A stretch of DNA of 64,000 nucleotides from a virus. Under the pieces are notes generated by a model. It ran no database searches. It saw only the letters and a list, made by a program, of their open reading frames with translations, and was not told the origin of the DNA. Position 1 is the first letter of the stretch, and each line of letters begins with the position of its first letter. A program made the position numbers and the translations under genes. Shown in pieces: positions 1 to 64,000 of the stretch. Location: positions 1 through 64,000 of IMG/VR virus record IMGVR_UViG_3300029922_000014; one strand, written 5' to 3'.

Positions 1-30
1 GCGTTGGTATGGGTCTTGAAGAGGTTCATG
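1..30 (-). CDS. Start of a gene truncated by the window edge
   Basis: Only the first nine or ten codons lie in the window (MNLFKTHTN). The ATG is supported by a GGAG ribosome binding site seven bases upstream and by the promoter and leader hairpin before it, which match those of three other genes. No function can be given. Confidence 0.7.
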
Positions 31-40
31 GCTGACTCCG

Positions 41-53
41 GGTCCGTGGGACC
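41..53 (-). promoter_or_regulatory. Leader stem-loop GGTCC-N3-GGACC
   Basis: A five-base-pair inverted repeat with a three-base loop sits in the 5' leader, immediately before the GGAG ribosome binding site of the gene starting at 30. The same element is found before the genes starting at 3029, 5269 and 8061. Its position suggests control of translation or mRNA stability; this is inference. Confidence 0.55.
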
Positions 54-70
54 ATTGGGGTATGGCGGCC

Positions 71-122
71 AGCGTACCCGGATTGACACGATGTCAATCC
101 TATTTCCTGCATGACGCGGAAA
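71..122 (-). promoter_or_regulatory. Composite promoter with two inverted repeats
   Basis: Read on the minus strand: an inverted repeat (103-122, TTTCC/GGAAA arms), a 4 bp gap, then the palindrome ATTGACA-TCG-TGTCAAT (82-98). The first palindrome arm is the -35 TTGACA (97-92). A -10 TACGCT (76-71) follows after exactly 15 bp. The architecture and spacing are repeated at 3064-3115, 5327-5379, 8101-8153 and 62567-62619, which is the main support. Confidence 0.7.
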
Positions 123-152
123 GTCTGAAATTAAGGCCTTCTGAGAAGGACG
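81..152 (-). repeat. 72 bp direct repeat, copy A (promoter cassette)
   Basis: This stretch is nearly identical to 3074-3145. It contains the palindrome, the upstream inverted repeat and a CCTTCT-G-AGAAGG hairpin. The last 43 bp are identical in the two copies. It lies between the Dam gene's stop and the next promoter; in copy B the far end is coding. Confidence 0.85.
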
Positions 153-153
153 G

Positions 154-900
154 TCACGGTTTCCGAATGCGGTACGGCCGGCGAATCCAGTACAGCAACT
201 CCTGACGTACGCTGTTTTCTTCCCCCCGCGCAACGCGCAGCATGGCCTTGCGCTCCCGTTGTCCGAGCACTGTCCAATTGGGAGGTGCTTGCATTTCAGA
301 CACGATGACGGTAGCACCCGTTGCGCTCCACTCTTCCATCGTTTGCCAGAATGTTCCGTGATCAAAGGCGCCCGCCCCACGATATTCCAAAGTCCCGGCG
401 TACGGAGGGTCGCAATAAACCACGGTGTCGGCGTCGGGGGTGTGGTCTCGGTAGTCGCAGCAAGCAATCGTCGCACCGTTGAAAGGGATCCGTGATTTCA
501 ATACGCTGGTGCGCGCCGCTGCGAGATATGGCTTGGTCCAGCGCTGCCAATGCTCATCCCACGCAGTGTCAACATATCCTCCGAAAAACTTTCCACCGAA
601 GCTGGCACCAAACCCCGCAAACCCGCGCAGTGCAGAAGGCGCCGACTTGCGAAGTTTGACGTATTCTTCGCGTGTGATGTGTTCGGGTGGTTCCCAGCCG
701 TCAGCAATTGCCTGCCACATGAGAATCAAGTCAGGGTGCGCATCACCGGCAGTAGCGCTGGAAAAGAACGGCGACAGCCGTGTAAACACCGCGCCGCTGC
801 CAACGAAGGGTTCTAAGTACTTGGACTTATTCCCGGAGACGCGAAGCACGTTTTCAACGATCCACCCGGCGATGCGGGTCTTCCCACCGACATAGCGCAT
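154..900 (-). CDS. dam: DNA adenine methyltransferase, Dam/D12 class
   Basis: This 248-residue protein should transfer a methyl group from S-adenosylmethionine to the N6 of adenine in DNA. Visible signatures are the N-terminal RYVGGK (residues 2-7, SAM-binding), FVGSGA (about 32-37, motif I) and CDPPY (about 161-165, catalytic motif IV). Length is near that of E. coli Dam. Its ATG shares one base with the TAA of the upstream helicase gene (TAATG), so the two are translationally coupled. It may protect phage DNA from restriction or act with the helicase. The recognition sequence cannot be read from the gene. Confidence 0.93.
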   Translation of the reverse strand: MRYVGGKTRIAGWIVENVLRVSGNKSKYLEPFVGSGAVFTRLSPFFSSATAGDAHPDLILMWQAIADGWEPPEHITREEYVKLRKSAPSALRGFAGFGASFGGKFFGGYVDTAWDEHWQRWTKPYLAAARTSVLKSRIPFNGATIACCDYRDHTPDADTVVYCDPPYAGTLEYRGAGAFDHGTFWQTMEEWSATGATVIVSEMQAPPNWTVLGQRERKAMLRVARGEENSVRQELLYWIRRPYRIRKP

Positions 901-3029
901 TAGCGTTTCGCTTTCTTGCCTGTGACTTTGACTTTGACTTTGACTTTGGCTTTGGCTTTGCCAGTGCTGCGCGGTTTGCGTTTAGGTGTGAGGCGCTTGA
1001 AGCTATCGCGGAACGCGTTGCTGTTGGACACCTTGGGCTTGATGGGGGAGCGGGTCTTCAATTTATCTGTCAAGGCACGCGCGAAACGGCGTTCAGAAAT
1101 GTGCGCAACTGCGATCTGCGCCGCTTCTTTCGTCGATCCGTGCGTGGCGGCCAACGTTTCAAGAGACTGCGACGTATCGACATTTCTCCAGGACGTACGC
1201 TGCGCTGCCATCCGCGCGGGAAGACCGCTCTCCCACTTCCAGCCGCGGGTCTTGTTGAGGATGCTGAATGCGCCCCTGCAATCGGGATCGCGCTGACGCC
1301 GATTCAACTGCACAGACCACCAAGTGGCTTGCAACTTGCTGGTCTTCTTCGCAAGCGCCCCTGTTTTTGGCATCGTATTGCCGTTGGCGATCATCCACTT
1401 GCGAACTTCCGCAGCGTCATGCGTCAAGGATCCGGCACCTCCAGGGTTAGAACCTCCCCACTGAACCAGCATCGGTTCAATCGAGGACACGAATTGTACG
1501 GCATCGTCAGACAAAACTTCGACCTTGTCTGGAAGCGTTATGACCCTCTCAAAACCTTCAAGGTCGTAAACGCGTCCATCGCGCGTCACCAGCGTATTGT
1601 CGGTCTCCTCAGAGGTTTCGCGCATTGTCAACGGATCGAAGTTGGCGGCTGCCACAAGACGAGGGAACACCAATTCCCCATTTTCGTCTTGGCGCACATT
1701 CGCCGCCCGCTTAACAGGAATTGCGGACACGATCTGAGACAATGAGTCGTCACAGGCACGCAATGCGAACAACACGTTCGCAAGATTTTCGTAGGGGGTT
1801 CCGGAAAAGCTGTCAGAAGGAGCGGCGCCATCAGTAGAAACATCATCAGGGCCAATGAAGATGGGAACGATGACCAGCCCTGTTTTCTTTCCAGGGGAAA
1901 GTCGAGAAGCGCGGCCGACTCCCTGAACGATCGACGTGGTGGATTGAATCGGTTCGGTAAACGCGATAGCGTCGATGACAGGGACATCGACCCCCTCACC
2001 AAGGCATTTGGCGTTGGTTACGACCGCATAATCGCCCACGTAACTGTCAAACTTTTCCAACTTCGCGCAGCGGGAACGGCTGCTCATTGTGCCGTTGATG
2101 TGGTCGGCGTGAACATCCGTGCCATCAATGAAACGCGCCACGTGTTCATGGAGGTTGGCGAACACTGCGGCAGTGCGAACCCGGCTATGGAAGGAGATGC
2201 ACTTGCGCGCGTGGTGCTGCTTCATGGTCTTGTGGATTGCAATGTGCGTAGCAAATGCCTTCGCTTGACCTTGAATCGCCCCAAAGGTCATCCCAGGGTT
2301 GCGTTCGAGCAACGCTTCGACTTCACGACTGGTAACATGTGCAACGACGATTTTATAGTCAGTCAACAACCCGCGACGGACAGCCTCTGAGAAATTGAGG
2401 CTATAGAAGACAGGCCCGAATCGTTGGGGATCATCCATCGACAGCACATTTTCCTCGTCGCCGTCCAGGGAAAATACACGGGGCGTGGCCGTCATGAACA
2501 GGCGATGAACGCTGGGCACGGCGTGGACGGTAGTAAACAGCCCATCGGCCCTGCCTGCACACCGATGTGCTTCGTCGCAAATCATGAAGTTGAAGCGCGG
2601 GACGCCGGGGATGCGCAATGCCTCTGCGACAACTTCTGAACTGGTGTAAGTGGCAAATACGACCAACCGCGAACATTTTTTCTTCAGCAATTCAGCGAGT
2701 GTCAGTGAATTGGTGGTGACGTGGACGCCTGCGTCGACCAATTCGGTGACGGCGATGTCGTCATCCCCCACCGTCGAATCACAACAGACCGCGCACATGT
2801 CAAAGGGTTCGGCAGCGTGAGCGCGCCATTCCCGAATGCTCTGCGCCACCAATGCGATGGAAGGGGAGAACAATACGGTACGGGCGCTTTTCAAGCGTTC
2901 TGCGACGCGCAAGCCAACCCGGGTTTTTCCCGTTCCGCAGGCCATATGAAGCTGACCCGCAGAGGACTCTGCAAAGCCTTGCAGAGTGGCATCGATGGCC
3001 TCTTGTTGATGTTTGAGGTCGGGTTGCAT
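900..3029 (-). CDS. Superfamily 2 DEAH-box helicase with helicase-associated domain
   Basis: An ATP-dependent nucleic acid translocase or helicase of the ResIII/DEAD type. Motifs in order: Walker A ACGTGKT (about residue 33), DEAH (about 155), MTATP (motif III, about 185) and QGVGRASR (motif VI, about 375). A C-terminal region with WWSVQLNRRQ and GWKWES resembles the short helicase-associated domain of phage and bacterial helicases. The tail is lysine-rich, built of KV and KA repeats. I chose the ATG at 3029 (MQPDLKHQQ) because GAGGAG precedes it; the longer reading frame would start in the leader. No nuclease domain is visible. It is coupled to the downstream Dam gene, recalling the Mod/Res pairing of type III systems but without the nuclease. 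Confidence 0.88.
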   Translation of the reverse strand: MQPDLKHQQEAIDATLQGFAESSAGQLHMACGTGKTRVGLRVAERLKSARTVLFSPSIALVAQSIREWRAHAAEPFDMCAVCCDSTVGDDDIAVTELVDAGVHVTTNSLTLAELLKKKCSRLVVFATYTSSEVVAEALRIPGVPRFNFMICDEAHRCAGRADGLFTTVHAVPSVHRLFMTATPRVFSLDGDEENVLSMDDPQRFGPVFYSLNFSEAVRRGLLTDYKIVVAHVTSREVEALLERNPGMTFGAIQGQAKAFATHIAIHKTMKQHHARKCISFHSRVRTAAVFANLHEHVARFIDGTDVHADHINGTMSSRSRCAKLEKFDSYVGDYAVVTNAKCLGEGVDVPVIDAIAFTEPIQSTTSIVQGVGRASRLSPGKKTGLVIVPIFIGPDDVSTDGAAPSDSFSGTPYENLANVLFALRACDDSLSQIVSAIPVKRAANVRQDENGELVFPRLVAAANFDPLTMRETSEETDNTLVTRDGRVYDLEGFERVITLPDKVEVLSDDAVQFVSSIEPMLVQWGGSNPGGAGSLTHDAAEVRKWMIANGNTMPKTGALAKKTSKLQATWWSVQLNRRQRDPDCRGAFSILNKTRGWKWESGLPARMAAQRTSWRNVDTSQSLETLAATHGSTKEAAQIAVAHISERRFARALTDKLKTRSPIKPKVSNSNAFRDSFKRLTPKRKPRSTGKAKAKVKVKVKVTGKKAKR
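921..962 (-). repeat. Hexanucleotide tandem repeat in helicase tail
   Basis: Six-base units (GACTTT/GGCTTT on the plus strand) are repeated about six times and encode the K-V/K-A tail of the helicase. In-frame hexamer repeats can expand or contract without a frameshift, so tail length may vary between isolates. Confidence 0.8.
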
Positions 3030-3041
3030 AGCTAACTCCTC

Positions 3042-3054
3042 GGTCCAGGGGACC
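3042..3054 (-). promoter_or_regulatory. Leader stem-loop GGTCC-N3-GGACC
   Basis: Same five-base-pair stem as at 41-53, placed directly before the GAGGAG ribosome binding site of the helicase gene. Confidence 0.55.
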
Positions 3055-3063
3055 GTTGGCGAC

Positions 3064-3115
3064 AACATACCGGGATTGACATCGTGTCAATCCGATTTAC
3101 CGCATGACGCGGAAA
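3064..3115 (-). promoter_or_regulatory. Composite promoter for the helicase-dam unit
   Basis: Minus-strand order: inverted repeat (3096-3115), 4 bp gap, palindrome ATTGACA-CGA-TGTCAAT (3075-3091) carrying the -35 TTGACA (3090-3085), 15 bp spacer, and -10 TATGTT (3069-3064). The helicase ATG is at 3029. Confidence 0.75.
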
Positions 3116-3145
3116 GTCTGAAATTAAGGCCTTCTGAGAAGGACG
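3074..3145 (-). repeat. 72 bp direct repeat, copy B
   Basis: Near-identical to 81-152. Here the far end of the repeat supplies the last codons and stop of the gene at 3124-3504, so the promoter cassette appears to have been duplicated together with a gene end. Confidence 0.85.
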
Positions 3146-3504
3146 ACGAAGGCCGAGCCCATGAGGTACCGGTCGAGCGGAGCGGCAAGGTCGATGTCCC
3201 AATTACCGGGGAAGGTCTCCTCCCCGACAAAGGTGATCGCAACGCCAAACAGCGCCGCTTGTGCTTCGGGTCCGCGGGTGACCCCTCCGAGCATTTCCAT
3301 GCCGCCATCGGTCAGGCGCACGATGTCCCCGACCTGCGGCATGTAGTAATCGGGCGGACGCTGAGCGGTCCAGTCCGGACGGTTCTCGGCCAGGATGCAG
3401 GCCGGGCAGCGGAGGTCTCCGACCCAGCGCATGTGGTGCTTCTCGCACCAATAGGTCGGCGGTTCGCGGCCGGTGAACGCATCGGTGATCAGGAAGTCTT
3501 CCAT
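3124..3504 (-). CDS. Hypothetical protein with CxxH/CPAC zinc-site-like motif
   Basis: 126 residues, not recognised. The N-terminal third carries C-x2-H (WCEKHH) and CPAC about 12 residues later, a possible four-ligand zinc site. The middle contains VGDIVRLTDGG, which resembles a small beta-barrel strand pair. It follows the gene ending at 3508 by three bases. Only a weak ribosome binding site is seen, so it probably relies on coupling. Its last codons lie in the duplicated cassette. Confidence 0.75.
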   Translation of the reverse strand: MEDFLITDAFTGREPPTYWCEKHHMRWVGDLRCPACILAENRPDWTAQRPPDYYMPQVGDIVRLTDGGMEMLGGVTRGPEAQAALFGVAITFVGEETFPGNWDIDLAAPLDRYLMGSAFVVLLRRP

Positions 3505-3507
3505 AGC

Positions 3508-3837
3508 TCAGTTGCTGGTGTAGAGGATGACGGTTTCGGTCTTCGAGAAGCGTGGACCTTTACCCAAACCGTCGTGCAGTTCCTTCGGGGCGATGATGTT
3601 GCAGGTCACCCCAGTTTCGGTTGAGTGTTCGTCAGCCAACTTTTTGGCAACAATCGGAAACAGCGCAGTGGCCGGCATCTCCCATTGCTCGTATTGGAAA
3701 GCCGTCAGCAGCAGATCCGTGCCGTTGGGCGCGATACGGATCTGGAACTTGGTCGTATTCGCTTTGACGATTCCGTAGTAGTGGTGCAGGTAGACGTGCT
3801 CGCGATAGTTGAACTTGCGGGATTGTTTGAAGCTCAT
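3508..3837 (-). CDS. Hypothetical protein
   Basis: 109 residues with no recognised domain. The N-terminus is basic and tyrosine-rich (REHVYLHHYYG). There is no signal peptide or membrane segment. The ATG lies five bases after the preceding stop, with an AGGA about 11 bases upstream. It is part of the unit 5269-3124, which is driven by the promoter at 5327-5379. Confidence 0.7.
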   Translation of the reverse strand: MSFKQSRKFNYREHVYLHHYYGIVKANTTKFQIRIAPNGTDLLLTAFQYEQWEMPATALFPIVAKKLADEHSTETGVTCNIIAPKELHDGLGKGPRFSKTETVILYTSN

Positions 3838-3842
3838 GACTT

Positions 3843-4448
3843 TTATTCCTCGTCGATGGCCATCGCCATCGAGCTAACAGGCATACCGGTTTCGATGGCG
3901 CGGTTGTGGTCGCAGTGTGCGACAACGTTGGGGGTGATGTATTTGCCGGAACGGGGATCGTACCCGAACCAGTTGACGTCGGAGTCCAAGCGCAGGCCCA
4001 CGGCTTCCCAGGAGAGGCGCACCAGCCGCGCGGTATCTGGCGACTGCACCTGGAAGTCGGATGTTGCCACGGTCTGGTCGGCGTATGCCCGCACACCGTC
4101 GATATAGGCGAACTCCGAAAAGCGTGCGAACAGCACGTTCTCCCACAGCCGCGGGTCGATCGGACCCTGGCATTGCTGGCGTAGCCACTTTGCCAGCGCG
4201 CTGTGCGCCCGGCTGCGCAACAGCACGAGTGTCACTTGCGGGGTGACGCTGTTGGCATTCCCGTTCCACGGGATGCCGGCGGCTTTCAACCGTTCGATGA
4301 GGCGGTCGACGATGTCGAGCGACTTTTCCAGGTGGTAGCGCGAATCCGGTCCGTTGCACAGCGTCCAGAGCGCCGCGATGCAGGGGTTGATGGAATCGAC
4401 GTTTGCGATGGCGCGCAGGGCGCGGCGGCGTTCGATGGCGACAGTCAT
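3843..4448 (-). CDS. Hypothetical protein
   Basis: 201 residues from the ATG at 4448 (MTVAIERRRAL), preferred because GAAAGG lies nine bases upstream; the frame remains open to a TTG five codons earlier. Mostly helical by appearance, with no membrane segment. A C-terminal WFGYDPRSGKYI and a CDHN motif suggest a compact fold, but no family is recognised. Confidence 0.7.
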   Translation of the reverse strand: MTVAIERRRALRAIANVDSINPCIAALWTLCNGPDSRYHLEKSLDIVDRLIERLKAAGIPWNGNANSVTPQVTLVLLRSRAHSALAKWLRQQCQGPIDPRLWENVLFARFSEFAYIDGVRAYADQTVATSDFQVQSPDTARLVRLSWEAVGLRLDSDVNWFGYDPRSGKYITPNVVAHCDHNRAIETGMPVSSMAMAIDEE

Positions 4449-4490
4449 GGTTTGACCTTTCAAAAAGAGGCAGCGAATGCGCGTTCACAT

Positions 4491-4586
4491 TCATCGTTGC
4501 AGAGAGACTTCGGCGGGTCGGTCAGCTTGCCGTAAATCGTTTCGCCACATTCCGTTGATGGCTTCGACTTTGGCGGCGGCGATCAT
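4491..4586 (-). CDS. Small zinc-ribbon gene, apparently frameshifted
   Basis: A strong AAGGAG lies eight bases before an ATG that overlaps the preceding stop (ATGA). Read straight, it encodes only 31 residues (MIAAAKVEAING...). A +1 shift near 4552, at AAC-G-GAA, instead gives about 42 residues with a convincing zinc-ribbon pattern: ECGETIYGK followed by LCNDECERAF and a stop at about 4462. Either one extra base inactivates the gene, or a programmed +1 shift is used. The coding quality after the shift is the evidence. Confidence 0.5.
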   Translation of the reverse strand: MIAAAKVEAINGMWRNDLRQADRPAEVSLQR

Positions 4587-4810
4587 GTCTGGGACTCCTT
4601 GTTGCGCCGCCATGGCGGAAGGGGTGGAACGTCACCTCCGAGGAAACCAGGAAGACGGCAGGCGCAGTCGACCTCCCTGCCCCACAAGGATATGGTGGTT
4701 CCATGGCCCTGGCAATGTTTGCAATTGGGATTCGCCGGGGTTGCGGCGATCTGGGCATGCAATGGGGCCAATAGGATGTCGACAGCGTCGGGTTTGCGCG
4801 TACGGGACAT
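4583..4810 (-). CDS. Small cysteine-rich protein (DnaJ-type zinc motif)
   Basis: 75 residues with CKHCQGHGT at about residues 30-38 and CAC near 50. The first motif matches the CxxCxGxG repeat of DnaJ zinc fingers, though only one full copy is present. It starts three bases after the preceding stop and has no strong ribosome binding site of its own. Function unknown; a small DNA- or protein-binding zinc protein is plausible. Confidence 0.65.
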   Translation of the reverse strand: MSRTRKPDAVDILLAPLHAQIAATPANPNCKHCQGHGTTISLWGREVDCACRLPGFLGGDVPPLPPWRRNKESQT

Positions 4811-4813
4811 GAC

Positions 4814-5269
4814 TCAAGCCGCCTGCACAGCGGTGGTGGCGGCTTTGGCCTTCGGGACCTTGACGACCGGACACTTGCCGGCGGCTTCCGCGATGGCGAT
4901 CAACTGCCCGGCGTACTTGGGCATCTTGTGGAACACGATGTCCATTTGCTTGGGGCTCAAGGGCGATGGGAACTTCGAGGTTGCCGGGTTCCAGGCCGCC
5001 GCCTGCTGCGCGAACCGCGTCAGGATCTCGGCGTCGGAACCGGTGAAGCCAACGCCGTTTTCGTCCGTGGTGGCGTTCTGGATCTGTTCGGCGGTGGTCT
5101 GACGCGCGAGTATCTGCGCCAGACCGCGGAGCGCCCACTTGGCGTCATGCATCAGCTTGGCTTTGAAGAAAGCCTTGCGCGCGTCCTTGGTCGGAAACGT
5201 CGCCGGGGTTGCCTGCTTGGACAGGTCCAGGGAGGTTTGGAGGGGGGCCAGTTCGGCGGTGGTGGACAT
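4814..5269 (-). CDS. Hypothetical protein, first gene of the 5269-3124 unit
   Basis: 151 residues from the ATG at 5269, which has AGGAG five bases upstream and a leader hairpin. The longer frame begins at a TTG inside the palindrome and is rejected. The core (ARQTTAEQ, NGVGFTGSDAEILT, LSPKQM, MPKYAGQLIAIAE) looks like a conserved helical family of uncharacterised phage early proteins; I do not recognise a function. The C-terminus is Lys/Ala-rich. Confidence 0.8.
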   Translation of the reverse strand: MSTTAELAPLQTSLDLSKQATPATFPTKDARKAFFKAKLMHDAKWALRGLAQILARQTTAEQIQNATTDENGVGFTGSDAEILTRFAQQAAAWNPATSKFPSPLSPKQMDIVFHKMPKYAGQLIAIAEAAGKCPVVKVPKAKAATTAVQAA

Positions 5270-5280
5270 TGCAGGCTCCT

Positions 5281-5293
5281 GGTCCGTGGGACC
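5281..5293 (-). promoter_or_regulatory. Leader stem-loop GGTCC-N3-GGACC, proximal
   Basis: Directly before the AGGAG of the gene starting at 5269. This leader also carries a second hairpin at 5305-5317. Confidence 0.55.
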
Positions 5294-5304
5294 TTTGGCA
5301 GGGT

Positions 5305-5317
5305 GGACCGTTGGTCC
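5305..5317 (-). promoter_or_regulatory. Leader stem-loop GGACC-N3-GGTCC, distal
   Basis: A second five-base-pair stem of the same family with its arms swapped. The two could pair with each other as alternatives, giving a switch-like leader; that is inference. Confidence 0.45.
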
Positions 5318-5326
5318 GATGGGTGA

Positions 5327-5379
5327 ACTGTACGCGGACTGACATCGTGTCAATCAAGACTTTCCGCGCTATACGGAAA
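5327..5379 (-). promoter_or_regulatory. Composite promoter for the 5269-3124 unit
   Basis: Inverted repeat TTTCCG/CGGAAA (5361-5379), 6 bp gap, palindrome ATTGACA-CGA-TGTCAGT (5338-5354) with -35 TTGACA, 15 bp spacer, and -10 TACAGT (5332-5327). Confidence 0.75.
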
Positions 5380-5410
5380 ACACCCTAAAACAGAGTTGCA
5401 TCAATAAACA

Positions 5411-5446
5411 ATTAACCCCCGACTGGTTAGGCCGGGGGTTAATTTT
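5411..5446 (-). terminator. Rho-independent terminator
   Basis: An 11 bp stem (ATTAACCCCCG paired with CGGGGGTTAAT) with a loop of about 11 bases and T-rich flanks on both sides. It lies between the stop at 5465 and the promoter at 5327-5379 and so ends the upstream unit. The sequence could act in both directions. Confidence 0.85.
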
Positions 5447-5464
5447 ACGGGGGTGTGTACAGGA

Positions 5465-6397
5465 TCAGGCTGGTGCGGTCTTGGACACCGGCGTGGGCAA
5501 CGGAACCGGAGGCGCGGGAACAGGCGCGACGCTCTGAGGATCAACCGTCTTGATGAAGGAAACGACACCAGCGGGAACCGGCTTGCCAAGAGCAGTCGCA
5601 GCCCCGCGGAGCGCGTCGTCGATGGTAGTCGTTCCGATGCCAGCGACGGCGTCGTGCAGGTCGGTCAGCTTCGAGACGAGGTGATCTTTCTCTGCATTGA
5701 CGTCTTTGACCGCCGTTTTGGCGTCAGCGATGAAGCCGGTGAAGGCCCTGTGACCCCACAACCACGCAATCGCTCCACCGACCACGAGCACTGCGCCAAC
5801 GATTCCGAGCCAAGGGCTGGTCTGGCCGTAGGCCGACATTGCCAAACCGGTCGCAACCGCGGCCACGCCAAGGGGTGCTCCCAGCTTCGGACTGATCAGC
5901 CACGACAAAGCAATACCGATGAACACGCCGGCAGCGACTACGATGCCCCCGAGCCAATTCCACGTGCGCTTGTCGGCGGCGGCATCAGCGGCTTCCTTTT
6001 CGTCCGCAATTTCTTTGCGCTCTGCCACTGCGCGTTGATCGGCTGCGTCAGCCATCGCGTCGAGCGCTTTCTGCTGCTGCGCTTGCCGCGTCTGCGCCTG
6101 ACCTTCGAGACGCCCCAGTTCTTCGGACAGCACGGCTTGCTTGTAGGATTCAGCCGTGTCGTTGTCGGCCTTCGCCTTTGCCGCTGCAAGTTCGGCCGCG
6201 CGCCGCTGCTTGTCGAGGTCGGCAACCTCTGCCGTAGCCGGAGGAACCTCAGCGCGGATCCGGGTGGCTTCTGCTGCGGCGGGGACATCGGACGTTCTGG
6301 AGGTGCCGCAGCCATGCAGCACGATCACCAAAAGCACCAGGGTAGTCAGGCCGAAACCGCCGACCACAAGATCGACGAGGTAAGATAGGCGTTTCAT
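5465..6397 (-). CDS. Putative lipoprotein with coiled coil and membrane segments
   Basis: 310 residues from the ATG at 6397, preceded by GGAGG. A short basic N-terminus leads into a hydrophobic stretch ending LHGC (Cys30), a likely lipoprotein signal. Residues about 50-145 are Ala/Glu/Lys/Gln-rich and predicted coiled coil. Two hydrophobic segments follow at about 150-172 and 180-215. The C-terminus is Pro/Ala-rich. It is alone between two terminators. A role at the host envelope, such as superinfection exclusion or lysis, is possible but unproven. Confidence 0.7.
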   Translation of the reverse strand: MKRLSYLVDLVVGGFGLTTLVLLVIVLHGCGTSRTSDVPAAAEATRIRAEVPPATAEVADLDKQRRAAELAAAKAKADNDTAESYKQAVLSEELGRLEGQAQTRQAQQQKALDAMADAADQRAVAERKEIADEKEAADAAADKRTWNWLGGIVVAAGVFIGIALSWLISPKLGAPLGVAAVATGLAMSAYGQTSPWLGIVGAVLVVGGAIAWLWGHRAFTGFIADAKTAVKDVNAEKDHLVSKLTDLHDAVAGIGTTTIDDALRGAATALGKPVPAGVVSFIKTVDPQSVAPVPAPPVPLPTPVSKTAPA

Positions 6398-6450
6398 GGA
6401 ACCTCCAAAGGTTCTGCCCATTGGACGCACCGCCGTTCCACTGGCCACGA

Positions 6451-6480
6451 AAAAGCCTGCCAGGGTTGCTGGCAGGCTTT
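6451..6480 (-). terminator. Rho-independent terminator
   Basis: A 12 bp stem (AAAGCCTGCCAG paired with CTGGCAGGCTTT) with a short loop and a following T run on the minus strand. It sits just after the stop of the gene at 6500-7207. Confidence 0.9.
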
Positions 6481-6499
6481 GACGCACGTCGAGGAAGAA

Positions 6500-7207
6500 T
6501 TACTGGAAGAGGCAGGACGCGTGCACGTTGGCGACCGGGGCGCCGGTTCCGCAGACCACGCCGAAGGTGATCAGGTCATCCGCCGCGACCGGAATCGAGC
6601 CGAGGGAGACCTGGGTGACGGTGGTCTGCGCGGCGGCGATGGTAACCGACAGCGCGGTCGCCACGCCGTTCTTGAACACCGAAATGGTCAGTGTGGCGGC
6701 ATTGGAAACCGTCGCGTCGACGAAGGCGCGCAGATTGCTCAGCGTGCCGGCGCGCGGCATCGCGACTTGCGCATTGGCGATGGTGGCGGTTCCGGCACCG
6801 CCCTGGACATTGATGCCGTAGCGCGAAGCGCTGACGACGGCGGCGATCAGACCGGACATCAGCGGGACGCTGGCGACACCGGCGACGTTGGCCTGATCAT
6901 CGACGGTGCCGAGGAAGAAGCCGGCGGCTTGATCGGCCCACACTTTGAGGACCAAGCCGCCGTTGAGCGGGATCTGGTCGAAGGTGAAGTCGTTGGAGAG
7001 CGCGGCCATGTCCAGCTTGCTCAGCAACGTGACGCCGTCGGAGGCGTAGACGCCGAGGTGGACGGCGACGTTCGCGGGGGCGCCGAGGATGCGCGCGGTG
7101 ACGCGATGCGGGGTGGCGGCACCGGCCGGCGCGGTGTGCAGCGTGGTCGGGGTCGTGGTCAGCGCCAGAGGAGCGCCGTTGGTTTGGCCGGAGCCGAAGG
7201 TGATCAT
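6500..7207 (-). CDS. Beta-rich virion or fibre-associated protein
   Basis: 235 residues from the ATG at 7207 (MITFGSGQTNG). Short Val/Thr/Ala strands dominate, with no cysteine until the last 30 residues. The C-terminal half (AGTLSNLRAFVDA, LTISVFKNGVATALSV, DDLITFGVV) has the pattern of small beta-sandwich structural proteins of phage adsorption apparatus. No enzyme motif. It precedes a terminator, so it is the last gene of its unit. An 8 bp inverted repeat (AGCGAGAC/GTCTCGCT, about 7206-7275) brackets its leader. Confidence 0.65.
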   Translation of the reverse strand: MITFGSGQTNGAPLALTTTPTTLHTAPAGAATPHRVTARILGAPANVAVHLGVYASDGVTLLSKLDMAALSNDFTFDQIPLNGGLVLKVWADQAAGFFLGTVDDQANVAGVASVPLMSGLIAAVVSASRYGINVQGGAGTATIANAQVAMPRAGTLSNLRAFVDATVSNAATLTISVFKNGVATALSVTIAAAQTTVTQVSLGSIPVAADDLITFGVVCGTGAPVANVHASCLFQ

Positions 7208-7280
7208 GGGATGTCTCGCTGTTGGCTTGAGGTGCCCGCAGTCCATCAAACGGACGCCACAGCACAAGCGAGACTGCCGC

Positions 7281-7646
7281 TTAGCTTGGGTTCAACCCCA
7301 GGCGGCGCCTTTCGGCATTGCGGCGGATGGATTCGAGAACGGCTTCCGACTTTTCCTTGGCCGTCGGCGGCTTGGGAGCTTCCAGGCCTTGGGCAATTTG
7401 CAGGCGCAGCAGGTGAAGTGCACGATGGGGATCGGGCGGATCGGTGCCTTCACCGGTCACCTTGGTATCCAAGCCACGCACTTCCCAGGTGTTTTCCTTG
7501 TGGTCGACGAACGCCCGCAGGTCAGGCCAATCACCCCGGTGGCGGTCGAATGAATCAGGAAGCTGGAGATAGAACTGCACCCGGTCTTCAGCCGACGGCA
7601 CACGCCCGGGAACCTTCATCGCACGCCAAAAGGGGGTCTTGATCAC
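7281..7646 (-). CDS. Hypothetical protein
   Basis: 121 residues from a GTG at 7646 that overlaps the preceding TGA (GTGA) and has GGAGAG upstream. Highly charged, with an Arg-rich C-terminus (ESIRRNAERRRLG). The middle (FYLQLPDSFDRHRGDWPDLRAFVDH) is not assigned to a family. Confidence 0.65.
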   Translation of the reverse strand: MIKTPFWRAMKVPGRVPSAEDRVQFYLQLPDSFDRHRGDWPDLRAFVDHKENTWEVRGLDTKVTGEGTDPPDPHRALHLLRLQIAQGLEAPKPPTAKEKSEAVLESIRRNAERRRLGLNPS

Positions 7647-7900
7647 GCAACGCTCTCCACAACTGCATTTTTCACGTGAAACCAGCGGAACGACGGAAAG
7701 TCCCACTCAGGGCGTCGAGAAAAGATGATGCTCGCGACGACGCGACGACGAATGATGCGCCGTTGTTGCTCAACAGTGAGCGCGCCCCAGCGCATCGAGA
7801 TTGCCGTCGGAGGGTTCATGGCGCTTTCACAAATAGCAGTTTGGAGGGTACCAGCCTCGCGAAGGCGTGCATCCAGGTTTCGGAGTTCTTCGATGTCCAT
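7643..7900 (-). CDS. Hypothetical small protein
   Basis: 85 residues, starting two bases after the preceding stop. It begins with a predicted helix (MDIEELRNLDARLREAG) and is basic in the centre (QQRRIIRRRVV). No known motif; probably translated by coupling within the 8061-6500 unit. Confidence 0.65.
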   Translation of the reverse strand: MDIEELRNLDARLREAGTLQTAICESAMNPPTAISMRWGALTVEQQRRIIRRRVVASIIFSRRPEWDFPSFRWFHVKNAVVESVA

Positions 7901-7902
7901 GG

Positions 7903-8061
7903 TCAGTTCTGCGAGAAGTTTTGGTTCTGGCGTTCCGAGCGCAAGCGTTCACGTGCCTGGACGCTGCGGTTGAAGTCAACCTGCGCCCGGCCGAAGGTGT
8001 AACCCACGACGACGCCACAAAGCATCATGCCGATGGCGATCCAGAGAATAGGGTCAGACAT
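7903..8061 (-). CDS. Small single-span membrane protein
   Basis: 52 residues from the ATG at 8061, with AGGAG in place. A hydrophobic segment (WIAIGMMLCGVVVGYTFG, about residues 7-24) is followed by a basic, Gln/Arg-rich helix. It is the first gene after the promoter at 8101-8153. Holin or spanin-like roles are conceivable, but length alone does not support either. Confidence 0.7.
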   Translation of the reverse strand: MSDPILWIAIGMMLCGVVVGYTFGRAQVDFNRSVQARERLRSERQNQNFSQN

Positions 8062-8072
8062 GGTTGGCTCCT

Positions 8073-8085
8073 GGTCCAGGGGACC
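8073..8085 (-). promoter_or_regulatory. Leader stem-loop GGTCC-N3-GGACC
   Basis: Same five-base-pair stem as at 41, 3042 and 5281, immediately before the AGGAG of the gene starting at 8061. Confidence 0.55.
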
Positions 8086-8100
8086 GTTGGTGTTGCCGGG

Positions 8101-8153
8101 ATCGTATGCCAACTGACATCGTGTCAATCGTCTGTTTCCGCGTCACGCAGAAA
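8101..8153 (-). promoter_or_regulatory. Composite promoter for the 8061-6500 unit
   Basis: Inverted repeat (8135-8153, one mismatch), 6 bp gap, palindrome ATTGACA-CGA-TGTCAGT (8112-8128) with -35 TTGACA, 15 bp spacer, and -10 TACGAT (8106-8101). Confidence 0.75.
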
Positions 8154-8158
8154 GTCGG

Positions 8159-8515
8159 TCAATACCCGCCCGGAATCGACCGATCCTGCACTTCGATCAC
8201 GCCCCAAGCCACGGTAAGCGGACCGGAGGGCATGACCGCAGTCAGGGTGAAGTTCCACGAACCAAGAACGCCGGTGAGGACGGGGGTGAAGGGAATCAGC
8301 ACCAAGCCGTTCGCCCAATCCGCAGGTGGGCTGTTGTAGCATTGGATTGGCGTGATCGGGTCGCCTTCAACCGGGTTCGCTTCAAGCTGAACCGCAGTCG
8401 CAGTCGACATGTCGAAGTATCCGGAGGACGACTGCGCGGAGCGCACCCGTACCAATTGACCGATGGTGTTGTTGTAAAACAACTCCAACCGCAGGTTTCC
8501 GAGAAGGGATGCCAT
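8159..8515 (-). CDS. Putative adsorption-apparatus structural protein
   Basis: 118 residues, beta-rich, with no catalytic motif. It starts with ATG after an AGGAG that overlaps the preceding stop. GVLGSWNFTLTAVMPSG and WGVIEVQD are strand-like. It is the last gene of the late fibre block before the composite promoter. Identity unknown. Confidence 0.65.
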   Translation of the reverse strand: MASLLGNLRLELFYNNTIGQLVRVRSAQSSSGYFDMSTATAVQLEANPVEGDPITPIQCYNSPPADWANGLVLIPFTPVLTGVLGSWNFTLTAVMPSGPLTVAWGVIEVQDRSIPGGY

Positions 8516-8524
8516 TACGTACTC

Positions 8525-9817
8525 CTAAAGGATATAATCGAGGAGATCAACGGAAACCTCCGCGTCATTCAAGAATACTTCCTCAGTCGCACCGATGATG
8601 GCGATGATCGAAGCGCCAGCACTGCCGTTTATGGTCGCGCTGCCGCTGACGATGGTTCCGGTCACCGTTTCGATGACGACCGCGACCACTACGAGAGCGG
8701 CGGGTTGCGCGGAAAGCGTTCCTGCCCCGGTCTCTTCAACCGCGCCGACACCTGCCATCGACGCCGCCCGCGCCTGAATTGTTCCGGCAACCACGACCGC
8801 GTCTGTCGCTGAACCTGCCATGGTTGCTGGCCGGGACAGGATGTTTCCGGTGCAGGTTTCTACAACCGCTGCGGTTCCTGCTATCGCGGCGGAGCCGCTG
8901 ATGAGCGTTCCTGCGCCTGTTTGCACCACGTGAATCGAACTGGTCCACGAAGCGCCTTGCGCGCTCAGCGTGCCAGAGGAGCGTTCCTGGACGTGCCCGA
9001 TTCCGGCAACTGCCGCTGCTTGGGCGACGATGGTTCCGGTCACGGTTTCGATGACGTGCCCTGAACCGGTTGTGGTTGCTGGCTGCGCCTGGAAATTACC
9101 GGACACCGCACGGGAGGCCTGTCCAGAACCTGCCATCGTGGCGGAGCCACTGACGATGGTACCGGTCACCTTTTCCGTGATGTGCCCGGTACCCGCCGTG
9201 GTGGCGTGCTGCCCGTTGAGACTTCCCGTGATGCCAGCATCGCGCAGGACAATGCCGACAACGGTTGCTGCCTGGGCGACGATGGTGCCAGTAACCGTTT
9301 CAACCGTCTTGCCTGCGCCTGCGACAGTGGCTGCGGTGGCGGTAAGGGATCCAGAACCTGATTCGTGCACAGAGGCTGTTGCAGCCATCGAAGCATTCTG
9401 GGCTGTCAGCACCCCAGTTGCAGTTTCAATGAGCCTTCCTGAGCCTGCCACAGCCCCTGATTGGGCTTGAATCGTGCCAGTGGTCTTCTCGTTGACGATG
9501 CCGATGCCAGCCACCGTCGCGGATTGGGCGGCAATGGTTCCCGTGACCGTTTCAACCGTCTTGCCCGTACCTGCGGCGGTTGCGGACTGTGCGGTAAGCG
9601 TACCGGAGCCGCGTTCGTTGACGGCGATGACAGCCGACATCGTCGCGGATTGCGCGGTGATGACACCGGCCGGGACAACGTCCAGGGTCGTGCCGTTGAC
9701 GACCGACGGAGAGCCGTTGAGCCAGTAGCGGAATCCGCCGGGGGACTGCCGGGTGGTTCCGACCGTCGGAAGGCCGCCAACCCAGTATTTGAACCCGCCC
9801 GTATCGAGAGCGCTCAT
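8525..9817 (-). CDS. Repetitive fibre-like protein (AQSAT repeats)
   Basis: 430 residues. After an N-terminal region with two copies of GGF[KR]YW, the protein consists of about 17 imperfect repeats of about 21 residues with consensus TGTI-x-AQSATVAG-x-G-x-VNE. Each repeat looks like a short hairpin of a beta-solenoid or fibrous stalk. Two or three copies of the same unit occur in the 17319-21071 protein. ATG with AAGGAG upstream. Likely a tail fibre or spike shaft; no receptor-binding tip domain is recognised. Confidence 0.75.
   Translation of the reverse strand: MSALDTGGFKYWVGGLPTVGTTRQSPGGFRYWLNGSPSVVNGTTLDVVPAGVITAQSATMSAVIAVNERGSGTLTAQSATAAGTGKTVETVTGTIAAQSATVAGIGIVNEKTTGTIQAQSGAVAGSGRLIETATGVLTAQNASMAATASVHESGSGSLTATAATVAGAGKTVETVTGTIVAQAATVVGIVLRDAGITGSLNGQHATTAGTGHITEKVTGTIVSGSATMAGSGQASRAVSGNFQAQPATTTGSGHVIETVTGTIVAQAAAVAGIGHVQERSSGTLSAQGASWTSSIHVVQTGAGTLISGSAAIAGTAAVVETCTGNILSRPATMAGSATDAVVVAGTIQARAASMAGVGAVEETGAGTLSAQPAALVVVAVVIETVTGTIVSGSATINGSAGASIIAIIGATEEVFLNDAEVSVDLLDYIL
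8560..9680 (-). repeat. Tandem coding repeats of about 63 bp
   Basis: The DNA underlying the AQSAT repeats is itself repetitive, e.g. recurrent GCGACGATGGTTCCGGTCAC-like stretches on the plus strand. This would favour slippage or recombination that changes repeat number. Confidence 0.75.
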
Positions 9818-9827
9818 CGGCGTCTCC

Positions 9828-12350
9828 TTACGACGGGATCAGGTCGTCGACGTTGATCCAACCAGCGGTACCGTTACAGACGACGGCGATGGTGATGACG
9901 CCGTCGTCTGTGGGTGAGCTTGTGGTGAAGCTGATGGTCTGTCCGGTGCCCGCGACGCCTGACCATGTGGCGAGGACGCTGTCGGTGGTGATGCCGAGAG
10001 CAATGTTGGCCTTCTGAACGATGGTCGGCGCCGATCCGTTGTAGGCTGCGCCGTCCCCGACCACGGACGTGCGGATCCACAACGTGCAGGTGACCGCAGC
10101 GCCGCTGTTGCAGCGCAGGCTGAGCAGGTTGACGGAGAAGCTGCCGACGGTCGCGCTGAGCGGGGTCAGGCGCGCGGCCGGGGATGAGGCGCCGAAGATG
10201 GCGGTATCGTAGGTCACGGTGCCGCCCGCGAAGTGCGTGCGGTGGCTGGCGGCGGTCTGCTTCCAGGCTTGATGCCCGAGGAAGCTCGCCGGGGTCATGA
10301 AGGCCTGACCGACGACCTCGACGCCGGTCGAGGCAAGGTTGCAGTCCAGGAACACGGCCTGGATGTCTGAGTTGCCGCCACTGGCGTAGATGCTCACGTC
10401 AGCGGTAGTGTGTGCGGTGCCGACCCCGAGTGTGCAGCCGATGAAGGTACAGTTCATCACGGGGAACCCTGGGTAGAACTGGAACCCGATGGGCTGCGCG
10501 AACGTACTGTCGCCAGCGAACACGCAGTTCAAGAACGTGGAGTTCACGATGGCGCCAGTGGAGGATGTCAGGCTGCCTAGAGTGCCGCCCGCGACGGAGC
10601 ATCCGACAGCCGTCAAAGTCCAGGTGACTCCGCTGATAATCCCGGCAGAAAACACAGTAAACCCTATGAGGCAGCGGCGCGAAACCGCAGTTATGGTTTG
10701 CGCGGCACCAGTGACTGCTGTGAGGATAGGGGCCACGAACGCCCATCCTCTGCTTCCGCAGGCGTGAGCGAGGTTGTTGCTCATGGTCAGGCTGGTGCTG
10801 CCGATGGCCACGTTGAAGCCGATCGCGCCAACTGTCATCGTGTTACCGGACAATGTCCCGATCCACACCCCGACATTTATGCCGTTCCCCGTGGTCAGGC
10901 TGCCGCCAGCGCTGATGTTGTTCGTTATGGTGATGCCAGTGACAGCCGAAGTGGTGAGCACCGAGATGAGATAGGCAGTCGACTTGAAGTTATAGAAGTT
11001 GTTCGAGTCGATCGTCAGGTTGTCGATTGTAGCCGAGCTAGTGACAATGCCGTTGGCGTTGGCGACGTTGATCGTGTCGTGGAATGAGCAGTACTGAATC
11101 GTCTTCGTGCCGGTGCTGCTGTTCGTGATCGCAAAGATGTTGATTGACGTGCTGCCGCCGAGCGCGGTGAACTCACAGTATTGGAAGGTGAACGGCGCGG
11201 TTGTCCCGTTGGTCTGAATATACCCGCCATTGGTCGCGTTTCCGCTGATCACAATCGAGCGGTTGAGCTTGATGACCTCGGCTTGGTTCGGGCTGGTGCC
11301 ACTGTGCGCGTTGGTCACCGCAGCGAAGCCCAGAGAGGTTCCGGAGATGGACGTCAGCGTGACCTTCTCTCCGTGAGAGTAGGTCTGGTCGGTGGCGTTG
11401 ATGGCGAGGACGTCACCAACCGCCCACCCGGTGGAAATGTTCGTGGTGGCAGCAGTTCCACTGGCAGAGAGATCCGCCGCCAGGAGCGCGCTGACGTTGG
11501 TGACCGTGTTCCCGACCATGTTGAACGCGGCCTGCCCCGTCAGGATGAGACCGTAGTTCGTTGCGGTGAGGGTGCCAGTGCCCTGCACAGTACCGGTCGA
11601 TGCGAGGTTGATCGCAAAGGCGCTGGTCGAGGCGAAGGAGTTGAAGTTCCACGTGGCGTTGCCCATGACCTCGATGTTGCCTGCACAGGTCATGACGTAG
11701 GCGGTCGAGGCTGTGGTCTGGTTCTGAAGCGTGCCACCGTGGCAGACCGCGATGGCGGTGGCGGAGATGGTGGACGGGCTGCCCCACGAGGTGTTCGCGG
11801 TTATATCGTAGGTCACGGTCCTGGTGGTCATCGTGGCCGCCGCCGTGCACTCTCCAGCCACGAGGAGGGTGTCCCCTGCGACGGGGGCGACGCCAGTGGT
11901 GGTGGTGCGTAGGTATCTGGACCAGTTATTGCCCGTGGCATTGCGGTAGGCGCTGATCTGGGAGGCTACGGATACGGAAAGTCTGACGACGTAATTCGTT
12001 GCGGCCAACAGGGTGTGGCTCGACGCGAACTTAAAGAAGACCCAGCCGTAGCGGAGTCCGGGAACGGTGATGTCGCTGACGTTTATGGTCACCGTGGCGA
12101 CACTGACGCTACTGGTGGAGTTGTACAGTTCGGCCGTGATGGTGCCACTGGGGCTCGCTGCACGGCTTAAGAACTTCACCGCGATCCCGTCTACCGTGAT
12201 GGCTCCGGGCTGGAACGTGGATGACGCGACCGGTGATGTCGTCAGGACCGTGGACGCAGCCTCAGAATCCAGGAACGACGTGCCATCCACAGCGGCCCAG
12301 GTGGCACCGGCGGAAAAGTTCCCATTGGCTGCGGCGGCGTAGATGGCCAT
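9828..12350 (-). CDS. Large beta-helix tail spike or fibre protein
   Basis: 840 residues, Ser/Thr/Asn/Ala-rich. The central part (about 200-560) shows repeated short strands with N-N-I and G-N-x-M turns (ITNNISAGGS, GNTMTVGAIGF, MSNNLAHACG), typical of right-handed parallel beta-helix proteins. N- and C-terminal regions look like beta-sandwiches. The ATG shares a base with the preceding TGA (TGATG). A receptor-binding or polysaccharide-binding spike is likely; no hydrolase active site can be named. Confidence 0.75.
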   Translation of the reverse strand: MAIYAAAANGNFSAGATWAAVDGTSFLDSEAASTVLTTSPVASSTFQPGAITVDGIAVKFLSRAASPSGTITAELYNSTSSVSVATVTINVSDITVPGLRYGWVFFKFASSHTLLAATNYVVRLSVSVASQISAYRNATGNNWSRYLRTTTTGVAPVAGDTLLVAGECTAAATMTTRTVTYDITANTSWGSPSTISATAIAVCHGGTLQNQTTASTAYVMTCAGNIEVMGNATWNFNSFASTSAFAINLASTGTVQGTGTLTATNYGLILTGQAAFNMVGNTVTNVSALLAADLSASGTAATTNISTGWAVGDVLAINATDQTYSHGEKVTLTSISGTSLGFAAVTNAHSGTSPNQAEVIKLNRSIVISGNATNGGYIQTNGTTAPFTFQYCEFTALGGSTSINIFAITNSSTGTKTIQYCSFHDTINVANANGIVTSSATIDNLTIDSNNFYNFKSTAYLISVLTTSAVTGITITNNISAGGSLTTGNGINVGVWIGTLSGNTMTVGAIGFNVAIGSTSLTMSNNLAHACGSRGWAFVAPILTAVTGAAQTITAVSRRCLIGFTVFSAGIISGVTWTLTAVGCSVAGGTLGSLTSSTGAIVNSTFLNCVFAGDSTFAQPIGFQFYPGFPVMNCTFIGCTLGVGTAHTTADVSIYASGGNSDIQAVFLDCNLASTGVEVVGQAFMTPASFLGHQAWKQTAASHRTHFAGGTVTYDTAIFGASSPAARLTPLSATVGSFSVNLLSLRCNSGAAVTCTLWIRTSVVGDGAAYNGSAPTIVQKANIALGITTDSVLATWSGVAGTGQTISFTTSSPTDDGVITIAVVCNGTAGWINVDDLIPS

Positions 12351-12691
12351 CAGTCACCCTGATCGGTGGTGTCGCCGCTGTCATCGGGCACGACGGGCGG
12401 CGGGGGAGGAACGGCTTGGTCGGGGTTGGCGCGGGCGAACTCGGCCAGCGCCAGGATCGCTGCGACCATGGCGCTGTTGGCTGCGGCTGGACCTTGGTTG
12501 GCCAGGATGCCGGCGTCGAGGGAGGGCATGTTGTAGGCGACCCAGGCGACCTCGACATCCGACGGCGCGTTGGCGTCCGCGCGGGCGAGGGCAGCCGCGG
12601 CGAGGATGACCGTGATGACCGCCTCACGCCCGCTGACCGCGGTGGACAGGAGCGCAGAAGTTCCGGCTGCAATCTCCGCGGGAGTTCCCAC
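12350..12691 (-). CDS. Small Ala/Pro-rich structural protein
   Basis: 113 residues from a GTG. The N-terminal 90 residues are Ala-rich and helical. The last 20 are PPPPPVVPDDSGD, a flexible acidic-proline tail. Coupled to the downstream beta-helix gene. Possibly a fibre chaperone or adaptor, by position only. Confidence 0.6.
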   Translation of the reverse strand: MGTPAEIAAGTSALLSTAVSGREAVITVILAAAALARADANAPSDVEVAWVAYNMPSLDAGILANQGPAAANSAMVAAILALAEFARANPDQAVPPPPPVVPDDSGDTTDQGD

Positions 12692-12696
12692 GGTAA

Positions 12697-13068
12697 TTAC
12701 GGCATCGCGTTGTAGACGAGCGAGGTCACGGACACGGTATCGCCCGAGGTGATGACGTTCGAGGACATGTTGATGTCACCGCCGGAGCCATTTCCAACGG
12801 AGCCGGTGATGACCAAGGCTGCCGCGTTGTTCTGCAACTGGAACACCGTCGCGGTTCCGGTTCCGGTAGCCGTGGCATTCGTGATGGCGTTGAAGGTCGA
12901 GGAACCGCTGGAAGCACCCGGCGCTGCGGTGGCGGAGAGCGCCAGCGTCGCCAGCACGCTCAAACCAGTGGTCATGAAGACCAGGGATCCGGCACCGCCG
13001 ACGTTTAGCAGGGCCAAAACGGCGTTTGCGGCGGCATTGCGGGCTGCGGTGCTGTGCGTGACGGCCAT
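12697..13068 (-). CDS. Small beta-rich phage structural protein
   Basis: 123 residues. It begins STAARNAAANAVLALLNVGG and continues with Thr/Ser/Gly-rich strands (GSLVFMTTG, AAALVITGSVG), a pattern common to small virion-associated proteins of unknown role near fibre genes. ATG start three bases after the preceding stop. Confidence 0.65.
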   Translation of the reverse strand: MAVTHSTAARNAAANAVLALLNVGGAGSLVFMTTGLSVLATLALSATAAPGASSGSSTFNAITNATATGTGTATVFQLQNNAAALVITGSVGNGSGGDINMSSNVITSGDTVSVTSLVYNAMP

Positions 13069-13071
13069 GGG

Positions 13072-14058
13072 TTATCCGATCTTGAAACCAGGGGGGAGGC
13101 GGAGGATTGACACGATGTCAGTCCGTGTGAGCGGTCCGAACGTGGTGGGGTTGATCACCTGGAAGCCAACCAAGAGGGGCAGGATGTAGCTTTCCGGGGG
13201 TGCCGGATCGCCATCGACTGCGGGCTTCTGGCCAACGATATTCAAGGTGGTCTTCGGGAGCAGCCCGACTGTCCCTGCCTGGATCGCATCAGCGACGGTT
13301 GGGATGATCTCGGCATTGAGCATCAGGCGCCCGGATGCGTCGATGGAGCAGGCAGTGGTGGTGTGGCCACAACCATCCACAGGCTTGCCGTCAACCGACC
13401 ACGTTGCGGCGATCGGGAACTCCTGCTTCTTGAGTTGACTCAGGAGCATGCCCACCACATCAGCGGCCCACACCACACCAAGCACGCTGGGCTTGTCGGC
13501 CACGATCACGGTGGGAAGGTTTCCGGTGAAGAGCGCGAAGCTGCCAGCCACACGCGGATTGGTGATCGCCTTCGGCAGATTGGCCGCCGCTACGGGGTCG
13601 AGGGTGGCCACCAAGGAGCCGTCGGCGGCGATGTCGCTAGGCTTGAGCAACAGCAGAGCGCTGACGCTGGGGTCCTCTTGATTCCAGACCACGACCAACG
13701 AGACGAAGTACGCGCCTGCTTCGATCTGCTTGATCAGTCCGGCCGAGGTGGAGATGGTCGCGCGCAGGGTACCGTCGAAGGTGGCGGTCACCGGAACCAC
13801 GGTTCCCACTTCGGTGGTGTGCGGATTGCCCTTGGTGCTGTCGGCGGCGTCGTAGTGCTTGAGGGGGATGTGGCCGGCGTTCAGGCTGGCGGCAAAGCTG
13901 ACGAAGTTGGCGGCGGTCAGGGCACGACCAGCGATCACGTCACCCGGTTTGGTACGAACGGTGATGACGGTGGTTCCGCGAGGACTGGTAACGCTCCCCT
14001 GCCCTGACCATTTGCCAGGGGGGAGCGCTTGCGGAGTGACGAGGGAGATGGTGGACAT
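13072..14058 (-). CDS. Fibre or tail accessory structural protein
   Basis: 328 residues from the ATG at 14058, which has AAGGAG at good spacing. The N-terminal part (GQGSVTSPRGTTVITVRTKPGDV) and later regions are beta-rich with no enzymatic motif. A CGHTTTACSID segment offers two cysteines. The copy of the genome-wide palindrome at 13106-13122 encodes T-D-I-V-S-I ten residues before the C-terminus. Confidence 0.7.
   Translation of the reverse strand: MSTISLVTPQALPPGKWSGQGSVTSPRGTTVITVRTKPGDVIAGRALTAANFVSFAASLNAGHIPLKHYDAADSTKGNPHTTEVGTVVPVTATFDGTLRATISTSAGLIKQIEAGAYFVSLVVVWNQEDPSVSALLLLKPSDIAADGSLVATLDPVAAANLPKAITNPRVAGSFALFTGNLPTVIVADKPSVLGVVWAADVVGMLLSQLKKQEFPIAATWSVDGKPVDGCGHTTTACSIDASGRLMLNAEIIPTVADAIQAGTVGLLPKTTLNIVGQKPAVDGDPAPPESYILPLLVGFQVINPTTFGPLTRTDIVSILRLPPGFKIG
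13106..13122. repeat. 17 bp palindrome, intragenic copy
   Basis: ATTGACA-CGA-TGTCAGT on the plus strand, inside the end of the gene 13072-14058 and read as D-I-V-S-I. No -10 follows, so it is not a promoter by the rule seen elsewhere. Confidence 0.85.
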
Positions 14059-14096
14059 GGGCGTCTCCTTGAAGTCTGGATGACGCTGAGGAAGCG

Positions 14097-14930
14097 TCAA
14101 CCTGGACGGGGAGTTACCATGCGCGCCGACTGTTCTTCAACAAGCTGACGCATGCGTGTCCTTGTCGTCGTTGCAGCACGCACCGCCGATACCTCGTGCG
14201 CGTCTAGAGGCACAATGGAAGCAGCGGTCGTGGCAAAATGGTCCTTGATGACGTTCTCTATCCCCAGGGCGCATTCTTCAATACGATCACGCAGGTTGCT
14301 GTGCTCACTGTAGTAGGGTTCGATGGTCGCCCACAGCCGGTCGCAAAGAACGAAGCGTTCACCTTGGTCAGGATAGGTCTCGAAGAAAAGGTCAGGGTCG
14401 AATGCGAGAGGAAAGGAGCGCAGTTGTTCGCGCATGTCGAACAGCGTAGCGCCGATCACAGTGCGCACCTTGTTGGCAATGTATGTTTCGCGTGAGGCAT
14501 AATTGTTCGCGGTCAGGGAACGATCAGCGATGGCAATCACCTGCTGCGCCAGCGTTTCGGTAAGGTGCATGCGCATCATGCGCAGTGACACGTTGCGATC
14601 CATCTGTCCGTTGGTGCGCTGAACCAGAACTCCGATCGACGAGGCCAGACGGTCGAGGGCGGCATTGGTCTGCTTCGAGTTCAGGTCTTCCTGTTCTGTG
14701 TGCTTGTACAGCGAAACCGCGAGATTATTCATGCTCTGGGTGTAGCTGTCCGCGCGTACGATCTTCGCAGCTTCAGCAGCGGCGGCGCGCTTTCCAGCAA
14801 TGTACCGCGTCACCAACAGATAGCCGATGATGACGCAGGTCATGAAGGCGATGAACGCCATCACATCGAAACGCAACGAGTTGATGACTTCGAGGAGTTT
14901 GCCAGCTTCGTCGGGTGTTGGGGCATCCAT
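14097..14930 (-). CDS. Membrane-anchored helical protein
   Basis: 277 residues. One membrane segment near the N-terminus (about residues 22-44, VMAFIAFMTCVIIGYLLVTRY) is followed by a long mostly helical, charged domain with many Arg/Glu and a Met-rich patch (RMMRMHLTE). ATG with AGGAG. It lies among fibre genes but does not look like a virion component. An inner-membrane protein acting in lysis or exclusion is possible; no family is recognised. Confidence 0.65.
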   Translation of the reverse strand: MDAPTPDEAGKLLEVINSLRFDVMAFIAFMTCVIIGYLLVTRYIAGKRAAAAEAAKIVRADSYTQSMNNLAVSLYKHTEQEDLNSKQTNAALDRLASSIGVLVQRTNGQMDRNVSLRMMRMHLTETLAQQVIAIADRSLTANNYASRETYIANKVRTVIGATLFDMREQLRSFPLAFDPDLFFETYPDQGERFVLCDRLWATIEPYYSEHSNLRDRIEECALGIENVIKDHFATTAASIVPLDAHEVSAVRAATTTRTRMRQLVEEQSARMVTPRPG

Positions 14931-14945
14931 GCAATGCTCCTGGGA

Positions 14946-16508
14946 TTAGAGGGAGTAAGAGACGAGAACCCACATCGCTTGTGGGACAAAAGACGGAATG
15001 CCGGATCCAGGTGGATTGGCGGGCGCGCTGGTTCGCACCGCAATGAAAACAAGACGGAGGAAACCCCCAGTTGCCACAATGTTTGCCGGCTGATGCCCAG
15101 AGAAAAGAGTGTAGACGTTTGGGGCAGGCGTCGGGTTATACGGAGGAGCGCTGCTGGAATCTCCACCGACCGCCAGTGTGAATTGTGTAGGCGTGGGGAT
15201 GCCGCCGTTATTGAAAATCTCGACAATCAGCGTTTGCCCTGGGATTGGGGGGAGATCCGGAGCGACCAGACCAATCGTCTGTGTGCTAAGAACGGCAATC
15301 GTACCAGAAGAGTATATGACAGCGTACGGATTCGTGTCACCTACCGGCTTCACGTAACCGGAGGTAACGATGGCAGCATGCGACACCGCCACCGTCGCCA
15401 AAGCAGCCTCAGCCGCTTCAGCGCGCGTGGTTTCGGCCGTAATGGCTGCGCTCAGCGCCGTATCGTTCGTAGCCCGCGTGGTTGCTTCGGTGTTAATGTT
15501 GTTCTGAAGCGTGTTGTCAGCAGCAATCCGCGAAACAGCTTCGTTAGTATCCGCAGTCGCACGTGCGTTCGCTTCAGCAGTGATCGCCGCAGCATTCGCC
15601 GTGCACTGACCTTGGAGGTTCGACGCGCCAGCACCTTCCGCAGCTTCAGCGCGCGTGGTCTCCGCGGTGAGGTTGGATGCAATCGTGCCTTCCGCTGTGG
15701 TGGCGCGGGAGGTTTCAGCAGTGATCGCCGCAGCATTCGCCGTGCACTGACCTTGGAGGTTCGCTGCCCCGGTACCCTCTGCCGCCCTGGCACGGGCCAC
15801 TTCAGCGGCAAGGTTGGAGGTCAGCGTGGCTTCGGCAGCTTCAGCGCGCGTGGTCTCCGCGGCCACTGAACCGCTGATCGAAGCCTCGGCTGCTTCAGCG
15901 CGGGTGGTCTCAGCGTCGACATATTCACGCGTCGCACCCTGCCACTTTGCGAGATCCCACACGGAGTAGTAGGCGGGGTTGGTTGGGTCCTGATTCAGGC
16001 TGGCGACGGTGAGGCAGATGTACACCTGCGAATCACTGGCAGTGACGAAGTCACCGATGGTGTACGTGTTGAGGTTTGACCATGCTCCGCGCGCGGTCGT
16101 CTTCGCGTACATGTTGAGATTGCGGATGTGTCCAAGACCGACAATTTGCGGTCCACCGACCGGAGAGTTCATGGCGAGGTCACCGACCATGCCGGGTGTG
16201 GTCGTGGTCACGCCATCGGGCTGATACGGCGCGCTGCCATCACGGCGCAGGAAGGTGGTATCCAAACGGTCCAGCAGATACGCCATCGCGCCGATATAGT
16301 TCAACAGCGTCAACGTGCGCTTTTCGATCGACTGCTGCGGGGAGTTGGTCGGCTTCGGACCAACGCGATCGGTAGTGACAATCCGACGCACCCCCGGAAT
16401 CGGCGTCGGCGGCAGGTCGAGGTTGCTGGAATCCGGCGCAGGGACAGTCGCACCAGGAGTGGTGAAGACCTGACCAGAAGCGAACGGCGTATTGGGGAGA
16501 TTCGCCAT
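14946..16508 (-). CDS. Tail fibre with coiled-coil repeats
   Basis: 520 residues. The N-terminal about 180 residues form a beta-rich attachment part. Residues about 185-360 are built from ETTRAEAAE-type repeats interleaved with LQGQCTANAAAIT, a trimeric coiled-coil stalk common in long tail fibres. The C-terminal about 150 residues are beta-rich and end in a hydrophobic strand, probably the tip. ATG with AAGGA. The cysteines in the GQC repeats could cross-link chains. Confidence 0.8.
   Translation of the reverse strand: MANLPNTPFASGQVFTTPGATVPAPDSSNLDLPPTPIPGVRRIVTTDRVGPKPTNSPQQSIEKRTLTLLNYIGAMAYLLDRLDTTFLRRDGSAPYQPDGVTTTTPGMVGDLAMNSPVGGPQIVGLGHIRNLNMYAKTTARGAWSNLNTYTIGDFVTASDSQVYICLTVASLNQDPTNPAYYSVWDLAKWQGATREYVDAETTRAEAAEASISGSVAAETTRAEAAEATLTSNLAAEVARARAAEGTGAANLQGQCTANAAAITAETSRATTAEGTIASNLTAETTRAEAAEGAGASNLQGQCTANAAAITAEANARATADTNEAVSRIAADNTLQNNINTEATTRATNDTALSAAITAETTRAEAAEAALATVAVSHAAIVTSGYVKPVGDTNPYAVIYSSGTIAVLSTQTIGLVAPDLPPIPGQTLIVEIFNNGGIPTPTQFTLAVGGDSSSAPPYNPTPAPNVYTLFSGHQPANIVATGGFLRLVFIAVRTSAPANPPGSGIPSFVPQAMWVLVSYSL
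15573..15622 (-). repeat. 50 bp direct repeat within fibre gene, copy 1
   Basis: Identical to 15714-15763. The offset of 141 bp (47 codons) keeps the reading frame. Recombination between the copies would remove one stalk unit. Confidence 0.85.
15714..15763 (-). repeat. 50 bp direct repeat within fibre gene, copy 2
   Basis: Second copy of the repeat at 15573-15622, encoding the LQGQCTANAAAIT stalk unit. Confidence 0.85.
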
Positions 16509-16517
16509 GTTCGGTCC

Positions 16518-17222
16518 TTACGACGCCAGAAGCGCCCAGTACGTGGGGCTGGAAGATGGAATCTGCCCGGTGTTGGCAACGATTGCGACATAGATGCCAC
16601 CTGCATACGTGACGTAGTCGGTGGCGATGTACGCGGTCCCGCTCCCCCAGGCTCCCTTGTTTGCGCCGCTAACGCGCTGCGTCGGGCGCAGCGCAAGCGT
16701 GTGAACGGCCTGGAGACCGAGATCAGATGACTTGAGAAAGTTGCAGGTGATCTTCGCCAAAGGGAACCCATTTGCGAGCATCACGGCTTCTTCGAGGATG
16801 GTGTACCCGACGAAGTCGAGAGGCGGCAGCAAACCGTTGACACTGATCGAATAGGCGTCCGGATACCCAAAGAACACCGCTGGTTGGTACAGCAAGACTG
16901 AGACCCCAGTCGTGTCGGCCGGTGCAGGGGCTGGCGGAACATACGGAACCAGAGCACCACCGATCTGCATCGACTTGACCGTCAGTTCAGAAAGGGTCGA
17001 TATGCCTTGTGAGCCAATCGTGGGGCTGCCTCCGAGATTGCCGATGAAACGCGAAAACACTGAGAGTCCGATGTTGACGATGAGGTTGTGGTGATGGTAG
17101 CGGCGTGTGGCAAATCCACGTTTCACCGCCCAAGCCATCTCATCTTCGAGAAGCACATCGGTGATAGCAGGATCCAGTTCGTATAGCTCGAACGTTCCGT
17201 GAAGCGACATGGATTCGTGCAT
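16518..17222 (-). CDS. Tail or baseplate-associated structural protein
   Basis: About 234 residues if started at the ATG at 17222 (MHESMSLHGTFELYELD); another ATG lies at 17210. The frame stays open to a TTG in the palindrome at 17288, but that extension covers a hairpin and is unlikely to be coding. No strong ribosome binding site is visible. It ends with GSGTAYIATDYVTYAGGIYVAIVANTG, a pattern also seen in the neighbouring fibre gene's carbohydrate-binding-module-like segment. It lies between the tail-protein-I-like gene and the fibre. Confidence 0.65.
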   Translation of the reverse strand: MHESMSLHGTFELYELDPAITDVLLEDEMAWAVKRGFATRRYHHHNLIVNIGLSVFSRFIGNLGGSPTIGSQGISTLSELTVKSMQIGGALVPYVPPAPAPADTTGVSVLLYQPAVFFGYPDAYSISVNGLLPPLDFVGYTILEEAVMLANGFPLAKITCNFLKSSDLGLQAVHTLALRPTQRVSGANKGAWGSGTAYIATDYVTYAGGIYVAIVANTGQIPSSSPTYWALLAS

Positions 17223-17272
17223 GCTGCGAGCATGGGCAAACACCGGCAGTCCGCAACGGATCCCGAGGTTTG

Positions 17273-17285
17273 GACTCAGTCCAGA
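17273..17285 (-). promoter_or_regulatory. Leader inverted repeat TGGACT-N-AGTCCA
   Basis: A six-base-pair inverted repeat just downstream of the palindrome at 17288 and upstream of the gene starting near 17222. It sits as the GGTCC/GGACC hairpins do but differs in sequence. Confidence 0.4.
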
Positions 17286-17287
17286 CA

Positions 17288-17304
17288 ACTGACATCGTGT
17301 CAAT
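17288..17304. repeat. 17 bp palindrome, intergenic
   Basis: ACTGACA-TCG-TGTCAAT on the plus strand, between the stop at 17319 and the gene starting near 17222. No TAnnnT occurs 15 bp from its TTGACA. Confidence 0.85.
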
Positions 17305-17318
17305 CACCAAAAGAGCGT

Positions 17319-20300
17319 TCAAGCGAACTGGGACAGGTAAGACATCGCCTGTATCAGTTCGGTAGGCGTCAGTTCGCGCTGATATATCACCACGGCGCTG
17401 ACCAAACCAAAGAATGGATCGGCCCCCGATGAGTTCGTCAGATCGAGGTTTCCGACAACAACACGTCCACTGCTGGTATGTGACGGCCCATAGCCAGCAG
17501 AAGCCGCGGTGTCGCCCGCTTGCTGCACAGTCAGCGTTCCGGAACCCTGCACGCCGTATATGACAGTCGGGGTATTTGCAGCGGTCACAGACGGGGTTGG
17601 CGCACTCTGCCCATCCACCATGTAGTCGGTTTCTATGAAAGTCGAAGGCGAATTGAACCCAGCCGTTATTTGAGCGATGAATTGCCCACTGATAAGATCA
17701 CCGGCCCAGACGAGGATGTTATTACCGATTGACGGCGACGCGGTCGATTCAAATACGGCCAGAATCGTAAAGCCAGTGGTCGACAACGGCACGGCCGTCG
17801 AAGCGCTTGTCAATCCGGTCCCGGTCGCAAATCCACCAACGGCGTCATTGCCGCCGATGGATCCGAGGGTGAGGGCACCGACAGCGGTTAGATCATTGCC
17901 ATTCCCGGACAGGTCGTTCCAGCCCGTGACAACACCAAGGGAGGAAACGATCGAAGCCGGTGTCAGCAGGAGTGCTGCGCCTGATGGCAGTGACGCCACC
18001 CCGTTTGTACCGCTACCCACGATGGTGGCAGCGGCAGCTTGGAGTGTTCCGGTGCTCTCTGTCTCGTTAACGCTTCCGGTTCCAGACACCGTAGCCGCCT
18101 GTGCGCTCATAGCGCCAGCGTTCAAGACAGCGCCGGACATCGTGGCGGATTGCGCCTGAATAGTTCCAACCACCTCGGGACGTCCAGGGGCGGAGACGAT
18201 CCCAAATCGGGCAAGAATGTACGCGCGAACCGCCGCAGGATCCTGGGAAGGCGGATAGATAAGAACTTCTGTGACTGTTCCGTGGAAGAAATCACTTGGC
18301 GTCAGTTGGTCGGAACCGATCCATACTCCCAGGGTCGTGCCGTGGCCATCGCCATAAGTCCACACAGCCGATTGTTCGCCATCACTGTTCAGCTTACACG
18401 TGATGTTGGTAAGGGGGTTAAAACCACCGTCGACAAGGACCAGTTGCGAGAGCGGAACGACGTCAGCCGAATCGGCCTCGGTTCCGCCGGATCCATAAAC
18501 GCCAGCAGTGTGTCTGGCCTTACCCGAAGTCCCCGCGTCACCGACGCGCATAGAGACGCCCAGCACACTCGGATCGGTTCTTCCGTCAGCCCCCAATACG
18601 ACGTTACTTGCGCTGTATGCATTCAAAGTGCAAACGACATAGATATGCCACCCGTCCGCATCCTGGAAATTGTACGGAAGGGCCACCCGACTGGCGGAGT
18701 CAAACCCGCCCACATATGTGATGCCTCCCCCGGTGACGGCATTCAGGGTTCCTGTGCCAACACCATTGTTTCCGTTTCCTGACGAATCCGGCCAATTGAT
18801 GGTAGACCCTGACGGAACAGCGGTTCCGCTCCGCAGCCATACGAGCATCCCAGGTGGCGGGGTGGCTGTGATGGGGGTGGTGATGACAAACTGTTCGTCA
18901 AGGTACGCCGCGTCAGGAGCCAACGGCGACGGAACGTTCAGGTCAGTGTCGAACCACGCAACGTCAACATGGGCAGGCAGCACACCGAATTGGAGGTCGT
19001 TGGCGATCTGTTTTTTAATCGCCAGCATGGCTGCGGATGCCTGCGGGGTCAAAGCGACCGCCAAGGGGCTTCCATCAGGGTTGTTGAGGTGAATAGCAAC
19101 CCGGCTGGAGGGGAAGAAGATCGGAATCCGCTTCGACCAGTACCCATGGAAGTACTCACGATAGCGATCACCGAAGGTAGTAACCGTGATGGTTCCGCTG
19201 ACCGCGCCAGGATCACCGCTGGCACCAAACTGATAAGTGAAAACGGTGGGGCTGATGACGCTGACCGTAAACTTGCCATTATAGGCAGCCGGGGAAGCGC
19301 CATCAATTGCAACGGTCTGTCCCGACATCAAACCGTGAACCGGGTTTACGATGATTGACCCCGTAACCACCCCAGGATCTGTGGCTGCTGCAAAAACGTA
19401 GGTGAACGTGGTCGGTCCGGTAACGGCGACCAAATAATTTCCGTTGTAGGCAATTGGCGTCGCCCCGCTGATCGCAGCCGTTTGTCCTGACGTCAAACCG
19501 TGAGCAGACGTCGTCGTAACCGTTGCAGTGACCACGCCAGACGCGAATGCGCTCGTAATTCCGGAAACCGCAATAGAGGCAACCGTCACTGTTGCAGTGA
19601 CCATGGCAGATGCAAACGTGCGCGTGATTCCGGAACTCGGAAACGTGGCAAACGCGCGCGTACCATAAGCCGTAGATGACGTAACCTGATTGCGAATCGG
19701 CGGCCCGAAGGTCTTGAACGCGGTGATGTTGGTGACGGTCAGCAGCGAACCATAGATCGTGGTGAGGGCCGCGATGAAGTTTGCAACCGTGGTCGCCAGC
19801 GTCGCGTTGATCTGCACCTGCGGAGCAGTCGCGGATCCGGCGATGAAGGTAAAGGCGACAGCACCAAGTTCAAAGATCGTACCGGTGACTGCACCGGGGT
19901 CGACCCCCAACACGAAGGTATAGGTGAAGGTGTTCGCGCCGGTGACGGTGATGACGAATGCGCCGTTGTAGCTCGACGGGAGGGCGCCGCTGATCTGAAC
20001 GCTGGTTCCGGTTACCAATCCGTGCGGCGTCACGGTAGTGACGGTCGCAGTGACTGTTTCCGCCGCATAGGATCTGGTGATGCCAGAAACGGAAACCGGC
20101 AGCGTGATTGACACGATGTCATTCACCGCCGGGTTTGCCTGATTCTGAAAGACCACATACCCCGTGGCTTGATTGTACAAATCGGCGCCATCCATTCCAA
20201 ACGGACCGATAACGGATCCAGTCGCGGTGATCGGAACGTTGAGCAGCGTAGACGGGGTTCCGACCGCGGTGACCAATTCGATGGTCGGATCACCAGGATC

Positions 20301-21071
20301 GACCCACACCTCAGTAGCGTAGCCGAGATAGCCGAAGTCACTCAAACGCGTGACGACGCTGGACGGCAAGCCCTTCTGCTTCCACACGGAAACGATGTTC
20401 TTGACCTTGGACCGCTGAACGGTCAGCGGATCTGAGGTGTCGAGTGCGAGCCCATAATTGGCTGCCAGCGAGATGAGGTTCTGCGGCGCGCACTGATACG
20501 CGTCGTATTGCTGACGAATGATGTCGTTGTCGTACTGCCATTCGGTCAAACAGGCGCCGACCACCTTCAGGTAGTAGAGCAGCACCTTGTCGGGGTCGAA
20601 GATGGAGAACAACGCCATGCCAGCGTAAGCCCGTTCAGGCATCGACGCATACGCCTGCCAGGAGTAGACCGCGGTGTCATAGGCGTACTCGAAGCGCCAC
20701 ATCCCTTCGAGCGGCACCACCCAAACGGTCTCCCACAAAACCGGTTGGCGGAAGGAATAATAAATCTGGCTGTTCGGCCCCAGGTTCTTTGTTCCGATGG
20801 CGTTCGGCGCAGCGCCCTGATCAAAGAAGGCATCTCCGATATTCTCAGAAAACAGTGGAGAGACCACGAACGCTTGTCCAACCTGCAACGCGAACGTGTC
20901 AGTGGCATCCATGACGTCGACGGCGTAAACCAAAAGCGGAAACGACGGGCGATACCCGGTCGTGTCGTAGTAGGATTCTTTGGTTGCCGTCGGAGGACGA
21001 CTGACCGTGAACTCTGCGGTCAGCAGCGCAACGGGCTGAATCGGACTTGGCGTCTCAATGGTCGTGGTCAT
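17319..21071 (-). CDS. Chimeric tail protein: gpI-like N-terminus, Ig-like modules, lectin-like domains
   Basis: 1250 residues. Residues 1 to about 270 resemble phage tail protein I (baseplate wedge) by content and position after the J-like gene (ACLTEWQYDNDIIRQQYDAY, NIVSVWKQKGLPSSVV). Then come three Ig-like modules (HGL..G..V.I.GA.P..YNG, TFTYTF) up to about residue 640. Two Concanavalin/LamG-like segments follow: one around 730-960 beginning LVWLRSGTAVPS, with WPDSSGNGNNG, and one around 1040-1240 with WNDLSGNGNDLT. Between them are AQSAT repeats shared with the 8525-9817 protein. The ATG follows the preceding stop closely. It likely links baseplate to fibre and binds surface sugars. Confidence 0.75.
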   Translation of the reverse strand: MTTTIETPSPIQPVALLTAEFTVSRPPTATKESYYDTTGYRPSFPLLVYAVDVMDATDTFALQVGQAFVVSPLFSENIGDAFFDQGAAPNAIGTKNLGPNSQIYYSFRQPVLWETVWVVPLEGMWRFEYAYDTAVYSWQAYASMPERAYAGMALFSIFDPDKVLLYYLKVVGACLTEWQYDNDIIRQQYDAYQCAPQNLISLAANYGLALDTSDPLTVQRSKVKNIVSVWKQKGLPSSVVTRLSDFGYLGYATEVWVDPGDPTIELVTAVGTPSTLLNVPITATGSVIGPFGMDGADLYNQATGYVVFQNQANPAVNDIVSITLPVSVSGITRSYAAETVTATVTTVTPHGLVTGTSVQISGALPSSYNGAFVITVTGANTFTYTFVLGVDPGAVTGTIFELGAVAFTFIAGSATAPQVQINATLATTVANFIAALTTIYGSLLTVTNITAFKTFGPPIRNQVTSSTAYGTRAFATFPSSGITRTFASAMVTATVTVASIAVSGITSAFASGVVTATVTTTSAHGLTSGQTAAISGATPIAYNGNYLVAVTGPTTFTYVFAAATDPGVVTGSIIVNPVHGLMSGQTVAIDGASPAAYNGKFTVSVISPTVFTYQFGASGDPGAVSGTITVTTFGDRYREYFHGYWSKRIPIFFPSSRVAIHLNNPDGSPLAVALTPQASAAMLAIKKQIANDLQFGVLPAHVDVAWFDTDLNVPSPLAPDAAYLDEQFVITTPITATPPPGMLVWLRSGTAVPSGSTINWPDSSGNGNNGVGTGTLNAVTGGGITYVGGFDSASRVALPYNFQDADGWHIYVVCTLNAYSASNVVLGADGRTDPSVLGVSMRVGDAGTSGKARHTAGVYGSGGTEADSADVVPLSQLVLVDGGFNPLTNITCKLNSDGEQSAVWTYGDGHGTTLGVWIGSDQLTPSDFFHGTVTEVLIYPPSQDPAAVRAYILARFGIVSAPGRPEVVGTIQAQSATMSGAVLNAGAMSAQAATVSGTGSVNETESTGTLQAAAATIVGSGTNGVASLPSGAALLLTPASIVSSLGVVTGWNDLSGNGNDLTAVGALTLGSIGGNDAVGGFATGTGLTSASTAVPLSTTGFTILAVFESTASPSIGNNILVWAGDLISGQFIAQITAGFNSPSTFIETDYMVDGQSAPTPSVTAANTPTVIYGVQGSGTLTVQQAGDTAASAGYGPSHTSSGRVVVGNLDLTNSSGADPFFGLVSAVVIYQRELTPTELIQAMSYLSQFA
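19180..20100 (-). repeat. Three Ig-like module copies in the tail protein gene
   Basis: Two adjacent modules (about 19180-19560) and one further upstream in the protein (about 19880-20095). Their DNA, around AAGGTATAGGTGAAGG on the plus strand, is similar to copies at about 21440-21690, 21945-22160 and 37440-37640. Confidence 0.75.
20107..20123. repeat. 17 bp palindrome, intragenic copy
   Basis: ATTGACA-CGA-TGTCATT within 17319-21071, read as N-D-I-V-S-I on the minus strand. Confidence 0.85.
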
Positions 21072-21075
21072 CGGA

Positions 21076-21714
21076 TCAGGACTGCTGAATGGTCAGGAGA
21101 TGGACTTGCAGGGTTCCCAGGTTCGGAACGGTCAGCGGAGCAGCAAATGCCCACCACGCCAACACGTTGCCGCCGACATCGGTGAGGTACGCTCCGGCGA
21201 CATTCGGGATGGTTCCCCCAGAAGCGCTCCAGGACTGATCAGCCAGCACGATCTGCTGCCCGCTCGCACCCTGGGACACCGTCCAGTTCGCCTTGGTGAT
21301 CGGGATGCCGCCGGTGGTATATCCATTCCCTGAAGCGACTTCGACGAATCCCTGTCCATTGATCTGCGGGGTTGACGAGGTTTGGTAGAGGCGCAACGCC
21401 ACCGCGTTGTTTGCGATACCGCCAGTGCCGATCGGGATGGCAGTTATGGTTCCGGTGGCTGGGCTTGAACCACCGACAAAGGTATAGGTGAAGGTGCTGG
21501 CGCCAGTGACGGTGATGACGAAGTAACCGTTATAGGCATCCGGCGCCGCGCCATTGATCGCCACAACAGCGCCATTGGAGAGCCCGTGCGGTGAACTCGT
21601 GGTGGCCGTTGCGGTCGTTCCCGATGAAGTGAGGCTGGTTATCGAAAGCGTCGGAGCAGAAGCTGCACCGAAGAGCGCCGAAACCTGACCTGCGTATGTG
21701 AGACTGTTGGCCAT
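21076..21714 (-). CDS. Small tail protein with one Ig-like module
   Basis: 212 residues. Residues about 25-90 are one copy of the shared module (HGLSNGAVVAINGAAPDAYNG and TFTYTF). The C-terminal half (ITKANWTVSQGASGQQIVLADQSWSASG) is beta-rich and unassigned. ATG with GAGGAT upstream. It lies between the J-like wedge gene and the gpI-like gene, so it is probably part of or bound to the baseplate rim. Confidence 0.7.
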   Translation of the reverse strand: MANSLTYAGQVSALFGAASAPTLSITSLTSSGTTATATTSSPHGLSNGAVVAINGAAPDAYNGYFVITVTGASTFTYTFVGGSSPATGTITAIPIGTGGIANNAVALRLYQTSSTPQINGQGFVEVASGNGYTTGGIPITKANWTVSQGASGQQIVLADQSWSASGGTIPNVAGAYLTDVGGNVLAWWAFAAPLTVPNLGTLQVHLLTIQQS

Positions 21715-21720
21715 GGATCC

Positions 21721-24456
21721 TCAACCGGCGGTCAGAGTGAAGGAGAGCTTGCGCAGATTGATCGCAGTGGTGATCTGCGTCGGTCCGGTCGCGGAGTCGT
21801 AATAAATCTCGTCGTTGAAGGCATACACCTCGTTGTAGAAGTTCACTGACGAGATGCCACCGGTGGAGATGTCCTGGATCTGCGCATAAGTCAACACGTC
21901 GCCCACCTTGTACCCGCCACCTGGGTTGATCAGCAAGGCGGTGATGGTGCCGGTGACTGCGCCCGGATCGGAAGCGGCTGAGAAGGTATAGGTGAAGGTG
22001 TTCGCGCCGGTCACGGTGATCTGCACCAGTCCGTTATAGACCGACGGCGAAGCGCCGCTGATCAAGACGGATGACCCATTGGCGTATCCGTGCGCCGTCG
22101 CGGTGACAGTCGCAGTGACCACCATGGACGCGAAGGCGCGGGTGATGCCAGAAACGGAGATCGGGAATTGCCCGGGGCGGTAGGCGGAAAGAGGGACACC
22201 GTCGAAGTACGGCGGAGTCGCCGGCACTGCGGTGGGGATTCCGGGCGGTGGCCAGTTGTCGGCCGGCTGCGCACCCACGGGCGAGATGGTGACCGACTGG
22301 TTGATGCGATAGTCGGCGGTGACGTTCGCGTAAACGGCGGTGACCGGTTGGTACAGGATCAGCGGCGGTGAGGTGTTGGCGAAGGTGATCTTCCAAGCGC
22401 CCGTGACATAGTTGATGAAACTGTTGGCAGGTGTCGTATCCACGACGAACGGAGCACCGGTCGGGGTCAGCGGCGATGTGGTAACTGTCCAATTTCCGGA
22501 ACCGTCATCGGTACAGGTGATGGCAGTGCCATTGAGGTACGAGATGCTGACGGTGACGGTACCGGGGCTGATGACACTTCCGGGCAACACGGTCGGGCTC
22601 GACAGGGTTCCAGAAACAAACGTAGGCGAAACCACATCGCCCTGCACTTCTGTTTCGTCTGACAGCGTTCCCAGCGCAATGCGGTCGATGGTGAAGTATT
22701 TGACGCCGAGCACGGTGCGCACGGCGTTGTACAGGTCCGCGATGTGGATCACGAATCCAGTCGATGCCTGGAAAACAGCGATGATCGCAGCCGTGATGTC
22801 CTGATGAACGGTCTGCTTGTTGAATCCAGACGAATAAATCACGGTCGGCATGTAGATGTCGATCCACGTCGTTCCAGGCGTCTGGATGAGGTTCTGCACG
22901 CTGGCCAACGTCCGGGGCGTGAGAAAGTCCTGAAGCGTACCGATCAGATCGGATTGAGGCTGCGTGTATTCGAGGTAGGGAACCGTCGAGAAAAAGCCGT
23001 CGGTGGAACGTGCGGTGAACTGGACCGTTTGCGTGGTCCACACGCTCAAGCTGATGACGTTGGATTGATACGACGAGATGTACCGGTCCGCGAAGATCAG
23101 GTCGATGCCGGGAACCTGAAGCGGAACGGTGTCATAATCTTGGAGGCTGATGATCTTGTTCTGACTGCGAATGTACGCCGGAACATTGACCCGCATCTGA
23201 TCGAGAGTTTCGCGATCGGCTCCGCCTTGAGCGGCACCGACGTACACGACGGCGCTGGGGTCAGCCGGGTTGACGTTGTAGTAGTTTGCGGTCACAGGAC
23301 CACCAGCCGTGAATGCGGCTGCCAACGTGACCGACCACGCACCGGTGGAATACACGACTGTCGCCGCGGTTACCGCGATGCCCGTGGTGTTGTTGATCAC
23401 GGTCATGGTGCCATCGCCGGCATCCTGCAACTGCAAGGTACCGCCACCGGAGAGCAGGTTGAAGGTCAGTGCAAGGCTGCCCGACTGGACCGGCTTGAAC
23501 GACGTGGCGCCGGTCTGAATGGTGCCAGCGCTGGTCACGCCCTGAGGCTCATTCGACTGGAATTGAGTGCCGCCGGTGGTGGTAAGGTCCACTGACTGGT
23601 TGATGAAGGAAACGGTGACCGACCCGGTTCCAGGCGACGCGAGCGCAGCCGATATGGTTCCGGAAATGCTCCCGACCGCGGCATTGCCAGCGGCACCAGA
23701 GCAGGTTCGGTAGGGGAGGGTAACGGTCTGGGTCGGAATCGCGCCTTTCGAGCCATCACCGAACTGGATGTTCAACCGGCCCATGCCATCGAAAGAAGCC
23801 TGATAGCTGTTCGATGGTCCGTTCAGCAGCGCGAGGTTGTCCACCTGCGTCCACAGGTTTGCTGGGTTGCTGGGGTCACCGACGTAAACGCTCCAGGAGC
23901 CATCCTCGACGATGAACTTCGACCCAATGATCACCTGGGACGGTTGCGTGCTGGGAGTGAACTGTTCGGTGTAGCTGGTGCCTTCCGTGACGGTCAAGGA
24001 GATGACAGAGGTTCCCGGTGCAATCACCGCGTCGGAGAGCAATTGATAGGTCAGTCCGTTGGACCCGACAATCTGAGATCCGGCCGGAATGGTACCGCCA
24101 TAGGCCACCAGCGACGCGGGAACGGCAACGGAGGTGAGGATGGCTTCGGCGGCGGCGGCGCCGGCCGGCACGTATCCAACGGACGACGCAAACAGGAGGC
24201 CCGATTCATACCGGCGGGCGCTGGACAGAAAAATCTCGATGACCGCAGCGTCCTGTCCGGCGGAGACAAGGTCACCGACAAGGCCGAGTTGTTCGATCAG
24301 CCACTGGCCTAAGTTGGTCTCAAAGAAGTCGGACCATACGCCTGAACGGGTCTGACGGACGATGGTCACCAGTTCGTTCACGATCGACGCGTAGTCGCGC
24401 CCGGTGAAGCTCAGGCGCTGAGGGATCGCAAGTTGGGCGAGGACGGGATCGACCAT
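21721..24456 (-). CDS. Baseplate J-like wedge protein with inserted Ig-like module
   Basis: About 911 residues from the ATG at 24456, four bases after the preceding stop; an upstream GTG or TTG in frame cannot be excluded. The N-terminal segment (LIEQLGLVGDLVSAGQDAA, VPAGAAAAEAILTSV, GGTIPAGSQ) and the middle (GADRETLDQMRVNVPAYIRSQNKIISLQ with a DYDTVPLQVPGI follow-on) are the hallmarks of baseplate_J/T4 gp6-type wedge proteins. It is much longer than P2 gpJ because of added beta domains, including one Ig-like module near residues 770-835. It follows the gp25-like gene, as in P2 and Mu. Confidence 0.88.
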   Translation of the reverse strand: MVDPVLAQLAIPQRLSFTGRDYASIVNELVTIVRQTRSGVWSDFFETNLGQWLIEQLGLVGDLVSAGQDAAVIEIFLSSARRYESGLLFASSVGYVPAGAAAAEAILTSVAVPASLVAYGGTIPAGSQIVGSNGLTYQLLSDAVIAPGTSVISLTVTEGTSYTEQFTPSTQPSQVIIGSKFIVEDGSWSVYVGDPSNPANLWTQVDNLALLNGPSNSYQASFDGMGRLNIQFGDGSKGAIPTQTVTLPYRTCSGAAGNAAVGSISGTISAALASPGTGSVTVSFINQSVDLTTTGGTQFQSNEPQGVTSAGTIQTGATSFKPVQSGSLALTFNLLSGGGTLQLQDAGDGTMTVINNTTGIAVTAATVVYSTGAWSVTLAAAFTAGGPVTANYYNVNPADPSAVVYVGAAQGGADRETLDQMRVNVPAYIRSQNKIISLQDYDTVPLQVPGIDLIFADRYISSYQSNVISLSVWTTQTVQFTARSTDGFFSTVPYLEYTQPQSDLIGTLQDFLTPRTLASVQNLIQTPGTTWIDIYMPTVIYSSGFNKQTVHQDITAAIIAVFQASTGFVIHIADLYNAVRTVLGVKYFTIDRIALGTLSDETEVQGDVVSPTFVSGTLSSPTVLPGSVISPGTVTVSISYLNGTAITCTDDGSGNWTVTTSPLTPTGAPFVVDTTPANSFINYVTGAWKITFANTSPPLILYQPVTAVYANVTADYRINQSVTISPVGAQPADNWPPPGIPTAVPATPPYFDGVPLSAYRPGQFPISVSGITRAFASMVVTATVTATAHGYANGSSVLISGASPSVYNGLVQITVTGANTFTYTFSAASDPGAVTGTITALLINPGGGYKVGDVLTYAQIQDISTGGISSVNFYNEVYAFNDEIYYDSATGPTQITTAINLRKLSFTLTAG
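21945..22160 (-). repeat. Ig-like module copy in the J-like gene
   Basis: Codes for a module with GITRAFAS, HGYANGSSVLISGASPSVYNG and NTFTYTF. At DNA level it shares the GTATAGGTGAAGGTGTTCG stretch with copies in other tail genes. Confidence 0.75.
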
Positions 24457-24457
24457 G

Positions 24458-24901
24458 TTATTGTATCGCACCAAGGATTTGGATGAAGTCGGGGATGAGG
24501 ATGAAGGGGGTCTGGCCCTGAACGCTGACCGCGCGATTCGAGGCCAGCGAGAAGTTCACCAGGAGTTGGATCTTGTTCTGCTGAGACTGCGTGTTGATCG
24601 CATTGATGACAATATGCGGGCACCAGCGTGCAGCCGCAGCGCGGATCGCGGTCATGGCCTGTTGGTTGGTCGAAAGGCTGCGCGGGTCGAACACGGTGCG
24701 GCTCAAAGCGGAACCGAAGGAGCGATTCATCGCACGCCCGGTCAACGGGGTCATGATCGCCATCAGAAAGTCGGACCATGCGATCTGGTACTGGTTCTTG
24801 ACGGCAAAGTAGCCGCCAAGCGAATACACGGGCAGTCCAAAACCTTGCAGTTCCTGCTGAACGACAGCCACAGATTGTGTTGGTCCGTAGGAGGTTGCCA
24901 C
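24458..24901 (-). CDS. Baseplate wedge protein, GPW/gp25 family
   Basis: 147 residues, GTG start. The core GRAMNRSFGSALS followed by FDPRSLSTNQQAMTAIRAAAARW and HIVINAI matches the gp25/gpW family of wedge proteins, including the conserved basic-aromatic pattern after the second helix. It is directly upstream of the J-like gene, the usual order. No Shine-Dalgarno sequence is evident; the upstream region holds two palindromes. Confidence 0.88.
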   Translation of the reverse strand: MATSYGPTQSVAVVQQELQGFGLPVYSLGGYFAVKNQYQIAWSDFLMAIMTPLTGRAMNRSFGSALSRTVFDPRSLSTNQQAMTAIRAAAARWCPHIVINAINTQSQQNKIQLLVNFSLASNRAVSVQGQTPFILIPDFIQILGAIQ

Positions 24902-24910
24902 GAGGGGACT

Positions 24911-25273
24911 CTAGGCTTCCGACAAGCCGCCGGAAGAGCACTTCACGGAAAGGACTGGATTTGGCGGATCCTGGATTGACAGCGTGTCAATTGCAGGTGC
25001 GTCCGCCAACGATTGACACGCTGTCAATCGCGCCTTGCAGTCCTTGAGGTGGTGCGACTTCCTAATGACGTCGGGTCCGAGCAGCATGTCGTGGTCGAGC
25101 ATCATGATCAGTGTGACGGTGCGTCCCAACTCCAGGTTGTTGACCGTTCGGCCACGTAGCAGCATCCGATCGGTGACGTGCTTTGCCCGCAAGCGCCAAC
25201 GGGTCAAGCGCACACGCGCATCGAACCGTGAGCAGATGCAGATCAGAGCGTGAGCGTCAGAAGTTGTTGCCAT
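24911..25273 (-). CDS. Possible small baseplate-region protein
   Basis: Up to 120 residues. The ATG at 25273 would overlap the end of the upstream gene by 31 bases; internal GTG starts are also possible. The middle (LRAKHVTDRMLLRGRTVNNLELGRTVTLIMMLDHDMLLGPDVI) has reasonable coding character, but the last 45 codons run through two palindromes, one read in the otherwise unused L-T-x-C-Q frame. The 3' part may be fortuitous. No family recognised. Confidence 0.45.
   Translation of the reverse strand: MATTSDAHALICICSRFDARVRLTRWRLRAKHVTDRMLLRGRTVNNLELGRTVTLIMMLDHDMLLGPDVIRKSHHLKDCKARLTACQSLADAPAIDTLSIQDPPNPVLSVKCSSGGLSEA
24975..24991. repeat. 17 bp palindrome, paired copy 1
   Basis: ATTGACA-GCG-TGTCAAT, a perfect palindrome in its arms. 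Its centre is 37 bp from that of the next copy. Both lie upstream of the gp25-like gene start at 24901. Confidence 0.9.
25012..25028. repeat. 17 bp palindrome, paired copy 2
   Basis: ATTGACA-CGC-TGTCAAT. With the copy at 24975-24991 it forms one of two closely paired sites; the other pair is at 47433/47471. Confidence 0.9.
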
Positions 25274-26073
25274 TGAAGGATCTTCGTTTCAGCAGTGGCG
25301 ACACGGGAAACGATCGGCAGCACACTCGGGTCGAGACCCGTCGGAAGCAGCCCGGTGATGTTCCACTGTGTGATCGCCTGGGAGAAGGCGGTGTAGGGGT
25401 AAGACGGGTTGGAGTAAATCTCCGGGCAGACGGCGCGCACATATGCGACGTACCCGACGGTCAGCGGGAACTGGATCGCGAACTCATACGGATCGCCCAG
25501 GAGACGTTGAATCTCGCGCAGGTACCGCTGGATGTATTGGACCACCGTGGCGCTTTGCAGCGCAGCCGTGGTTGCGGCATACTGCGCTTTCACGTTCTTG
25601 ATCATGGCCTGATATTGCGCTTGGAGGGCGTAGTACAGCAGCCGCGGATCGGCCTGCCCGAGCTTGATCGGATTGGTGACTGCCCAAACGCCGGGAAATG
25701 CCGGCGGACTCTGCCCCAGTGTGTTCACGTTGGCGGCATAGACGACGCTGCCGACGTTGACGATCTCACCGGCGCGATACGGGTGGGTGATGCTCCACGG
25801 TCCGCGATAGTTCTGCACGTTGTTTTGGATCGCAATGGCGAGCGGGGTGAGCGGGCAGGTAAGCAATTGGATCAATTCGCTGATGGACGTACCGGGCGGA
25901 CTGGGAATGAGCGCGATCCACGCATCGAGGTTGTCGGTAACGCCGCCGACCACCCCAATGAGAAAACGGTTGAATGAATCGGTGAGGTTTTTGATCGCGT
26001 TGATGCGGTCCAGCACGATCTGAACCTGATTCGCGATGGTGGACAACACGGAGGATGGGCAGTCGCAGGTCAT
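25243..26073 (-). CDS. Baseplate-associated protein
   Basis: 276 residues, mostly helical with aromatic residues (YRGPWSITHPYRAGEIVN, LLYYALQAQYQAMIKNVKAQY). The first residues include CDCP. A V-G-S-V-V-Y-A-A-N segment resembles the short sugar-binding-type repeat found in fibre genes nearby. The ATG overlaps the spike gene's stop (ATGA). No family can be named; position between spike and gp25 genes suggests a baseplate component. Confidence 0.7.
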   Translation of the reverse strand: MTCDCPSSVLSTIANQVQIVLDRINAIKNLTDSFNRFLIGVVGGVTDNLDAWIALIPSPPGTSISELIQLLTCPLTPLAIAIQNNVQNYRGPWSITHPYRAGEIVNVGSVVYAANVNTLGQSPPAFPGVWAVTNPIKLGQADPRLLYYALQAQYQAMIKNVKAQYAATTAALQSATVVQYIQRYLREIQRLLGDPYEFAIQFPLTVGYVAYVRAVCPEIYSNPSYPYTAFSQAITQWNITGLLPTGLDPSVLPIVSRVATAETKILQWQQLLTLTL

Positions 26074-27260
26074 GACGGTAACACCGGTGTTCCAGTTTCG
26101 CCGCCACCGGTAGTGACGCCGGTGTGGAGGTGGGTGGAGAGGGTGACAGGGGTGATCGCAGTCAAGGCAGTGACGTCGCCGTCGGCGCTAATGGCGCCAG
26201 CAGCGGTCATGTCGCCGTCGGATGTGATATTTCCGGTTGCTGTGATCTGTCCATCAATAGTCAAATCGCCCTTCACGGTGGTCGGTCCGTCCAGTTCGAT
26301 CTCGGGTGAACTGACCGTTGCCTTCGTGGTGGCATTTGCCGTGATGTTTGGGGCGGTTGCGGTGATGTTGCCGGCATCGCTGGTGATGTTGACATTGCCA
26401 ACACCTGTGGCATGGACGTTGGCGTCACCTTGCGCATTGATGTCAACGCGCAGCGTCGGAAGCAGCGGAACGCCGTGGCGCAGCATCGTCCCATACGGAG
26501 CGCCGATCACGACCGTCTGCCCAACGATGTCCACTTCGGGCGTCTGAAAGATCATGGAGGGGTATGGAGCGCCGCCAAAGAATGGCACGTAGCCGCCGAT
26601 GGTGACAAGACCGCCGATCCCGGCAGGACCCTGCGCGTGGATGTCGAGGTCCTTGTTCGAGAGGACTTGGCACAGGCCAATCGGATTGCCGACACCATCA
26701 ATCGCGTCTGCACTCAACAGCGTGGTCGGACCGTGCAGAAAAATGACACCGGTCGAATCGACCTGGAAGCGCGGCGTGGCAAAGACGATCGGTCCTGACG
26801 GGCAGTTGCCGCGGATGGAACCGTCGATCTGAGACATGATCAGTTCGGCGGCGCCGGAAAGGATGCGCACCCATTGCTCATCAGGAAGTTCAGACAGTTC
26901 AACGGTATTCCCGGCGCGGTCGACCCGGCGCCAGCGCTGACGGTTGCGGGCGTAGTCAACGCGCACGTCGGCCGGCACGTCAGGAAGGCCGGCGCTGTTG
27001 GAGATCCACGAACCGACCACAACCGGCATCTGCGGATCGCCTTGCTCGAACTCCACCCAAACCGTATCGCCTTTTACCAGCGGCGGGAAGTCTCCGGCAA
27101 ACTTCGAGGTGAAGCCCATGCACGTTTCGGCCCAAGGCAGATTGCCGATCGGTACGTCGGTGAAGTTGACGTTGATGATTTGAACACGGTAGCGGTACAG
27201 CATGTCGCCGTCACCGACATCCATGATCACGCCGCGATATTTTCCGAAGTATTGTTTCAC
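26070..27260 (-). CDS. Baseplate spike protein, gpV/gp5-like OB-fold with HxH tip
   Basis: 396 residues, GTG start overlapping the hub gene's stop (GTGA). Residues 1-95 form an OB-fold of the gp5/gpV type (YRYRVQIINVNF, FPPLVKGDTVWVEFEQGDP, PVVVGSWIS). Residues about 250-370 are repeated short strands (ITATAPNITANATT, GDLTIDGQITATGNIT), a triple-stranded beta-helix. The C-terminus has THLHTGVTTGGGETGTP. The HxH pair is the iron ligand motif of P2 gpV-type spikes. It forms the membrane-piercing tip. No lysozyme domain is present, unlike T4 gp5. Confidence 0.88.
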   Translation of the reverse strand: MKQYFGKYRGVIMDVGDGDMLYRYRVQIINVNFTDVPIGNLPWAETCMGFTSKFAGDFPPLVKGDTVWVEFEQGDPQMPVVVGSWISNSAGLPDVPADVRVDYARNRQRWRRVDRAGNTVELSELPDEQWVRILSGAAELIMSQIDGSIRGNCPSGPIVFATPRFQVDSTGVIFLHGPTTLLSADAIDGVGNPIGLCQVLSNKDLDIHAQGPAGIGGLVTIGGYVPFFGGAPYPSMIFQTPEVDIVGQTVVIGAPYGTMLRHGVPLLPTLRVDINAQGDANVHATGVGNVNITSDAGNITATAPNITANATTKATVSSPEIELDGPTTVKGDLTIDGQITATGNITSDGDMTAAGAISADGDVTALTAITPVTLSTHLHTGVTTGGGETGTPVLPS

Positions 27261-28669
27261 GGGCCGTCCGCAGTGACAGGGAAGTTGGTTTCGCCGGGAG
27301 ACTGCTGGTAGCCGGTACCGCCATCGACCGCATTCGAGGCGACCGCGGTATTTGGAGCGTTCTGCACAGGCGCTTTGAACTGCGCGTTGATGGCATCCTG
27401 GTTCGCCACGTACCGGGTACCGTCACGGAACAGGGAGAAGTGCGTGGTCCAACCATCCGTTCCGTAGGTCTGATGCACCGACGCCACGAAGAAGAATCCG
27501 CTCGACCAGTGGTCGTTGCCATCCTTCTGGATGTACCTGACTTTGATGATGTCGTTGACCTGCACCGCATGCGTGCCGCGAACGCTGAGCGATGCGGTAT
27601 ACGCGGCAGTGGAGAGGCGTGAGAACTGCGCAGCGGCCATTGCCTTGAGCACCGTGTTGTCGCGCGCCGGCAAAGCGATCAGGGCATTTGTGATGCCAGC
27701 GACGGTCGGGCCACGTCCAATGGTGTTTCCGACGATCGTCTGCTTGGCGCCAGGGGCGCCGGAACCGCTGGTGGTATCGACTTCGATGCGTTCACCGCCG
27801 GCAGCATCCTTGCCAACGTATTTGGCGTTGCCGCCGCCCAAAAGCAGGACAGAGAACAGGTCATCCGCGGGCTTGAACTCGATCACTTCGCCCTGGGGAT
27901 CGCGGGCGTAGATGTATTCGGCAGCCAGCGTATACGCCGCGCCGCGCTGCGTCGAATGTTTGACAGAATGGAAGTGCGCAACGTTGCCACGGTCAAAGAA
28001 AAAGATGAAGTGGTCGCCATTGCTGTTGGCGGAACGCGGGATGAGCGTTTCGCGGATGAAGCTGATGTGACTTTCTTTCGTCAGTTGGAACGCGTCAGGA
28101 AACGTTCCGGCAGTCTCTTCGACGGTGGCGCCGAATTGGGCGACCGTTCCAGCGTAGTTGGCGGGGGTGTTGGGCGACTTCGGATCGCGCGTTACCCAAT
28201 TGTTCGCGGCTGCGATCTTGCGAAAGATGTCGGTGGCGGTCATGCCTGCGGGGAACGATCGCGGTTCGAGCGTCTTGTCGAGGACGTTGGTCAGCGAATC
28301 GGCGCCGACAATCTCGAACTCCATCGACAGGCCTTCTGGCATCGGGTTCAGGCTGACCTTGCACACCTGCCCAACGTACAGCGGAAGATTCGCAATCGCA
28401 GTCGATCCCTGATCCCATCCGAAACGGAAGGTGATCTTCTGGTTCGCACCGGTCAGGAACAGGAGACTGGTCAGGTAGGTCTCGTCGGGGTCGAACAGCG
28501 TCAGCTTCGCAGTCCAGGCGCCGTCGGAGAACTCATCGGTTTCGATGGATTGCAGATAGTTGGCAGCGGGAATGTCGATTGCGACCCCGGTGGAGGATCC
28601 CGACGGGACCAGAAAGGCCACGTCGGCAATGATCGGGGCGTAGCTGTCGGGAGTGTTGGGACCGCTCAT
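27257..28669 (-). CDS. Baseplate hub protein, gpD/gp27-like
   Basis: 470 residues. ETDEFSDGAWTAKLTLFDPDE near the N-terminus, MTATDIFRKIAAANNW, and a C-terminal domain with VNDIIKVRYIQKDGND and FFVASVHQTYGTDGWTTHFSL follow the layout of late control protein D/gp27-type hubs. It precedes the spike gene with a GTGA overlap, the expected partner. There is no usual ribosome binding site: a palindrome copy ends four bases before the ATG, so a bound protein would block initiation or transcription there. Confidence 0.82.
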   Translation of the reverse strand: MSGPNTPDSYAPIIADVAFLVPSGSSTGVAIDIPAANYLQSIETDEFSDGAWTAKLTLFDPDETYLTSLLFLTGANQKITFRFGWDQGSTAIANLPLYVGQVCKVSLNPMPEGLSMEFEIVGADSLTNVLDKTLEPRSFPAGMTATDIFRKIAAANNWVTRDPKSPNTPANYAGTVAQFGATVEETAGTFPDAFQLTKESHISFIRETLIPRSANSNGDHFIFFFDRGNVAHFHSVKHSTQRGAAYTLAAEYIYARDPQGEVIEFKPADDLFSVLLLGGGNAKYVGKDAAGGERIEVDTTSGSGAPGAKQTIVGNTIGRGPTVAGITNALIALPARDNTVLKAMAAAQFSRLSTAAYTASLSVRGTHAVQVNDIIKVRYIQKDGNDHWSSGFFFVASVHQTYGTDGWTTHFSLFRDGTRYVANQDAINAQFKAPVQNAPNTAVASNAVDGGTGYQQSPGETNFPVTADGP

Positions 28670-28672
28670 GGG

Positions 28673-28689
28673 ATTGACACGGTGTCAGT
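28673..28689. repeat. 17 bp palindrome at hub gene start
   Basis: ATTGACA-CGG-TGTCAGT. It includes the TGA stop of the LysM-like gene and ends four bases before the hub ATG, replacing the usual Shine-Dalgarno position. Confidence 0.9.
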
Positions 28690-29050
28690 CTGCGGCGTTG
28701 GTGGCGAGACCCTGACGCCCAAGGAACTGCTGCACCGACGACCGCGGTGGAATGGTCAGCACCTGTCCAGGGTACATATCCGTTTCCGGATTGGTCATGG
28801 CGTTTGCTTGCATGATCGCGCGCCACATGCGCTCATACCCGGGGCCGTAATATTTGAACGCGATGAGGTCGAGGAAGCCAACTTCAGCAGAAACAACGGT
28901 GTGGTTGGTCGCGCCGACGCCCTGCTGCCCTGACAGAAACTCGGCAGGTGGAACCCACAATGCGAAGCGAATGACGTTGTCCGGGTCGAGGTAGACCGGA
29001 GTGTCCTTGTACATCGAATAATTCGATAGCTGGATCTGTTGGGTGCTCAT
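28685..29050 (-). CDS. LysM-like baseplate protein
   Basis: 121 residues. The C-terminal half (FLDLIAFKYYGPGYERMWRAIMQANAM and YPGQVLTIPP) is a LysM-type fold as in tail protein X and T4 gp53-like proteins, which join hub and wedge. ATG overlaps the preceding TGA (ATGA). Its stop codon is contributed by the palindrome at 28673. Confidence 0.82.
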   Translation of the reverse strand: MSTQQIQLSNYSMYKDTPVYLDPDNVIRFALWVPPAEFLSGQQGVGATNHTVVSAEVGFLDLIAFKYYGPGYERMWRAIMQANAMTNPETDMYPGQVLTIPPRSSVQQFLGRQGLATNAAD

Positions 29051-29679
29051 TGAGGACCTACCGACTGTCCAAGTTGGTTGATGGCGATGCTGAACGGAGC
29101 CATGCGGTTGGCGGCGCTCTGCTGGTAGTTCCCCATCCCCGTCGCGACACTGATAAATGTGCAGGCAACATCAGCACCGTAAGGAAGATGCGTGTCGGTA
29201 TCCCATGGACCGACCCAGGTCACTGTGGCGTTCACGACGCAGCGCATGTTCAGCAAACTGCCGATCTGGAGATAACACGGCGGCGGCGCATGGGATAGCC
29301 CATCGACCGTGATGAACGGATATTTCAGGGATTCCAGGAACTGAACCCAGCGAATGACTTCCGCCAAAATTGACGCTTCCGGAGCGGATGCGCCATCCAA
29401 GCCCTGTGCGCGCAGTTGAAAGTTGAGCGAGACGGTACGGTTCGCGGTGTTGATGTAGGTCTGATAGGATTCACCCCGCCCCAAAACCGCCGTGGCGTTG
29501 TACGTTGCTTCGGCCTGCTCCTGAATGCCTGAATCCAAGTCAACGAAGGTCGCAGAAAACTGCCTATCGCGAACAGGGACGTATTGCGTCCAGGGAATGT
29601 AGTATGGCCACGCCGTGTCTATCGACACGGTGATGAGCCCCGGACTGTGCGGCGTCTTTGCCTGTGCGTCGTAGCTCAT
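29047..29679 (-). CDS. Baseplate or tail-tube-proximal protein
   Basis: 210 residues, beta-rich. FVDLDSGIQEQAEATYNATAVLGRGESYQTYINTA includes a motif seen in tube-initiator or baseplate proteins of contractile phages (ATAVLGRGESYQTY), but I cannot assign a gene name. It lies between the tape measure and LysM genes with ATGA overlaps on both sides. Confidence 0.72.
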   Translation of the reverse strand: MSYDAQAKTPHSPGLITVSIDTAWPYYIPWTQYVPVRDRQFSATFVDLDSGIQEQAEATYNATAVLGRGESYQTYINTANRTVSLNFQLRAQGLDGASAPEASILAEVIRWVQFLESLKYPFITVDGLSHAPPPCYLQIGSLLNMRCVVNATVTWVGPWDTDTHLPYGADVACTFISVATGMGNYQQSAANRMAPFSIAINQLGQSVGPQ

Positions 29680-32600
29680 TGGTGACCGCCGCTTCCGATC
29701 ACGTCACGGGTCGAACCACGTGACCTGTTTGCAGGCTGTGACGCTGGACGATTGTTGGGGGAAGTGTTGCGGGCGATTGTCGCCAAGTGGGCCGCGATCA
29801 CCGGGCTAAGAGGATCCGCAGCGGTGACAGCGATGTCGCCAGAGGTCTTCGGTTCAGGCGCCGACGCAGTGACCGTGGCACTGGTTTCAGGGGCTTCCAC
29901 AACCGTTTTAGCGGGGGGAACCATTGCGGAGGTCCCGACAGGCGATCCGACCTGCGAAGTGTCGCCAAAACGGCTTGCAGCAGCCACGCCGGGGCCTGCA
30001 ACCGCACCAATCAGCGCAGTTCCGAAAGCAGTTCCAATCCCGCTCTTCCCAATGTGGCCAGAACGCAGTTCATCTTTGGTGATGGCACCGGTCTTCGACG
30101 AGAAGATGGTCATGAGGTCGCTGAAGAGCTTGCCATTGAAGATCGACATGAAGTCGTCCCAGTACACGATCAACTGCCGGATGAGAAAGACGACAGAGCC
30201 GATGGCGAGAGCGAAAGCGGCAAAGAAGGCCAGGGCGGTGCCACCGACCGCCAGCCCGGTCAGCGTCGCGGCCGACCCCGCAAACGCGGTGATGCCCGCA
30301 GTGATGCTTGCAATGCTCACATCAAGCGCAGCGAGGCGCAAACCAAAGCCGACGAGGCGCAAACCAAAGCCGAGAATCTGACGTGCGGCAAATGCCAATA
30401 CCGTTCCGCCAAACCACATAATGGTTTTTCCCAATCCAACAATGTTGGCGCCCCACTTCGCAAAGGTCGGAAACAGGCGACCTATCACGGATGTGGTCGT
30501 AGCAGCAGCCGTGGTGGTCGCCACGGTCGAAGCAGTGGTCGCGATCACCTGCTTTCCGGCGCTCGCGCTCATCATTGCGGATGCGCTGTAATTCAACGTC
30601 ATTGCTTCCGTGTCCGCAACCACCGCAGCCGTATGGAGCCCTGTCGCAACAGTCGCAGCACCGGTGGCAATCGCTTGGCGCCCGATGATCCAACTGCCGA
30701 ACGTCGAAAGAGCAATGAACGCTTTCTCCGCATTGGCCGCGATAACAAATGCATTCGCCACGACCGCCAGAAGCGGACCGATCGCAGAGAAGGTGTGCCA
30801 GACGTAGTTCAGCGTCGCGCTGCGGGTCACGAGGTCACTGATGTCGGTGATGAGCCCTTGCGCCCAGGTCTGGGAATCTTTGAAGATGCCGTTCATCACC
30901 GACATGCCGGTGTTGGTCTGAACCGTCTGCTTGTTCTGATCCGCGAGAGCTTGCGTGAGCGGAGAGACCCCCTTGCCCTGGAAGGCAACAGAAGCGTTCT
31001 TGGCGGCAGTCAGAGCTTCGACGCTGACGCCGAGGTTGTTGGCGAGGTTCTTGAGCGACACGTCGCTCAGGTTCTGGAGGTTGTTGCCGAACGTGTCGAG
31101 ATTGACGGTTCCATCTTCCAATCCTTTCTTCAATTCTGGCAGCGTCTTTCCGGTCAGAACATAGAGCGACTGCATCGCTTCCGGCTTGAGACCAGAGAAG
31201 GCGTCCGTCAGGGTGTCGCTGAACGCCTTGGCCAATTCAGGATTCACAGTGTTGAGCGCGCTCACCATCTTCACGGTGTTGGTAGTCACCGCTTTGAACT
31301 TGTCTGGCGAGAGTGCCGAGAAGTACCCGGCATTTTGGCGCAGCAGGTCGTTGAGCGTTTGCGTCGCGGTGGTCGCTGCGGAACCGGTCTGCGCAATTCC
31401 GGCAAAGAGGTCCTGAACCTCGGCTTTGCTGGCGCCGAAGGTCTTGGTCAGTGTCGCGCCCAGTTCGCCAGCGGCGCCAGTCGAGACGTTCGATGCTTTC
31501 GACAGGGCTTCAACCGCAGGAGCCAGCGTCAGGGCATCCTTCGACGTCAGGTTGAACTCTTCGCCCAACATGCGCGTGGTGGTCGAAAGTTCACCCAGGT
31601 TGGTAACGCCCAGGCGGAAGTCCTTCATGTCCGCCTGTAGCCCAGCAGCAAACTCGGCCTGTCCGGCAGCGTTCAGATGCCACAAGCGACTCATCGCATT
31701 CATGTTTTCGACGAAGTCCGCAATGATCGGCTCCGCACCAGAGTGTCCGAATGATTCGGCAATGCTGCCGTGAAGGTCGCGCAGCGATCCGCTGATGTTG
31801 TGGAAAGCTTCCGAGATCGCGATGAACTGCACCGGGGACATGATCTTCTTGAACAGGCGTTCGAGCGGACCGGCAGCATCTTTGGCAGCGGTCTGCATCT
31901 GATGCAACGACTTGTAGCTGTCGAGCAAGGTGCGCTTCATGCGTCCAGACCAGAGCTTGTCGTATCCGTCGGTGTCCTTGATCAGCTTCTGGAAGAGTCC
32001 GTCAGCTTCACGCAGGGAGGAGTTGAACTTCTTCATCCCCTTGGGGTCGATGTTCGCGGCGTGCATTTCCTTGTGGATCACCGCCGCCTTGATCAGGTTC
32101 TCGGCCTTCGCGAGGTTGGCGGTGAAGTCGGTGGGCAGTGCCTGAAAGTCGCCGGTGCGGATGTGCCGCGCCTGTCCGGCGATGTCGAGGATCTTTTGCG
32201 AAGCGTCAGCAGGCGTGACCATTTCATGGCGTGCCAGAACCGCGAGGTTGTCGTCAACCATGGGGCCGGCGCCACTGCTGACAGTTGCGGGTCCGCGCCC
32301 GCGTGCGTAGCCGGGGATCTTCAAAGCGCCGACCATGTCCGGTGGTTGGGGAACCTTCCGGTACAGTTTGGTCAGCGGCACGCTGGTGTCGAAGAACTTG
32401 CTCTTCTCTTTCGGAAGGCTGGCGCTGAAGCGATAGGTGCCTTTGCTCAAGAGCTTGGCCACGCCGCGGGCGATGGCGTCGGCGGCGTTCTTTCCGCGCT
32501 GCGTCTTGCCGAACATCAGTTCGACCGGTTGCTTGATCGGCTTCACGTTCTTGCGGAACATCGTCATCGTGTCCGCATAGGCCTTGGAAGCGGTCTTCGG

Positions 32601-32795
32601 GAGCACGGTAAACGATTCGACCGTCTTGCCCAGGCCAGCGAATCCAGTGTCGACCAGCTTGTTGGCCTTGGCGTTCCACTTCGAGAGGTTCTTCGTGAAC
32701 TGTTCGTAGGCGCTGCCGGCGTCGTTGATCGCCGGAGTCAGTTGGTCGTTCAGCCCCAGGAAGAAGGCCATCGTGAAGTCGGACTTGCCAGCCAT
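29676..32795 (-). CDS. Tail tape measure protein
   Basis: 1039 residues, the longest gene of the tail block and in the expected place after the chaperone. The N-terminal third is helical and basic. The centre (ADMKDFRLGVTNLGELST, LAPAVEALSKASNVSTGAAGELGATLT) has the TP901-type pattern. Two hydrophobic regions (about 690-740 and 840-920) would cross the host membrane. The last 100 residues are Pro/Thr/Ser-rich. ATG with GGAG. At about 1.5 angstroms per residue the tail would be near 150 nm long; that figure is a rule-of-thumb estimate. Confidence 0.9.
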   Translation of the reverse strand: MAGKSDFTMAFFLGLNDQLTPAINDAGSAYEQFTKNLSKWNAKANKLVDTGFAGLGKTVESFTVLPKTASKAYADTMTMFRKNVKPIKQPVELMFGKTQRGKNAADAIARGVAKLLSKGTYRFSASLPKEKSKFFDTSVPLTKLYRKVPQPPDMVGALKIPGYARGRGPATVSSGAGPMVDDNLAVLARHEMVTPADASQKILDIAGQARHIRTGDFQALPTDFTANLAKAENLIKAAVIHKEMHAANIDPKGMKKFNSSLREADGLFQKLIKDTDGYDKLWSGRMKRTLLDSYKSLHQMQTAAKDAAGPLERLFKKIMSPVQFIAISEAFHNISGSLRDLHGSIAESFGHSGAEPIIADFVENMNAMSRLWHLNAAGQAEFAAGLQADMKDFRLGVTNLGELSTTTRMLGEEFNLTSKDALTLAPAVEALSKASNVSTGAAGELGATLTKTFGASKAEVQDLFAGIAQTGSAATTATQTLNDLLRQNAGYFSALSPDKFKAVTTNTVKMVSALNTVNPELAKAFSDTLTDAFSGLKPEAMQSLYVLTGKTLPELKKGLEDGTVNLDTFGNNLQNLSDVSLKNLANNLGVSVEALTAAKNASVAFQGKGVSPLTQALADQNKQTVQTNTGMSVMNGIFKDSQTWAQGLITDISDLVTRSATLNYVWHTFSAIGPLLAVVANAFVIAANAEKAFIALSTFGSWIIGRQAIATGAATVATGLHTAAVVADTEAMTLNYSASAMMSASAGKQVIATTASTVATTTAAATTTSVIGRLFPTFAKWGANIVGLGKTIMWFGGTVLAFAARQILGFGLRLVGFGLRLAALDVSIASITAGITAFAGSAATLTGLAVGGTALAFFAAFALAIGSVVFLIRQLIVYWDDFMSIFNGKLFSDLMTIFSSKTGAITKDELRSGHIGKSGIGTAFGTALIGAVAGPGVAAASRFGDTSQVGSPVGTSAMVPPAKTVVEAPETSATVTASAPEPKTSGDIAVTAADPLSPVIAAHLATIARNTSPNNRPASQPANRSRGSTRDVIGSGGHQ
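30331..30372 (-). repeat. 18 bp tandem duplication in a tape-measure membrane segment
   Basis: GGCGCAAACCAAAGCCGA occurs twice in tandem and encodes GFGLRLVGFGLRLAAL. It adds six residues next to a hydrophobic segment. Confidence 0.8.
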
Positions 32796-32813
32796 ATCTC
32801 CATCCTGGGGGTG

Positions 32814-32830
32814 ATTGACACGATGTCAGT
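32814..32830. repeat. 17 bp palindrome upstream of tape measure gene
   Basis: ATTGACA-CGA-TGTCAGT, 19 bases before the tape measure ATG and just outside its GGAG. Confidence 0.9.
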
Positions 32831-32841
32831 TGATAACGAGG

Positions 32842-33048
32842 TCAGCCCTTCTTGGCGCGCTTGGCAGAAGCTTTCTCGTGGGCCTTCCGTTCCGCTTCCT
32901 TCTGTTCACTGAGCTTCTTGACAAAGCGCTGAAAGCGGTCGAGCGGCATGTCCATGACCCCGACATCCGTGAATCCTCCCCCGCCGTGGTAGAGCAGGAA
33001 GAAGATGTTGGATTCGATGTCTTCAACGCTTGGAAGCTGCCGGACGAA
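32842..33048 (-). CDS. Frameshift-accessed C-terminal part of tail assembly chaperone
   Basis: An open frame of 68 codons (FVRQLPSVEDIESNIFFLL, then YHGGGGFTDVGVMDMPLDRF, ending in a Lys/Ala-rich helix) has good protein character but no start codon or ribosome binding site near its beginning. It overlaps the end of the chaperone gene in the +1 (equivalently -2) frame and is entered at the T6 run at 33052-33047. It lies directly before the tape measure gene, the standard place for a frameshifted chaperone. Confidence 0.75.
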   Translation of the reverse strand, partial: FVRQLPSVEDIESNIFFLLYHGGGGFTDVGVMDMPLDRFQRFVKKLSEQKEAERKAHEKASAKRAKKG

Positions 33049-33820
33049 AAAAGTCCGCGGTGATGGGTAACCCCAGTACCCGCGGCATCTGGCACGCCTG
33101 ACAATCGAGGTTGAGCTTCAGGTTGACGCCGGTCTCGACCGCGTCGAGGGCATCGACCATCGCGTAGGTGTCGGGCATGTCGAGGTCGACGATCCAGTGC
33201 TCCGTCTGCACGATGTCGGTCGGCTTGACGTCGTCGATGCTGACGATCTGGCGCGCGAGACGGTGCATCAGGCTGGTGTCTTCGACCTTGCCGGTGACGT
33301 TCTTCATGCGCTTGGCCGCCTGGGCAACCACCTTCTCGTCGGTTCCGCGCAGGAAGCGCAGTTCGACCTTCTTTCCGCATTCGGGCAGCATGCAAACGAC
33401 GGGTTCGACGAACGTCGGCCACGGTTCATTGGTGGCGGGGTTGACGGCATCGCCTTCCATGTGGCAGTCGAGTTTGCCGAGGTCGAAGTTCTTGACCATG
33501 TTGATGTGCGGGCAGTGCTGGCACTTCCAGTTGAAGTTGTAGCCCGCGGTCGGGAAGGTCCAGCGGCGCAGCGCCAACAAGATGGCAAAGCGATCGGACA
33601 TCAGCAGGTCGCGTTGCGGGAACTTGTTCGGCAGGATGGTGCAGTTGTCGATGATGACTGCGGCGCGGTCCTGATCGGCGGAGGCTTCCGATTCGAGGGC
33701 AATCAATTCGCCCGTCTTCATCTTGCGGATGGTGACCTTGCCGTCGGGAATCTTGCCTTCATACAGGCGGCCACGCGACGGCAGCGTGATTTCGAGAGTC
33801 GGAACGGGTTGGGTACCCAT
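33023..33820 (-). CDS. Tail assembly chaperone (T4 gp26-like), short form
   Basis: 265 residues from the ATG at 33820, which has AAGGGA upstream. The opening TLEITLPSRGRLYEGKIPDGKVTIRKMKTGELIAL resembles the T4 gp26 baseplate/chaperone family. CQHCPH and CMLPECGKK, plus CQACQMP near the end, look like zinc ligands. The gene ends ADFFRPAASKR; a fraction of ribosomes should shift at GAC TTT TTT and add the 68-residue tail at 32842-33048. These proteins coat the tape measure before tube assembly. Confidence 0.8.
   Translation of the reverse strand: MGTQPVPTLEITLPSRGRLYEGKIPDGKVTIRKMKTGELIALESEASADQDRAAVIIDNCTILPNKFPQRDLLMSDRFAILLALRRWTFPTAGYNFNWKCQHCPHINMVKNFDLGKLDCHMEGDAVNPATNEPWPTFVEPVVCMLPECGKKVELRFLRGTDEKVVAQAAKRMKNVTGKVEDTSLMHRLARQIVSIDDVKPTDIVQTEHWIVDLDMPDTYAMVDALDAVETGVNLKLNLDCQACQMPRVLGLPITADFFRPAASKR
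33047..33052 (-). other. Slippery T6 run, programmed frameshift site
   Basis: GAC TTT TTT CG on the minus strand, 22 bases before the zero-frame stop. Reaching the extension frame needs a -2 or +1 change. Phe-tRNA re-pairing on T6 allows -2, the type described for phage Mu tail chaperones. Confidence 0.65.
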
Positions 33821-33871
33821 GGTCGTTTCCCTTCCCGGCACTGCCGGGGGATCGGGTGATGATCAAACGCA

Positions 33872-33886
33872 GCGCCGCATCGGCGC
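33872..33886 (-). terminator. Possible weak terminator or attenuator
   Basis: A GCGCCG-ATG-CGGCGC hairpin between the tube gene's stop (33894) and the chaperone start (33820). It is followed by only a short T run, so partial termination after the highly expressed tube gene is plausible. Confidence 0.4.
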
Positions 33887-33893
33887 CTAAAAC

Positions 33894-34436
33894 TTAGACG
33901 TAGCCGTCGGCCTCGATCGCCTTGTCGATGGCCAGGGTCAGCGAAACGCTGATCTTGTCCTCGCCGCCCATTTCGATCTCGCCGTGCGAGAAGGCGCTGG
34001 GCCACACACTCTGAAGCGTGTACCGACGCAGGTTGCTGCCGTCGGGGGCGAAGAGGTCGATGTGGCCGGGCTTGGCGTAATTCTGCTTGAGGCCCACGGT
34101 GCCGGTGCGCGGATCGTACACCTGACGCCGCCACGCCAGGAGCAGCGAGACGGTGTTGTAGTTCAGGTATTCGCGGAAGGTTGCGGTGATGTCCTCGTAT
34201 TCGGGCAGGCCGGCAAACTTGCGCTTCTCGTTGAGGTACGCGACCATCGTCGGGCTGTTGGTGACCGACGGCAGCGAAAAGCCGTTGAGCGACAGCGTCA
34301 GGACGTTGTCGTTCGAGGTCAAACCGTCGCCACCGATTCCGGTGACGTACAGCAAACCACCAGCGGCACTCTGCGGCTCCTGAAGGTTCGCAGCGTCCAA
34401 GACGCCCGACAGGAAATTGGTATCGGAAGCAACCAT
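33894..34436 (-). CDS. Tail tube protein, T4 gp19-like
   Basis: 180 residues. Size, position after the sheath gene, and motifs NVLTLSLNGFSLPSV, AFREYLNYN-like TATFREYLNYN, and VYDPRTGTVG fit the gp19/tube fold. Hexamers of this protein stack into the inner tube. ATG with AAGGA. Confidence 0.85.
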   Translation of the reverse strand: MVASDTNFLSGVLDAANLQEPQSAAGGLLYVTGIGGDGLTSNDNVLTLSLNGFSLPSVTNSPTMVAYLNEKRKFAGLPEYEDITATFREYLNYNTVSLLLAWRRQVYDPRTGTVGLKQNYAKPGHIDLFAPDGSNLRRYTLQSVWPSAFSHGEIEMGGEDKISVSLTLAIDKAIEADGYV

Positions 34437-34456
34437 GGGAGTTCCTTCGGGTCAGA

Positions 34457-36724
34457 TCAGGCAGTGGGCAGGGTAAGCGAAGCGCCGGTGGGCAGCAGGG
34501 TCACGTCGAGTTCGATCACCTCGGCGGTGTCGAACGGAACGATGAAGAGCTTGGCCTTCATCGTCTTGTTCTGCTGCTGGAGCACCGGGTTGGTGGTCGC
34601 GTCGCAGATGACGTAGAACTGGTCGAGACCGCCGGCCGACTTGAGGCTGGAGAGCCCCGGGTTGACCAAGTCCTGGAGACGCTTCCAGGTGGTCGGGCTG
34701 TTCGGGCGGAAGTCGAGGATCCGCACCGCGGTGGCGCACAGCTTCTCAGCGTACAACAGCATGCGCCGGATCGCCACCTCGTTGAGCGCGCTGGAGACGC
34801 GCGATAGGGTGCGATTGGCGTACACCGTGAGCCCATCGCCGGTGGCGACGAGGTTCAGGATGTAGTTCACGCGGTTGACGATGTTGACGAGATTGCCCTG
34901 ATCACCGGGGTTCGGGCTGTATTCGACCTTGAGTCCGTTGACGTGGCCACGTTCGATGCCGGCCGGGGCCGCCCATGGACCGACTTGACTGTCGTTGAAC
35001 GCGAAGACCGCAGCGGCCGAAGCCGACGGCGGCAGCCAGATGTACGTCTGGTTGTATGCGTCGTAGTACTGGACCCAGGACCAGTACAGGGCGCCATAGC
35101 TCGAATTGAGCGGCGCAGTGGGGGCGTTGGCGATGTAACCGGCGAGACCGTTGTGCCAGTCCACGACCTGCTGGACCGACAGGCCAAAGGGCGGATCGAC
35201 GAGATAGATGAAGTCACCGCGGGTCTGGGCCAGGGTCAGGGCGGCGTTGATCACCGCCTGATTGGTGATGCCTGGAATGGCCAGGACGTTGAACTCGACC
35301 ACGTTGGGGTCTTGGAGAGCCTGAAGCCCGGTGGCCGACTGCCCCGAAACCGTGCCGATGTAGTCGGCGGCGGTCAGGTTGGCGATGCCGTCGGCGCCGG
35401 TGGTGGTGGTGCCGAGAACGTACGTCCCCGGGGTGACCACGCCCGCAACGAGGGTGAGCGAGGACAGGTACGCAGACGGACCGACTTCGTTCGGGATGCC
35501 CTGCACCAGCACGGTGTCGATGAAGCGCGCATTGCCGGCGGTCAGCGACAGGTTGTGGAACTGTTCCACCGGAGCCAGCGCGTTGGTGCCGAGGCTGCCT
35601 TGGGGGTACGACACGAGGATGTCGATGTTGCCCGCAGGAGCGCCGAGGATGACCGTCGGTTGGATCAGGACGCTGATGGCGTTGCCCCAGGTTCCCGGGG
35701 TGAACGCGGACAGCATGACGATGCTGGCGCCGGTTCCGGTCGTTGCAGCGGCGCCACCGGACATGCCGGTGATGATCTGCGTGACGGCCGAACCGTAGAG
35801 GTGCGTGTTTCCGTCCGTACCCACCACGGCTGCCCGCAGGCTCGCCAGCGGCGCATTGGTGCTGATGTTGGTCGCGACATAGCCGAGCAACGTGGCGGCG
35901 TTGATCGCCAGCACGAGGCTCGCCAGGGTGACATAAGCCGTGCTGCCGATCGGAACGGCGATGTGACCGCCACCGGGAGTGGTGTTGGTGAACTCGAAGA
36001 TGGTCTCGGGACTGCCATTGGTCGCGGTGATGATCAACGACGACGCAGCGATGGCAGCGAGCAGGTTCAGGAACGTCGCGTAGGCGTTGGTGCCGATGAG
36101 AACCTGATTGCCCGTGGGGCCAGACGCCACGAAGGTGAAGGTCACCGGGGTCACACCATCGCTGATGACCAGCGTGTCTGCCGCAGTCGGATTCGCACCG
36201 GCGATGAAACGGATCGAACCGGAAGCGGCAACGAGCGAGGTGCCACCGGACATGCCTGCAACGAGCAGAGCAGCCGAGGTGGTGGTGATCGCGACGTTGC
36301 CGGCGGTGCCAGGGGCGTTGCGCGTGAGCAGGACGGTGGGGATCTGCCGGGGGATTGACAGCGTGTCACCGGTGGTCGGATTCGCAGCGAGTCCGACGGT
36401 GCCAGTGGCGTAGGTGGCAGCGGCGGAACCGGTGAAGCCAGGAATGGTGGTCTCAGCGGCAGCGGCGTCGCTATGGGCGACACGCACATACTGGAGGTTG
36501 ATGCCTTCGGCCAGGGGCGGAATGCAGGACTGGATACCGTAGTCGTTCAGGACCGGCGGACCGAACTTGTTGACGAGATCCTGCTGACTGGTGCATTCAG
36601 TCGGCACGCCGATCGGACCCTTCGTGGCACCGCCCATGACGACGATGTTGGTGAGGCCGAGAGCGGGCGCGTACTGCGACCAGTCATATTCCTTGACGTA
36701 GATACCGGCGGGCTGGAATGCCAT
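34457..36724 (-). CDS. Tail sheath protein
   Basis: 755 residues. The N-terminus (AGIYVKEYDWSQYAPA, VVMGGATKGPIGVPTECTS) and C-terminus (YANRTLSRVSSALNEVAIRRMLLYAEKLC, PTTWKRLQDLVNPGLSSL, VICDATTNPV) contain the conserved sheath core; LVDPPFGLSVQQVVDWHNGLAGY is also typical. A long beta-rich insertion of about 250 residues after position 105 probably projects from the sheath surface. The insertion carries a palindrome copy read as D-T-L-S-I. ATG with AAGGA. Confidence 0.93.
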   Translation of the reverse strand: MAFQPAGIYVKEYDWSQYAPALGLTNIVVMGGATKGPIGVPTECTSQQDLVNKFGPPVLNDYGIQSCIPPLAEGINLQYVRVAHSDAAAAETTIPGFTGSAAATYATGTVGLAANPTTGDTLSIPRQIPTVLLTRNAPGTAGNVAITTTSAALLVAGMSGGTSLVAASGSIRFIAGANPTAADTLVISDGVTPVTFTFVASGPTGNQVLIGTNAYATFLNLLAAIAASSLIITATNGSPETIFEFTNTTPGGGHIAVPIGSTAYVTLASLVLAINAATLLGYVATNISTNAPLASLRAAVVGTDGNTHLYGSAVTQIITGMSGGAAATTGTGASIVMLSAFTPGTWGNAISVLIQPTVILGAPAGNIDILVSYPQGSLGTNALAPVEQFHNLSLTAGNARFIDTVLVQGIPNEVGPSAYLSSLTLVAGVVTPGTYVLGTTTTGADGIANLTAADYIGTVSGQSATGLQALQDPNVVEFNVLAIPGITNQAVINAALTLAQTRGDFIYLVDPPFGLSVQQVVDWHNGLAGYIANAPTAPLNSSYGALYWSWVQYYDAYNQTYIWLPPSASAAAVFAFNDSQVGPWAAPAGIERGHVNGLKVEYSPNPGDQGNLVNIVNRVNYILNLVATGDGLTVYANRTLSRVSSALNEVAIRRMLLYAEKLCATAVRILDFRPNSPTTWKRLQDLVNPGLSSLKSAGGLDQFYVICDATTNPVLQQQNKTMKAKLFIVPFDTAEVIELDVTLLPTGASLTLPTA
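36354..36370. repeat. 17 bp palindrome, imperfect intragenic copy
   Basis: ATTGACA-GCG-TGTCACC; the last two bases of one arm deviate. Inside the sheath gene, read D-T-L-S-I. Confidence 0.7.
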
Positions 36725-36744
36725 ATGCGTGTTCCTTCGTCAGG

Positions 36745-36936
36745 TCAGGCTGGGATCTTGGTGAGATGACCGCGAGCGATCAGGGTCTCGGTGTACTCGG
36801 TCAGGTCGGAAGCGGAATAGGCGGCCGAGGTCGCGTTGGCACCCAACTTCACCTCGGCCACGGCACTGTCCTTGCGGATGGAGATGGTGATCATCTGCGT
36901 GCGGCGGTTGACGAGACGGAAGGTGGAAGAAGCCAT
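36745..36936 (-). CDS. Hypothetical small protein before the sheath gene
   Basis: 63 residues from the ATG at 36936, with AAAGG upstream. Compact alternating hydrophobic pattern (MITISIRKDSAVAEVKLG, TEYTETLIARGHLTKIP), possibly a small alpha/beta protein. It is conserved in position between tail-terminator-like and sheath genes but not recognised. Confidence 0.7.
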   Translation of the reverse strand: MASSTFRLVNRRTQMITISIRKDSAVAEVKLGANATSAAYSASDLTEYTETLIARGHLTKIPA

Positions 36937-36947
36937 GTGCAAACCTT

Positions 36948-38711
36948 TCAGACTTGGTTGCCGCTGTACCCGCCAAGGTAGACCTGCGCTCCGACGTTCG
37001 CAAGGAGCACAGCGGTCGGGGTTCGGGCAACGATTGTTCCGGCAACAGGTTGGATAAGCGCGGCCATACCGACGTTGACGGCAGGATCCACCGCTTGGCT
37101 GTTGGTGAACGTCGGAGATGTGTCGTCGTCCACGTCAAAATAGCCGGAAGCCGATCCCGATGCGAGCGTAGCCAAGATCAGGAGCGGCGAGTTCGGCAGA
37201 CCTGTCCAGGTATACCACGTCTCGCCGCCGACCGCGGTCACTGTCGTAGGCGGTACCTGCGTTCCGGCATGGATCTGACGAATGACGATGTTCGATACCC
37301 AGAAGTTGGCGGCGACATTCGCACCGGCAATGGTCGCAAAGATCGTCGGCGCATTGCAGACCACGAAGAGGTGGACCTTCTTCGGGATCGGAGCGGCCGG
37401 CAGCGGCTTCGCGTAACTGGAGGTGTTGGCACCCTGAACAGTGACCGCACCGAACACCGGCTTCGTGTCGGCGGCAGAGGTGAAGGTATAGGTGAAGGTA
37501 TTCGCGCCAGTGACGGTGATGACGAATGCGCCATTGTACGCACGTGGCTGCGCACCGCAGACGGTGACCGTCGAACCGTTGGGAAGACCGTGCGGCGCAG
37601 TGGTGGTTGCAGTCACGGTGATTGTTCCGGAAGCGAACGCCTTGGTCAGCGTCACGCCAAGAATCGGCGTCGGCGTCTGCCCCAAGAGCAACGTCACCGG
37701 CTGGTCGGAAACGTAGGTGAAGCTGATTGACACGATGTCATTCGACGTCGCGAAGTCAGGAACGATGATCCGTTGGATGATCGGCACGGTGTCGGTTGGT
37801 GCATCCACCGTCATCAGCAGCGTCCCAACAGGAAAGTTTCCGCGGGTGACCTGAGCGATGGTCGCCTCCCCGGTGACCGGCCATTTGACGCTGATCATGT
37901 CGGTGTTGTACGGGATGCTGAACAGATTGTCGGTCTGGTACGCGTAGCTGCCCACAGCATCTGCCACCGCAGGAACATCCGTGGGCGCGGCATTCGGATC
38001 GGGCAGGATGACATCGAAGCCGATCGCCTGCACCTGCGGTGCTTCAGGCGCAGATTTGAACATCATCCACGTGCGCAGGTTGAAACTGTATTCGGTGCGC
38101 AGATAGCGGTAATCATCTCCTTCGAGATCAGAGAGGTCGGAGGACCCCTCATAGCGCAGGCGCTGATTCATCAGGCCCCAGGGCTGGCGATGCATCACGG
38201 GCAGCAGCCATTCGTTGTGTGCCAGTCCTGGGTATGAGCCAAAGAAGGACAGGAACCATTCCTTGATCACAGCTTCGGTGTTGCGGTTGAGACACCACGC
38301 GGTGACGGTGTACGTGGTGGTGTAGTGTCCTGGCCACTCATGTGGGATGTATTGCCCGGTCACCGGGTTGTAATCTCCGGCCTCGAACATCTTTGCAGGA
38401 CCGGCCAGTTCAGGATCGGGCTGCGGTTCACCGCGCTCAAAGGTCAGCATCGGCAGCGGAAACACAGAGAAGTCCTTGGCATTCGCCGTTGCACCTTTTC
38501 CTGTGGTGGTGATCCAGCCGGTGGTGACCAGCGTATCGACAATGGTGGCGTATTCGCGGGCGGGGCTGCCTTGAATGATCAGGATCGGAACTTGGTTCTT
38601 GGCGACGCCGTGATCGGTCTGGTCGTAATCGACGAGCAGCCCTTGCAGCCACTTCACGATGGCGAAGTCGTGGATCCGGAGCGTATCTTCGTAGGTGGTC
38701 TGTTGGGCCAT
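36948..38711 (-). CDS. Tail/neck structural protein with inserted Ig-like module
   Basis: 587 residues. The N-terminal about 240 residues (LRIHDFAIVKWLQGLLVDY, YTVTAWCLNRNTEAVIKEWFLSFFG, LRTEYSFNLRTWMMF) look like a virion protein related to tail completion or a T4 gp15-like terminator, but I cannot assign it firmly. The rest is beta-rich, with one Ig-like module at about residues 355-425 (HGLPNGSTVTVCGAQPRAYNG and NTFTYTF). ATG with GAGGAT; a palindrome lies 18 bases before the start. Confidence 0.68.
   Translation of the reverse strand: MAQQTTYEDTLRIHDFAIVKWLQGLLVDYDQTDHGVAKNQVPILIIQGSPAREYATIVDTLVTTGWITTTGKGATANAKDFSVFPLPMLTFERGEPQPDPELAGPAKMFEAGDYNPVTGQYIPHEWPGHYTTTYTVTAWCLNRNTEAVIKEWFLSFFGSYPGLAHNEWLLPVMHRQPWGLMNQRLRYEGSSDLSDLEGDDYRYLRTEYSFNLRTWMMFKSAPEAPQVQAIGFDVILPDPNAAPTDVPAVADAVGSYAYQTDNLFSIPYNTDMISVKWPVTGEATIAQVTRGNFPVGTLLMTVDAPTDTVPIIQRIIVPDFATSNDIVSISFTYVSDQPVTLLLGQTPTPILGVTLTKAFASGTITVTATTTAPHGLPNGSTVTVCGAQPRAYNGAFVITVTGANTFTYTFTSAADTKPVFGAVTVQGANTSSYAKPLPAAPIPKKVHLFVVCNAPTIFATIAGANVAANFWVSNIVIRQIHAGTQVPPTTVTAVGGETWYTWTGLPNSPLLILATLASGSASGYFDVDDDTSPTFTNSQAVDPAVNVGMAALIQPVAGTIVARTPTAVLLANVGAQVYLGGYSGNQV
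37440..37640 (-). repeat. Ig-like module copy in the 36948-38711 gene
   Basis: Shares the GTATAGGTGAAGGT DNA core with the copies in the baseplate genes 13-18 kb away. Confidence 0.75.
37726..37742. repeat. 17 bp palindrome, intragenic copy
   Basis: ATTGACA-CGA-TGTCATT inside 36948-38711, read as N-D-I-V-S-I. Confidence 0.85.
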
Positions 38712-38729
38712 GGCTTCATCCTCTCACCA

Positions 38730-38746
38730 ATTGACACGATGTCAGT
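38730..38746. repeat. 17 bp palindrome at a gene junction
   Basis: ATTGACA-CGA-TGTCAGT. It supplies the TGA stop of the gene 38742-39197 and lies 18 bases upstream of the ATG at 38711. Confidence 0.9.
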
Positions 38747-39197
38747 GCGCAACCACTGCACGTCCAAGAGCGGGTTCGATCGGGCGTCCGTCGAGAAGCG
38801 ACTTCACCTGCATGACGTCGAGCATGGCGTGTGTGCGAAGCCAGAGCAGGTATTCAGACGCGTTGATGTAGGCGCGGTTCATGCCAAGAGGGGTGCGCAT
38901 CGGAATTGGCGATTGGCCGATAACGTCCACCAGGAAAAGCGTCCCTGATATACCGTAGCTGCGACGGTTCTCGGCGGTCTGAAGCAAGGCGTTCTTGGCA
39001 CCAAGGAGGATGCACATGCAGTGGTGCCACATCGGCTTCTCGCGGTCGGTGAGTTCGAGCGCCTGCAAGCCGTCGAGGTCGATGACCTTTTCGACGCTGA
39101 CCCCAAAACGGAGGTCAACGCGCATGAGCACGGAACCGTGGCCTTCGACGCGCAGGATCTTCCCGGCGTACACCGCAGGTGGGAGTTGGATGGCCAT
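38742..39197 (-). CDS. Nuclease-fold (SNase-like) neck-region protein
   Basis: 151 residues from the ATG at 39197, which shares a base with the preceding TGA. The segment YAGKILRVEGHGSVLMRVD-LRFGVSVEKVIDLDGLQALEL follows the strand order and spacing of the staphylococcal-nuclease/OB fold. The catalytic Arg/Glu/Asp set is not clearly complete, so enzymatic activity is doubtful. It lies among connector genes, so a structural use of the fold is possible. Confidence 0.55.
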   Translation of the reverse strand: MAIQLPPAVYAGKILRVEGHGSVLMRVDLRFGVSVEKVIDLDGLQALELTDREKPMWHHCMCILLGAKNALLQTAENRRSYGISGTLFLVDVIGQSPIPMRTPLGMNRAYINASEYLLWLRTHAMLDVMQVKSLLDGRPIEPALGRAVVAH

Positions 39198-39778
39198 CAG
39201 GAACCCGGGCGCTTGTTTTTGACGTTGCAGGTCACGTACAGAAAGATGTTGGAGTTCTTCCACCAGCCGGATGGGCTGAACTGCATGACCGCGTACTGAT
39301 CGTCCTTCCCGTTGAACGCCCAGTTGAAGTAGTCGCCAACCTGAACGGTGACTTGCGAGGCGTCGAGAATCGAGCACGGGATGTGGATGAGCAGGTCCCA
39401 GACGCGGTCGAAACCGTATTTCTGGAGTTCGTCTTTACGTGCGTTGCGTTGCAGGCGGAAGTTCATCCAGACCGGCGGAGCGTACACCTCGACGCCGGCC
39501 GCCTTGAAGTCAGGTGAGCCGTGGGGCTGCGTCCAGACCGACATATTCGGGTCGACGGCTTCGCGCCACATGGGATCAAACGCGGTCGTTCCGGGAGCGC
39601 CAACCGGGTCCAGTTGCGCGTCTTGCGCGGTGGGATTCTTCTTGATCGCGTAGTATGCACGCCGCGGAAAGAAGCGCTTGTACTGACCTTCGATCAAGCC
39701 GATCTGGGTGCGGACGTCCTTCGCCCAGGCTTCGGGGAACTCGGTCTGTTCAGTGGGGATGCTGGGGAGATACGGCAT
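39197..39778 (-). CDS. Neck or head-tail connector protein
   Basis: 193 residues from the ATG at 39778 (MPYLPSIPTEQ), overlapping the preceding stop (TGATG). Aromatic and proline-rich (KRFFPRRAYYAIKKN, VYAPPVWMNFRLQRNARKDELQKYGFDRVWDLLIHIP). It looks like a conserved structural protein of the neck; no precise family name can be given. Confidence 0.68.
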   Translation of the reverse strand: MPYLPSIPTEQTEFPEAWAKDVRTQIGLIEGQYKRFFPRRAYYAIKKNPTAQDAQLDPVGAPGTTAFDPMWREAVDPNMSVWTQPHGSPDFKAAGVEVYAPPVWMNFRLQRNARKDELQKYGFDRVWDLLIHIPCSILDASQVTVQVGDYFNWAFNGKDDQYAVMQFSPSGWWKNSNIFLYVTCNVKNKRPGS

Positions 39779-40305
39779 CAGTGATGTCCTGCCATCGACA
39801 GCACGATGCTGCGTGTAATCATCCGGCGCAAGGTGGGCAGCATGCGTTGCATGCGATTGAACTGCGGGCGCCAATGGCGACGTGCAGGAATGCCTGCGGT
39901 GATGTTGCCATATTCCTGGATGTACGCGACCTGCGCCAACGTCAGCTTTGAGGTTGAACCGTCATAATTCACCGCGCGTACGTCCGGGTCGAATCCGATC
40001 TTGAACTCCAGGCCGCCGGCAGTGCGGGAGCGGATGACCTTGATGCCGTTCACGTAGTTGCCCCAGGCGATCATCGTCCGGGGGTCCAGATGATGGGCAT
40101 GCTTGGCTTTGACCGTCCACGGTGAGAGCTTTTTGCGTTTGAAGTCAACGAAGGCTTGCAGCCTGATGCGATCTTTAAAGTCCGTGACCTGGGACTCCGC
40201 GAAGCGCTGAATTGTGGCACCAACAGCCTCTGGAACGCCTTGCAGACGCGCTGCAACGAGCCGCCACTGTGGAATGATGTCCTTGGGGACGCGACGGACG
40301 GCCAT
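39778..40305 (-). CDS. Neck/tail-completion-like protein (HK97 gp10-like pattern)
   Basis: 175 residues, strongly basic. AFVDFKRKKLSPWTVKAKHAHHLDPRTMIAWGNYVNGI and a late segment YIQEYGNITAGIPARRHWRPQ resemble minor virion proteins of the gp10/virion-morphogenesis type, with the common [YFV]-x-E-Y-G and P-A-R-x motifs. ATG preceded by GGATAAGG. Confidence 0.65.
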   Translation of the reverse strand: MAVRRVPKDIIPQWRLVAARLQGVPEAVGATIQRFAESQVTDFKDRIRLQAFVDFKRKKLSPWTVKAKHAHHLDPRTMIAWGNYVNGIKVIRSRTAGGLEFKIGFDPDVRAVNYDGSTSKLTLAQVAYIQEYGNITAGIPARRHWRPQFNRMQRMLPTLRRMITRSIVLSMAGHH

Positions 40306-40351
40306 GGCCTTATCCGTTTGTCAGGGGAGAAGAGTTGGGTAGAGTTGCGGC

Positions 40352-40870
40352 ATGGAAAAATGGAAACCGTGCCCCAACTTCGCGCGCTACGAAGTGTCGA
40401 ACTTTGGACGCATGAGACGGGCCGTCGATATGGCACGCGGATACAAGGCGGGGGGGCTGATCCAACCAGAAGCGGACAGAGCCGGCTATCTCCGCTTTTC
40501 GCTGATCGCAGTACAGGGGGGAAAAATGGTACATCGACTTGCGCATCGACTTGTCATGGAAGCCTTCACGGGACCGCCCCCATCCCCAAAGCACGTCGTC
40601 AATCACAGGGACGGAAAAAAGCACAACAATTACCATGAGAACTTGGAGTGGACGACACACCGCGGAAATAGACTTCACGCATGCCGCGTATTGGGTTGCC
40701 GCGGTGAACGTAACGGAGGAGGCGGAAAGTTGAAAGACGCGCAGGTGCGAGAAATAAAGGAAGCTCTCCGCCAAGGCGTCATGCAAAAAACGCTCTGTGC
40801 ACAATACGGGGTCAGTAGCGCCCTTATAAGCTTTATCAATACGGGTAAGGTTTGGGCGCACGTCAGCTAA
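40352..40870 (+). CDS. Free-standing HNH homing endonuclease (plus strand)
   Basis: 172 residues, the only credible plus-strand gene. Layout: NUMOD4-like start (WKPCPNFARYEVSNFGRMRR), HNH core (HRLAHRLVMEAFTG, VVNHRDGKKHNNYHENLEWTT), then an AT-richer helix-turn-helix (DAQVREIKEALRQGVMQKTLCAQYGVSSALIS). It inserts between two neck genes, runs against all other transcription, and its TAA overlaps the TAG of the convergent gene at 40867. Base composition is lower in GC than its neighbours, a sign of transfer. Confidence 0.92.
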   Translation: MEKWKPCPNFARYEVSNFGRMRRAVDMARGYKAGGLIQPEADRAGYLRFSLIAVQGGKMVHRLAHRLVMEAFTGPPPSPKHVVNHRDGKKHNNYHENLEWTTHRGNRLHACRVLGCRGERNGGGGKLKDAQVREIKEALRQGVMQKTLCAQYGVSSALISFINTGKVWAHVS

Positions 40871-41637
40871 CCCAAAACCGGCAGGAGAGGACGACGGCGC
40901 TTGCGGATCTCTTCGAGCCATTCCGCCTCTTCTTCCTTCCCCTCCTCCTTGAGGTCTTCGCTGTCGATCGGGTCCATACCGCCGTCAGGCGTAGCGATGC
41001 CGCCGAACTTGCCGCGGATCTTCGCCAGGATCTGTTTGGCGCGGGCGGTGACGAATCCGAGGAGAATGTCCGTATCCCCGTCCGGGATCATGCCGATGCC
41101 GGAGGTTGCGTCGTCATCGCCGGTATAATGGAAGGTGTAGTCGATCGAGCACAAAACAGGAACGCGGGCAATGTCGATGAACAGATACAACTCATCGCCT
41201 TCCCAGTTCTGCTGAAAGGTCGGATCGGTGGATGCCACTTCGCGGGCGAGCTTGATGTATTGCAATTGCTGGTCGATCTCACCGAAGGGTGTTCCCTGTC
41301 CGGAGAGGATTCTGCCGATGCCATTGTTGATGGTGTCGAACGGGTCGGTGACGGGCGCCTGATTGGTCACGAATTGGACCTTGGTCACCCCCTGAATCGA
41401 CGTCGGGATGCTGGGAATGGTCGAACCGTCATTCAGCGGCCCGTATTTCTTCTGGGCGGTGTTGACGAATATCGCAGCCCGCCCACGACCAGGACGGGTG
41501 CGATTGTAGACGCGAATGAAGTCCTTGAAGCACTTGTCGAAGTCGTCTTTGTCGAGTTCGACGGCAACACGCCGCGAGCCCAACGCCGTGAGCACTTCTT
41601 GCATGACCGCTGCGGTGGTCAATTCATTGCGAGGCAC
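40867..41637 (-). CDS. Neck/head completion structural protein
   Basis: 256 residues, GTG start with AGGAG. The N-terminal half (FDKCFKDFIRVYNRTRPGRGRAAIFVN) and the acidic C-terminus (EDLKEEGKEEEAEWLEEIRKRRR) flank a middle with LYLFIDIARVPVLCSIDYTFHYTG and LGFVTARAKQILAKIRGKFG. It fits a T4 gp13/gp14-like place in the gene order, but sequence similarity cannot be judged by eye. Confidence 0.65.
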   Translation of the reverse strand: MPRNELTTAAVMQEVLTALGSRRVAVELDKDDFDKCFKDFIRVYNRTRPGRGRAAIFVNTAQKKYGPLNDGSTIPSIPTSIQGVTKVQFVTNQAPVTDPFDTINNGIGRILSGQGTPFGEIDQQLQYIKLAREVASTDPTFQQNWEGDELYLFIDIARVPVLCSIDYTFHYTGDDDATSGIGMIPDGDTDILLGFVTARAKQILAKIRGKFGGIATPDGGMDPIDSEDLKEEGKEEEAEWLEEIRKRRRPLLPVLG

Positions 41638-41654
41638 GGCGTTGGGCTCCTAGA

Positions 41655-42167
41655 TCAGGGACGGCGCGGAGCGGGCTTCAGCGGGCCTTTCGGCGCCGTT
41701 CCCGCACTCGCTTTGGAGGCGTCGGAAGAATCTCCCGCACCACTCGCCGCGCTGCCCGCCGCAAGAGCATCAGGATCGACACCGTCATCCGCGTCGCCAG
41801 CGCTGCCGGTATCAGCAGCGGAAGCAGCAGCCGGAGCCGGTTTCGTGCGAGCCACAGGCGCAGGGACAGCTTTGCCCGAGAGGTACGCGCGGAGGTCCAC
41901 GTCCGAAAGCGGAGGAGCGGATTTGACGAGTTCTGCGGGAAACGGGCTCAGGGGACCGCGCACCCCACCGTCTCCACCGAATTGGCCGTAGTGTTCGCCG
42001 CGAACGACATAGATGGCCCGCGGGTTGCGGTCGCCCTTCTTGTCGCGCCAGGGGAGGACTTCGATCCGGCGCCCGGATGGGGTATAGACCCCGACGGCCA
42101 CGGACTGGGGGTTGTAGAAGAGCCGGCCTTCCGGTTCGTTGATCTCGTCGAGCGTTGGCAATGCCAT
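41655..42167 (-). CDS. Head- or neck-region protein with Ala/Pro/Ser tail
   Basis: 170 residues. The N-terminal 90 residues contain YNPQSVAVGVYTPSGRRIEVLPWRD and YVVRGEHYGQFGG, a compact beta fold. The remaining 80 are a low-complexity Ala/Asp/Ser/Pro tail, probably disordered. ATG with AAGGA. It is the first gene after the HNH insertion downstream of the capsid gene. Confidence 0.65.
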   Translation of the reverse strand: MALPTLDEINEPEGRLFYNPQSVAVGVYTPSGRRIEVLPWRDKKGDRNPRAIYVVRGEHYGQFGGDGGVRGPLSPFPAELVKSAPPLSDVDLRAYLSGKAVPAPVARTKPAPAAASAADTGSAGDADDGVDPDALAAGSAASGAGDSSDASKASAGTAPKGPLKPAPRRP

Positions 42168-42278
42168 ACGGTGTTTCCTTGGGTTCTGAGTAAGACCGCA
42201 CTGCGGTCAGATACCCAGGTTTAAGGCAAACCGATGGCGAAGGAAGGCAGCGGCGGGTGTTGATTGACGTCGTGTCAA
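42168..42278 (-). promoter_or_regulatory. Intergenic leader with GACCGC-N3-GCGGTC hairpin
   Basis: Between the HNH stop and the ATG at 42167 lie the palindrome at 42263-42279 and a hairpin (about 42196-42210). No -10 at 15 bp is seen. The hairpin may separate HNH transcription from the neck operon. Confidence 0.4.
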
Positions 42279-42279
42279 T
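42263..42279. repeat. 17 bp palindrome after the HNH gene
   Basis: ATTGACG-TCG-TGTCAAT, with one arm change. It abuts the HNH stop codon. Confidence 0.85.
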
Positions 42280-43049
42280 CAGGGAACGTGCGCCCAAACC
42301 TTTCGGCTGACGATCATACTGACCGTCGGTCGGGAAACTCCGTAGTCTTTACCGACCGCCTCCTGAACCTCACCTGCGGCGCAGCGCGTACGGATCGCAC
42401 GAACATCAGCTTCGGTCAGTTTCGCGCCGCCAACACGCTCTCCGCGTGCAACATTGACCAGCCCGGCCGCAATGGCTTCTTTCCGGCCACGGTTTGCGTT
42501 GGGGATCTTGCGCGGAATGACTGGACGAACATTTCCCTCTTCGTCGAGAGCTTGAACGTTCTTCCATGTTTTGTGGTTGACGATTCTGCTGATTTGACCA
42601 GGAACCATAGCGTAGTCGAGACCAATGGCGTACTGCGTCTCTCCTGTGGCGTACCTGCGCCGTATTTCACGAACGTCATTTTCAGTTAGCTTGGCGTTAC
42701 CGTGCGCTTCGCCACGACCACAATCGGTAAGGCCGTTGGCGACCGCATGATCACGGTTCTCCTGATTCGTGGCATATTCTAAGTTCGACGCGGCATTGTT
42801 CGTCTTGTCTGTGTCCTTGTGATTGATCTGTGGGCGATCCACAGGTGGCGGTCCGTGAAAGGTCAGAGCGATGAGCCGATGAACATAGCGTGGGTGCCTG
42901 ATCTTATCCACGTACAGCGAAACGTTGCGGTATTCACCGCCGCGTGCGCTCTTGTAGGGCGTCAGAATCTTTCCGGTGTCACTGTTTCGGATGCTGCCAT
43001 CCTCATGAGCTTCATATGGTGGAAGGTCAGGGATAGGTGTCCAGGGCAT
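42279..43049 (-). CDS. HNH homing endonuclease (minus strand)
   Basis: 256 residues from the ATG at 43049. Order: NUMOD4-like (PWTPIPDLPPYEAHEDGSIRN), HNH core (YVHRLIALTFHGPPP, INHKDTDKTNNAASNLEYAT), then two tandem helix-turn-helix repeats, each beginning GNAKLTENDVREIR or GGAKLTEADVRAIR. It sits just after the capsid gene's terminator, a typical free-standing HNH location. No Shine-Dalgarno sequence is present; a TATAAT ends eight bases before this ATG, implying a leaderless mRNA. Confidence 0.9.
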   Translation of the reverse strand: MPWTPIPDLPPYEAHEDGSIRNSDTGKILTPYKSARGGEYRNVSLYVDKIRHPRYVHRLIALTFHGPPPVDRPQINHKDTDKTNNAASNLEYATNQENRDHAVANGLTDCGRGEAHGNAKLTENDVREIRRRYATGETQYAIGLDYAMVPGQISRIVNHKTWKNVQALDEEGNVRPVIPRKIPNANRGRKEAIAAGLVNVARGERVGGAKLTEADVRAIRTRCAAGEVQEAVGKDYGVSRPTVSMIVSRKVWAHVP

Positions 43050-43056
43050 GCCGCAC

Positions 43057-43083
43057 ATTATACAACATGCGCGTTGACGTCAA
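43057..43083 (-). promoter_or_regulatory. Promoter of the HNH gene, leaderless type
   Basis: TTGACG (43083-43078), 15 bp, TATAAT (43062-43057) on the minus strand. The expected start falls on or next to the ATG at 43049. The spacing equals that of the five composite promoters. Confidence 0.65.
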
Positions 43084-43110
43084 ATCTATACAACGTGACG
43101 CGCTGACGCT
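43059..43110. repeat. Two imperfect direct repeats of about 22 bp at the HNH promoter
   Basis: TATACAAC-A/G-TG-(A)CGCG-x-TGACG occurs at 43060-43079 and 43087-43108. One copy covers the -10 and spacer, the other lies just beyond the -35, so they could bind a regulator. Confidence 0.6.
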
Positions 43111-43125
43111 ACTGTAAATGCAAAC

Positions 43126-43157
43126 GAAGAAGGGCAGGATTGCTCCTGCCCTTCTTC
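43126..43157 (-). terminator. Strong terminator after the major capsid gene
   Basis: A perfect 14 bp stem (GAAGAAGGGCAGGA paired with its complement) and a four-base loop, 20 bases after the capsid stop codon. Confidence 0.9.
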
Positions 43158-43176
43158 AGCCCCTCTGGACCGCGGT

Positions 43177-44652
43177 TTAGGCGGTGAGGCTGATTCGCAC
43201 GTACATAGCAGCATTCACAACTTTCGTTGCGTAGCGGCTGGCCATCCCCTTCTGGGTGACCATATTCGCAGTGGTCAACGGATCAGTTGTGTACATCATT
43301 TGGTAGGGCGACCACACATATCCCGCCTCATAGAATTGCGACCCCTTGTACCCCATCAGGATGTTGCCCGCCGAGGCGGCGCCGACTTCCTGGTCGAGCA
43401 GCAGGTCCTTGTAGACGCGGTAGCGCCCCAGCAAGGTCCCGATGAAGTGGGGACCGTTGATGTTGGACGGGCGCGGGGCGGCGACGAACATGCCGGCCGG
43501 CAGCGATTCGATGACGTTCGCCGCGCCGTTGTCGACCACGATCCAGTTGCCGTAGGCCTTCATGGTCTTGCGCTGGATGCTGTTGCTGGCCGCGTTCAGG
43601 ACGATGACGAGGTCCTTGAAATGGTCCTGCTGGTTGTAGTAACCGGCCGACGGCGCGCTGATCTGGAAGGTCTGGACGACCGGGGCGAGTTGGAACAACT
43701 CGCTGATGATCTGGCGGCTGATCTCGTAGTTCATCTGCTCGGCGGCGCCGGAGACAAGCGACGGTTCCAGGGCCACGCCCAGTTCGTTCATGACGTCGAA
43801 GACCGATTCCATCGAGTAGTTGAGGATGAGCGCACGGCGCTCGGTCTCGACGGTCGAGGTGACGATCTGCACGTCCACCTGGGGCACGGACAGCGAGCCT
43901 TCCGAGTCCCAGCGATAGGTCGCGGTGACCGGCTGGGCGTCGACGTTGCTGCCGAAGGTGATGGAGAACACGCCGGTGGCGTAGTTGATGCTGCCGGAGA
44001 GGCCGCCGGTCCAGCCACCGTTGCCGTTGTCCGACGCCGAGGTCAGGGTGGACGAGAGCGAGGCGGTGATGACCACGGTGCCGGGGCGCACGCCGCCGCC
44101 GTCGTGGAACTGGAGGGTGCCGGTGATGACCGCCGAGGAGCCGGTGCCGGTCGCGACCACTTCGACGTCGATCACTTCATTCGAGAAGTTGTAACCGATG
44201 TCCTGCTTGCCGCGGTTCGCGTCGAACAGGCGCTGGCCCGGAGCATACGAACCCTTGCCGGAGCCGACGACCCAGTTCCAGTAGATGATGGTCGAGGTGC
44301 GGCGGGTGGTGGGCTGCACCGAGACGAGGTCGTTCGCGATGTTGGTCGGGAAGCCGGCGCGGACGATCGGGTACAGATAGTCCGAGAAGCCGCCCACCAG
44401 CGCGGCGCGGGTCGCCTCGTTGATGTTGACGCGACCCTTCGAGTCGATCTTCGAGCGGGTGATGGCGGCGAGCCAGCGCTTGCTGTTTTCCAGCATGAGC
44501 GCGGTCTGGCTGCGGAGGATGTCATCCTCCATGCGCAGGTCGCCCTGATCGCTTTCCGCGAAGTATTCGCACCAGCCGCCTTCGGCTTCGGGGGTGGCGG
44601 CGAGGCGGAGGCCCGCTTCGTAAATCTTCTCGTAGGTGCCTTGGTCGGACAT
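43177..44652 (-). CDS. Major capsid protein, T4 gp23-like
   Basis: 491 residues. Motifs SDYLYPIVRAGFPTNIANDLVSVQP, RRALILNYSMESVFDVMNELGVALEPSLV and the C-terminal AGYVWSPYQMMYTTDPLTTANM fit gp23-type HK97-fold capsid proteins. A beta-rich stretch (about 170-260, with GTLQFHDGGGVRPGTVVITAS) probably is an insertion domain on the capsid surface. ATG with AGGAG; own strong terminator. It follows the protease-scaffold gene, the usual order. The N-terminal segment before about residue 60 may be removed by the protease. Confidence 0.9.
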   Translation of the reverse strand: MSDQGTYEKIYEAGLRLAATPEAEGGWCEYFAESDQGDLRMEDDILRSQTALMLENSKRWLAAITRSKIDSKGRVNINEATRAALVGGFSDYLYPIVRAGFPTNIANDLVSVQPTTRRTSTIIYWNWVVGSGKGSYAPGQRLFDANRGKQDIGYNFSNEVIDVEVVATGTGSSAVITGTLQFHDGGGVRPGTVVITASLSSTLTSASDNGNGGWTGGLSGSINYATGVFSITFGSNVDAQPVTATYRWDSEGSLSVPQVDVQIVTSTVETERRALILNYSMESVFDVMNELGVALEPSLVSGAAEQMNYEISRQIISELFQLAPVVQTFQISAPSAGYYNQQDHFKDLVIVLNAASNSIQRKTMKAYGNWIVVDNGAANVIESLPAGMFVAAPRPSNINGPHFIGTLLGRYRVYKDLLLDQEVGAASAGNILMGYKGSQFYEAGYVWSPYQMMYTTDPLTTANMVTQKGMASRYATKVVNAAMYVRISLTA

Positions 44653-44742
44653 GGGATGAACTCCTGAATCTGGGGGGTTGGGTATAGACGTACAGAACGC
44701 TTGCGGCCTGCCAAGACGCTTTACCCGCAGGCTTGATGACGA

Positions 44743-46242
44743 CTACTTGAGCGTGGAGCGCTTGATGATCTTGGCGGCGAGGGCGACCCCGCCTTCCGCA
44801 ACGATCTTGTCCTGGTTTTCGGAGATGGACTCCGAGACCACAGAAAGACCGGTGGGGAGTGACCGACGCTTCTTGGGCGGGGCGATGGCGTTGGTCTGCG
44901 CTTCGGCCACGGGGACCTGGGCATGCACGACCTTGGTGAGATCACGAATGGTGGCGTTGAGTTCCACGAGGCTGGTGGCCTCCTCCAACTTGAGCCGGTG
45001 AGGGGCCAAGTCGGGCATTTCTTTCACCGCTTCTTCCACCGCCGCCTTCAGAGGCGATTCGGTTTTCCGCTTCGACTGCTTCGCGATCACGTCAGTAGCT
45101 GCCTCCAAACGGGCGGCCATCTTGGCGTTTTCTTCGACTTCGGCTGCGAGCTTGTCTTGAAGCATTGACACCGTGTCAGTTGCTTCAACCAGCTTGGCAT
45201 CCGCGTCGCTGAGCCGTTCACGCAGCCCGACGTTCTCCTGAACGGAGATGTCGACCTGCCGCTGCAACGTCTCGATGACCGGGGTGAACGTCTTGGCGGG
45301 TGCTTTCGGCTTGAGCAATTCGATGGATTCGGACAGCTTGCGCTGCAACCACCCACGAACGTTCTTTGCCTCCTGCGCGTCGATCAGCGCCTCCGCCTCG
45401 AAGTCGTTCACCTGCTTGAATCGGGTGACCAGCGACGACGCAAAGGCGTGCTGTTCCGTTTCAGTCAGGGTTGCGACTACGGTGGCGTTGGCGTCGGTCG
45501 CGCTTTCGACCAGGGCCTTCACTTCCTCGCTCATCTCTCCAGAGACCTTCACAGCCTCCGGCATCTTGTTCCCGATCAGCGTCGGGTACGCCCCGGGAGT
45601 GCTGGGGCGCATGACGGCGTCCCAGGTCTCAACCAGAAAGTCGGATTCACTGACGGTACCCTCGGCATTGACCGAACCGATACCGCGACTGGAAACACCC
45701 CAGCGAATGTTCTTGAGGGTGTATTCCTGAAGGATCAGGCCATGGGGGGTGTCGAGAAGTTCAGCCTTCCCCCACACGACACCGTCTTCGTTCAGCTTGA
45801 GGTCGGTGACCAGGAGAGCGCCGAGGGGTCCGTAGGTGCGACCGTTCTCAGGATGCTCGAAAAGTCCGAGCATGGCACGCTTGCGCATCGCCTCCATGAC
45901 CGCCGACTTGTTGGCAATCAGACGTTCCCAGACCTTGCGCGGGTAGGTGCGGCCATTGGCATTCTTGACATCGGAACGCTGGAACGGTCCTTCAACCATC
46001 CACTTGCCGTCCTTGACGTACTTCTTGCCATTCTCGCGTTCGAGGAGGTCGAGCTTGTCGATGCTCTCGACGAGAACGCGCCCATCGCCCTGACAGGATT
46101 CGGTCAGCAGTTTTCCGGCCGGGGTGGCTTGGCCTTCGACCACGAAGACCTTCTGCCCCTGCTGCACATAGCGCAGATCGGGGAAGAAGGCGCCTTCGTA
46201 GCCTTCACAGATCCGAACGCGCTTCGCTTGGGAGTTGGACAT
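44743..46242 (-). CDS. Prohead protease (gp21-like) fused to a scaffold-like coiled coil
   Basis: 499 residues from the ATG at 46242. Protease part, about residues 75-250: GPFQRSDVKNANGRTYP, GLFEHPENGRTYGPLGALL (the H of FEHP is a candidate catalytic His) and RWGVSSRGIGSV (candidate Ser). From about 270 the protein is helical and charged, with a long coiled coil (QRQVDISVQENVGLRERLSDA) and a basic C-terminus, like a separate scaffold protein. T4 encodes protease and scaffold separately; a fusion would tie protease dose to core assembly. A palindrome copy lies in the coiled-coil region. Confidence 0.85.
   Translation of the reverse strand: MSNSQAKRVRICEGYEGAFFPDLRYVQQGQKVFVVEGQATPAGKLLTESCQGDGRVLVESIDKLDLLERENGKKYVKDGKWMVEGPFQRSDVKNANGRTYPRKVWERLIANKSAVMEAMRKRAMLGLFEHPENGRTYGPLGALLVTDLKLNEDGVVWGKAELLDTPHGLILQEYTLKNIRWGVSSRGIGSVNAEGTVSESDFLVETWDAVMRPSTPGAYPTLIGNKMPEAVKVSGEMSEEVKALVESATDANATVVATLTETEQHAFASSLVTRFKQVNDFEAEALIDAQEAKNVRGWLQRKLSESIELLKPKAPAKTFTPVIETLQRQVDISVQENVGLRERLSDADAKLVEATDTVSMLQDKLAAEVEENAKMAARLEAATDVIAKQSKRKTESPLKAAVEEAVKEMPDLAPHRLKLEEATSLVELNATIRDLTKVVHAQVPVAEAQTNAIAPPKKRRSLPTGLSVVSESISENQDKIVAEGGVALAAKIIKRSTLK
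45164..45180. repeat. 17 bp palindrome, intragenic copy
   Basis: ATTGACA-CCG-TGTCAGT inside the protease-scaffold gene, read as T-D-T-V-S-M. Confidence 0.85.
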
Positions 46243-46636
46243 AGGTGCCTTCGGGTTCGATCGTGAAAGGGCTCTGAGTTGAACCGCGGATGGTGCGGTC
46301 GAAGAGCGAGATGATGCGACCATCACGCAGGATGGCTTGGGCGCTCCCGAACTCCTTCGCCCTATCTATAGCTTCGTTGCCGATTTGCCGCAATCCCCAA
46401 ACCGCAAACCTCATCTGTACGGTGGGCAGATCAGCACCAAGCCGATAGCTCGTGTGATCGCGGTCGTCGAGAAATATGCTGAACTGACCGGTCGAGCGAT
46501 AATAGGTCAGAACGAAGAAACGCCCGGGAAGTTTGTCTGGGAGTTTCGCCCGCACGCCCTGACGGGGCATGATGATGCCCTTGCGGTCTGTTTGCGCGTT
46601 GGCGTCGCGTAGCGGAGGGATGATGGAGCGGATCAC
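46205..46636 (-). CDS. Hypothetical protein overlapping the protease start
   Basis: 143 residues from a GTG that overlaps the preceding TGA and is preceded by GGAGG. The C-terminal 38 bases overlap the protease gene. FFVLTYYRSTGQFSIFLDDRDHTSYR suggests a beta-sheet core. A short Met-start at residue 23 is an alternative. Not recognised. Confidence 0.65.
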   Translation of the reverse strand: MIRSIIPPLRDANAQTDRKGIIMPRQGVRAKLPDKLPGRFFVLTYYRSTGQFSIFLDDRDHTSYRLGADLPTVQMRFAVWGLRQIGNEAIDRAKEFGSAQAILRDGRIISLFDRTIRGSTQSPFTIEPEGTYVQLPSEARSDL

Positions 46637-46860
46637 GCTGCGCCTCCGCCCCCGCCTCCGCTGGCTCCTGCACCTCCGGAACCGCCCACTGCACCCGCCC
46701 CAGAGGCTCCTGGAGCGCTTCCGCCGCCGTTCGAGATACCGCCAGCCGGGGCGGTCGTCAGACCCTTCCCAGGAGGCAGGCCGGTCTTGCGCTTCTTCGT
46801 CTTCTTGTTGCGGATTTTGAGGGCCGCTTCCATGAGTGAACGCGTATCCACAGGCGTCAC
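46633..46860 (-). CDS. Small low-complexity protein: basic N-terminus, Gly/Ala tail
   Basis: 75 residues, GTG start overlapping the previous stop (GTGA). Residues 10-27 are basic (ALKIRNKKTKKRKTG). The last 40 are almost only Gly, Ala and Ser. Probably disordered; it could bind DNA or scaffold. The coupled arrangement supports it being translated. Confidence 0.6.
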   Translation of the reverse strand: MTPVDTRSLMEAALKIRNKKTKKRKTGLPPGKGLTTAPAGGISNGGGSAPGASGAGAVGGSGGAGASGGGGGGAA

Positions 46861-47417
46861 TCGAACGGAATCAGGAGATCCTGCACCTTGACAAAACGAC
46901 CGTTGTAGTGGGTGACCACAGCGCGTCCGTACGGCGCAGCCTGCCCAGCAGTGGTGACCACGGCAAAGCCAGCGAAGAACGGCTTGGTGATGGTTTCGAT
47001 GGACAGGACCACTTTGGCGCCCGGCTGGACGGTAAGCGGAGTGCCGCCTGCGATATTCGCACCGTTGTAACGCAGGGCGATCCCCGCGTACGCGTCGGTG
47101 TTGCCATTGTCGTTCGACTGCCGCACGGTGAAGTCATACGCCGCCAAGCCGAAGTTCTCCAGGCTCACCAACAGCGGCAGGCGAATGTCGAGCGGCGTCT
47201 GGTATAACGTGTTGTTCGCCGGGAAGGCGACCGGCGACTGCGGCGCTGGCAGCGTCTTGATGATCTTGTCCGAAAGCAGAGTCGGAACCTGGAAGGCGAA
47301 CACCTTGCTGGGACCAGGAGACGGCACGGGACCGGGCGTCCCCCCCGCGTTGTAGTACGTCGCGGGGTTGACGCCGATCAGGAACTCGTCGTGGCGCGGA
47401 TAGTGCTCAAAGCCCAT
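46857..47417 (-). CDS. Head-region structural protein
   Basis: 186 residues, ATG with GAAGG. A proline-rich linker (GGTPGPVPSPGPSK) follows the first 25 residues, then a beta-rich domain (LPLLVSLENFGLAAYDFTVRQSNDNGN, VVLSIETITKPFFAGFAVVTT). A decoration or capsid-associated role is plausible by position and fold only. Confidence 0.65.
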   Translation of the reverse strand: MGFEHYPRHDEFLIGVNPATYYNAGGTPGPVPSPGPSKVFAFQVPTLLSDKIIKTLPAPQSPVAFPANNTLYQTPLDIRLPLLVSLENFGLAAYDFTVRQSNDNGNTDAYAGIALRYNGANIAGGTPLTVQPGAKVVLSIETITKPFFAGFAVVTTAGQAAPYGRAVVTHYNGRFVKVQDLLIPFE

Positions 47418-47432
47418 GGGGAGTTGCCTTCG

Positions 47433-47449
47433 ATTGACACGGTGTCAGT
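47433..47449. repeat. 17 bp palindrome, paired copy 1
   Basis: ATTGACA-CGG-TGTCAGT, 15 bases before the ATG at 47417, just outside its ribosome binding site. Its centre is 38 bp from the copy at 47471. Confidence 0.9.
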
Positions 47450-47470
47450 TGAACGATGCACAGATGGCGG

Positions 47471-47487
47471 ACTGACACGATGTCAGT
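47471..47487. repeat. 17 bp palindrome, paired copy 2
   Basis: ACTGACA-CGA-TGTCAGT, symmetric in both end variants. Together with 47433-47449 it fills the 80 bp gap between two head genes. Confidence 0.9.
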
Positions 47488-47497
47488 CCGCCGCCGA

Positions 47498-47908
47498 TCA
47501 CATCAGGATCAACTGCTGGCCGACCGACTGCATGCGACGGATCTGCATCTGCCCACGGCCATTGCCGGAAGCGAGCAGGCGCAGGTAGTTGTCGATGCCG
47601 TTGCGCATCAGGAAGGTGTAATCGAGCATGCCGAGCGCCACCAAGGTGACGTTGGTCACGACCACGAGGTTGCTGTTGACGGTCAGCGCGTTCCACGAGG
47701 AACCGTCAGCCGACACCTGCAACGAGAAGGTCAGGGGGCCGTTGGTGACCGCGAAGGCCGCGGTGCCGCCGGAAAGCGACGGGCACAGGAAGGTGGTCTT
47801 GACCAAACCGCCGGAGTGCGGGTTGTTTTTGAACCGCAGGACTTCGGTGAGGGTCGAAGGGGCACCGAAATCATATTCGTCGACGGCTGCGACTTGGAGA
47901 CCGGGCAT
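47498..47908 (-). CDS. Head-region beta-sandwich protein
   Basis: 136 residues, ATG with AGAGGAG. Pattern FSLQVSADGSSWNALTVNSNLVVVTNVTLVALG followed by DNYLRLLASGNGRGQMQIR is that of a carbohydrate-binding-module-like or decoration beta-sandwich; the SxDGxxW turn is common in such folds. Function unproven. Confidence 0.65.
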   Translation of the reverse strand: MPGLQVAAVDEYDFGAPSTLTEVLRFKNNPHSGGLVKTTFLCPSLSGGTAAFAVTNGPLTFSLQVSADGSSWNALTVNSNLVVVTNVTLVALGMLDYTFLMRNGIDNYLRLLASGNGRGQMQIRRMQSVGQQLILM

Positions 47909-47946
47909 GTGAAACTCCTCTGCAAGGGGATGCCTGTGACCGTAGG

Positions 47947-48663
47947 TTAGAGATGCGACCGCGCAAGCGCATCCAGCGGCAGGTTGGAGACCGCGACAAA
48001 CGTCTCTCCGAAGTAAACTCTGGACGGAGACATCTCTGCGAAGCTCGCGCGCAACAGGTCGAGGTCTCCGGGGGGACAGTCCTTATCCCACCACGCAGGA
48101 ACGAACCCGGCTGCCCAACTCGTTTCATTCGCGGTGTTGGCGTCGTGAAACTCGTCGAAGGCCATGACGTCGATGATGCGATCGGTTTCCGGGTCCTTCA
48201 CTTGAATACACAGCGTCTTGCGCGGAGCAATCGCAGTGACTGCGGCAAGCTGCACGGGGCGAGCATTGATGTAGTCGCGCCATTCTTTGAACGCTGGGCG
48301 CAACTCTTCATCCAGATACGCACCGAAGGAGTCCAGTTTTGCATTGTACGCCGCCCGGTTGAGGTCCTGGTCGGCGTGCCCGTTGTTGATCCAGGCCCAA
48401 TCCTCTTCCGAATCCGGCGACGAAAAATACAGATGCGCCGGATTCGCTCCGGCAATCGTCCAACAGTCCGCGCCGTTAGGAATCACAGCGCCGTTGAAAA
48501 CGAACATCCCTTCGTTGAGCGCCCACTGCTCCAACCGCCACCAGTTCGTAGACATGGCGATCGTTTTCGTCGGCCCGCTGATCACGAAGTCGAGCGGGTG
48601 TTCTTCTCCGCCTTTGATGTAAAGGACCAGACCGCGCGCACAGTCTTTAAGGAACGGGTGCAT
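47947..48663 (-). CDS. Hypothetical protein downstream of the giant gene
   Basis: 238 residues from the ATG at 48663, which has GGGAG five bases upstream; a GTG two codons earlier overlaps the giant gene's stop. Mixed alpha/beta with many Trp and Asp (WINNGHADQDLN, WRDYINARPVQLAAVTAIAPRK). The end of the giant protein also discusses no obvious partner motif. No family recognised. Confidence 0.68.
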   Translation of the reverse strand: MHPFLKDCARGLVLYIKGGEEHPLDFVISGPTKTIAMSTNWWRLEQWALNEGMFVFNGAVIPNGADCWTIAGANPAHLYFSSPDSEEDWAWINNGHADQDLNRAAYNAKLDSFGAYLDEELRPAFKEWRDYINARPVQLAAVTAIAPRKTLCIQVKDPETDRIIDVMAFDEFHDANTANETSWAAGFVPAWWDKDCPPGDLDLLRASFAEMSPSRVYFGETFVAVSNLPLDALARSHL

Positions 48664-48665
48664 GG

Positions 48666-51600
48666 TCACTCCCAGGTCGCATTTTCACGGACAACGAAAA
48701 CCTTCTCGGGCGTGCGTCCGCGTGCGAACGACGTCCATCCAGCGGCTGCACAAATTGCCAAGGCCTTCTTCACTTTGTCTCCGTCGGAAAGTACCACTGT
48801 ATGCAAATACTTCCGCACGTCGAGCGCATTGCGAACATGAAACTGCCACTGCGATCCAGGACTGACCGAATCGCCCAAGTCGCCAACGAGGCTGCCGGAA
48901 TTCGACTTGGCGTTCTTCCATGACTCCGGGGTCAGGTACCGTTTCGCCGTCACGCTTCCGTAGGCGTCAATGGATTCGGTATCGTTGGCACCACCGACCA
49001 CGACGACGTCAGTGCGCAGGAATGCCGACGGGTCGAAGTACAGAATGAGATCCGGCTGATTGACGATCTTGCGCATGCAGGCAAAGAAGCCCTGACCGCC
49101 GCCGACACGCAGGTCCTTTTCTGCGGAGGAGTTGCCCGCTGCATTCGAGCCTACGCCCATCGGAAGACCGTACAGACGTTTGATGTAGGCAGCAAAAATG
49201 GCACCGTTGTTTGCCGTCAGCTTCTGCATCATCGTAAGCACGTTATCGACGCGGTGGGCCAGGAACACCTTTCCGAACTTGGCGACGATGTCTTCGCGCG
49301 TCACCCCCACACGATAGGACTCACCGAAGCCAACATCGTTGGGATGGTGAAACTCTGGGTTCCATCCAGGGAGATCCTTCAACTTGGCCGGGGTGGTGTT
49401 GAGCTTGGCAGCCAGGATCGCAGACAGCTTCGTGCGGGCCGCTTCCGCGTTTCCGCCCTGGTAGTCGGCCATTGCCTGCTTGTATGCGCCGTCGGTGACG
49501 TCACTGCCCTCTTCGCCGGGTTTGAATCCGGTGCCCGTGTCCTGTGCCAGATACACCTGCTTCGCGAGGTACAGCACCTCCTTGTCTTTATCCGTCGGCG
49601 GCTTCATGCCGATACCGGCCGCACGTTCAAACAGGTTCAGGAGTGCGGCGACATGGGCCACGGTCGGCTCGCCCGGAATGATTCCCCAAACCTGCCCACG
49701 GAAGGATTTTACCTCGCCGTGCGGGCTGTTGAAGTACACCGTCGCACCAGGGACCTGCGTAGACGTGATGACGAACTGCGTCTGCCCGTGCCCATTCGGC
49801 TTGACCAATGCCATCGGGGTAATGTCCATCTTGACGTTCTTGCCGGTAGGCGCGCTGTCCGGCATGAACCCGGAATCGACCCGCTTCTTGATGGTGATGT
49901 CGGATGGTTCAGAGGTGTCGGATGCCGATGCTTCTGGCGCCCACACGAACGGTTCGATGGGGGGCAGCTTCTTTCCAATCTGCGCCTGCGGATTCTTGCC
50001 TGCCTCTTCGATGGCGAGACAGAAGGGCAGATACTTCGCGATCATGGCGCGCACAACTGCCTTCGGGATGGTCTGATAGTTGCCCTCGCCGTGCACATCA
50101 AGCAGCAGCGCCTGAAGTTGTTTCCGCACCGCAATCACTGCTTCGACCTTGGCCACCTTGATGTTGCCGTCGTTGTGCTCGAAGCAGTGGCTGTCGACGG
50201 AGCGCTGTGCGTCATAAATGACACCGTAGAAGGGCGAACCGCGAACAGCGCTGTCGAAAGGAAGCACCGCAGGTCCGGTTGACTCAACCACGCCACAGAC
50301 AGCGCCGAGCTTTGCGATTGCAGCAACTGCCGCATGGCGGGCCACACGAAAATAAATCACGGTGCCGGCGGTTTCGGTGGTCCCCGAGAGGATGACGCGC
50401 TTGACCATCACCTCCTGGTTGTCGATGGCATCGCGGTCGATCTGCATGCTGCGCCCGGCCCATTGCGCCTGCGCAGCGATCGACACCGACTTGTGCTCCT
50501 CATCAGAGAACCCCTGCTTGTCGGGGTAGTCGTGCAGATGCGCAGGAACGCTCGACGGCAGGGTGTACGACTTGGTGTATGCCGCCCACTCCCACTTCTC
50601 GCCGCGCTGCTTGGCCAGCTTCGCCATCTCGGCAGTCCAGGCTTCGACATACCCATCACGCCGGGTTTTCATCCGCGCCAGAAGCCCGGCGAGCTTGGAG
50701 TCGGAATAGCCGCCCTCCTGTGCGATAGGCGCGATGGTGCTTTCGAGGTCGTCATCCGTGATCGCAGCCACCCGCAGCATGGTCTTGCGCATCGCAGCGA
50801 AGACGGCGGGTGCAATGACGGTCTTTGATTTTGACCAGTCGATGAGCAATTGCTTCGCGACCGGCTGCCCGACATTGCCCGGCGCATTCCAGGCCGGGTC
50901 CAACGACTCTTCGATGCCTTTGGTGACGAACTTGAAGGCCTGCCCGATGTCGATCGGCACCAGCTTTCCGGTGGTAGTGCGCAGCCAGTTGTTTCCGTGC
51001 CCGTCGTGGTTGCCAACGAACATGTCGAACACGTGCTGCTGCATGATCGCGATCATGTCGGATTCGGAGAGGTCTTTGGACGTGTCGACCGCGAATCCGA
51101 GTTCTTTCGCGTCTGCGATGAACGGTTGTGCGGAATACGTCTTTCCGCCGAGTTTGACCACGGTCGCTGGGACGTTGTTGTCCTTGACCATGTTCGCGAG
51201 CTTGAACGCCGCGGCATCGGTGAATGGGCGGATGGCATTGGAGTCCCCGTGCGCGGGCGCCTTGAGGATCCACTTCGCGCCGTCGGCAGTCGTAGCGAAG
51301 AAGATCGGCTTCGATCCGCCGCCAGGACCAGCACCGGCAAGGGTCAGCTTGTCGCCGGAGAGCGCGAGCGTCTTCGTGATCAGGGGATCAGAGGTGATGC
51401 TGGGAGGCGGCAGCATCTGCGTGGCATTTGCCGGCGGTGCCTTCGCGCTGCCCTTCTTCTGCTTGAGCGCAGCGCGGGCCTTCAGGCAGTTGAGCATGAT
51501 CGCTTTGAGCTTCCACGGCATTCCAGGCAGGAAGAGCGTGGCGGCGGGCTTGATCAGTTCCTTTGAGACCTGCGCGTAATGTGGGAACTCCGCCTCCTTC

Positions 51601-54600
51601 AGCAGTTTGCGGAACTCGGTCAGCGTCCCATGCCAGTTGCCCTGGGCGGCGGTAGTCTGAATGAGGTGATTTTTGTTTGCGTCGGGGTGAACATAGTATG
51701 CCGGCTCATCCAGCGGGGTTTTGGGAGGTCCCCAGCCACTGGACGGAAGCTCACTGAGCGGCGCGCAGATGAACGTGGCGGCCTGCGTCATCATCACCAC
51801 ATAGGTCTTGAGCGCGCCGTCGGCAGTTTCGACGCCGACGCTCCCAAGCACGAAACAGCCCCAGAACGACGAACCGGTGTCGTCGTTGACCATTCCATAT
51901 TCGGCGCCGGCAGTGGTGGAGAGCTTGATGATCGCCTGCCCCTGCAACTTCTTCTTCACCGCCTGAATCATGTCGGTGGTAAACGGAACGGAGCCTTCGA
52001 GCAGCGCTTCCCAAACATCCTCGTACGGCGCTGGCGGGATGTTCTGACCTGCGTTGTCGGTGGCCGCGGTGGGCTGTGAGGTGTAGTCGGCTTGTTTGGG
52101 CTTTGCAGCGAGGATGTTGCCGTTCGTCGTCAGCCACTTTTCGGTATCCTTCACCACCTGCTTGTCGCGCACAGAGAGTTCTGCGTACCAGTTGGAGTCT
52201 TCGTAATTGTCCATCGGGACCAGGAAGGTCTCTTCTGTCTCTTGGGGATCCTGGTCTTTAAAGCCGGTCAGAGAGCCACCCGTGGGCTTGGCAATGAACA
52301 GGCGGGTGATCGACGTGGACCCCATGTAATCGCCCAGGTGAGCCAGCGGGACGCAAGAGATGCCAACCTCCTCGAACACTTCGCGCACGGCTGCCTTCTC
52401 GGTCGATTCGCCCGGGTCAACGCCGCCCTTCGGGAAGGTCTTGGAATAGCCACCGAACTCGTTCAGCGGATGCACCAGCAGAAGGTAATGGCAGCCGGTA
52501 GTGGCCCCACCAATCGCTGCGCCGGGGGGAAAGACCACCACGCATCCGGCGGCTGGCTTCTTGCCTGCGATCGTGGCGAACGTCGGTTGCTCAACCGCAG
52601 TGGGGTTGTTCCAGCCCTGGGGCTTCTCACACGGGATTGACACGGTGTCAATCGTCACCGCGCAGTTGTTTTCACCGGGTTTGAAGGTGGCAACGCCGAC
52701 ATGACCAAAGCCATCGGGAAGCGCCGGTTCCTGCTGTGACCACTGGAACTTAAAGCTGACGGGATCAACCTCACCCGCAACATCCTGAACCAGCGGCGTG
52801 CCTTGCCCCGGGGCGGTCGAGTCCTTGAACCAGAACCAGCCAGCGACTACGCCTTCGGCACCGCTGGTATGTTTGACCTGGGTGCCAATAGGAAAGAAAA
52901 CACCTTCAGGCGCCGGGACAAGGTGGTACCCCTGATGATTCGCGATCCAGGCGGTGACTTCTTCCGACGGCGCATATCCCAGCGGCGAACTGGGCTGGCC
53001 CTCTTCCTTCTTCTCCCAGTTCGATGGCTTGGAAACGGTGAAATACGCCTTGCCGTCCCCGTTCTTGACAACTGCCATGGGCTTCTGTCCTGAGACGAGA
53101 GGGTGGGATCTGACCCACCCCACTACCGTCACGACAACGCCCGCTCCGATCTTGTCCGTAAGCTCCGTTCCGACCGGAAAGAACTCGCCGGCTGGCGCAT
53201 GGACCAGGGTGTAATGAAGATCATTCGCCCAATCCTGAAGTTGCTGTGAAACGACATATCCGGATGCAGGCGGAATGAACTGGTCTGGCTCTTTCTTCGT
53301 CCAGGCTTCAGGGTTGAACGCGATCGACGGCGGACCGCCTCCGGGGCTCTGGGAAAGCATGAACGTCTTCGCGAGGATGGATGCCGATCCCGACGTTTTC
53401 TTCACGTACCCAGAAACGACTTCAGTCGTCCCGTAACCGACCACTTCGGTGCCGATCGGAAACTCTCCGGGCGGAACAGGAACAAAAACGTAGCCTGCCT
53501 GTTCGGCGTATTCCTGATGGTGCTGCGAAACCTCGTACCCCAACGCAAGCGATGACGTCGGCGCTTCGACCGGCTCGTCGATGATGCTGGCAACCGGAAC
53601 ACCGCCAATCACCTGTCCAACAATCCACTGCGGCGGGCCGCCCGACTGCGTGACGCTGTCGATGTAGTAGTACGTCACGTTGCCAACAGTGACGCCCCCC
53701 AGCATCTGCATGGCCTTTGGCCCATACGTCAGATAGGGCGGTTTCGTAAGCCACTTGAACGCATCGGCTGGATGGCAGTTGTGCACGACCACGCCATAAG
53801 CGTCATCAACCGCCTTGAAGTCGATATCGGGAGTCACCGGACTGCCGTGCATCGGAAGGAGCAACGCGAGCTTGTACTTTCCAGCGGTCTCGTCGACAGC
53901 GAGCACGTACATGTGCGTCTCGACCTGCTTCCCTTTCGGGATCAGGATGTCGCCTGCCTTGAAGGCCGGAACGGGCTTGGACACCACGGGCGGAAAAACC
54001 GCGATAAGCGGGAATGTCACCGTGTCCTCGATGTCCGCGTCGATCGTTTCTGCGGTGCAACGCCACATGACCCACTTGCCGTCCTTCGCAGTGTATGCGT
54101 ACGCCCAGGAATAGCCGTCGAGGTCGATCGTGTACGTTTTCGTCGCGTAGGCGAGTTCAGCCTTCCCATCCCCGGTCGGATCGGAAATGAACGCACAGGC
54201 TTTTGCAGCGGTGGAAGCAGTGCCGATGAACTCGTTTTCGCCACTCTCGTCGAAGGTCTCGGCAATGACCTTTACCGACGTTGCGCCGAACAGCGCCAGC
54301 GGAGCCAACCAATAGGTCGTGACTCCGGCTTTGGTGCCGATGTGCCCAATCCAATACCGCATCTTCTCTTCGTTGTTTCGCACGATGTCGTTGACGCTGA
54401 ACTTCGGAACGTACGCCTTGGGCATCTCCGGTGCCTTCTTCCACACCGGCGTGATCTCGCCGCTTTCGATCTTTGCTGCGAGCGCGTCGTCTTCGTAGTC
54501 GTCGATGTCACCATCGTCATCCTGGCAGATGACCAGAACATCATCGACAACGACCGCTTCGCCGTTTTCATCTGTCGCGGGCAGGTCTTTGACTTCGATC

Positions 54601-56018
54601 ACCGCCTTGACGGTGAAGATGACTCCTGATTTTACGTGCAGCAGTTGCGTGATCGACTCGTACTGCTTCTGCGTTCCTGCCGTCGCAGCAATGAATGCCG
54701 ACGCAGTCTTGGTTTCGAGGTAGTCGAGGGGATGCCAATTTTCAGGATGGTCGGTGTACCCGGCGGCGTACTTGTCTTCGAGATGCGCAGCGAGCCAGCC
54801 GGATTGCAGCGTCGGCTTCGGCGCGGCGACAGGTTCCGGTTCCGGCGTGGGTTCTGGCGCGGGGACAGAAGTCGGAGCAGCAATAGGTGCCGGCGCTGGC
54901 GTCGGTGCGGCAGCGGGCGCGGGAATGAACTTTGTGACGTGCTCTTCAGTGAAGACACCGAATGGAACGCCGACATCCGACTCGGCAGGGATGCCGCCGT
55001 TGATGACCGTCCAGTCTTTGGCGATCCACGCCGCCAAGTAGATGTGGAAGATGCCGCCATTGAGCTTGCGGTGCACGATCCATTTATGGAAAAGTTCGAG
55101 CGTCTGGTGCGCGGTGATCTTGTTGATCGCCCAACCGTGATAAGCCTTTTCGATCAGGTCCCAGAACTTCTCCATCAGATTCTCGAAACCGTGGACCTTC
55201 GACGGATCTTCCCACTTTGCCCCGTGCGGGTGCATGTAGGTGATCGCGGCGTTGATGGCGTCGGAATACTTCGCGAAGCCAGAAACCGCGTCCTCAAGGC
55301 CCGGGGGCTTCTTGGTGCTCTTGTTCAGTTCCTTGATCTTCGCCTTGTCCTCGGTCGCCAGCACGAGGTAACCGATGAAGGTCGGCCAGATCATCTTGGT
55401 GGCAACGACCGCGGGCTGATGGATCAGTTGCTGCCACTTCAGCGATTCGTCGAGCATGCGCAGGGGACGAACGACGGCGAGTTCATTCAGGTCGCAGCGG
55501 GCGGCGTCGGCGTACTTGCCCTGAATATGTTCTGCGATGACACCAAACACTTCGGGCATCTTGTAGCAGGCTTCGATGGCCTCACCGACCGCGTCTGCGT
55601 GAGAACCGAACGTGGCGACCATGTCGGGGATGTCGTGTTCTTGGCGCAGGCGCTCCCAGAGGAATCGGCCGACGCTGGCTTCGGTCAGGTTCCATTCCGT
55701 GCGCCAGCCATCATCGCCAAGGGCTTCCGCGATCTCGGTTACGCTGGCGTGAAGCAAGGTGCCAAGCGAAAGCGAAACAGGGGTCTTGCCTAAGAGCGTG
55801 GCGGTGGCAAAGGCGTATCCAGCTTCGCGCCCGTAGTGGTCCCAAGCAGCGGAAGCAGATTCGGAGACGTGGACGCGTTCACAGTTCAGGCGATTGAAGC
55901 GAACGATCCGCTTCAACACACCGATGCTGACCTGTCCACTTGCCAGAGCTTCGCTGATCTTGCGCTTCTCCGGGATGGCGGCGGCGATGGCGCGGACGGC
56001 GGCGGGTACATGGATCAC
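48666..56018 (-). CDS. 2450-residue multidomain protein with Nudix and kinase-like domains
   Basis: GTG start with GGAGAA, coupled to the gene upstream (GTGA). Order: a helical N-terminus (1-360); a Pro/Ala linker (about 362-408); beta-rich regions with SVNDIVRNNEEKMRYWIG; three similar repeats of about 75 residues (about 820-1075) with consensus GY-x-VS and FFP-I-GTEV; a Nudix domain (about 1130-1260) with a complete box, GGVDPGESTEKAAVREVFEEVGI split as G-x5-E-x7-REVFEEVGI; and a PI3/4-kinase- or CotH-like domain (about 1590-1760) with ILKAPA (Lys), FVGNHDGHGNNW (catalytic D-x-H-x2-N) and VPIDIG (metal D). The remainder is unassigned. It lies in the head gene block, so it may be packaged and injected as a polyvalent effector; that is inference. 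Confidence 0.85.
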   Translation of the reverse strand: MIHVPAAVRAIAAAIPEKRKISEALASGQVSIGVLKRIVRFNRLNCERVHVSESASAAWDHYGREAGYAFATATLLGKTPVSLSLGTLLHASVTEIAEALGDDGWRTEWNLTEASVGRFLWERLRQEHDIPDMVATFGSHADAVGEAIEACYKMPEVFGVIAEHIQGKYADAARCDLNELAVVRPLRMLDESLKWQQLIHQPAVVATKMIWPTFIGYLVLATEDKAKIKELNKSTKKPPGLEDAVSGFAKYSDAINAAITYMHPHGAKWEDPSKVHGFENLMEKFWDLIEKAYHGWAINKITAHQTLELFHKWIVHRKLNGGIFHIYLAAWIAKDWTVINGGIPAESDVGVPFGVFTEEHVTKFIPAPAAAPTPAPAPIAAPTSVPAPEPTPEPEPVAAPKPTLQSGWLAAHLEDKYAAGYTDHPENWHPLDYLETKTASAFIAATAGTQKQYESITQLLHVKSGVIFTVKAVIEVKDLPATDENGEAVVVDDVLVICQDDDGDIDDYEDDALAAKIESGEITPVWKKAPEMPKAYVPKFSVNDIVRNNEEKMRYWIGHIGTKAGVTTYWLAPLALFGATSVKVIAETFDESGENEFIGTASTAAKACAFISDPTGDGKAELAYATKTYTIDLDGYSWAYAYTAKDGKWVMWRCTAETIDADIEDTVTFPLIAVFPPVVSKPVPAFKAGDILIPKGKQVETHMYVLAVDETAGKYKLALLLPMHGSPVTPDIDFKAVDDAYGVVVHNCHPADAFKWLTKPPYLTYGPKAMQMLGGVTVGNVTYYYIDSVTQSGGPPQWIVGQVIGGVPVASIIDEPVEAPTSSLALGYEVSQHHQEYAEQAGYVFVPVPPGEFPIGTEVVGYGTTEVVSGYVKKTSGSASILAKTFMLSQSPGGGPPSIAFNPEAWTKKEPDQFIPPASGYVVSQQLQDWANDLHYTLVHAPAGEFFPVGTELTDKIGAGVVVTVVGWVRSHPLVSGQKPMAVVKNGDGKAYFTVSKPSNWEKKEEGQPSSPLGYAPSEEVTAWIANHQGYHLVPAPEGVFFPIGTQVKHTSGAEGVVAGWFWFKDSTAPGQGTPLVQDVAGEVDPVSFKFQWSQQEPALPDGFGHVGVATFKPGENNCAVTIDTVSIPCEKPQGWNNPTAVEQPTFATIAGKKPAAGCVVVFPPGAAIGGATTGCHYLLLVHPLNEFGGYSKTFPKGGVDPGESTEKAAVREVFEEVGISCVPLAHLGDYMGSTSITRLFIAKPTGGSLTGFKDQDPQETEETFLVPMDNYEDSNWYAELSVRDKQVVKDTEKWLTTNGNILAAKPKQADYTSQPTAATDNAGQNIPPAPYEDVWEALLEGSVPFTTDMIQAVKKKLQGQAIIKLSTTAGAEYGMVNDDTGSSFWGCFVLGSVGVETADGALKTYVVMMTQAATFICAPLSELPSSGWGPPKTPLDEPAYYVHPDANKNHLIQTTAAQGNWHGTLTEFRKLLKEAEFPHYAQVSKELIKPAATLFLPGMPWKLKAIMLNCLKARAALKQKKGSAKAPPANATQMLPPPSITSDPLITKTLALSGDKLTLAGAGPGGGSKPIFFATTADGAKWILKAPAHGDSNAIRPFTDAAAFKLANMVKDNNVPATVVKLGGKTYSAQPFIADAKELGFAVDTSKDLSESDMIAIMQQHVFDMFVGNHDGHGNNWLRTTTGKLVPIDIGQAFKFVTKGIEESLDPAWNAPGNVGQPVAKQLLIDWSKSKTVIAPAVFAAMRKTMLRVAAITDDDLESTIAPIAQEGGYSDSKLAGLLARMKTRRDGYVEAWTAEMAKLAKQRGEKWEWAAYTKSYTLPSSVPAHLHDYPDKQGFSDEEHKSVSIAAQAQWAGRSMQIDRDAIDNQEVMVKRVILSGTTETAGTVIYFRVARHAAVAAIAKLGAVCGVVESTGPAVLPFDSAVRGSPFYGVIYDAQRSVDSHCFEHNDGNIKVAKVEAVIAVRKQLQALLLDVHGEGNYQTIPKAVVRAMIAKYLPFCLAIEEAGKNPQAQIGKKLPPIEPFVWAPEASASDTSEPSDITIKKRVDSGFMPDSAPTGKNVKMDITPMALVKPNGHGQTQFVITSTQVPGATVYFNSPHGEVKSFRGQVWGIIPGEPTVAHVAALLNLFERAAGIGMKPPTDKDKEVLYLAKQVYLAQDTGTGFKPGEEGSDVTDGAYKQAMADYQGGNAEAARTKLSAILAAKLNTTPAKLKDLPGWNPEFHHPNDVGFGESYRVGVTREDIVAKFGKVFLAHRVDNVLTMMQKLTANNGAIFAAYIKRLYGLPMGVGSNAAGNSSAEKDLRVGGGQGFFACMRKIVNQPDLILYFDPSAFLRTDVVVVGGANDTESIDAYGSVTAKRYLTPESWKNAKSNSGSLVGDLGDSVSPGSQWQFHVRNALDVRKYLHTVVLSDGDKVKKALAICAAAGWTSFARGRTPEKVFVVRENATWE
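52360..52430 (-). other. Nudix box coding segment of the giant protein
   Basis: Encodes the complete Nudix signature (G-x5-E-x7-R-E-V-F-E-E-V-G-I). All catalytic residues are present, so hydrolysis of a nucleoside-diphosphate-linked substrate is expected. Confidence 0.9.
52636..52652. repeat. 17 bp palindrome, intragenic copy in giant gene
   Basis: ATTGACA-CGG-TGTCAAT, read as I-D-T-V-S-I just before the Nudix domain. Confidence 0.9.
52790..53560 (-). repeat. Three coding repeats of about 75 residues in the giant gene
   Basis: Copies start with GYEVSQHHQEYAEQ, GYVVSQQLQDWAND and GYAPSEEVTAWIAN, each continuing with a [VA]P-x-G-[EV]-F-[FP] turn and a GTE/GTQ strand. They look like tandem small beta-barrels, perhaps SH3-like binding units. 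Confidence 0.75.
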
Positions 56019-56470
56019 GGTGTTCTCCGATGCTTGCTCTTGGCGTCACGCTCTTCGCGACGTTTGAGCACCTGGGATGGAAGCTTGATTGACACGATGT
56101 CAGTCTTCGGCGGCTTGAGCTTCGTCAGCAAAGCGCTCAGCGCATCTGCATTCGCTGGCGCCTCATGGAACTTGTCTTTGTACCGAACGGAGAGCGCGCC
56201 CATGAGACCGATGACGTGGACGGTGTAGTCGTGCTGGGTGAGCTTTTTGACGGCCTTGTCCACCTCGGTCACGGACCAGCCACGCGCCAACAAAGCCGCC
56301 TGTGAGGCTTCTGGAACGATCAGCGACTTCGAGGTCTGTCCGTACACCCGACGCGAAACTGCGGCGAGCGGAGAGAGCGTGCGGGGATTGATGAGGGCGT
56401 ACCCGGCTTCCTTCACCAGCGCTTCAGCGCGCGGGTGTAGTGGGCTGGTCAGGACGACGGCGACTTTCAC
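56015..56470 (-). CDS. Hypothetical protein before the giant gene
   Basis: 151 residues, GTG start without a clear ribosome binding site. The N-terminal 100 residues (VAVVLTSPLHPRAEALVKEAGY, TQHDYTVHVIGLMGALSVRYKDKF) look alpha/beta. The C-terminus is very basic (KRREERDAKSKHRR) and contains the palindrome-encoded T-D-I-V-S-I. Not recognised. Confidence 0.65.
   Translation of the reverse strand: MKVAVVLTSPLHPRAEALVKEAGYALINPRTLSPLAAVSRRVYGQTSKSLIVPEASQAALLARGWSVTEVDKAVKKLTQHDYTVHVIGLMGALSVRYKDKFHEAPANADALSALLTKLKPPKTDIVSIKLPSQVLKRREERDAKSKHRRTP
56088..56104. repeat. 17 bp palindrome, intragenic copy
   Basis: ATTGACA-CGA-TGTCAGT within 56015-56470, read as T-D-I-V-S-I. Confidence 0.9.
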
Positions 56471-56472
56471 AG

Positions 56473-56489
56473 GATCGACACGGCATCAC
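56473..56489. repeat. Degenerate palindrome
   Basis: ATCGACA-CGG-CATCACT matches only 12-13 of the 17 positions. It lies between the gene starting at 56470 and the stop at 56486. It may be a decayed copy or chance. Confidence 0.3.
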
Positions 56490-56908
56490 TCGGCACGGCG
56501 CTTGGGCATGTTCTTGAGCATGCTGGCCGCAAACCCTGCCGTGACCACTCGCGGGGCAGGAGGCGGGGCATTCTCGACAAGGGGGTGTTCACTTGCGTTC
56601 CACTCGTCGTTGGTAACGACGCCCGTCTTTTTTGCCCTGGCTTCGAGGAGAGCACCCAGCGAGGTCACAACCTTGCCTTCTGGGGTCTTGGAACCGCCCG
56701 ATGAACCCGTCTGCGGGGCTCCAGGTGCCCTTTTTCCTTCGTCAACGGCCTTCGGGACGGGTTTGCCACCAGCACGCGCCAAAATACCGGCCACGCCCGA
56801 TGCAGGGGCCTTGGCGGATTGCATGCCAGCACGGGCTGGCGGCAGGGAATGCCCTGCCGGCGCAGCGGATGCGGACTCATCGAACTCAGGGCGTTGCGGC
56901 GCTGCCAC
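56486..56908 (-). CDS. Low-complexity head-region protein with LxxMPxxRRAE-type C-terminus
   Basis: 140 residues, GTG start. Ala/Pro/Gly-rich and probably disordered. The C-terminal FAASMLKNMPKRRAE resembles TSRILSRMPNGRRAE near the end of the next gene upstream, suggesting a shared targeting or cleavage signal. Coupled gene order supports expression. Confidence 0.6.
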   Translation of the reverse strand: MAAPQRPEFDESASAAPAGHSLPPARAGMQSAKAPASGVAGILARAGGKPVPKAVDEGKRAPGAPQTGSSGGSKTPEGKVVTSLGALLEARAKKTGVVTNDEWNASEHPLVENAPPPAPRVVTAGFAASMLKNMPKRRAE

Positions 56909-56937
56909 AGGATAGCCCTTTCACGTAGTCGAGGTGA

Positions 56938-58146
56938 TCAGGCTTTCTTGACGGATTCCGGCTTCGGTTCCGCGCGCCGGCCATTGGGCATGCGGCTCAG
57001 GATGCGGCTGGTGAGCCCGGCACCTTCCATGACGTTCGAGATGGCGTCGGTCTGGTGCGCGAGCAAGGACTTCTTGGCCTTGCCGGGCGCCTGCTTGCTG
57101 ACCGGGACTTTGGCCTTGACCTTGGACAGGAAGCTGGCCTTGGCCTTCTTCGCCGGTTCACCCTTCTTGGGGGCAGCCTGGGGCTTGGTGGTCGCGCCGG
57201 CCTTGATCTGGGCTGCGGTCTTCTTGGTCTTGTCGCCCGACTTGGCGGCGCCGGCAGCGGACTGGGCAGCGTGGCCGCCGATGAACTTCTTGTACTTCGC
57301 GACGCCGGCCTTCGAGCCGGTGCTGTAGTCCACCTTGCCGTTGGTGTTGTATTTGTCGCCGCGGCCGGCGGTGCCGGCCTTGGTGTAGGTGCCGCCGGAC
57401 TTGGCGCCGGGGGCGACGTATTTCTTCTGGCCGGGTTTGGCGCGGGCGATGACCTGCTTCGCGAGCATGGCCAGGGACATGCGCACGACCTTGTTCTTGC
57501 CCTGCTCGCCGCTCTTGCGGATCTTCACGAAGTCGCCCTTCGCCATCTCGGTCAGTTCGGCTTCGGTCATGTCGAGGTGGCCGACGATCGCAGCACGGCG
57601 GGTCTTCTCGGCCAGGGTGCTGACGGGCAGGTTCGAGATGTGGTGCAGGACCAGCATTTCCAGGTCGTCTTCGTCGACCATGTAGGCGGCGAGTTCGCCG
57701 GGGACCTGTTGGATGATGGCCGGGACGGATTCGTCCTTCTTGTCATCTTCCTTCTTTTTGCCCTTGGTGTCCTTGTCGTCTTCTTCGTCGTCCGCATCAT
57801 CCTCGTCTTCGTCGTCGGCATCTTCCTCTTCTTCCTCATCATCGGCGTCGTCGCCCTCTTCGTCATCCTCATCATCGGCCATGGCTTCACCGATGGCGCC
57901 GACGAAGGTCTCGTCGGTCGAGGCCTTGAGGTCGATGGTGCCGTGGAAGCGCTCGACGTGCGCGCGCAGTTCCTTGTCGGCCAGGATGGATTCGATCAGC
58001 ACGTCCCAGTCGACCGATTCCAGGAAGTCCTGGATGGTCTGGCCTTCGATGGTGAGCTTGTCGCCGTTGTAGAGGAGCGCGGCGACCGATTCGTCCGCAG
58101 CGGGGGCGATGGGTTCGTCGGCGCGCTGGGTGATGATGAGCGGCAT
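56938..58146 (-). CDS. Polyampholyte protein: acidic block then Lys/Ala histone-like tail
   Basis: 402 residues, ATG with AGGAG. Residues about 90-140 are nearly all Asp/Glu. Residues about 150-230 form a helical domain (YMVDEDDLEMLVLHHISNLPV, TLAEKTRRAAIVGHLDMTEAEL). The last 150 are Lys/Ala/Gly/Pro-rich like histone H1 tails and end with the RMPNGRRAE motif. Acidic-plus-basic blocks are typical of internal head or scaffold components that handle DNA charge. No enzymatic motif. Confidence 0.75.
   Translation of the reverse strand: MPLIITQRADEPIAPAADESVAALLYNGDKLTIEGQTIQDFLESVDWDVLIESILADKELRAHVERFHGTIDLKASTDETFVGAIGEAMADDEDDEEGDDADDEEEEEDADDEDEDDADDEEDDKDTKGKKKEDDKKDESVPAIIQQVPGELAAYMVDEDDLEMLVLHHISNLPVSTLAEKTRRAAIVGHLDMTEAELTEMAKGDFVKIRKSGEQGKNKVVRMSLAMLAKQVIARAKPGQKKYVAPGAKSGGTYTKAGTAGRGDKYNTNGKVDYSTGSKAGVAKYKKFIGGHAAQSAAGAAKSGDKTKKTAAQIKAGATTKPQAAPKKGEPAKKAKASFLSKVKAKVPVSKQAPGKAKKSLLAHQTDAISNVMEGAGLTSRILSRMPNGRRAEPKPESVKKA
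57730..57885 (-). repeat. Asp/Glu codon-rich low-complexity tract
   Basis: GAC/GAT/GAG/GAA runs encode the acidic block of the 56938-58146 protein. The opposite strand shows only Ser-rich or hydrophobic shadow frames. Confidence 0.85.
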
Positions 58147-58198
58147 GAGGTTGACTCCTGATCTGCTGGCGAGGGTAGGTTAAGAAGCGCGCACGTCC

Positions 58199-58215
58199 AC
58201 TGACACGGTGTCAGT
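58199..58215. repeat. 17 bp palindrome, intergenic
   Basis: ACTGACA-CGG-TGTCAGT between the stop at 58224 and the leader of the gene starting at 58146, 53 bases from its ATG. No -10 at 15 bp. Confidence 0.9.
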
Positions 58216-58223
58216 CCTTGGGA

Positions 58224-61200
58224 TCAGACGGCGGGAACGAAGCTGATGCCGGTGCCGGTGAAGACTGCCTGTACCTTTTCGGCCGCGATGCGACCGGTGG
58301 TGACGGTGACGGTGTTCTCTTCGATCTTCACTTCGGTGTCGCGCGGGGCACCGGCGTCCTCAGCGAATTGCAGGAACTCGTCGAGGCGATTGCGCGGGAA
58401 GGTGATCACCACCGTGGTGTAGTCAAGACCTTCGAGCGACAGTCCCTTTCCGAGGGTGCGCTTGATGATCGGGTTGGCATGGGTGATCTTGCGCGCCATC
58501 GCACGCCGGCCGGGGCCAGCCTTGTACGCTTCGACCAGCGCTTGGGTCTTCGCGCGGAAGTCCTCGGGCAGGTCGTTCTTGGCGCACTGCTCCATCTCCG
58601 CAAAGAACTCGTCGTCGTCCATGCGGCGGATGGATTCGACCCATTCCTTCACGGTGTCACCCACGGTGGACGGCATCTTGAAGTCGGCGGCGCTGCCCGT
58701 GGTCCCGCAGTTGTCGCAGGAGCACTTGCCGTCTTTCACGGTGATGCCCTGCGTGGCTTCGCACTTCGGACAGGCCATCTGCAAGTTCATGCTGGCGTTG
58801 CTGGTAGTGCCTTCAGGCACGGAAGCCGGAACGTCATCATCCCCCGCGCCGCCGGCATCGTTCTGCGGCCCCTTGGTCTTGGCATCGCGCACGCCGGTGT
58901 TGGTCTTCTTGACCTTCTTCTGATTGACCGCAACACCATCCGGATCGAGGTCTTCTTCAGACTCATCCAGCTTCTGGGCGTTGGCAGCCGCGACGCCGGC
59001 CTTGAAGCGCGGGTGACGTTCGACCGGATTTGCGTTCGGATCGAAGGTAGCTTGGTGCTTCTTGAAGTAGGTGTGGTCCTCGTCGGAGTGCTTCTTGAAC
59101 GTGGCCGCCAGCTTGTGGTTGCCTGCTTTCTCATGGCGGTCGGCCATGGTCCGCAGATACCCGGTACGCTGGGCGGCGTTCAGGTAGTTGGAATGGGTGA
59201 CGCCCTTCTTGTCGCCTTCGTCCATGCCCGAATCCGGCTTGGTCTTCGAGAAGCCGCCCTTGCTGCCGGGACCGGTCTGGACCAGCTTGTTGCTGGCCAC
59301 CTTGCCCTTCTTGCCCGGGATGCCGGTCTCCTTTTCGCCTTCGCCGTCCTCGCCGGTTTCCTCTTCCTCTTTGACCAGCTTGCCCGACCAGTTCTTGGGC
59401 TTGATCGCACCCATGCGGAAGTGCTTGGCGGTGAGGGTGTGGCGGCGACCTTTGCGATGAGCGCGGGCGGTCAGGCCTTCGACGACAGACGCGAGCAATT
59501 CCTTGCCTGCCGCTTCCGCGATGGCCTGAGCGGCTTCGAGCGCAAAGGCCGGTTCGTCTTCGGAGACGGCTTGGTCGTAGGCGTCGATCAGGTTGCTGTC
59601 GATGGTGGGGTCAGCACGGAACATCTCCGCCAGGACGTTGCCCATGGCGTCGTACCATTCGTTCTTGGACTGCGGCACGTAGACATAGCCCTGCTCCTGG
59701 GCCTTCTGGCTCAGATAGGCTTCGCCGTTCGAGAGGTCGTCCTGATCGGACAGGTCGCACTCGACGGAGTCGATGATCGCGCCGTCGCCGTCATAGCCCT
59801 TGCGGAGTTCGAGTTTGCCTTCGCCGGGAACGATGACCGCGCAGCCTTCATCCGGATCCTCGCCGGTGCTGTCGTCGTCGCCGTCGTCATCCTTGCCCGC
59901 ATACGGGCTGACGGTGCCGTTGCCTTCGCCGGGGAAGAGACCGGCCTTCTTGGCCTTGATCACTTCTTCGACGTCTTCCTTGGTGGCGTTTTTGGAATGG
60001 AGCGCGCGGGCGGCGGTCGCGAACGCCTTGTTGTCGGACGCTTTCTTGAAGTCGACCTTGAACTTGGCGTCGTCGGAAGCCGGCGCGGTGCCGCCATGCT
60101 CCGTAGCGAGCTTGCGCAGTTCCGCATGCGGGAGGTGCTTCTTGATCATCTCCATGTCGAAGGTGGTCGAGGTGTCCGACTCTTCGAGAGCTTCGTCGAT
60201 CGCCGGACCGCCGCCGGTCTGATGCCCCGGATTGGTCACCCAATGCCCGCGCGCGTTGTCTTCATTTCGCACCAGCATCTGGCCGAGTTGGAAGCGCAGG
60301 TCTTCATATTCGCGACGCTGGCTCTTGCCGCCGAGGTACAAGGTGGCGTCGTCATCGGGGCCGAGCTTGTCGGACAGGGAGTCGTTCACGCTGGCGTGGA
60401 GTTCCGCGATGCGCTTGCGGGCTTCCGCGGGATCGTAGGTGTTGGCGTCGTCTTCGTTGAGCGATTCTTTGACCTTTTCGGTGGGATGAATCCCCTCCAA
60501 ACGCTTGTGCTCTTCCTTTGCAGCCTTGATGAAGGCGGGGTGCTTCATGACATCTTCGGCGTCGCCTTCTTTTCTGACCTTGGCGTATTCCGCAGAGGCG
60601 CCAGTGAATGCGCTGTGCGCGTCATTCGCAGAGTGCATGAACGGGCCATTCTCGAACTTGGCACGTTTCGCGTGTTCGCGTTTCGCGTAGCTGTGCCCAG
60701 CATCTTCGGCATGATACTCGGCGGTCCTGGGAGTCTTCGGCACCGGCTTACGCTCGACATACGCTTCAGCCAAAGCAGCGTTGATTGACACGGTGTCAGT
60801 GTCATCGGTCACCGATTCATTCACGACCTTCTCACGCAGCTTGATGTCGAGGGCCTTGACCTTAGGGTCGGCCTTGAGCGCGACCATGATGGCATTCGCG
60901 AGCTTGTCGCCCTGGTCCTCGCACACCGTCTTGATGGCGCGCTGCATGACGAACTCGGCCAGTGCGTACGACGGAGTCTCGTCGATGAAGTTGTCGCTGC
61001 GGAAGCTGATGCCGCAGTAGTTGGCGTATGCTGCTGGCTGCCCCGCCGCCATGAGTCCCTTGTTTTCGCCATCGACGCCGACGATCTTCATCCAGGCTTC
61101 GGTGAGCGCGACGCTGGCGGCCTGCTCGTCGATCTCTTCGGATTCGGTGAGCTTGAGGAGGGACTTGTGGATGCCGTCCACGTCCTCTTTGGTCAGCTTC

Positions 61201-61679
61201 TTGGCCTGTTTGAGCTTGGTCGGGCCGGGGCCGGTCTTCTTGCCGGCGGGCTTCAGGTAATGCTGCTTGCCGCCCTTGGTGACGGTCATGGCGCAGGCCT
61301 TGCCTTCCTTCATGAAGGTGGCGATGGGCAGGCCGTCGACGATCGAGGTGACGATGGTAGTGCCGGCGGAAAGCGCGCGGAACTCCTCTTCGCTGATCGC
61401 GGTGGCATCGAGCCCTTTGATGAACTGCTTCTCTTCGGCGGTCGGCTTAAGGGTGGCGCCCACCAGTCGCCCATCATTGCCCATCAGCAGGCTGTGGGTG
61501 CCGCCGGCCATCACGAAGCCGTCGCAGGTCTCGTGCAGTTCGGTGACCTTGTCGCCCTTGGCCAGGAAGATGCCCTCGGCAGCTTCGAGCGCGAGCTTGG
61601 CGGCTTCGGAAAGCTTCGTCAGGTCGTGGGTCTTGGTGACCTTGGTGGCGAAACGGGCGGCGAGGGCTTCTGCGGACAT
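58224..61679 (-). CDS. 1151-residue head-region protein with C-terminal zinc ribbon
   Basis: Start chosen at the ATG at 61679 with AGGAG; the longer frame lacks support. The protein is Lys/Glu/Asp/Ala-rich, with many short helical blocks and probable disorder. Segments GYVYVPQSKNEWYDAMGNVLAEMF and NYCGISFRSDNFIDETPSYALAEFVMQ look folded. Near the C-terminus CPKCEATQGITVKDGKCSCDNCG is a four-Cys zinc ribbon. A ferredoxin-like end (TVVITFPRNRLDEFLQFAED) follows. It stands first in the head block. A packaged internal protein is likely; function unknown. Confidence 0.75.
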   Translation of the reverse strand: MSAEALAARFATKVTKTHDLTKLSEAAKLALEAAEGIFLAKGDKVTELHETCDGFVMAGGTHSLLMGNDGRLVGATLKPTAEEKQFIKGLDATAISEEEFRALSAGTTIVTSIVDGLPIATFMKEGKACAMTVTKGGKQHYLKPAGKKTGPGPTKLKQAKKLTKEDVDGIHKSLLKLTESEEIDEQAASVALTEAWMKIVGVDGENKGLMAAGQPAAYANYCGISFRSDNFIDETPSYALAEFVMQRAIKTVCEDQGDKLANAIMVALKADPKVKALDIKLREKVVNESVTDDTDTVSINAALAEAYVERKPVPKTPRTAEYHAEDAGHSYAKREHAKRAKFENGPFMHSANDAHSAFTGASAEYAKVRKEGDAEDVMKHPAFIKAAKEEHKRLEGIHPTEKVKESLNEDDANTYDPAEARKRIAELHASVNDSLSDKLGPDDDATLYLGGKSQRREYEDLRFQLGQMLVRNEDNARGHWVTNPGHQTGGGPAIDEALEESDTSTTFDMEMIKKHLPHAELRKLATEHGGTAPASDDAKFKVDFKKASDNKAFATAARALHSKNATKEDVEEVIKAKKAGLFPGEGNGTVSPYAGKDDDGDDDSTGEDPDEGCAVIVPGEGKLELRKGYDGDGAIIDSVECDLSDQDDLSNGEAYLSQKAQEQGYVYVPQSKNEWYDAMGNVLAEMFRADPTIDSNLIDAYDQAVSEDEPAFALEAAQAIAEAAGKELLASVVEGLTARAHRKGRRHTLTAKHFRMGAIKPKNWSGKLVKEEEETGEDGEGEKETGIPGKKGKVASNKLVQTGPGSKGGFSKTKPDSGMDEGDKKGVTHSNYLNAAQRTGYLRTMADRHEKAGNHKLAATFKKHSDEDHTYFKKHQATFDPNANPVERHPRFKAGVAAANAQKLDESEEDLDPDGVAVNQKKVKKTNTGVRDAKTKGPQNDAGGAGDDDVPASVPEGTTSNASMNLQMACPKCEATQGITVKDGKCSCDNCGTTGSAADFKMPSTVGDTVKEWVESIRRMDDDEFFAEMEQCAKNDLPEDFRAKTQALVEAYKAGPGRRAMARKITHANPIIKRTLGKGLSLEGLDYTTVVITFPRNRLDEFLQFAEDAGAPRDTEVKIEENTVTVTTGRIAAEKVQAVFTGTGISFVPAV
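60784..60800. repeat. 17 bp palindrome, intragenic copy
   Basis: ATTGACA-CGG-TGTCAGT within 58224-61679, read as T-D-T-V-S-I. Confidence 0.9.
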
Positions 61680-61738
61680 GGATGGCTCCTGAACGATTGG
61701 GAGCCTCCGGGGGTGTGTGCGGCGCAACGGCCCCGCGG

Positions 61739-61996
61739 TCAGCACTCCAGTCGTTCCACCTGTCGTAGTGGACTGTCCACCTTTCGCAAGACAACGATGC
61801 CCAAACGCTTCCGGCGCTGTTTGGCTTCAGCAATACGACGCTTCAGGCTCGCGAGGTCTTTCCTGGATTGCTTGATGCGCCGTTTTGCAGTCGCGATCTT
61901 TTCCGCTTCGTTGCCCGGTCCCAGATAATATTCAGGATCGAGGCGTGTTCCGGCGCTCTGCGCGATGGTTTGTGCTGGAACGATTGCGATTCTCAC
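61739..61996 (-). CDS. Small basic coiled-coil protein
   Basis: 85 residues, GTG start overlapping the previous stop (GTGA). Residues about 30-65 are a charged helix rich in Lys/Arg (ATAKRRIKQSRKDLASLKRRI). One Cys at the C-terminus. Possibly DNA-binding; not recognised. Confidence 0.65.
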   Translation of the reverse strand: MRIAIVPAQTIAQSAGTRLDPEYYLGPGNEAEKIATAKRRIKQSRKDLASLKRRIAEAKQRRKRLGIVVLRKVDSPLRQVERLEC

Positions 61997-62313
61997 AGCA
62001 GCCCCAGCGCCTTGGCCGCGATCACGTTCGCGTCTTCGGCAATGGTGGTCGCCAGTGCCATGCGCACGGCCTTCACCGGGTCAGGATCGAAGGCGGTCTT
62101 GCCGTTCGACAGGCAGCACTCGTAGTCCTGCCCGCTTCCGCCCCAGAGCAACACGCCCAGGCGCACCTGCCAGATCGCGTCGGGGATCTTGATGGTGATG
62201 TTCCAAGTCGATTCATAATTGGGCGACAGCGCGACGGTCCAGCCTTCGGGCCACTTCGCATCGGTGACCACCTTGATGGCAGCCTGCAATTCGCGTTCGT
62301 TGGCATCTTCCAT
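61993..62313 (-). CDS. Hypothetical protein
   Basis: 106 residues, ATG with GGAG. Sequence ANERELQAAIKVVTDAKWPEGWTVALSPNYES followed by VRLGVLLWGGSGQDYECCLSNGK and a C-terminal helix resembles uncharacterised small alpha/beta phage proteins. It follows the zinc-ribbon gene by three bases in the promoter-proximal unit. Confidence 0.7.
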   Translation of the reverse strand: MEDANERELQAAIKVVTDAKWPEGWTVALSPNYESTWNITIKIPDAIWQVRLGVLLWGGSGQDYECCLSNGKTAFDPDPVKAVRMALATTIAEDANVIAAKALGLL

Positions 62314-62316
62314 GAC

Positions 62317-62547
62317 TCACTCCGACTCGCCAACGCGACGCATCCGGTGCGGTGCGAGGCTGGTGACGATGTTGTACCCGCATCCGTTGGTCGGACACGG
62401 CACGGTGTAGTCATCTTCAACTGCACCGGAAGGAACCACTTGGCAATCACCTTGCATACAGGTGATTTCACATTTGCAGTTATTACACTTCCCCTGGCGC
62501 GCGATCGTCTCCGGTAATTTTCCGGGTGTGGTTATCTTGACGGTCAT
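62317..62547 (-). CDS. Small zinc-ribbon protein
   Basis: 76 residues from the ATG at 62547, with AGGGGAT upstream. Cysteines: CNNCKCEITCMQGDC and CPTNGCGY, enough for one or two zinc sites; the second part resembles a TFIIS-like ribbon half. It is the first gene after the promoter at 62567-62619, so likely an early regulatory or host-interaction protein. Confidence 0.75.
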   Translation of the reverse strand: MTVKITTPGKLPETIARQGKCNNCKCEITCMQGDCQVVPSGAVEDDYTVPCPTNGCGYNIVTSLAPHRMRRVGESE

Positions 62548-62566
62548 GGCGCATCCCCTGAGACGC

Positions 62567-62619
62567 ACCATACGCCAACTGACACGATGTCAATCCATGT
62601 TTTCCGCATGACGCGGAAA
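62567..62619 (-). promoter_or_regulatory. Composite promoter for the 62547 unit
   Basis: Inverted repeat TTTCCGC/GCGGAAA (62601-62619), 6 bp gap, palindrome ATTGACA-TCG-TGTCAGT (62578-62594) with -35 TTGACA, 15 bp spacer, and -10 TATGGT (62572-62567). This is the only one of the five far from the 0-8 kb early region, and the only one whose leader lacks the GGTCC stem-loop. Confidence 0.78.
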
Positions 62620-62620
62620 G

Positions 62621-63103
62621 TCAGCTTGCAGCGGTTCCCGTGGCCTTTTTTTCCTCTTCCGCGGCGTGGCAGTGCCGAGACAGCGCAGCATTGGTGAACG
62701 CCAGGAGCTTGTTGTATTCGACGTGCTTGGACGCCGCAGCGATTGCCTTGTCGAGGTCGGTCAGCGGATCAGCGGGAACATCGGCCGGAGCCACCGCCAC
62801 GGCTTCGTAGTGCTCACCGTCGAGCTTGACGGCACCGCAGCCCAGCAGATTCACCAGTGCGGACTCGATGGTGTCGCGGTCGCGGTCATAGCTCCGCTTC
62901 ATCGCTTCCATGTACTCCCGCTGGAACTTCTGCTGTTCCACCAATGTCTCCGCCCGGCGCTTCGGTTTGAACTGTTCCGTGTACGCCGGCAGGTATCTCC
63001 CCAGATCCTGACGGATGGCGGTCACCAGTTCGATCAGTGTCCCGCGCCCGTTTCTGCGAATCGTGTTGAGGATCAGAGAAGTTGAAATTGCGAGAGCGCT
63101 CAC
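62621..63103 (-). CDS. Hypothetical helical protein
   Basis: 160 residues, GTG with GGAGTAAAGC upstream. Helical, charged (KPKRRAETLVEQQKFQREYMEAMKRSYDRDRDTIES), with an Ala-rich end. It overlaps the 3' part of the previous frame (62886-63380) by 218 bases, so one of the two is not entirely coding, or they form one frameshifted product. Confidence 0.65.
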   Translation of the reverse strand: MSALAISTSLILNTIRRNGRGTLIELVTAIRQDLGRYLPAYTEQFKPKRRAETLVEQQKFQREYMEAMKRSYDRDRDTIESALVNLLGCGAVKLDGEHYEAVAVAPADVPADPLTDLDKAIAAASKHVEYNKLLAFTNAALSRHCHAAEEEKKATGTAAS

Positions 63104-63380
63104 GCTTTACTCCGTCGTTGATGGACCAGAACGCAAAGCCCACATCCATGCTCTTGATGAGCCGTTTGGACTTCTGCAAGGAACGTAGCGTAGCGTTGAT
63201 CACGAACCATTCAAAGGTCAGGTGATCTTCGAGAAATCCAGCGGTGACGCCCGCGTGATTCTTTGGGCTCTTCCGGCGCTCGAACAGCAGGGCCTGAATT
63301 GCGACACCGCACGCTTCGATCTTGGCCGGATCAACTGATCGCCCTGATGGGGCAATGCGATCGTCTTCGTCGTCAGTCAC
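62886..63380 (-). CDS. Hypothetical protein with winged-helix-like N-terminal part; 3' end doubtful
   Basis: 164 residues, GTG start. The first 95 residues (ACGVAIQALLFERRKSPKNHAGVTAGFLEDHLTFEWFVINATLRSLQKSKRLIKS) have good coding character and a helix-turn-helix-like pattern. After the overlap with 62621-63103 begins, the sequence looks like an out-of-frame shadow (Gly/Thr/Asp/Arg-rich). A missing base or a -1 shift would join the two frames into one protein of about 250 residues. Confidence 0.5.
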   Translation of the reverse strand: MTDDEDDRIAPSGRSVDPAKIEACGVAIQALLFERRKSPKNHAGVTAGFLEDHLTFEWFVINATLRSLQKSKRLIKSMDVGFAFWSINDGVKRERSRNFNFSDPQHDSQKRARDTDRTGDRHPSGSGEIPAGVHGTVQTEAPGGDIGGTAEVPAGVHGSDEAEL

Positions 63381-63383
63381 GTA

Positions 63384-63956
63384 TCACGCCAGCCGGATCT
63401 TGATGTTGGCGACGGTGTTTTGTACGGCCATCAGCGCGGAACCTGCGGCAGCGGCGAGGCGGTTGGCGATGAAGGTGCGATGTTCAGGACGGAGTTCGGT
63501 GGCAACCAGCCAGCATTGGATCGGAAGGTAGACGGCGGCGGCGCGCTCTTCCGGGCGGATCTGCACGCTGGCGTCGATGAACTCTGCGATACGTCCGATT
63601 TGCGCGGTCTCCAGGCATTCGACGACCTGTTCACGGATTCGGATGCCCACTACGGATGCCGGTTTTGGGGTTCGGGAAAGAAGGCGACCGAAGCTGACGG
63701 TTCGAGTGTCGTTCGCGTAGGGCAGCCCGGTCGAGGCGTCGATCAGATCGGAGATGGGGTGGCCTTCCTTGAGCTTCTTGCCGATGGCGACTACTTCGCG
63801 GAGGTCGCCGGCTGAATAGACCCGATAACCGTTGTCGTCGCGGCGGGGGCGGGGCCAGTGCAAGCGCTGTTCCCAGGCGCGCAGCTTTTCCTGGGGGATG
63901 CCGGATAGATCGGCCACGTCGGAAATGGAATATTCTTGCTTGGTCAACGTGGCCAT
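63384..63956 (-). CDS. MerR-family transcriptional regulator
   Basis: 190 residues from the ATG at 63956, with GGAGAA. The N-terminal winged helix (YSISDVADLSGIPQEKLRAWEQR, then PRRDDNGYRVYSAGDLREVVAI) matches MerR proteins of the CarA/MlrA subgroup, including the W-E-x-R and G-Y-R-x-Y signatures. The C-terminal 110 residues are helical with no cysteine cluster, so metal sensing is unlikely. It is a candidate binder of the dispersed palindromes, but MerR proteins usually act at promoters with 19-20 bp spacers, not 15. Confidence 0.85.
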   Translation of the reverse strand: MATLTKQEYSISDVADLSGIPQEKLRAWEQRLHWPRPRRDDNGYRVYSAGDLREVVAIGKKLKEGHPISDLIDASTGLPYANDTRTVSFGRLLSRTPKPASVVGIRIREQVVECLETAQIGRIAEFIDASVQIRPEERAAAVYLPIQCWLVATELRPEHRTFIANRLAAAAGSALMAVQNTVANIKIRLA

Positions 63957-64000
63957 GGGGTTCTCCGGGGTCAGTGGGTGGACTCCAGAGCGTTCCAATC

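Follow-up and report, generated by a model that had tools for sequence, protein, structure and literature searches.

Two predicted forms of a tail assembly chaperone in a contractile-tailed phage: a probable +1 slip at UUU_C

A general frameshift in tail assembly chaperone genes is reportedly set out in Xu 2004, and the TAC-N and TAC-NC proteins of T4-like phages are said to be the subject of Vladimirov, Gautam & Davidson 2022 (Virology 566:9-15). The standard is the gpG/gpGT pair of lambda, where binding to the tape measure protein falls to the short form and recruitment of the tube protein to the rare long form; a -2 shift is known for Mu and a +1 chaperone shift for haloarchaeal HSTV-2, and T4 has been named as the exception to this standard (PMC5009743). 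PMC3004832 counts T4 gp26 and gp51 among the hub assembly chaperones. Passages of PMC12846349 and PMC10885494 that cite Vladimirov et al. 2022 report poly-T -1 signals within the TAC-N genes of T4-like phages, some of which are said to encode the short and the long chaperone in separate genes; as far as these passages go, they correct the view, taken in the original prediction, that proteins of the gp26 type are not usually described as frameshifted. Outside the phages, +1 shifting at the influenza PA-X site UCC_UUU_CGU has been proven by mass spectrometry, with re-pairing of tRNA-Phe from UUU to UUC as the favoured route, put down to the preference of this tRNA for UUC (PMC3498833). Frameshifted chaperones, T4-type chaperones and examples of +1 shifting are all already known. 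A literature search that took in few of the subscription journals returned no +1 shifts in gp26-type genes and no UUU_CGN sites in phages, and within the literature covered it is the +1 variant in gp26-type genes, its site and its breadth that are new here.

The locus described here lies on the minus strand of a window of 64,000 nucleotides, taken from a 150-kb virus record (IMG/VR record IMGVR_UViG_3300029922_000014). Gene order in the window is sheath (34457..36724), tube (33894..34436), gp26-type chaperone (33023..33820, stop codon included) and tape measure (29676..32795, 1039 aa). The sheath and tube assignments are weak ones, drawn from gene order and from profile matches under the family cut-offs (Phage_sheath_1C, E 3e-4, and Phage_T4_gp19, E 0.001). 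The order of tube and chaperone matches that of phages LIS04, SP-15 and immuto in a gene-order comparison, and in the window and its relatives the chaperone gene stands between the tube and tape measure genes. The tape measure gene was assigned by its position, its length and its own ribosome-binding site, AGGATGGAG, directly 5' of ATG 32795; a search of the Pfam families with its protein gave no match.

The zero frame, from ATG 33820 to TGA 33025-33023, encodes a putative gp26-type tail assembly chaperone (TAC-N) of 265 aa. Its likeness to T4 gp26, already part of the original prediction, is borne out by a score of 29.7 bits against PF12322 (T4_baseplate; E 6e-7), over the curated cut-off of 24.5, and by a match to PHROG 150 (phrog_150) at E 6e-10. 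The protein is a long branch, the nearest relative found being at most 38% identical, and a sequence search of the PDB gave nothing useful. With its AlphaFold model (pLDDT 87.7) the top match in BFVD is the gp26-like protein of SP-15 (E 2e-18), and the best two of 350,542 PDB chains are the tail assembly chaperones 2OB9 (HK97) and 3KLU (YqbN), at E 0.9 and so not significant alone. As with lambda gpG/gpGT, one gene would give two chaperones by a shift near its 3' end, directly before the tape measure gene; unlike the window, however, lambda shifts by -1, no sequence similarity between the two has been shown, and the fold match to the HK97 chaperone, top-ranked as it is, is not significant.

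The end of the zero frame reads GCG GAC TTT TTT CGT CCG GCA GCT TCC AAG CGT TGA. The T6 run at 33052-33047 is in frame as TTT TTT, followed by CGT, and the TGA starts 21 bases past it; the description and positions given in the original prediction are right. Across the sense strand of the other window genes (56.8 kb) T6 occurs once, and only 24% of Phe codons are TTT. Past the run, the frame reached by a change of +1 or -2 extends from 33045 to 32842 on the minus strand and contains VRQLPSVEDIESNIFFLLYHGGGGFTDVGVMDMPLDRFQRFVKKLSEQKEAERKAHEKASAKRAKKG; its 67 codons plus stop (32844-32842) are the 68-codon frame of the original prediction. This extension would form the C-terminal domain of a long form (TAC-NC), which totals 325 aa if the shift is +1. 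The frame has its nearest upstream stop at 33120 and holds no ATG, GTG or TTG before ATG 32955; its sole start codons, ATG 32955 and ATG 32949, both fall within the conserved domain, in keeping with the claim that it has no start codon to serve it. The tape measure ATG lies 47 bases past the end of the extension's stop codon, the close succession that had been predicted, and among the loci with enough sequence a long open reading frame starts no more than 500 bases past the extension stop in 85 of 97, at a median gap of 37 nt.

The extension is genuinely coding, since its codon score matches that of real genes and a profile made without the window matches it in the +1 frame only. Under a codon model trained on the other window genes, in which true coding chunks score 0.26 +/- 0.19 bits/codon and wrong frames about -0.67 +/- 0.26, the +1 frame of the extension scores 0.315 and the other two frames -0.52 and -0.78. 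The extension profile of other phages, with the window left out, finds the window's +1 frame at E 3e-11 and the other frames at E >= 0.7. Homology thus settles that the downstream frame, first noticed for its good protein features, is coding, and both frames of the gene are. In leave-one-out tests over the phages, the profile built from the others placed each extension best in the frame expected for it, most weakly in S-RIM50 (E 8e-4); the domain is homologous across these phages. Neither Pfam nor PHROGs holds a family for it. The two domains of the long form were folded apart in AlphaFold, where the extension alone gives a three-helix domain (pLDDT 87), and a viral fold search with it returned only weak matches, to short phage proteins. 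Another open reading frame overlaps the gene, of 198 aa in the -1 frame (window 32826-33422, minus strand); it was set aside as spurious, having a non-coding codon score and no significant match to the extension profile.

Relatives were sought by tblastn, which supplied distant homologues in annotated phages, and by scans of IMG/VR. Scans with the window protein alone or the extension alone found nothing, and an alignment of five sequences was too diverse to serve as a query; group alignments were used instead. Of two such scans, one gave 35 loci and the other at least 600, from which 80 were kept. An extension profile from 15 hand-picked seeds scored above 12 bits in 102 further loci. Among the matches listed, the best extension frame was +1 in 114 of the 124 usable loci and -1 in ten, with none fused in frame; one of the ten -1 calls (L031) is ambiguous and a few extension matches are weak. 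With near-identical proteins removed, the set, which spans isolates and metagenomes, came to 110 loci, again among the matches listed: 101 with the extension in +1, nine in -1 and none fused. A third scan added eight loci, several near-identical, all -1. In all the annotated phages examined outside the T4-like group (Straboviridae), the gp26-type gene has a Phe-rich end, xF[FL] in most, next to which a C-terminal domain of similar kind stands in another frame. Because 110 non-redundant loci keep this broken frame, there is strong support for a programmed shift in the tail assembly chaperone gene ahead of the tape measure gene.

Two other explanations would do without a shift. In a single genome, a T lost or gained at the homopolymer of a normal fused gene, by sequencing error or in a pseudogene, would give the same picture. 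The out-of-frame domain is found at the same place in 110 of 110 non-redundant loci, however, and error is therefore ruled out as the general cause; isolates with the break include SP-15, LIS04, GXN1, immuto, BRock, Mel-JY01, PA5oct, XacN1 and Atu_ph07, and for the window itself we give this explanation next to no weight. It is very unlikely that the extension is translated as a small protein of its own from a separate start, even though parts of it are annotated as short open reading frames in S-RIM50 ('gp51', 45 aa), BRock, immuto and SP-15. The first start that the window offers, ATG 32955, falls at codon 31 of the extension, too late to keep the first helix of the domain, and gp51 of T4-like phages carries the domain in covalent fusion with one of the gp26 type.

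Annotation of these genes is uneven. In cyanophage S-RIM50 (L015) the 45-aa 'gp51 baseplate hub assembly catalyst' at 4220-4357 is the tail of the -1 extension of gp26, begun at an internal ATG, and in BRock, LuckySocke, PA5oct, Atu_ph07 and XacN1 (L014, L016, L013, L012 and L008) the extensions are unannotated or called separate short hypothetical proteins. Fold matches of the two domains in Leptospira phage LE4 are the consecutively numbered BFVD entries A0A343LED6 and A0A343LED7 (290 and 71 aa), which suggests from the predicted models that LE4 has the same split gene. As judged from the sequences compared, a probable +1 frameshift in the gp26-type chaperone gene is common to many contractile-tailed phages, whose genes are mostly annotated without it.

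The sites themselves vary. Among phages with the extension in +1, the gene end carries UUC UUU CGU in Streptococcus phage GXN1, UUU UUU CAC in Bacillus phage SP-15, UUU UUU AGU in Listeria phage LIS04, UUU CUU UGG in Flavobacterium phage immuto, UUU UUU UGG in Microcystis phage Mel-JY01, CUG UUU CGC and CUG UUU CAG in Streptomyces phages BRock and LuckySocke, and AAC UUU CUA in a 484-kb phage. Those with the extension in -1 have U_UUU_UUC (a 595-kb phage, Agrobacterium phage Atu_ph07, Pseudomonas phage PA5oct and cyanophage S-RIM50) or U_UUU_UUU (Xanthomonas phage XacN1). One clade, with at least 600 stretches in IMG/VR (L053-L132, with L005 and L011), has mostly UUU_UGG or CUU_UGG at the shift site, and a subclade of four loci (L037, L040, L042 and L046) is without UUU_C/U at the gp26 end and carries AAU_CCC_AGU in the overlap, where it probably shifts +1 on CCC_A.

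The original prediction had left the direction in the window as -2 or +1, and the comparison favours +1 and disfavours -2. A Mu-like -2 slip on the U6 would enter the same frame as a +1 slip and make the same long form with one extra Phe. It could occur in the window phage itself, which has the U6, and in most relatives, P-site re-pairing at -2 being possible at 70 of the 101 loci with the extension in +1. Re-pairing at +1 is possible at 97 of these 101, however, and 27 of them can re-pair at +1 only and none at -2 only; the four without P-site re-pairing at +1 all share AAU CCC AGU, where a slip on CCC_A is plausible. GXN1 (UUC UUU CGU) and BRock (CUG UUU CGC) offer no -2 re-pairing at all, so that across the loci the site is not kept for -2 as a Mu-type site would be. 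The window clade (SH-aLRT 94; 20 loci with the FF motif) separates the two Phe codons: the first is UUU in 14 and UUC in six, much as Phe codons elsewhere in those genes (110 to 56), whereas the second is UUU in 20 of 20 (p 6e-4) and is followed by C in 19 of 20. A second codon that is held while the first is free points to +1, since a -2 slip, or slippage on the T run, needs the first codon to be UUU. Slippage of the RNA polymerase on T6, a homopolymer, would take one base from the mRNA or add two to it. T6 is short for polymerase slippage, and the run is not conserved: the TTC TTT CGT members of the clade and BRock, with CTG TTT CGC, have only T3 and the same frame break. We regard the -2 slip as improbable and polymerase slippage as considerably more so, and +1 as the most likely direction in the window.

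The candidate site for this +1 shift, UUU UUU C followed by GU (33046..33052, minus strand), is marked out by its conservation in the clade and by P-site re-pairing, with UUU in the P site and C next. Among the 61 codons ranked by use in the phage, the zero-frame codon after it, CGU, stands at 45 and is infrequent, and the +1 codon, GUC, stands at 6 and is common. The site shares with that of PA-X in influenza A virus the identical core UUU_CGU and the proposed P-site move of tRNA-Phe from UUU to UUC; the likeness is one of site only, the influenza ribosome being eukaryotic and the gene unrelated. In LIS04 UUU_A, and in one subclade CCC_A, stand in place of UUU_C. Against the bacterial prfB +1 site, CUU_UGA, the CUU_UGG of the large sister clade differs by one base, UUU_UGG being used there as well; in the window the A site is CGU, with no nearby SD-like run, and the site is not of the prfB type. 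Around the shift site no SD-like element is close, and RNA folding gave no convincing stimulatory structure (z -1.65 and -1.2). Such weak structure is consistent with the shifts of some tailed phages and of influenza that proceed without stimulators (PMC5009743).

In T4, gp26 and gp51 both belong to PF12322. With a profile of the frameshift extensions that contains no Straboviridae sequence, five of the six gp51 proteins gave C-terminal matches at E < 1e-3 (best 4e-6; T4 6e-4; hhalign P 1e-6) and the gp26 proteins gave none. T4 gp26 thus corresponds to the short form and gp51 to the long one, each with a gene of its own. This is an independent check, in agreement with Vladimirov et al. 2022 as cited in the passages noted above, and not a discovery. 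The window thus shares with T4 the PF12322 domain and, with gp51, the type of C-terminal domain, but has one gene and a predicted frameshift where T4 has two separate genes; moreover, the poly-T shifts cited for T4-like phages are -1, and that of the window is most likely +1. The 150-kb record, which may be incomplete, holds one copy of each domain, and a second, fused copy of the chaperone, as in the T4 arrangement of gp26 and gp51, was not found in it.

In a quick tree with weakly supported deep branches, +1 and -1 states cluster, the four states needing five changes against about 16 by chance; T4 groups with the -1 group of cyanophages and the window lies in a +1 clade. On this tree the direction would have changed more than once, with the domain pair and the position of the shift kept. 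A wider reading, to which we give somewhat better than an even chance, is that the T4-type tail chaperones of many contractile-tailed phages share an undescribed and apparently stimulator-poor +1 class of shift, with UUU_CGN in the window clade, YUU_UGG in its sister clade and possibly CCC_A in a third, that direction has switched several times around a fixed Phe-Phe site, and that the UUU_CGU core arose independently in phages and influenza A virus.

Taken as a whole, the tail assembly chaperone gene of this contractile-tailed phage very probably gives two forms by a +1 slip at UUU_C. Most ribosomes would stop at TGA 33025 and release the 265-aa short form. In the remainder, tRNA-Phe (anticodon GAA) would slip one base forward from the second UUU to UUC, a better fit, so that the next codon would be GUC instead of CGU and reading would go on in the +1 frame to the 325-aa long form with a three-helix domain added. 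If the pair behaves as gpG/gpGT do in lambda, the short form may coat the tape measure protein and a few long forms may recruit tube subunits. The shift itself, how often it happens and what each form does are inferred, the last purely by analogy with lambda.

In many phage genomes the gap before the tape measure gene would become an annotated coding region, and the logic of a chaperone in two forms would extend to gp26-type phages outside the close kin of T4. The putative natural bacterial +1 sites UUU_CGU and CUU_UGG could be compared directly with those of influenza PA-X and prfB. The family may also offer a case in which the direction of a slip has changed in evolution, both domains and the position of the shift remaining constant.
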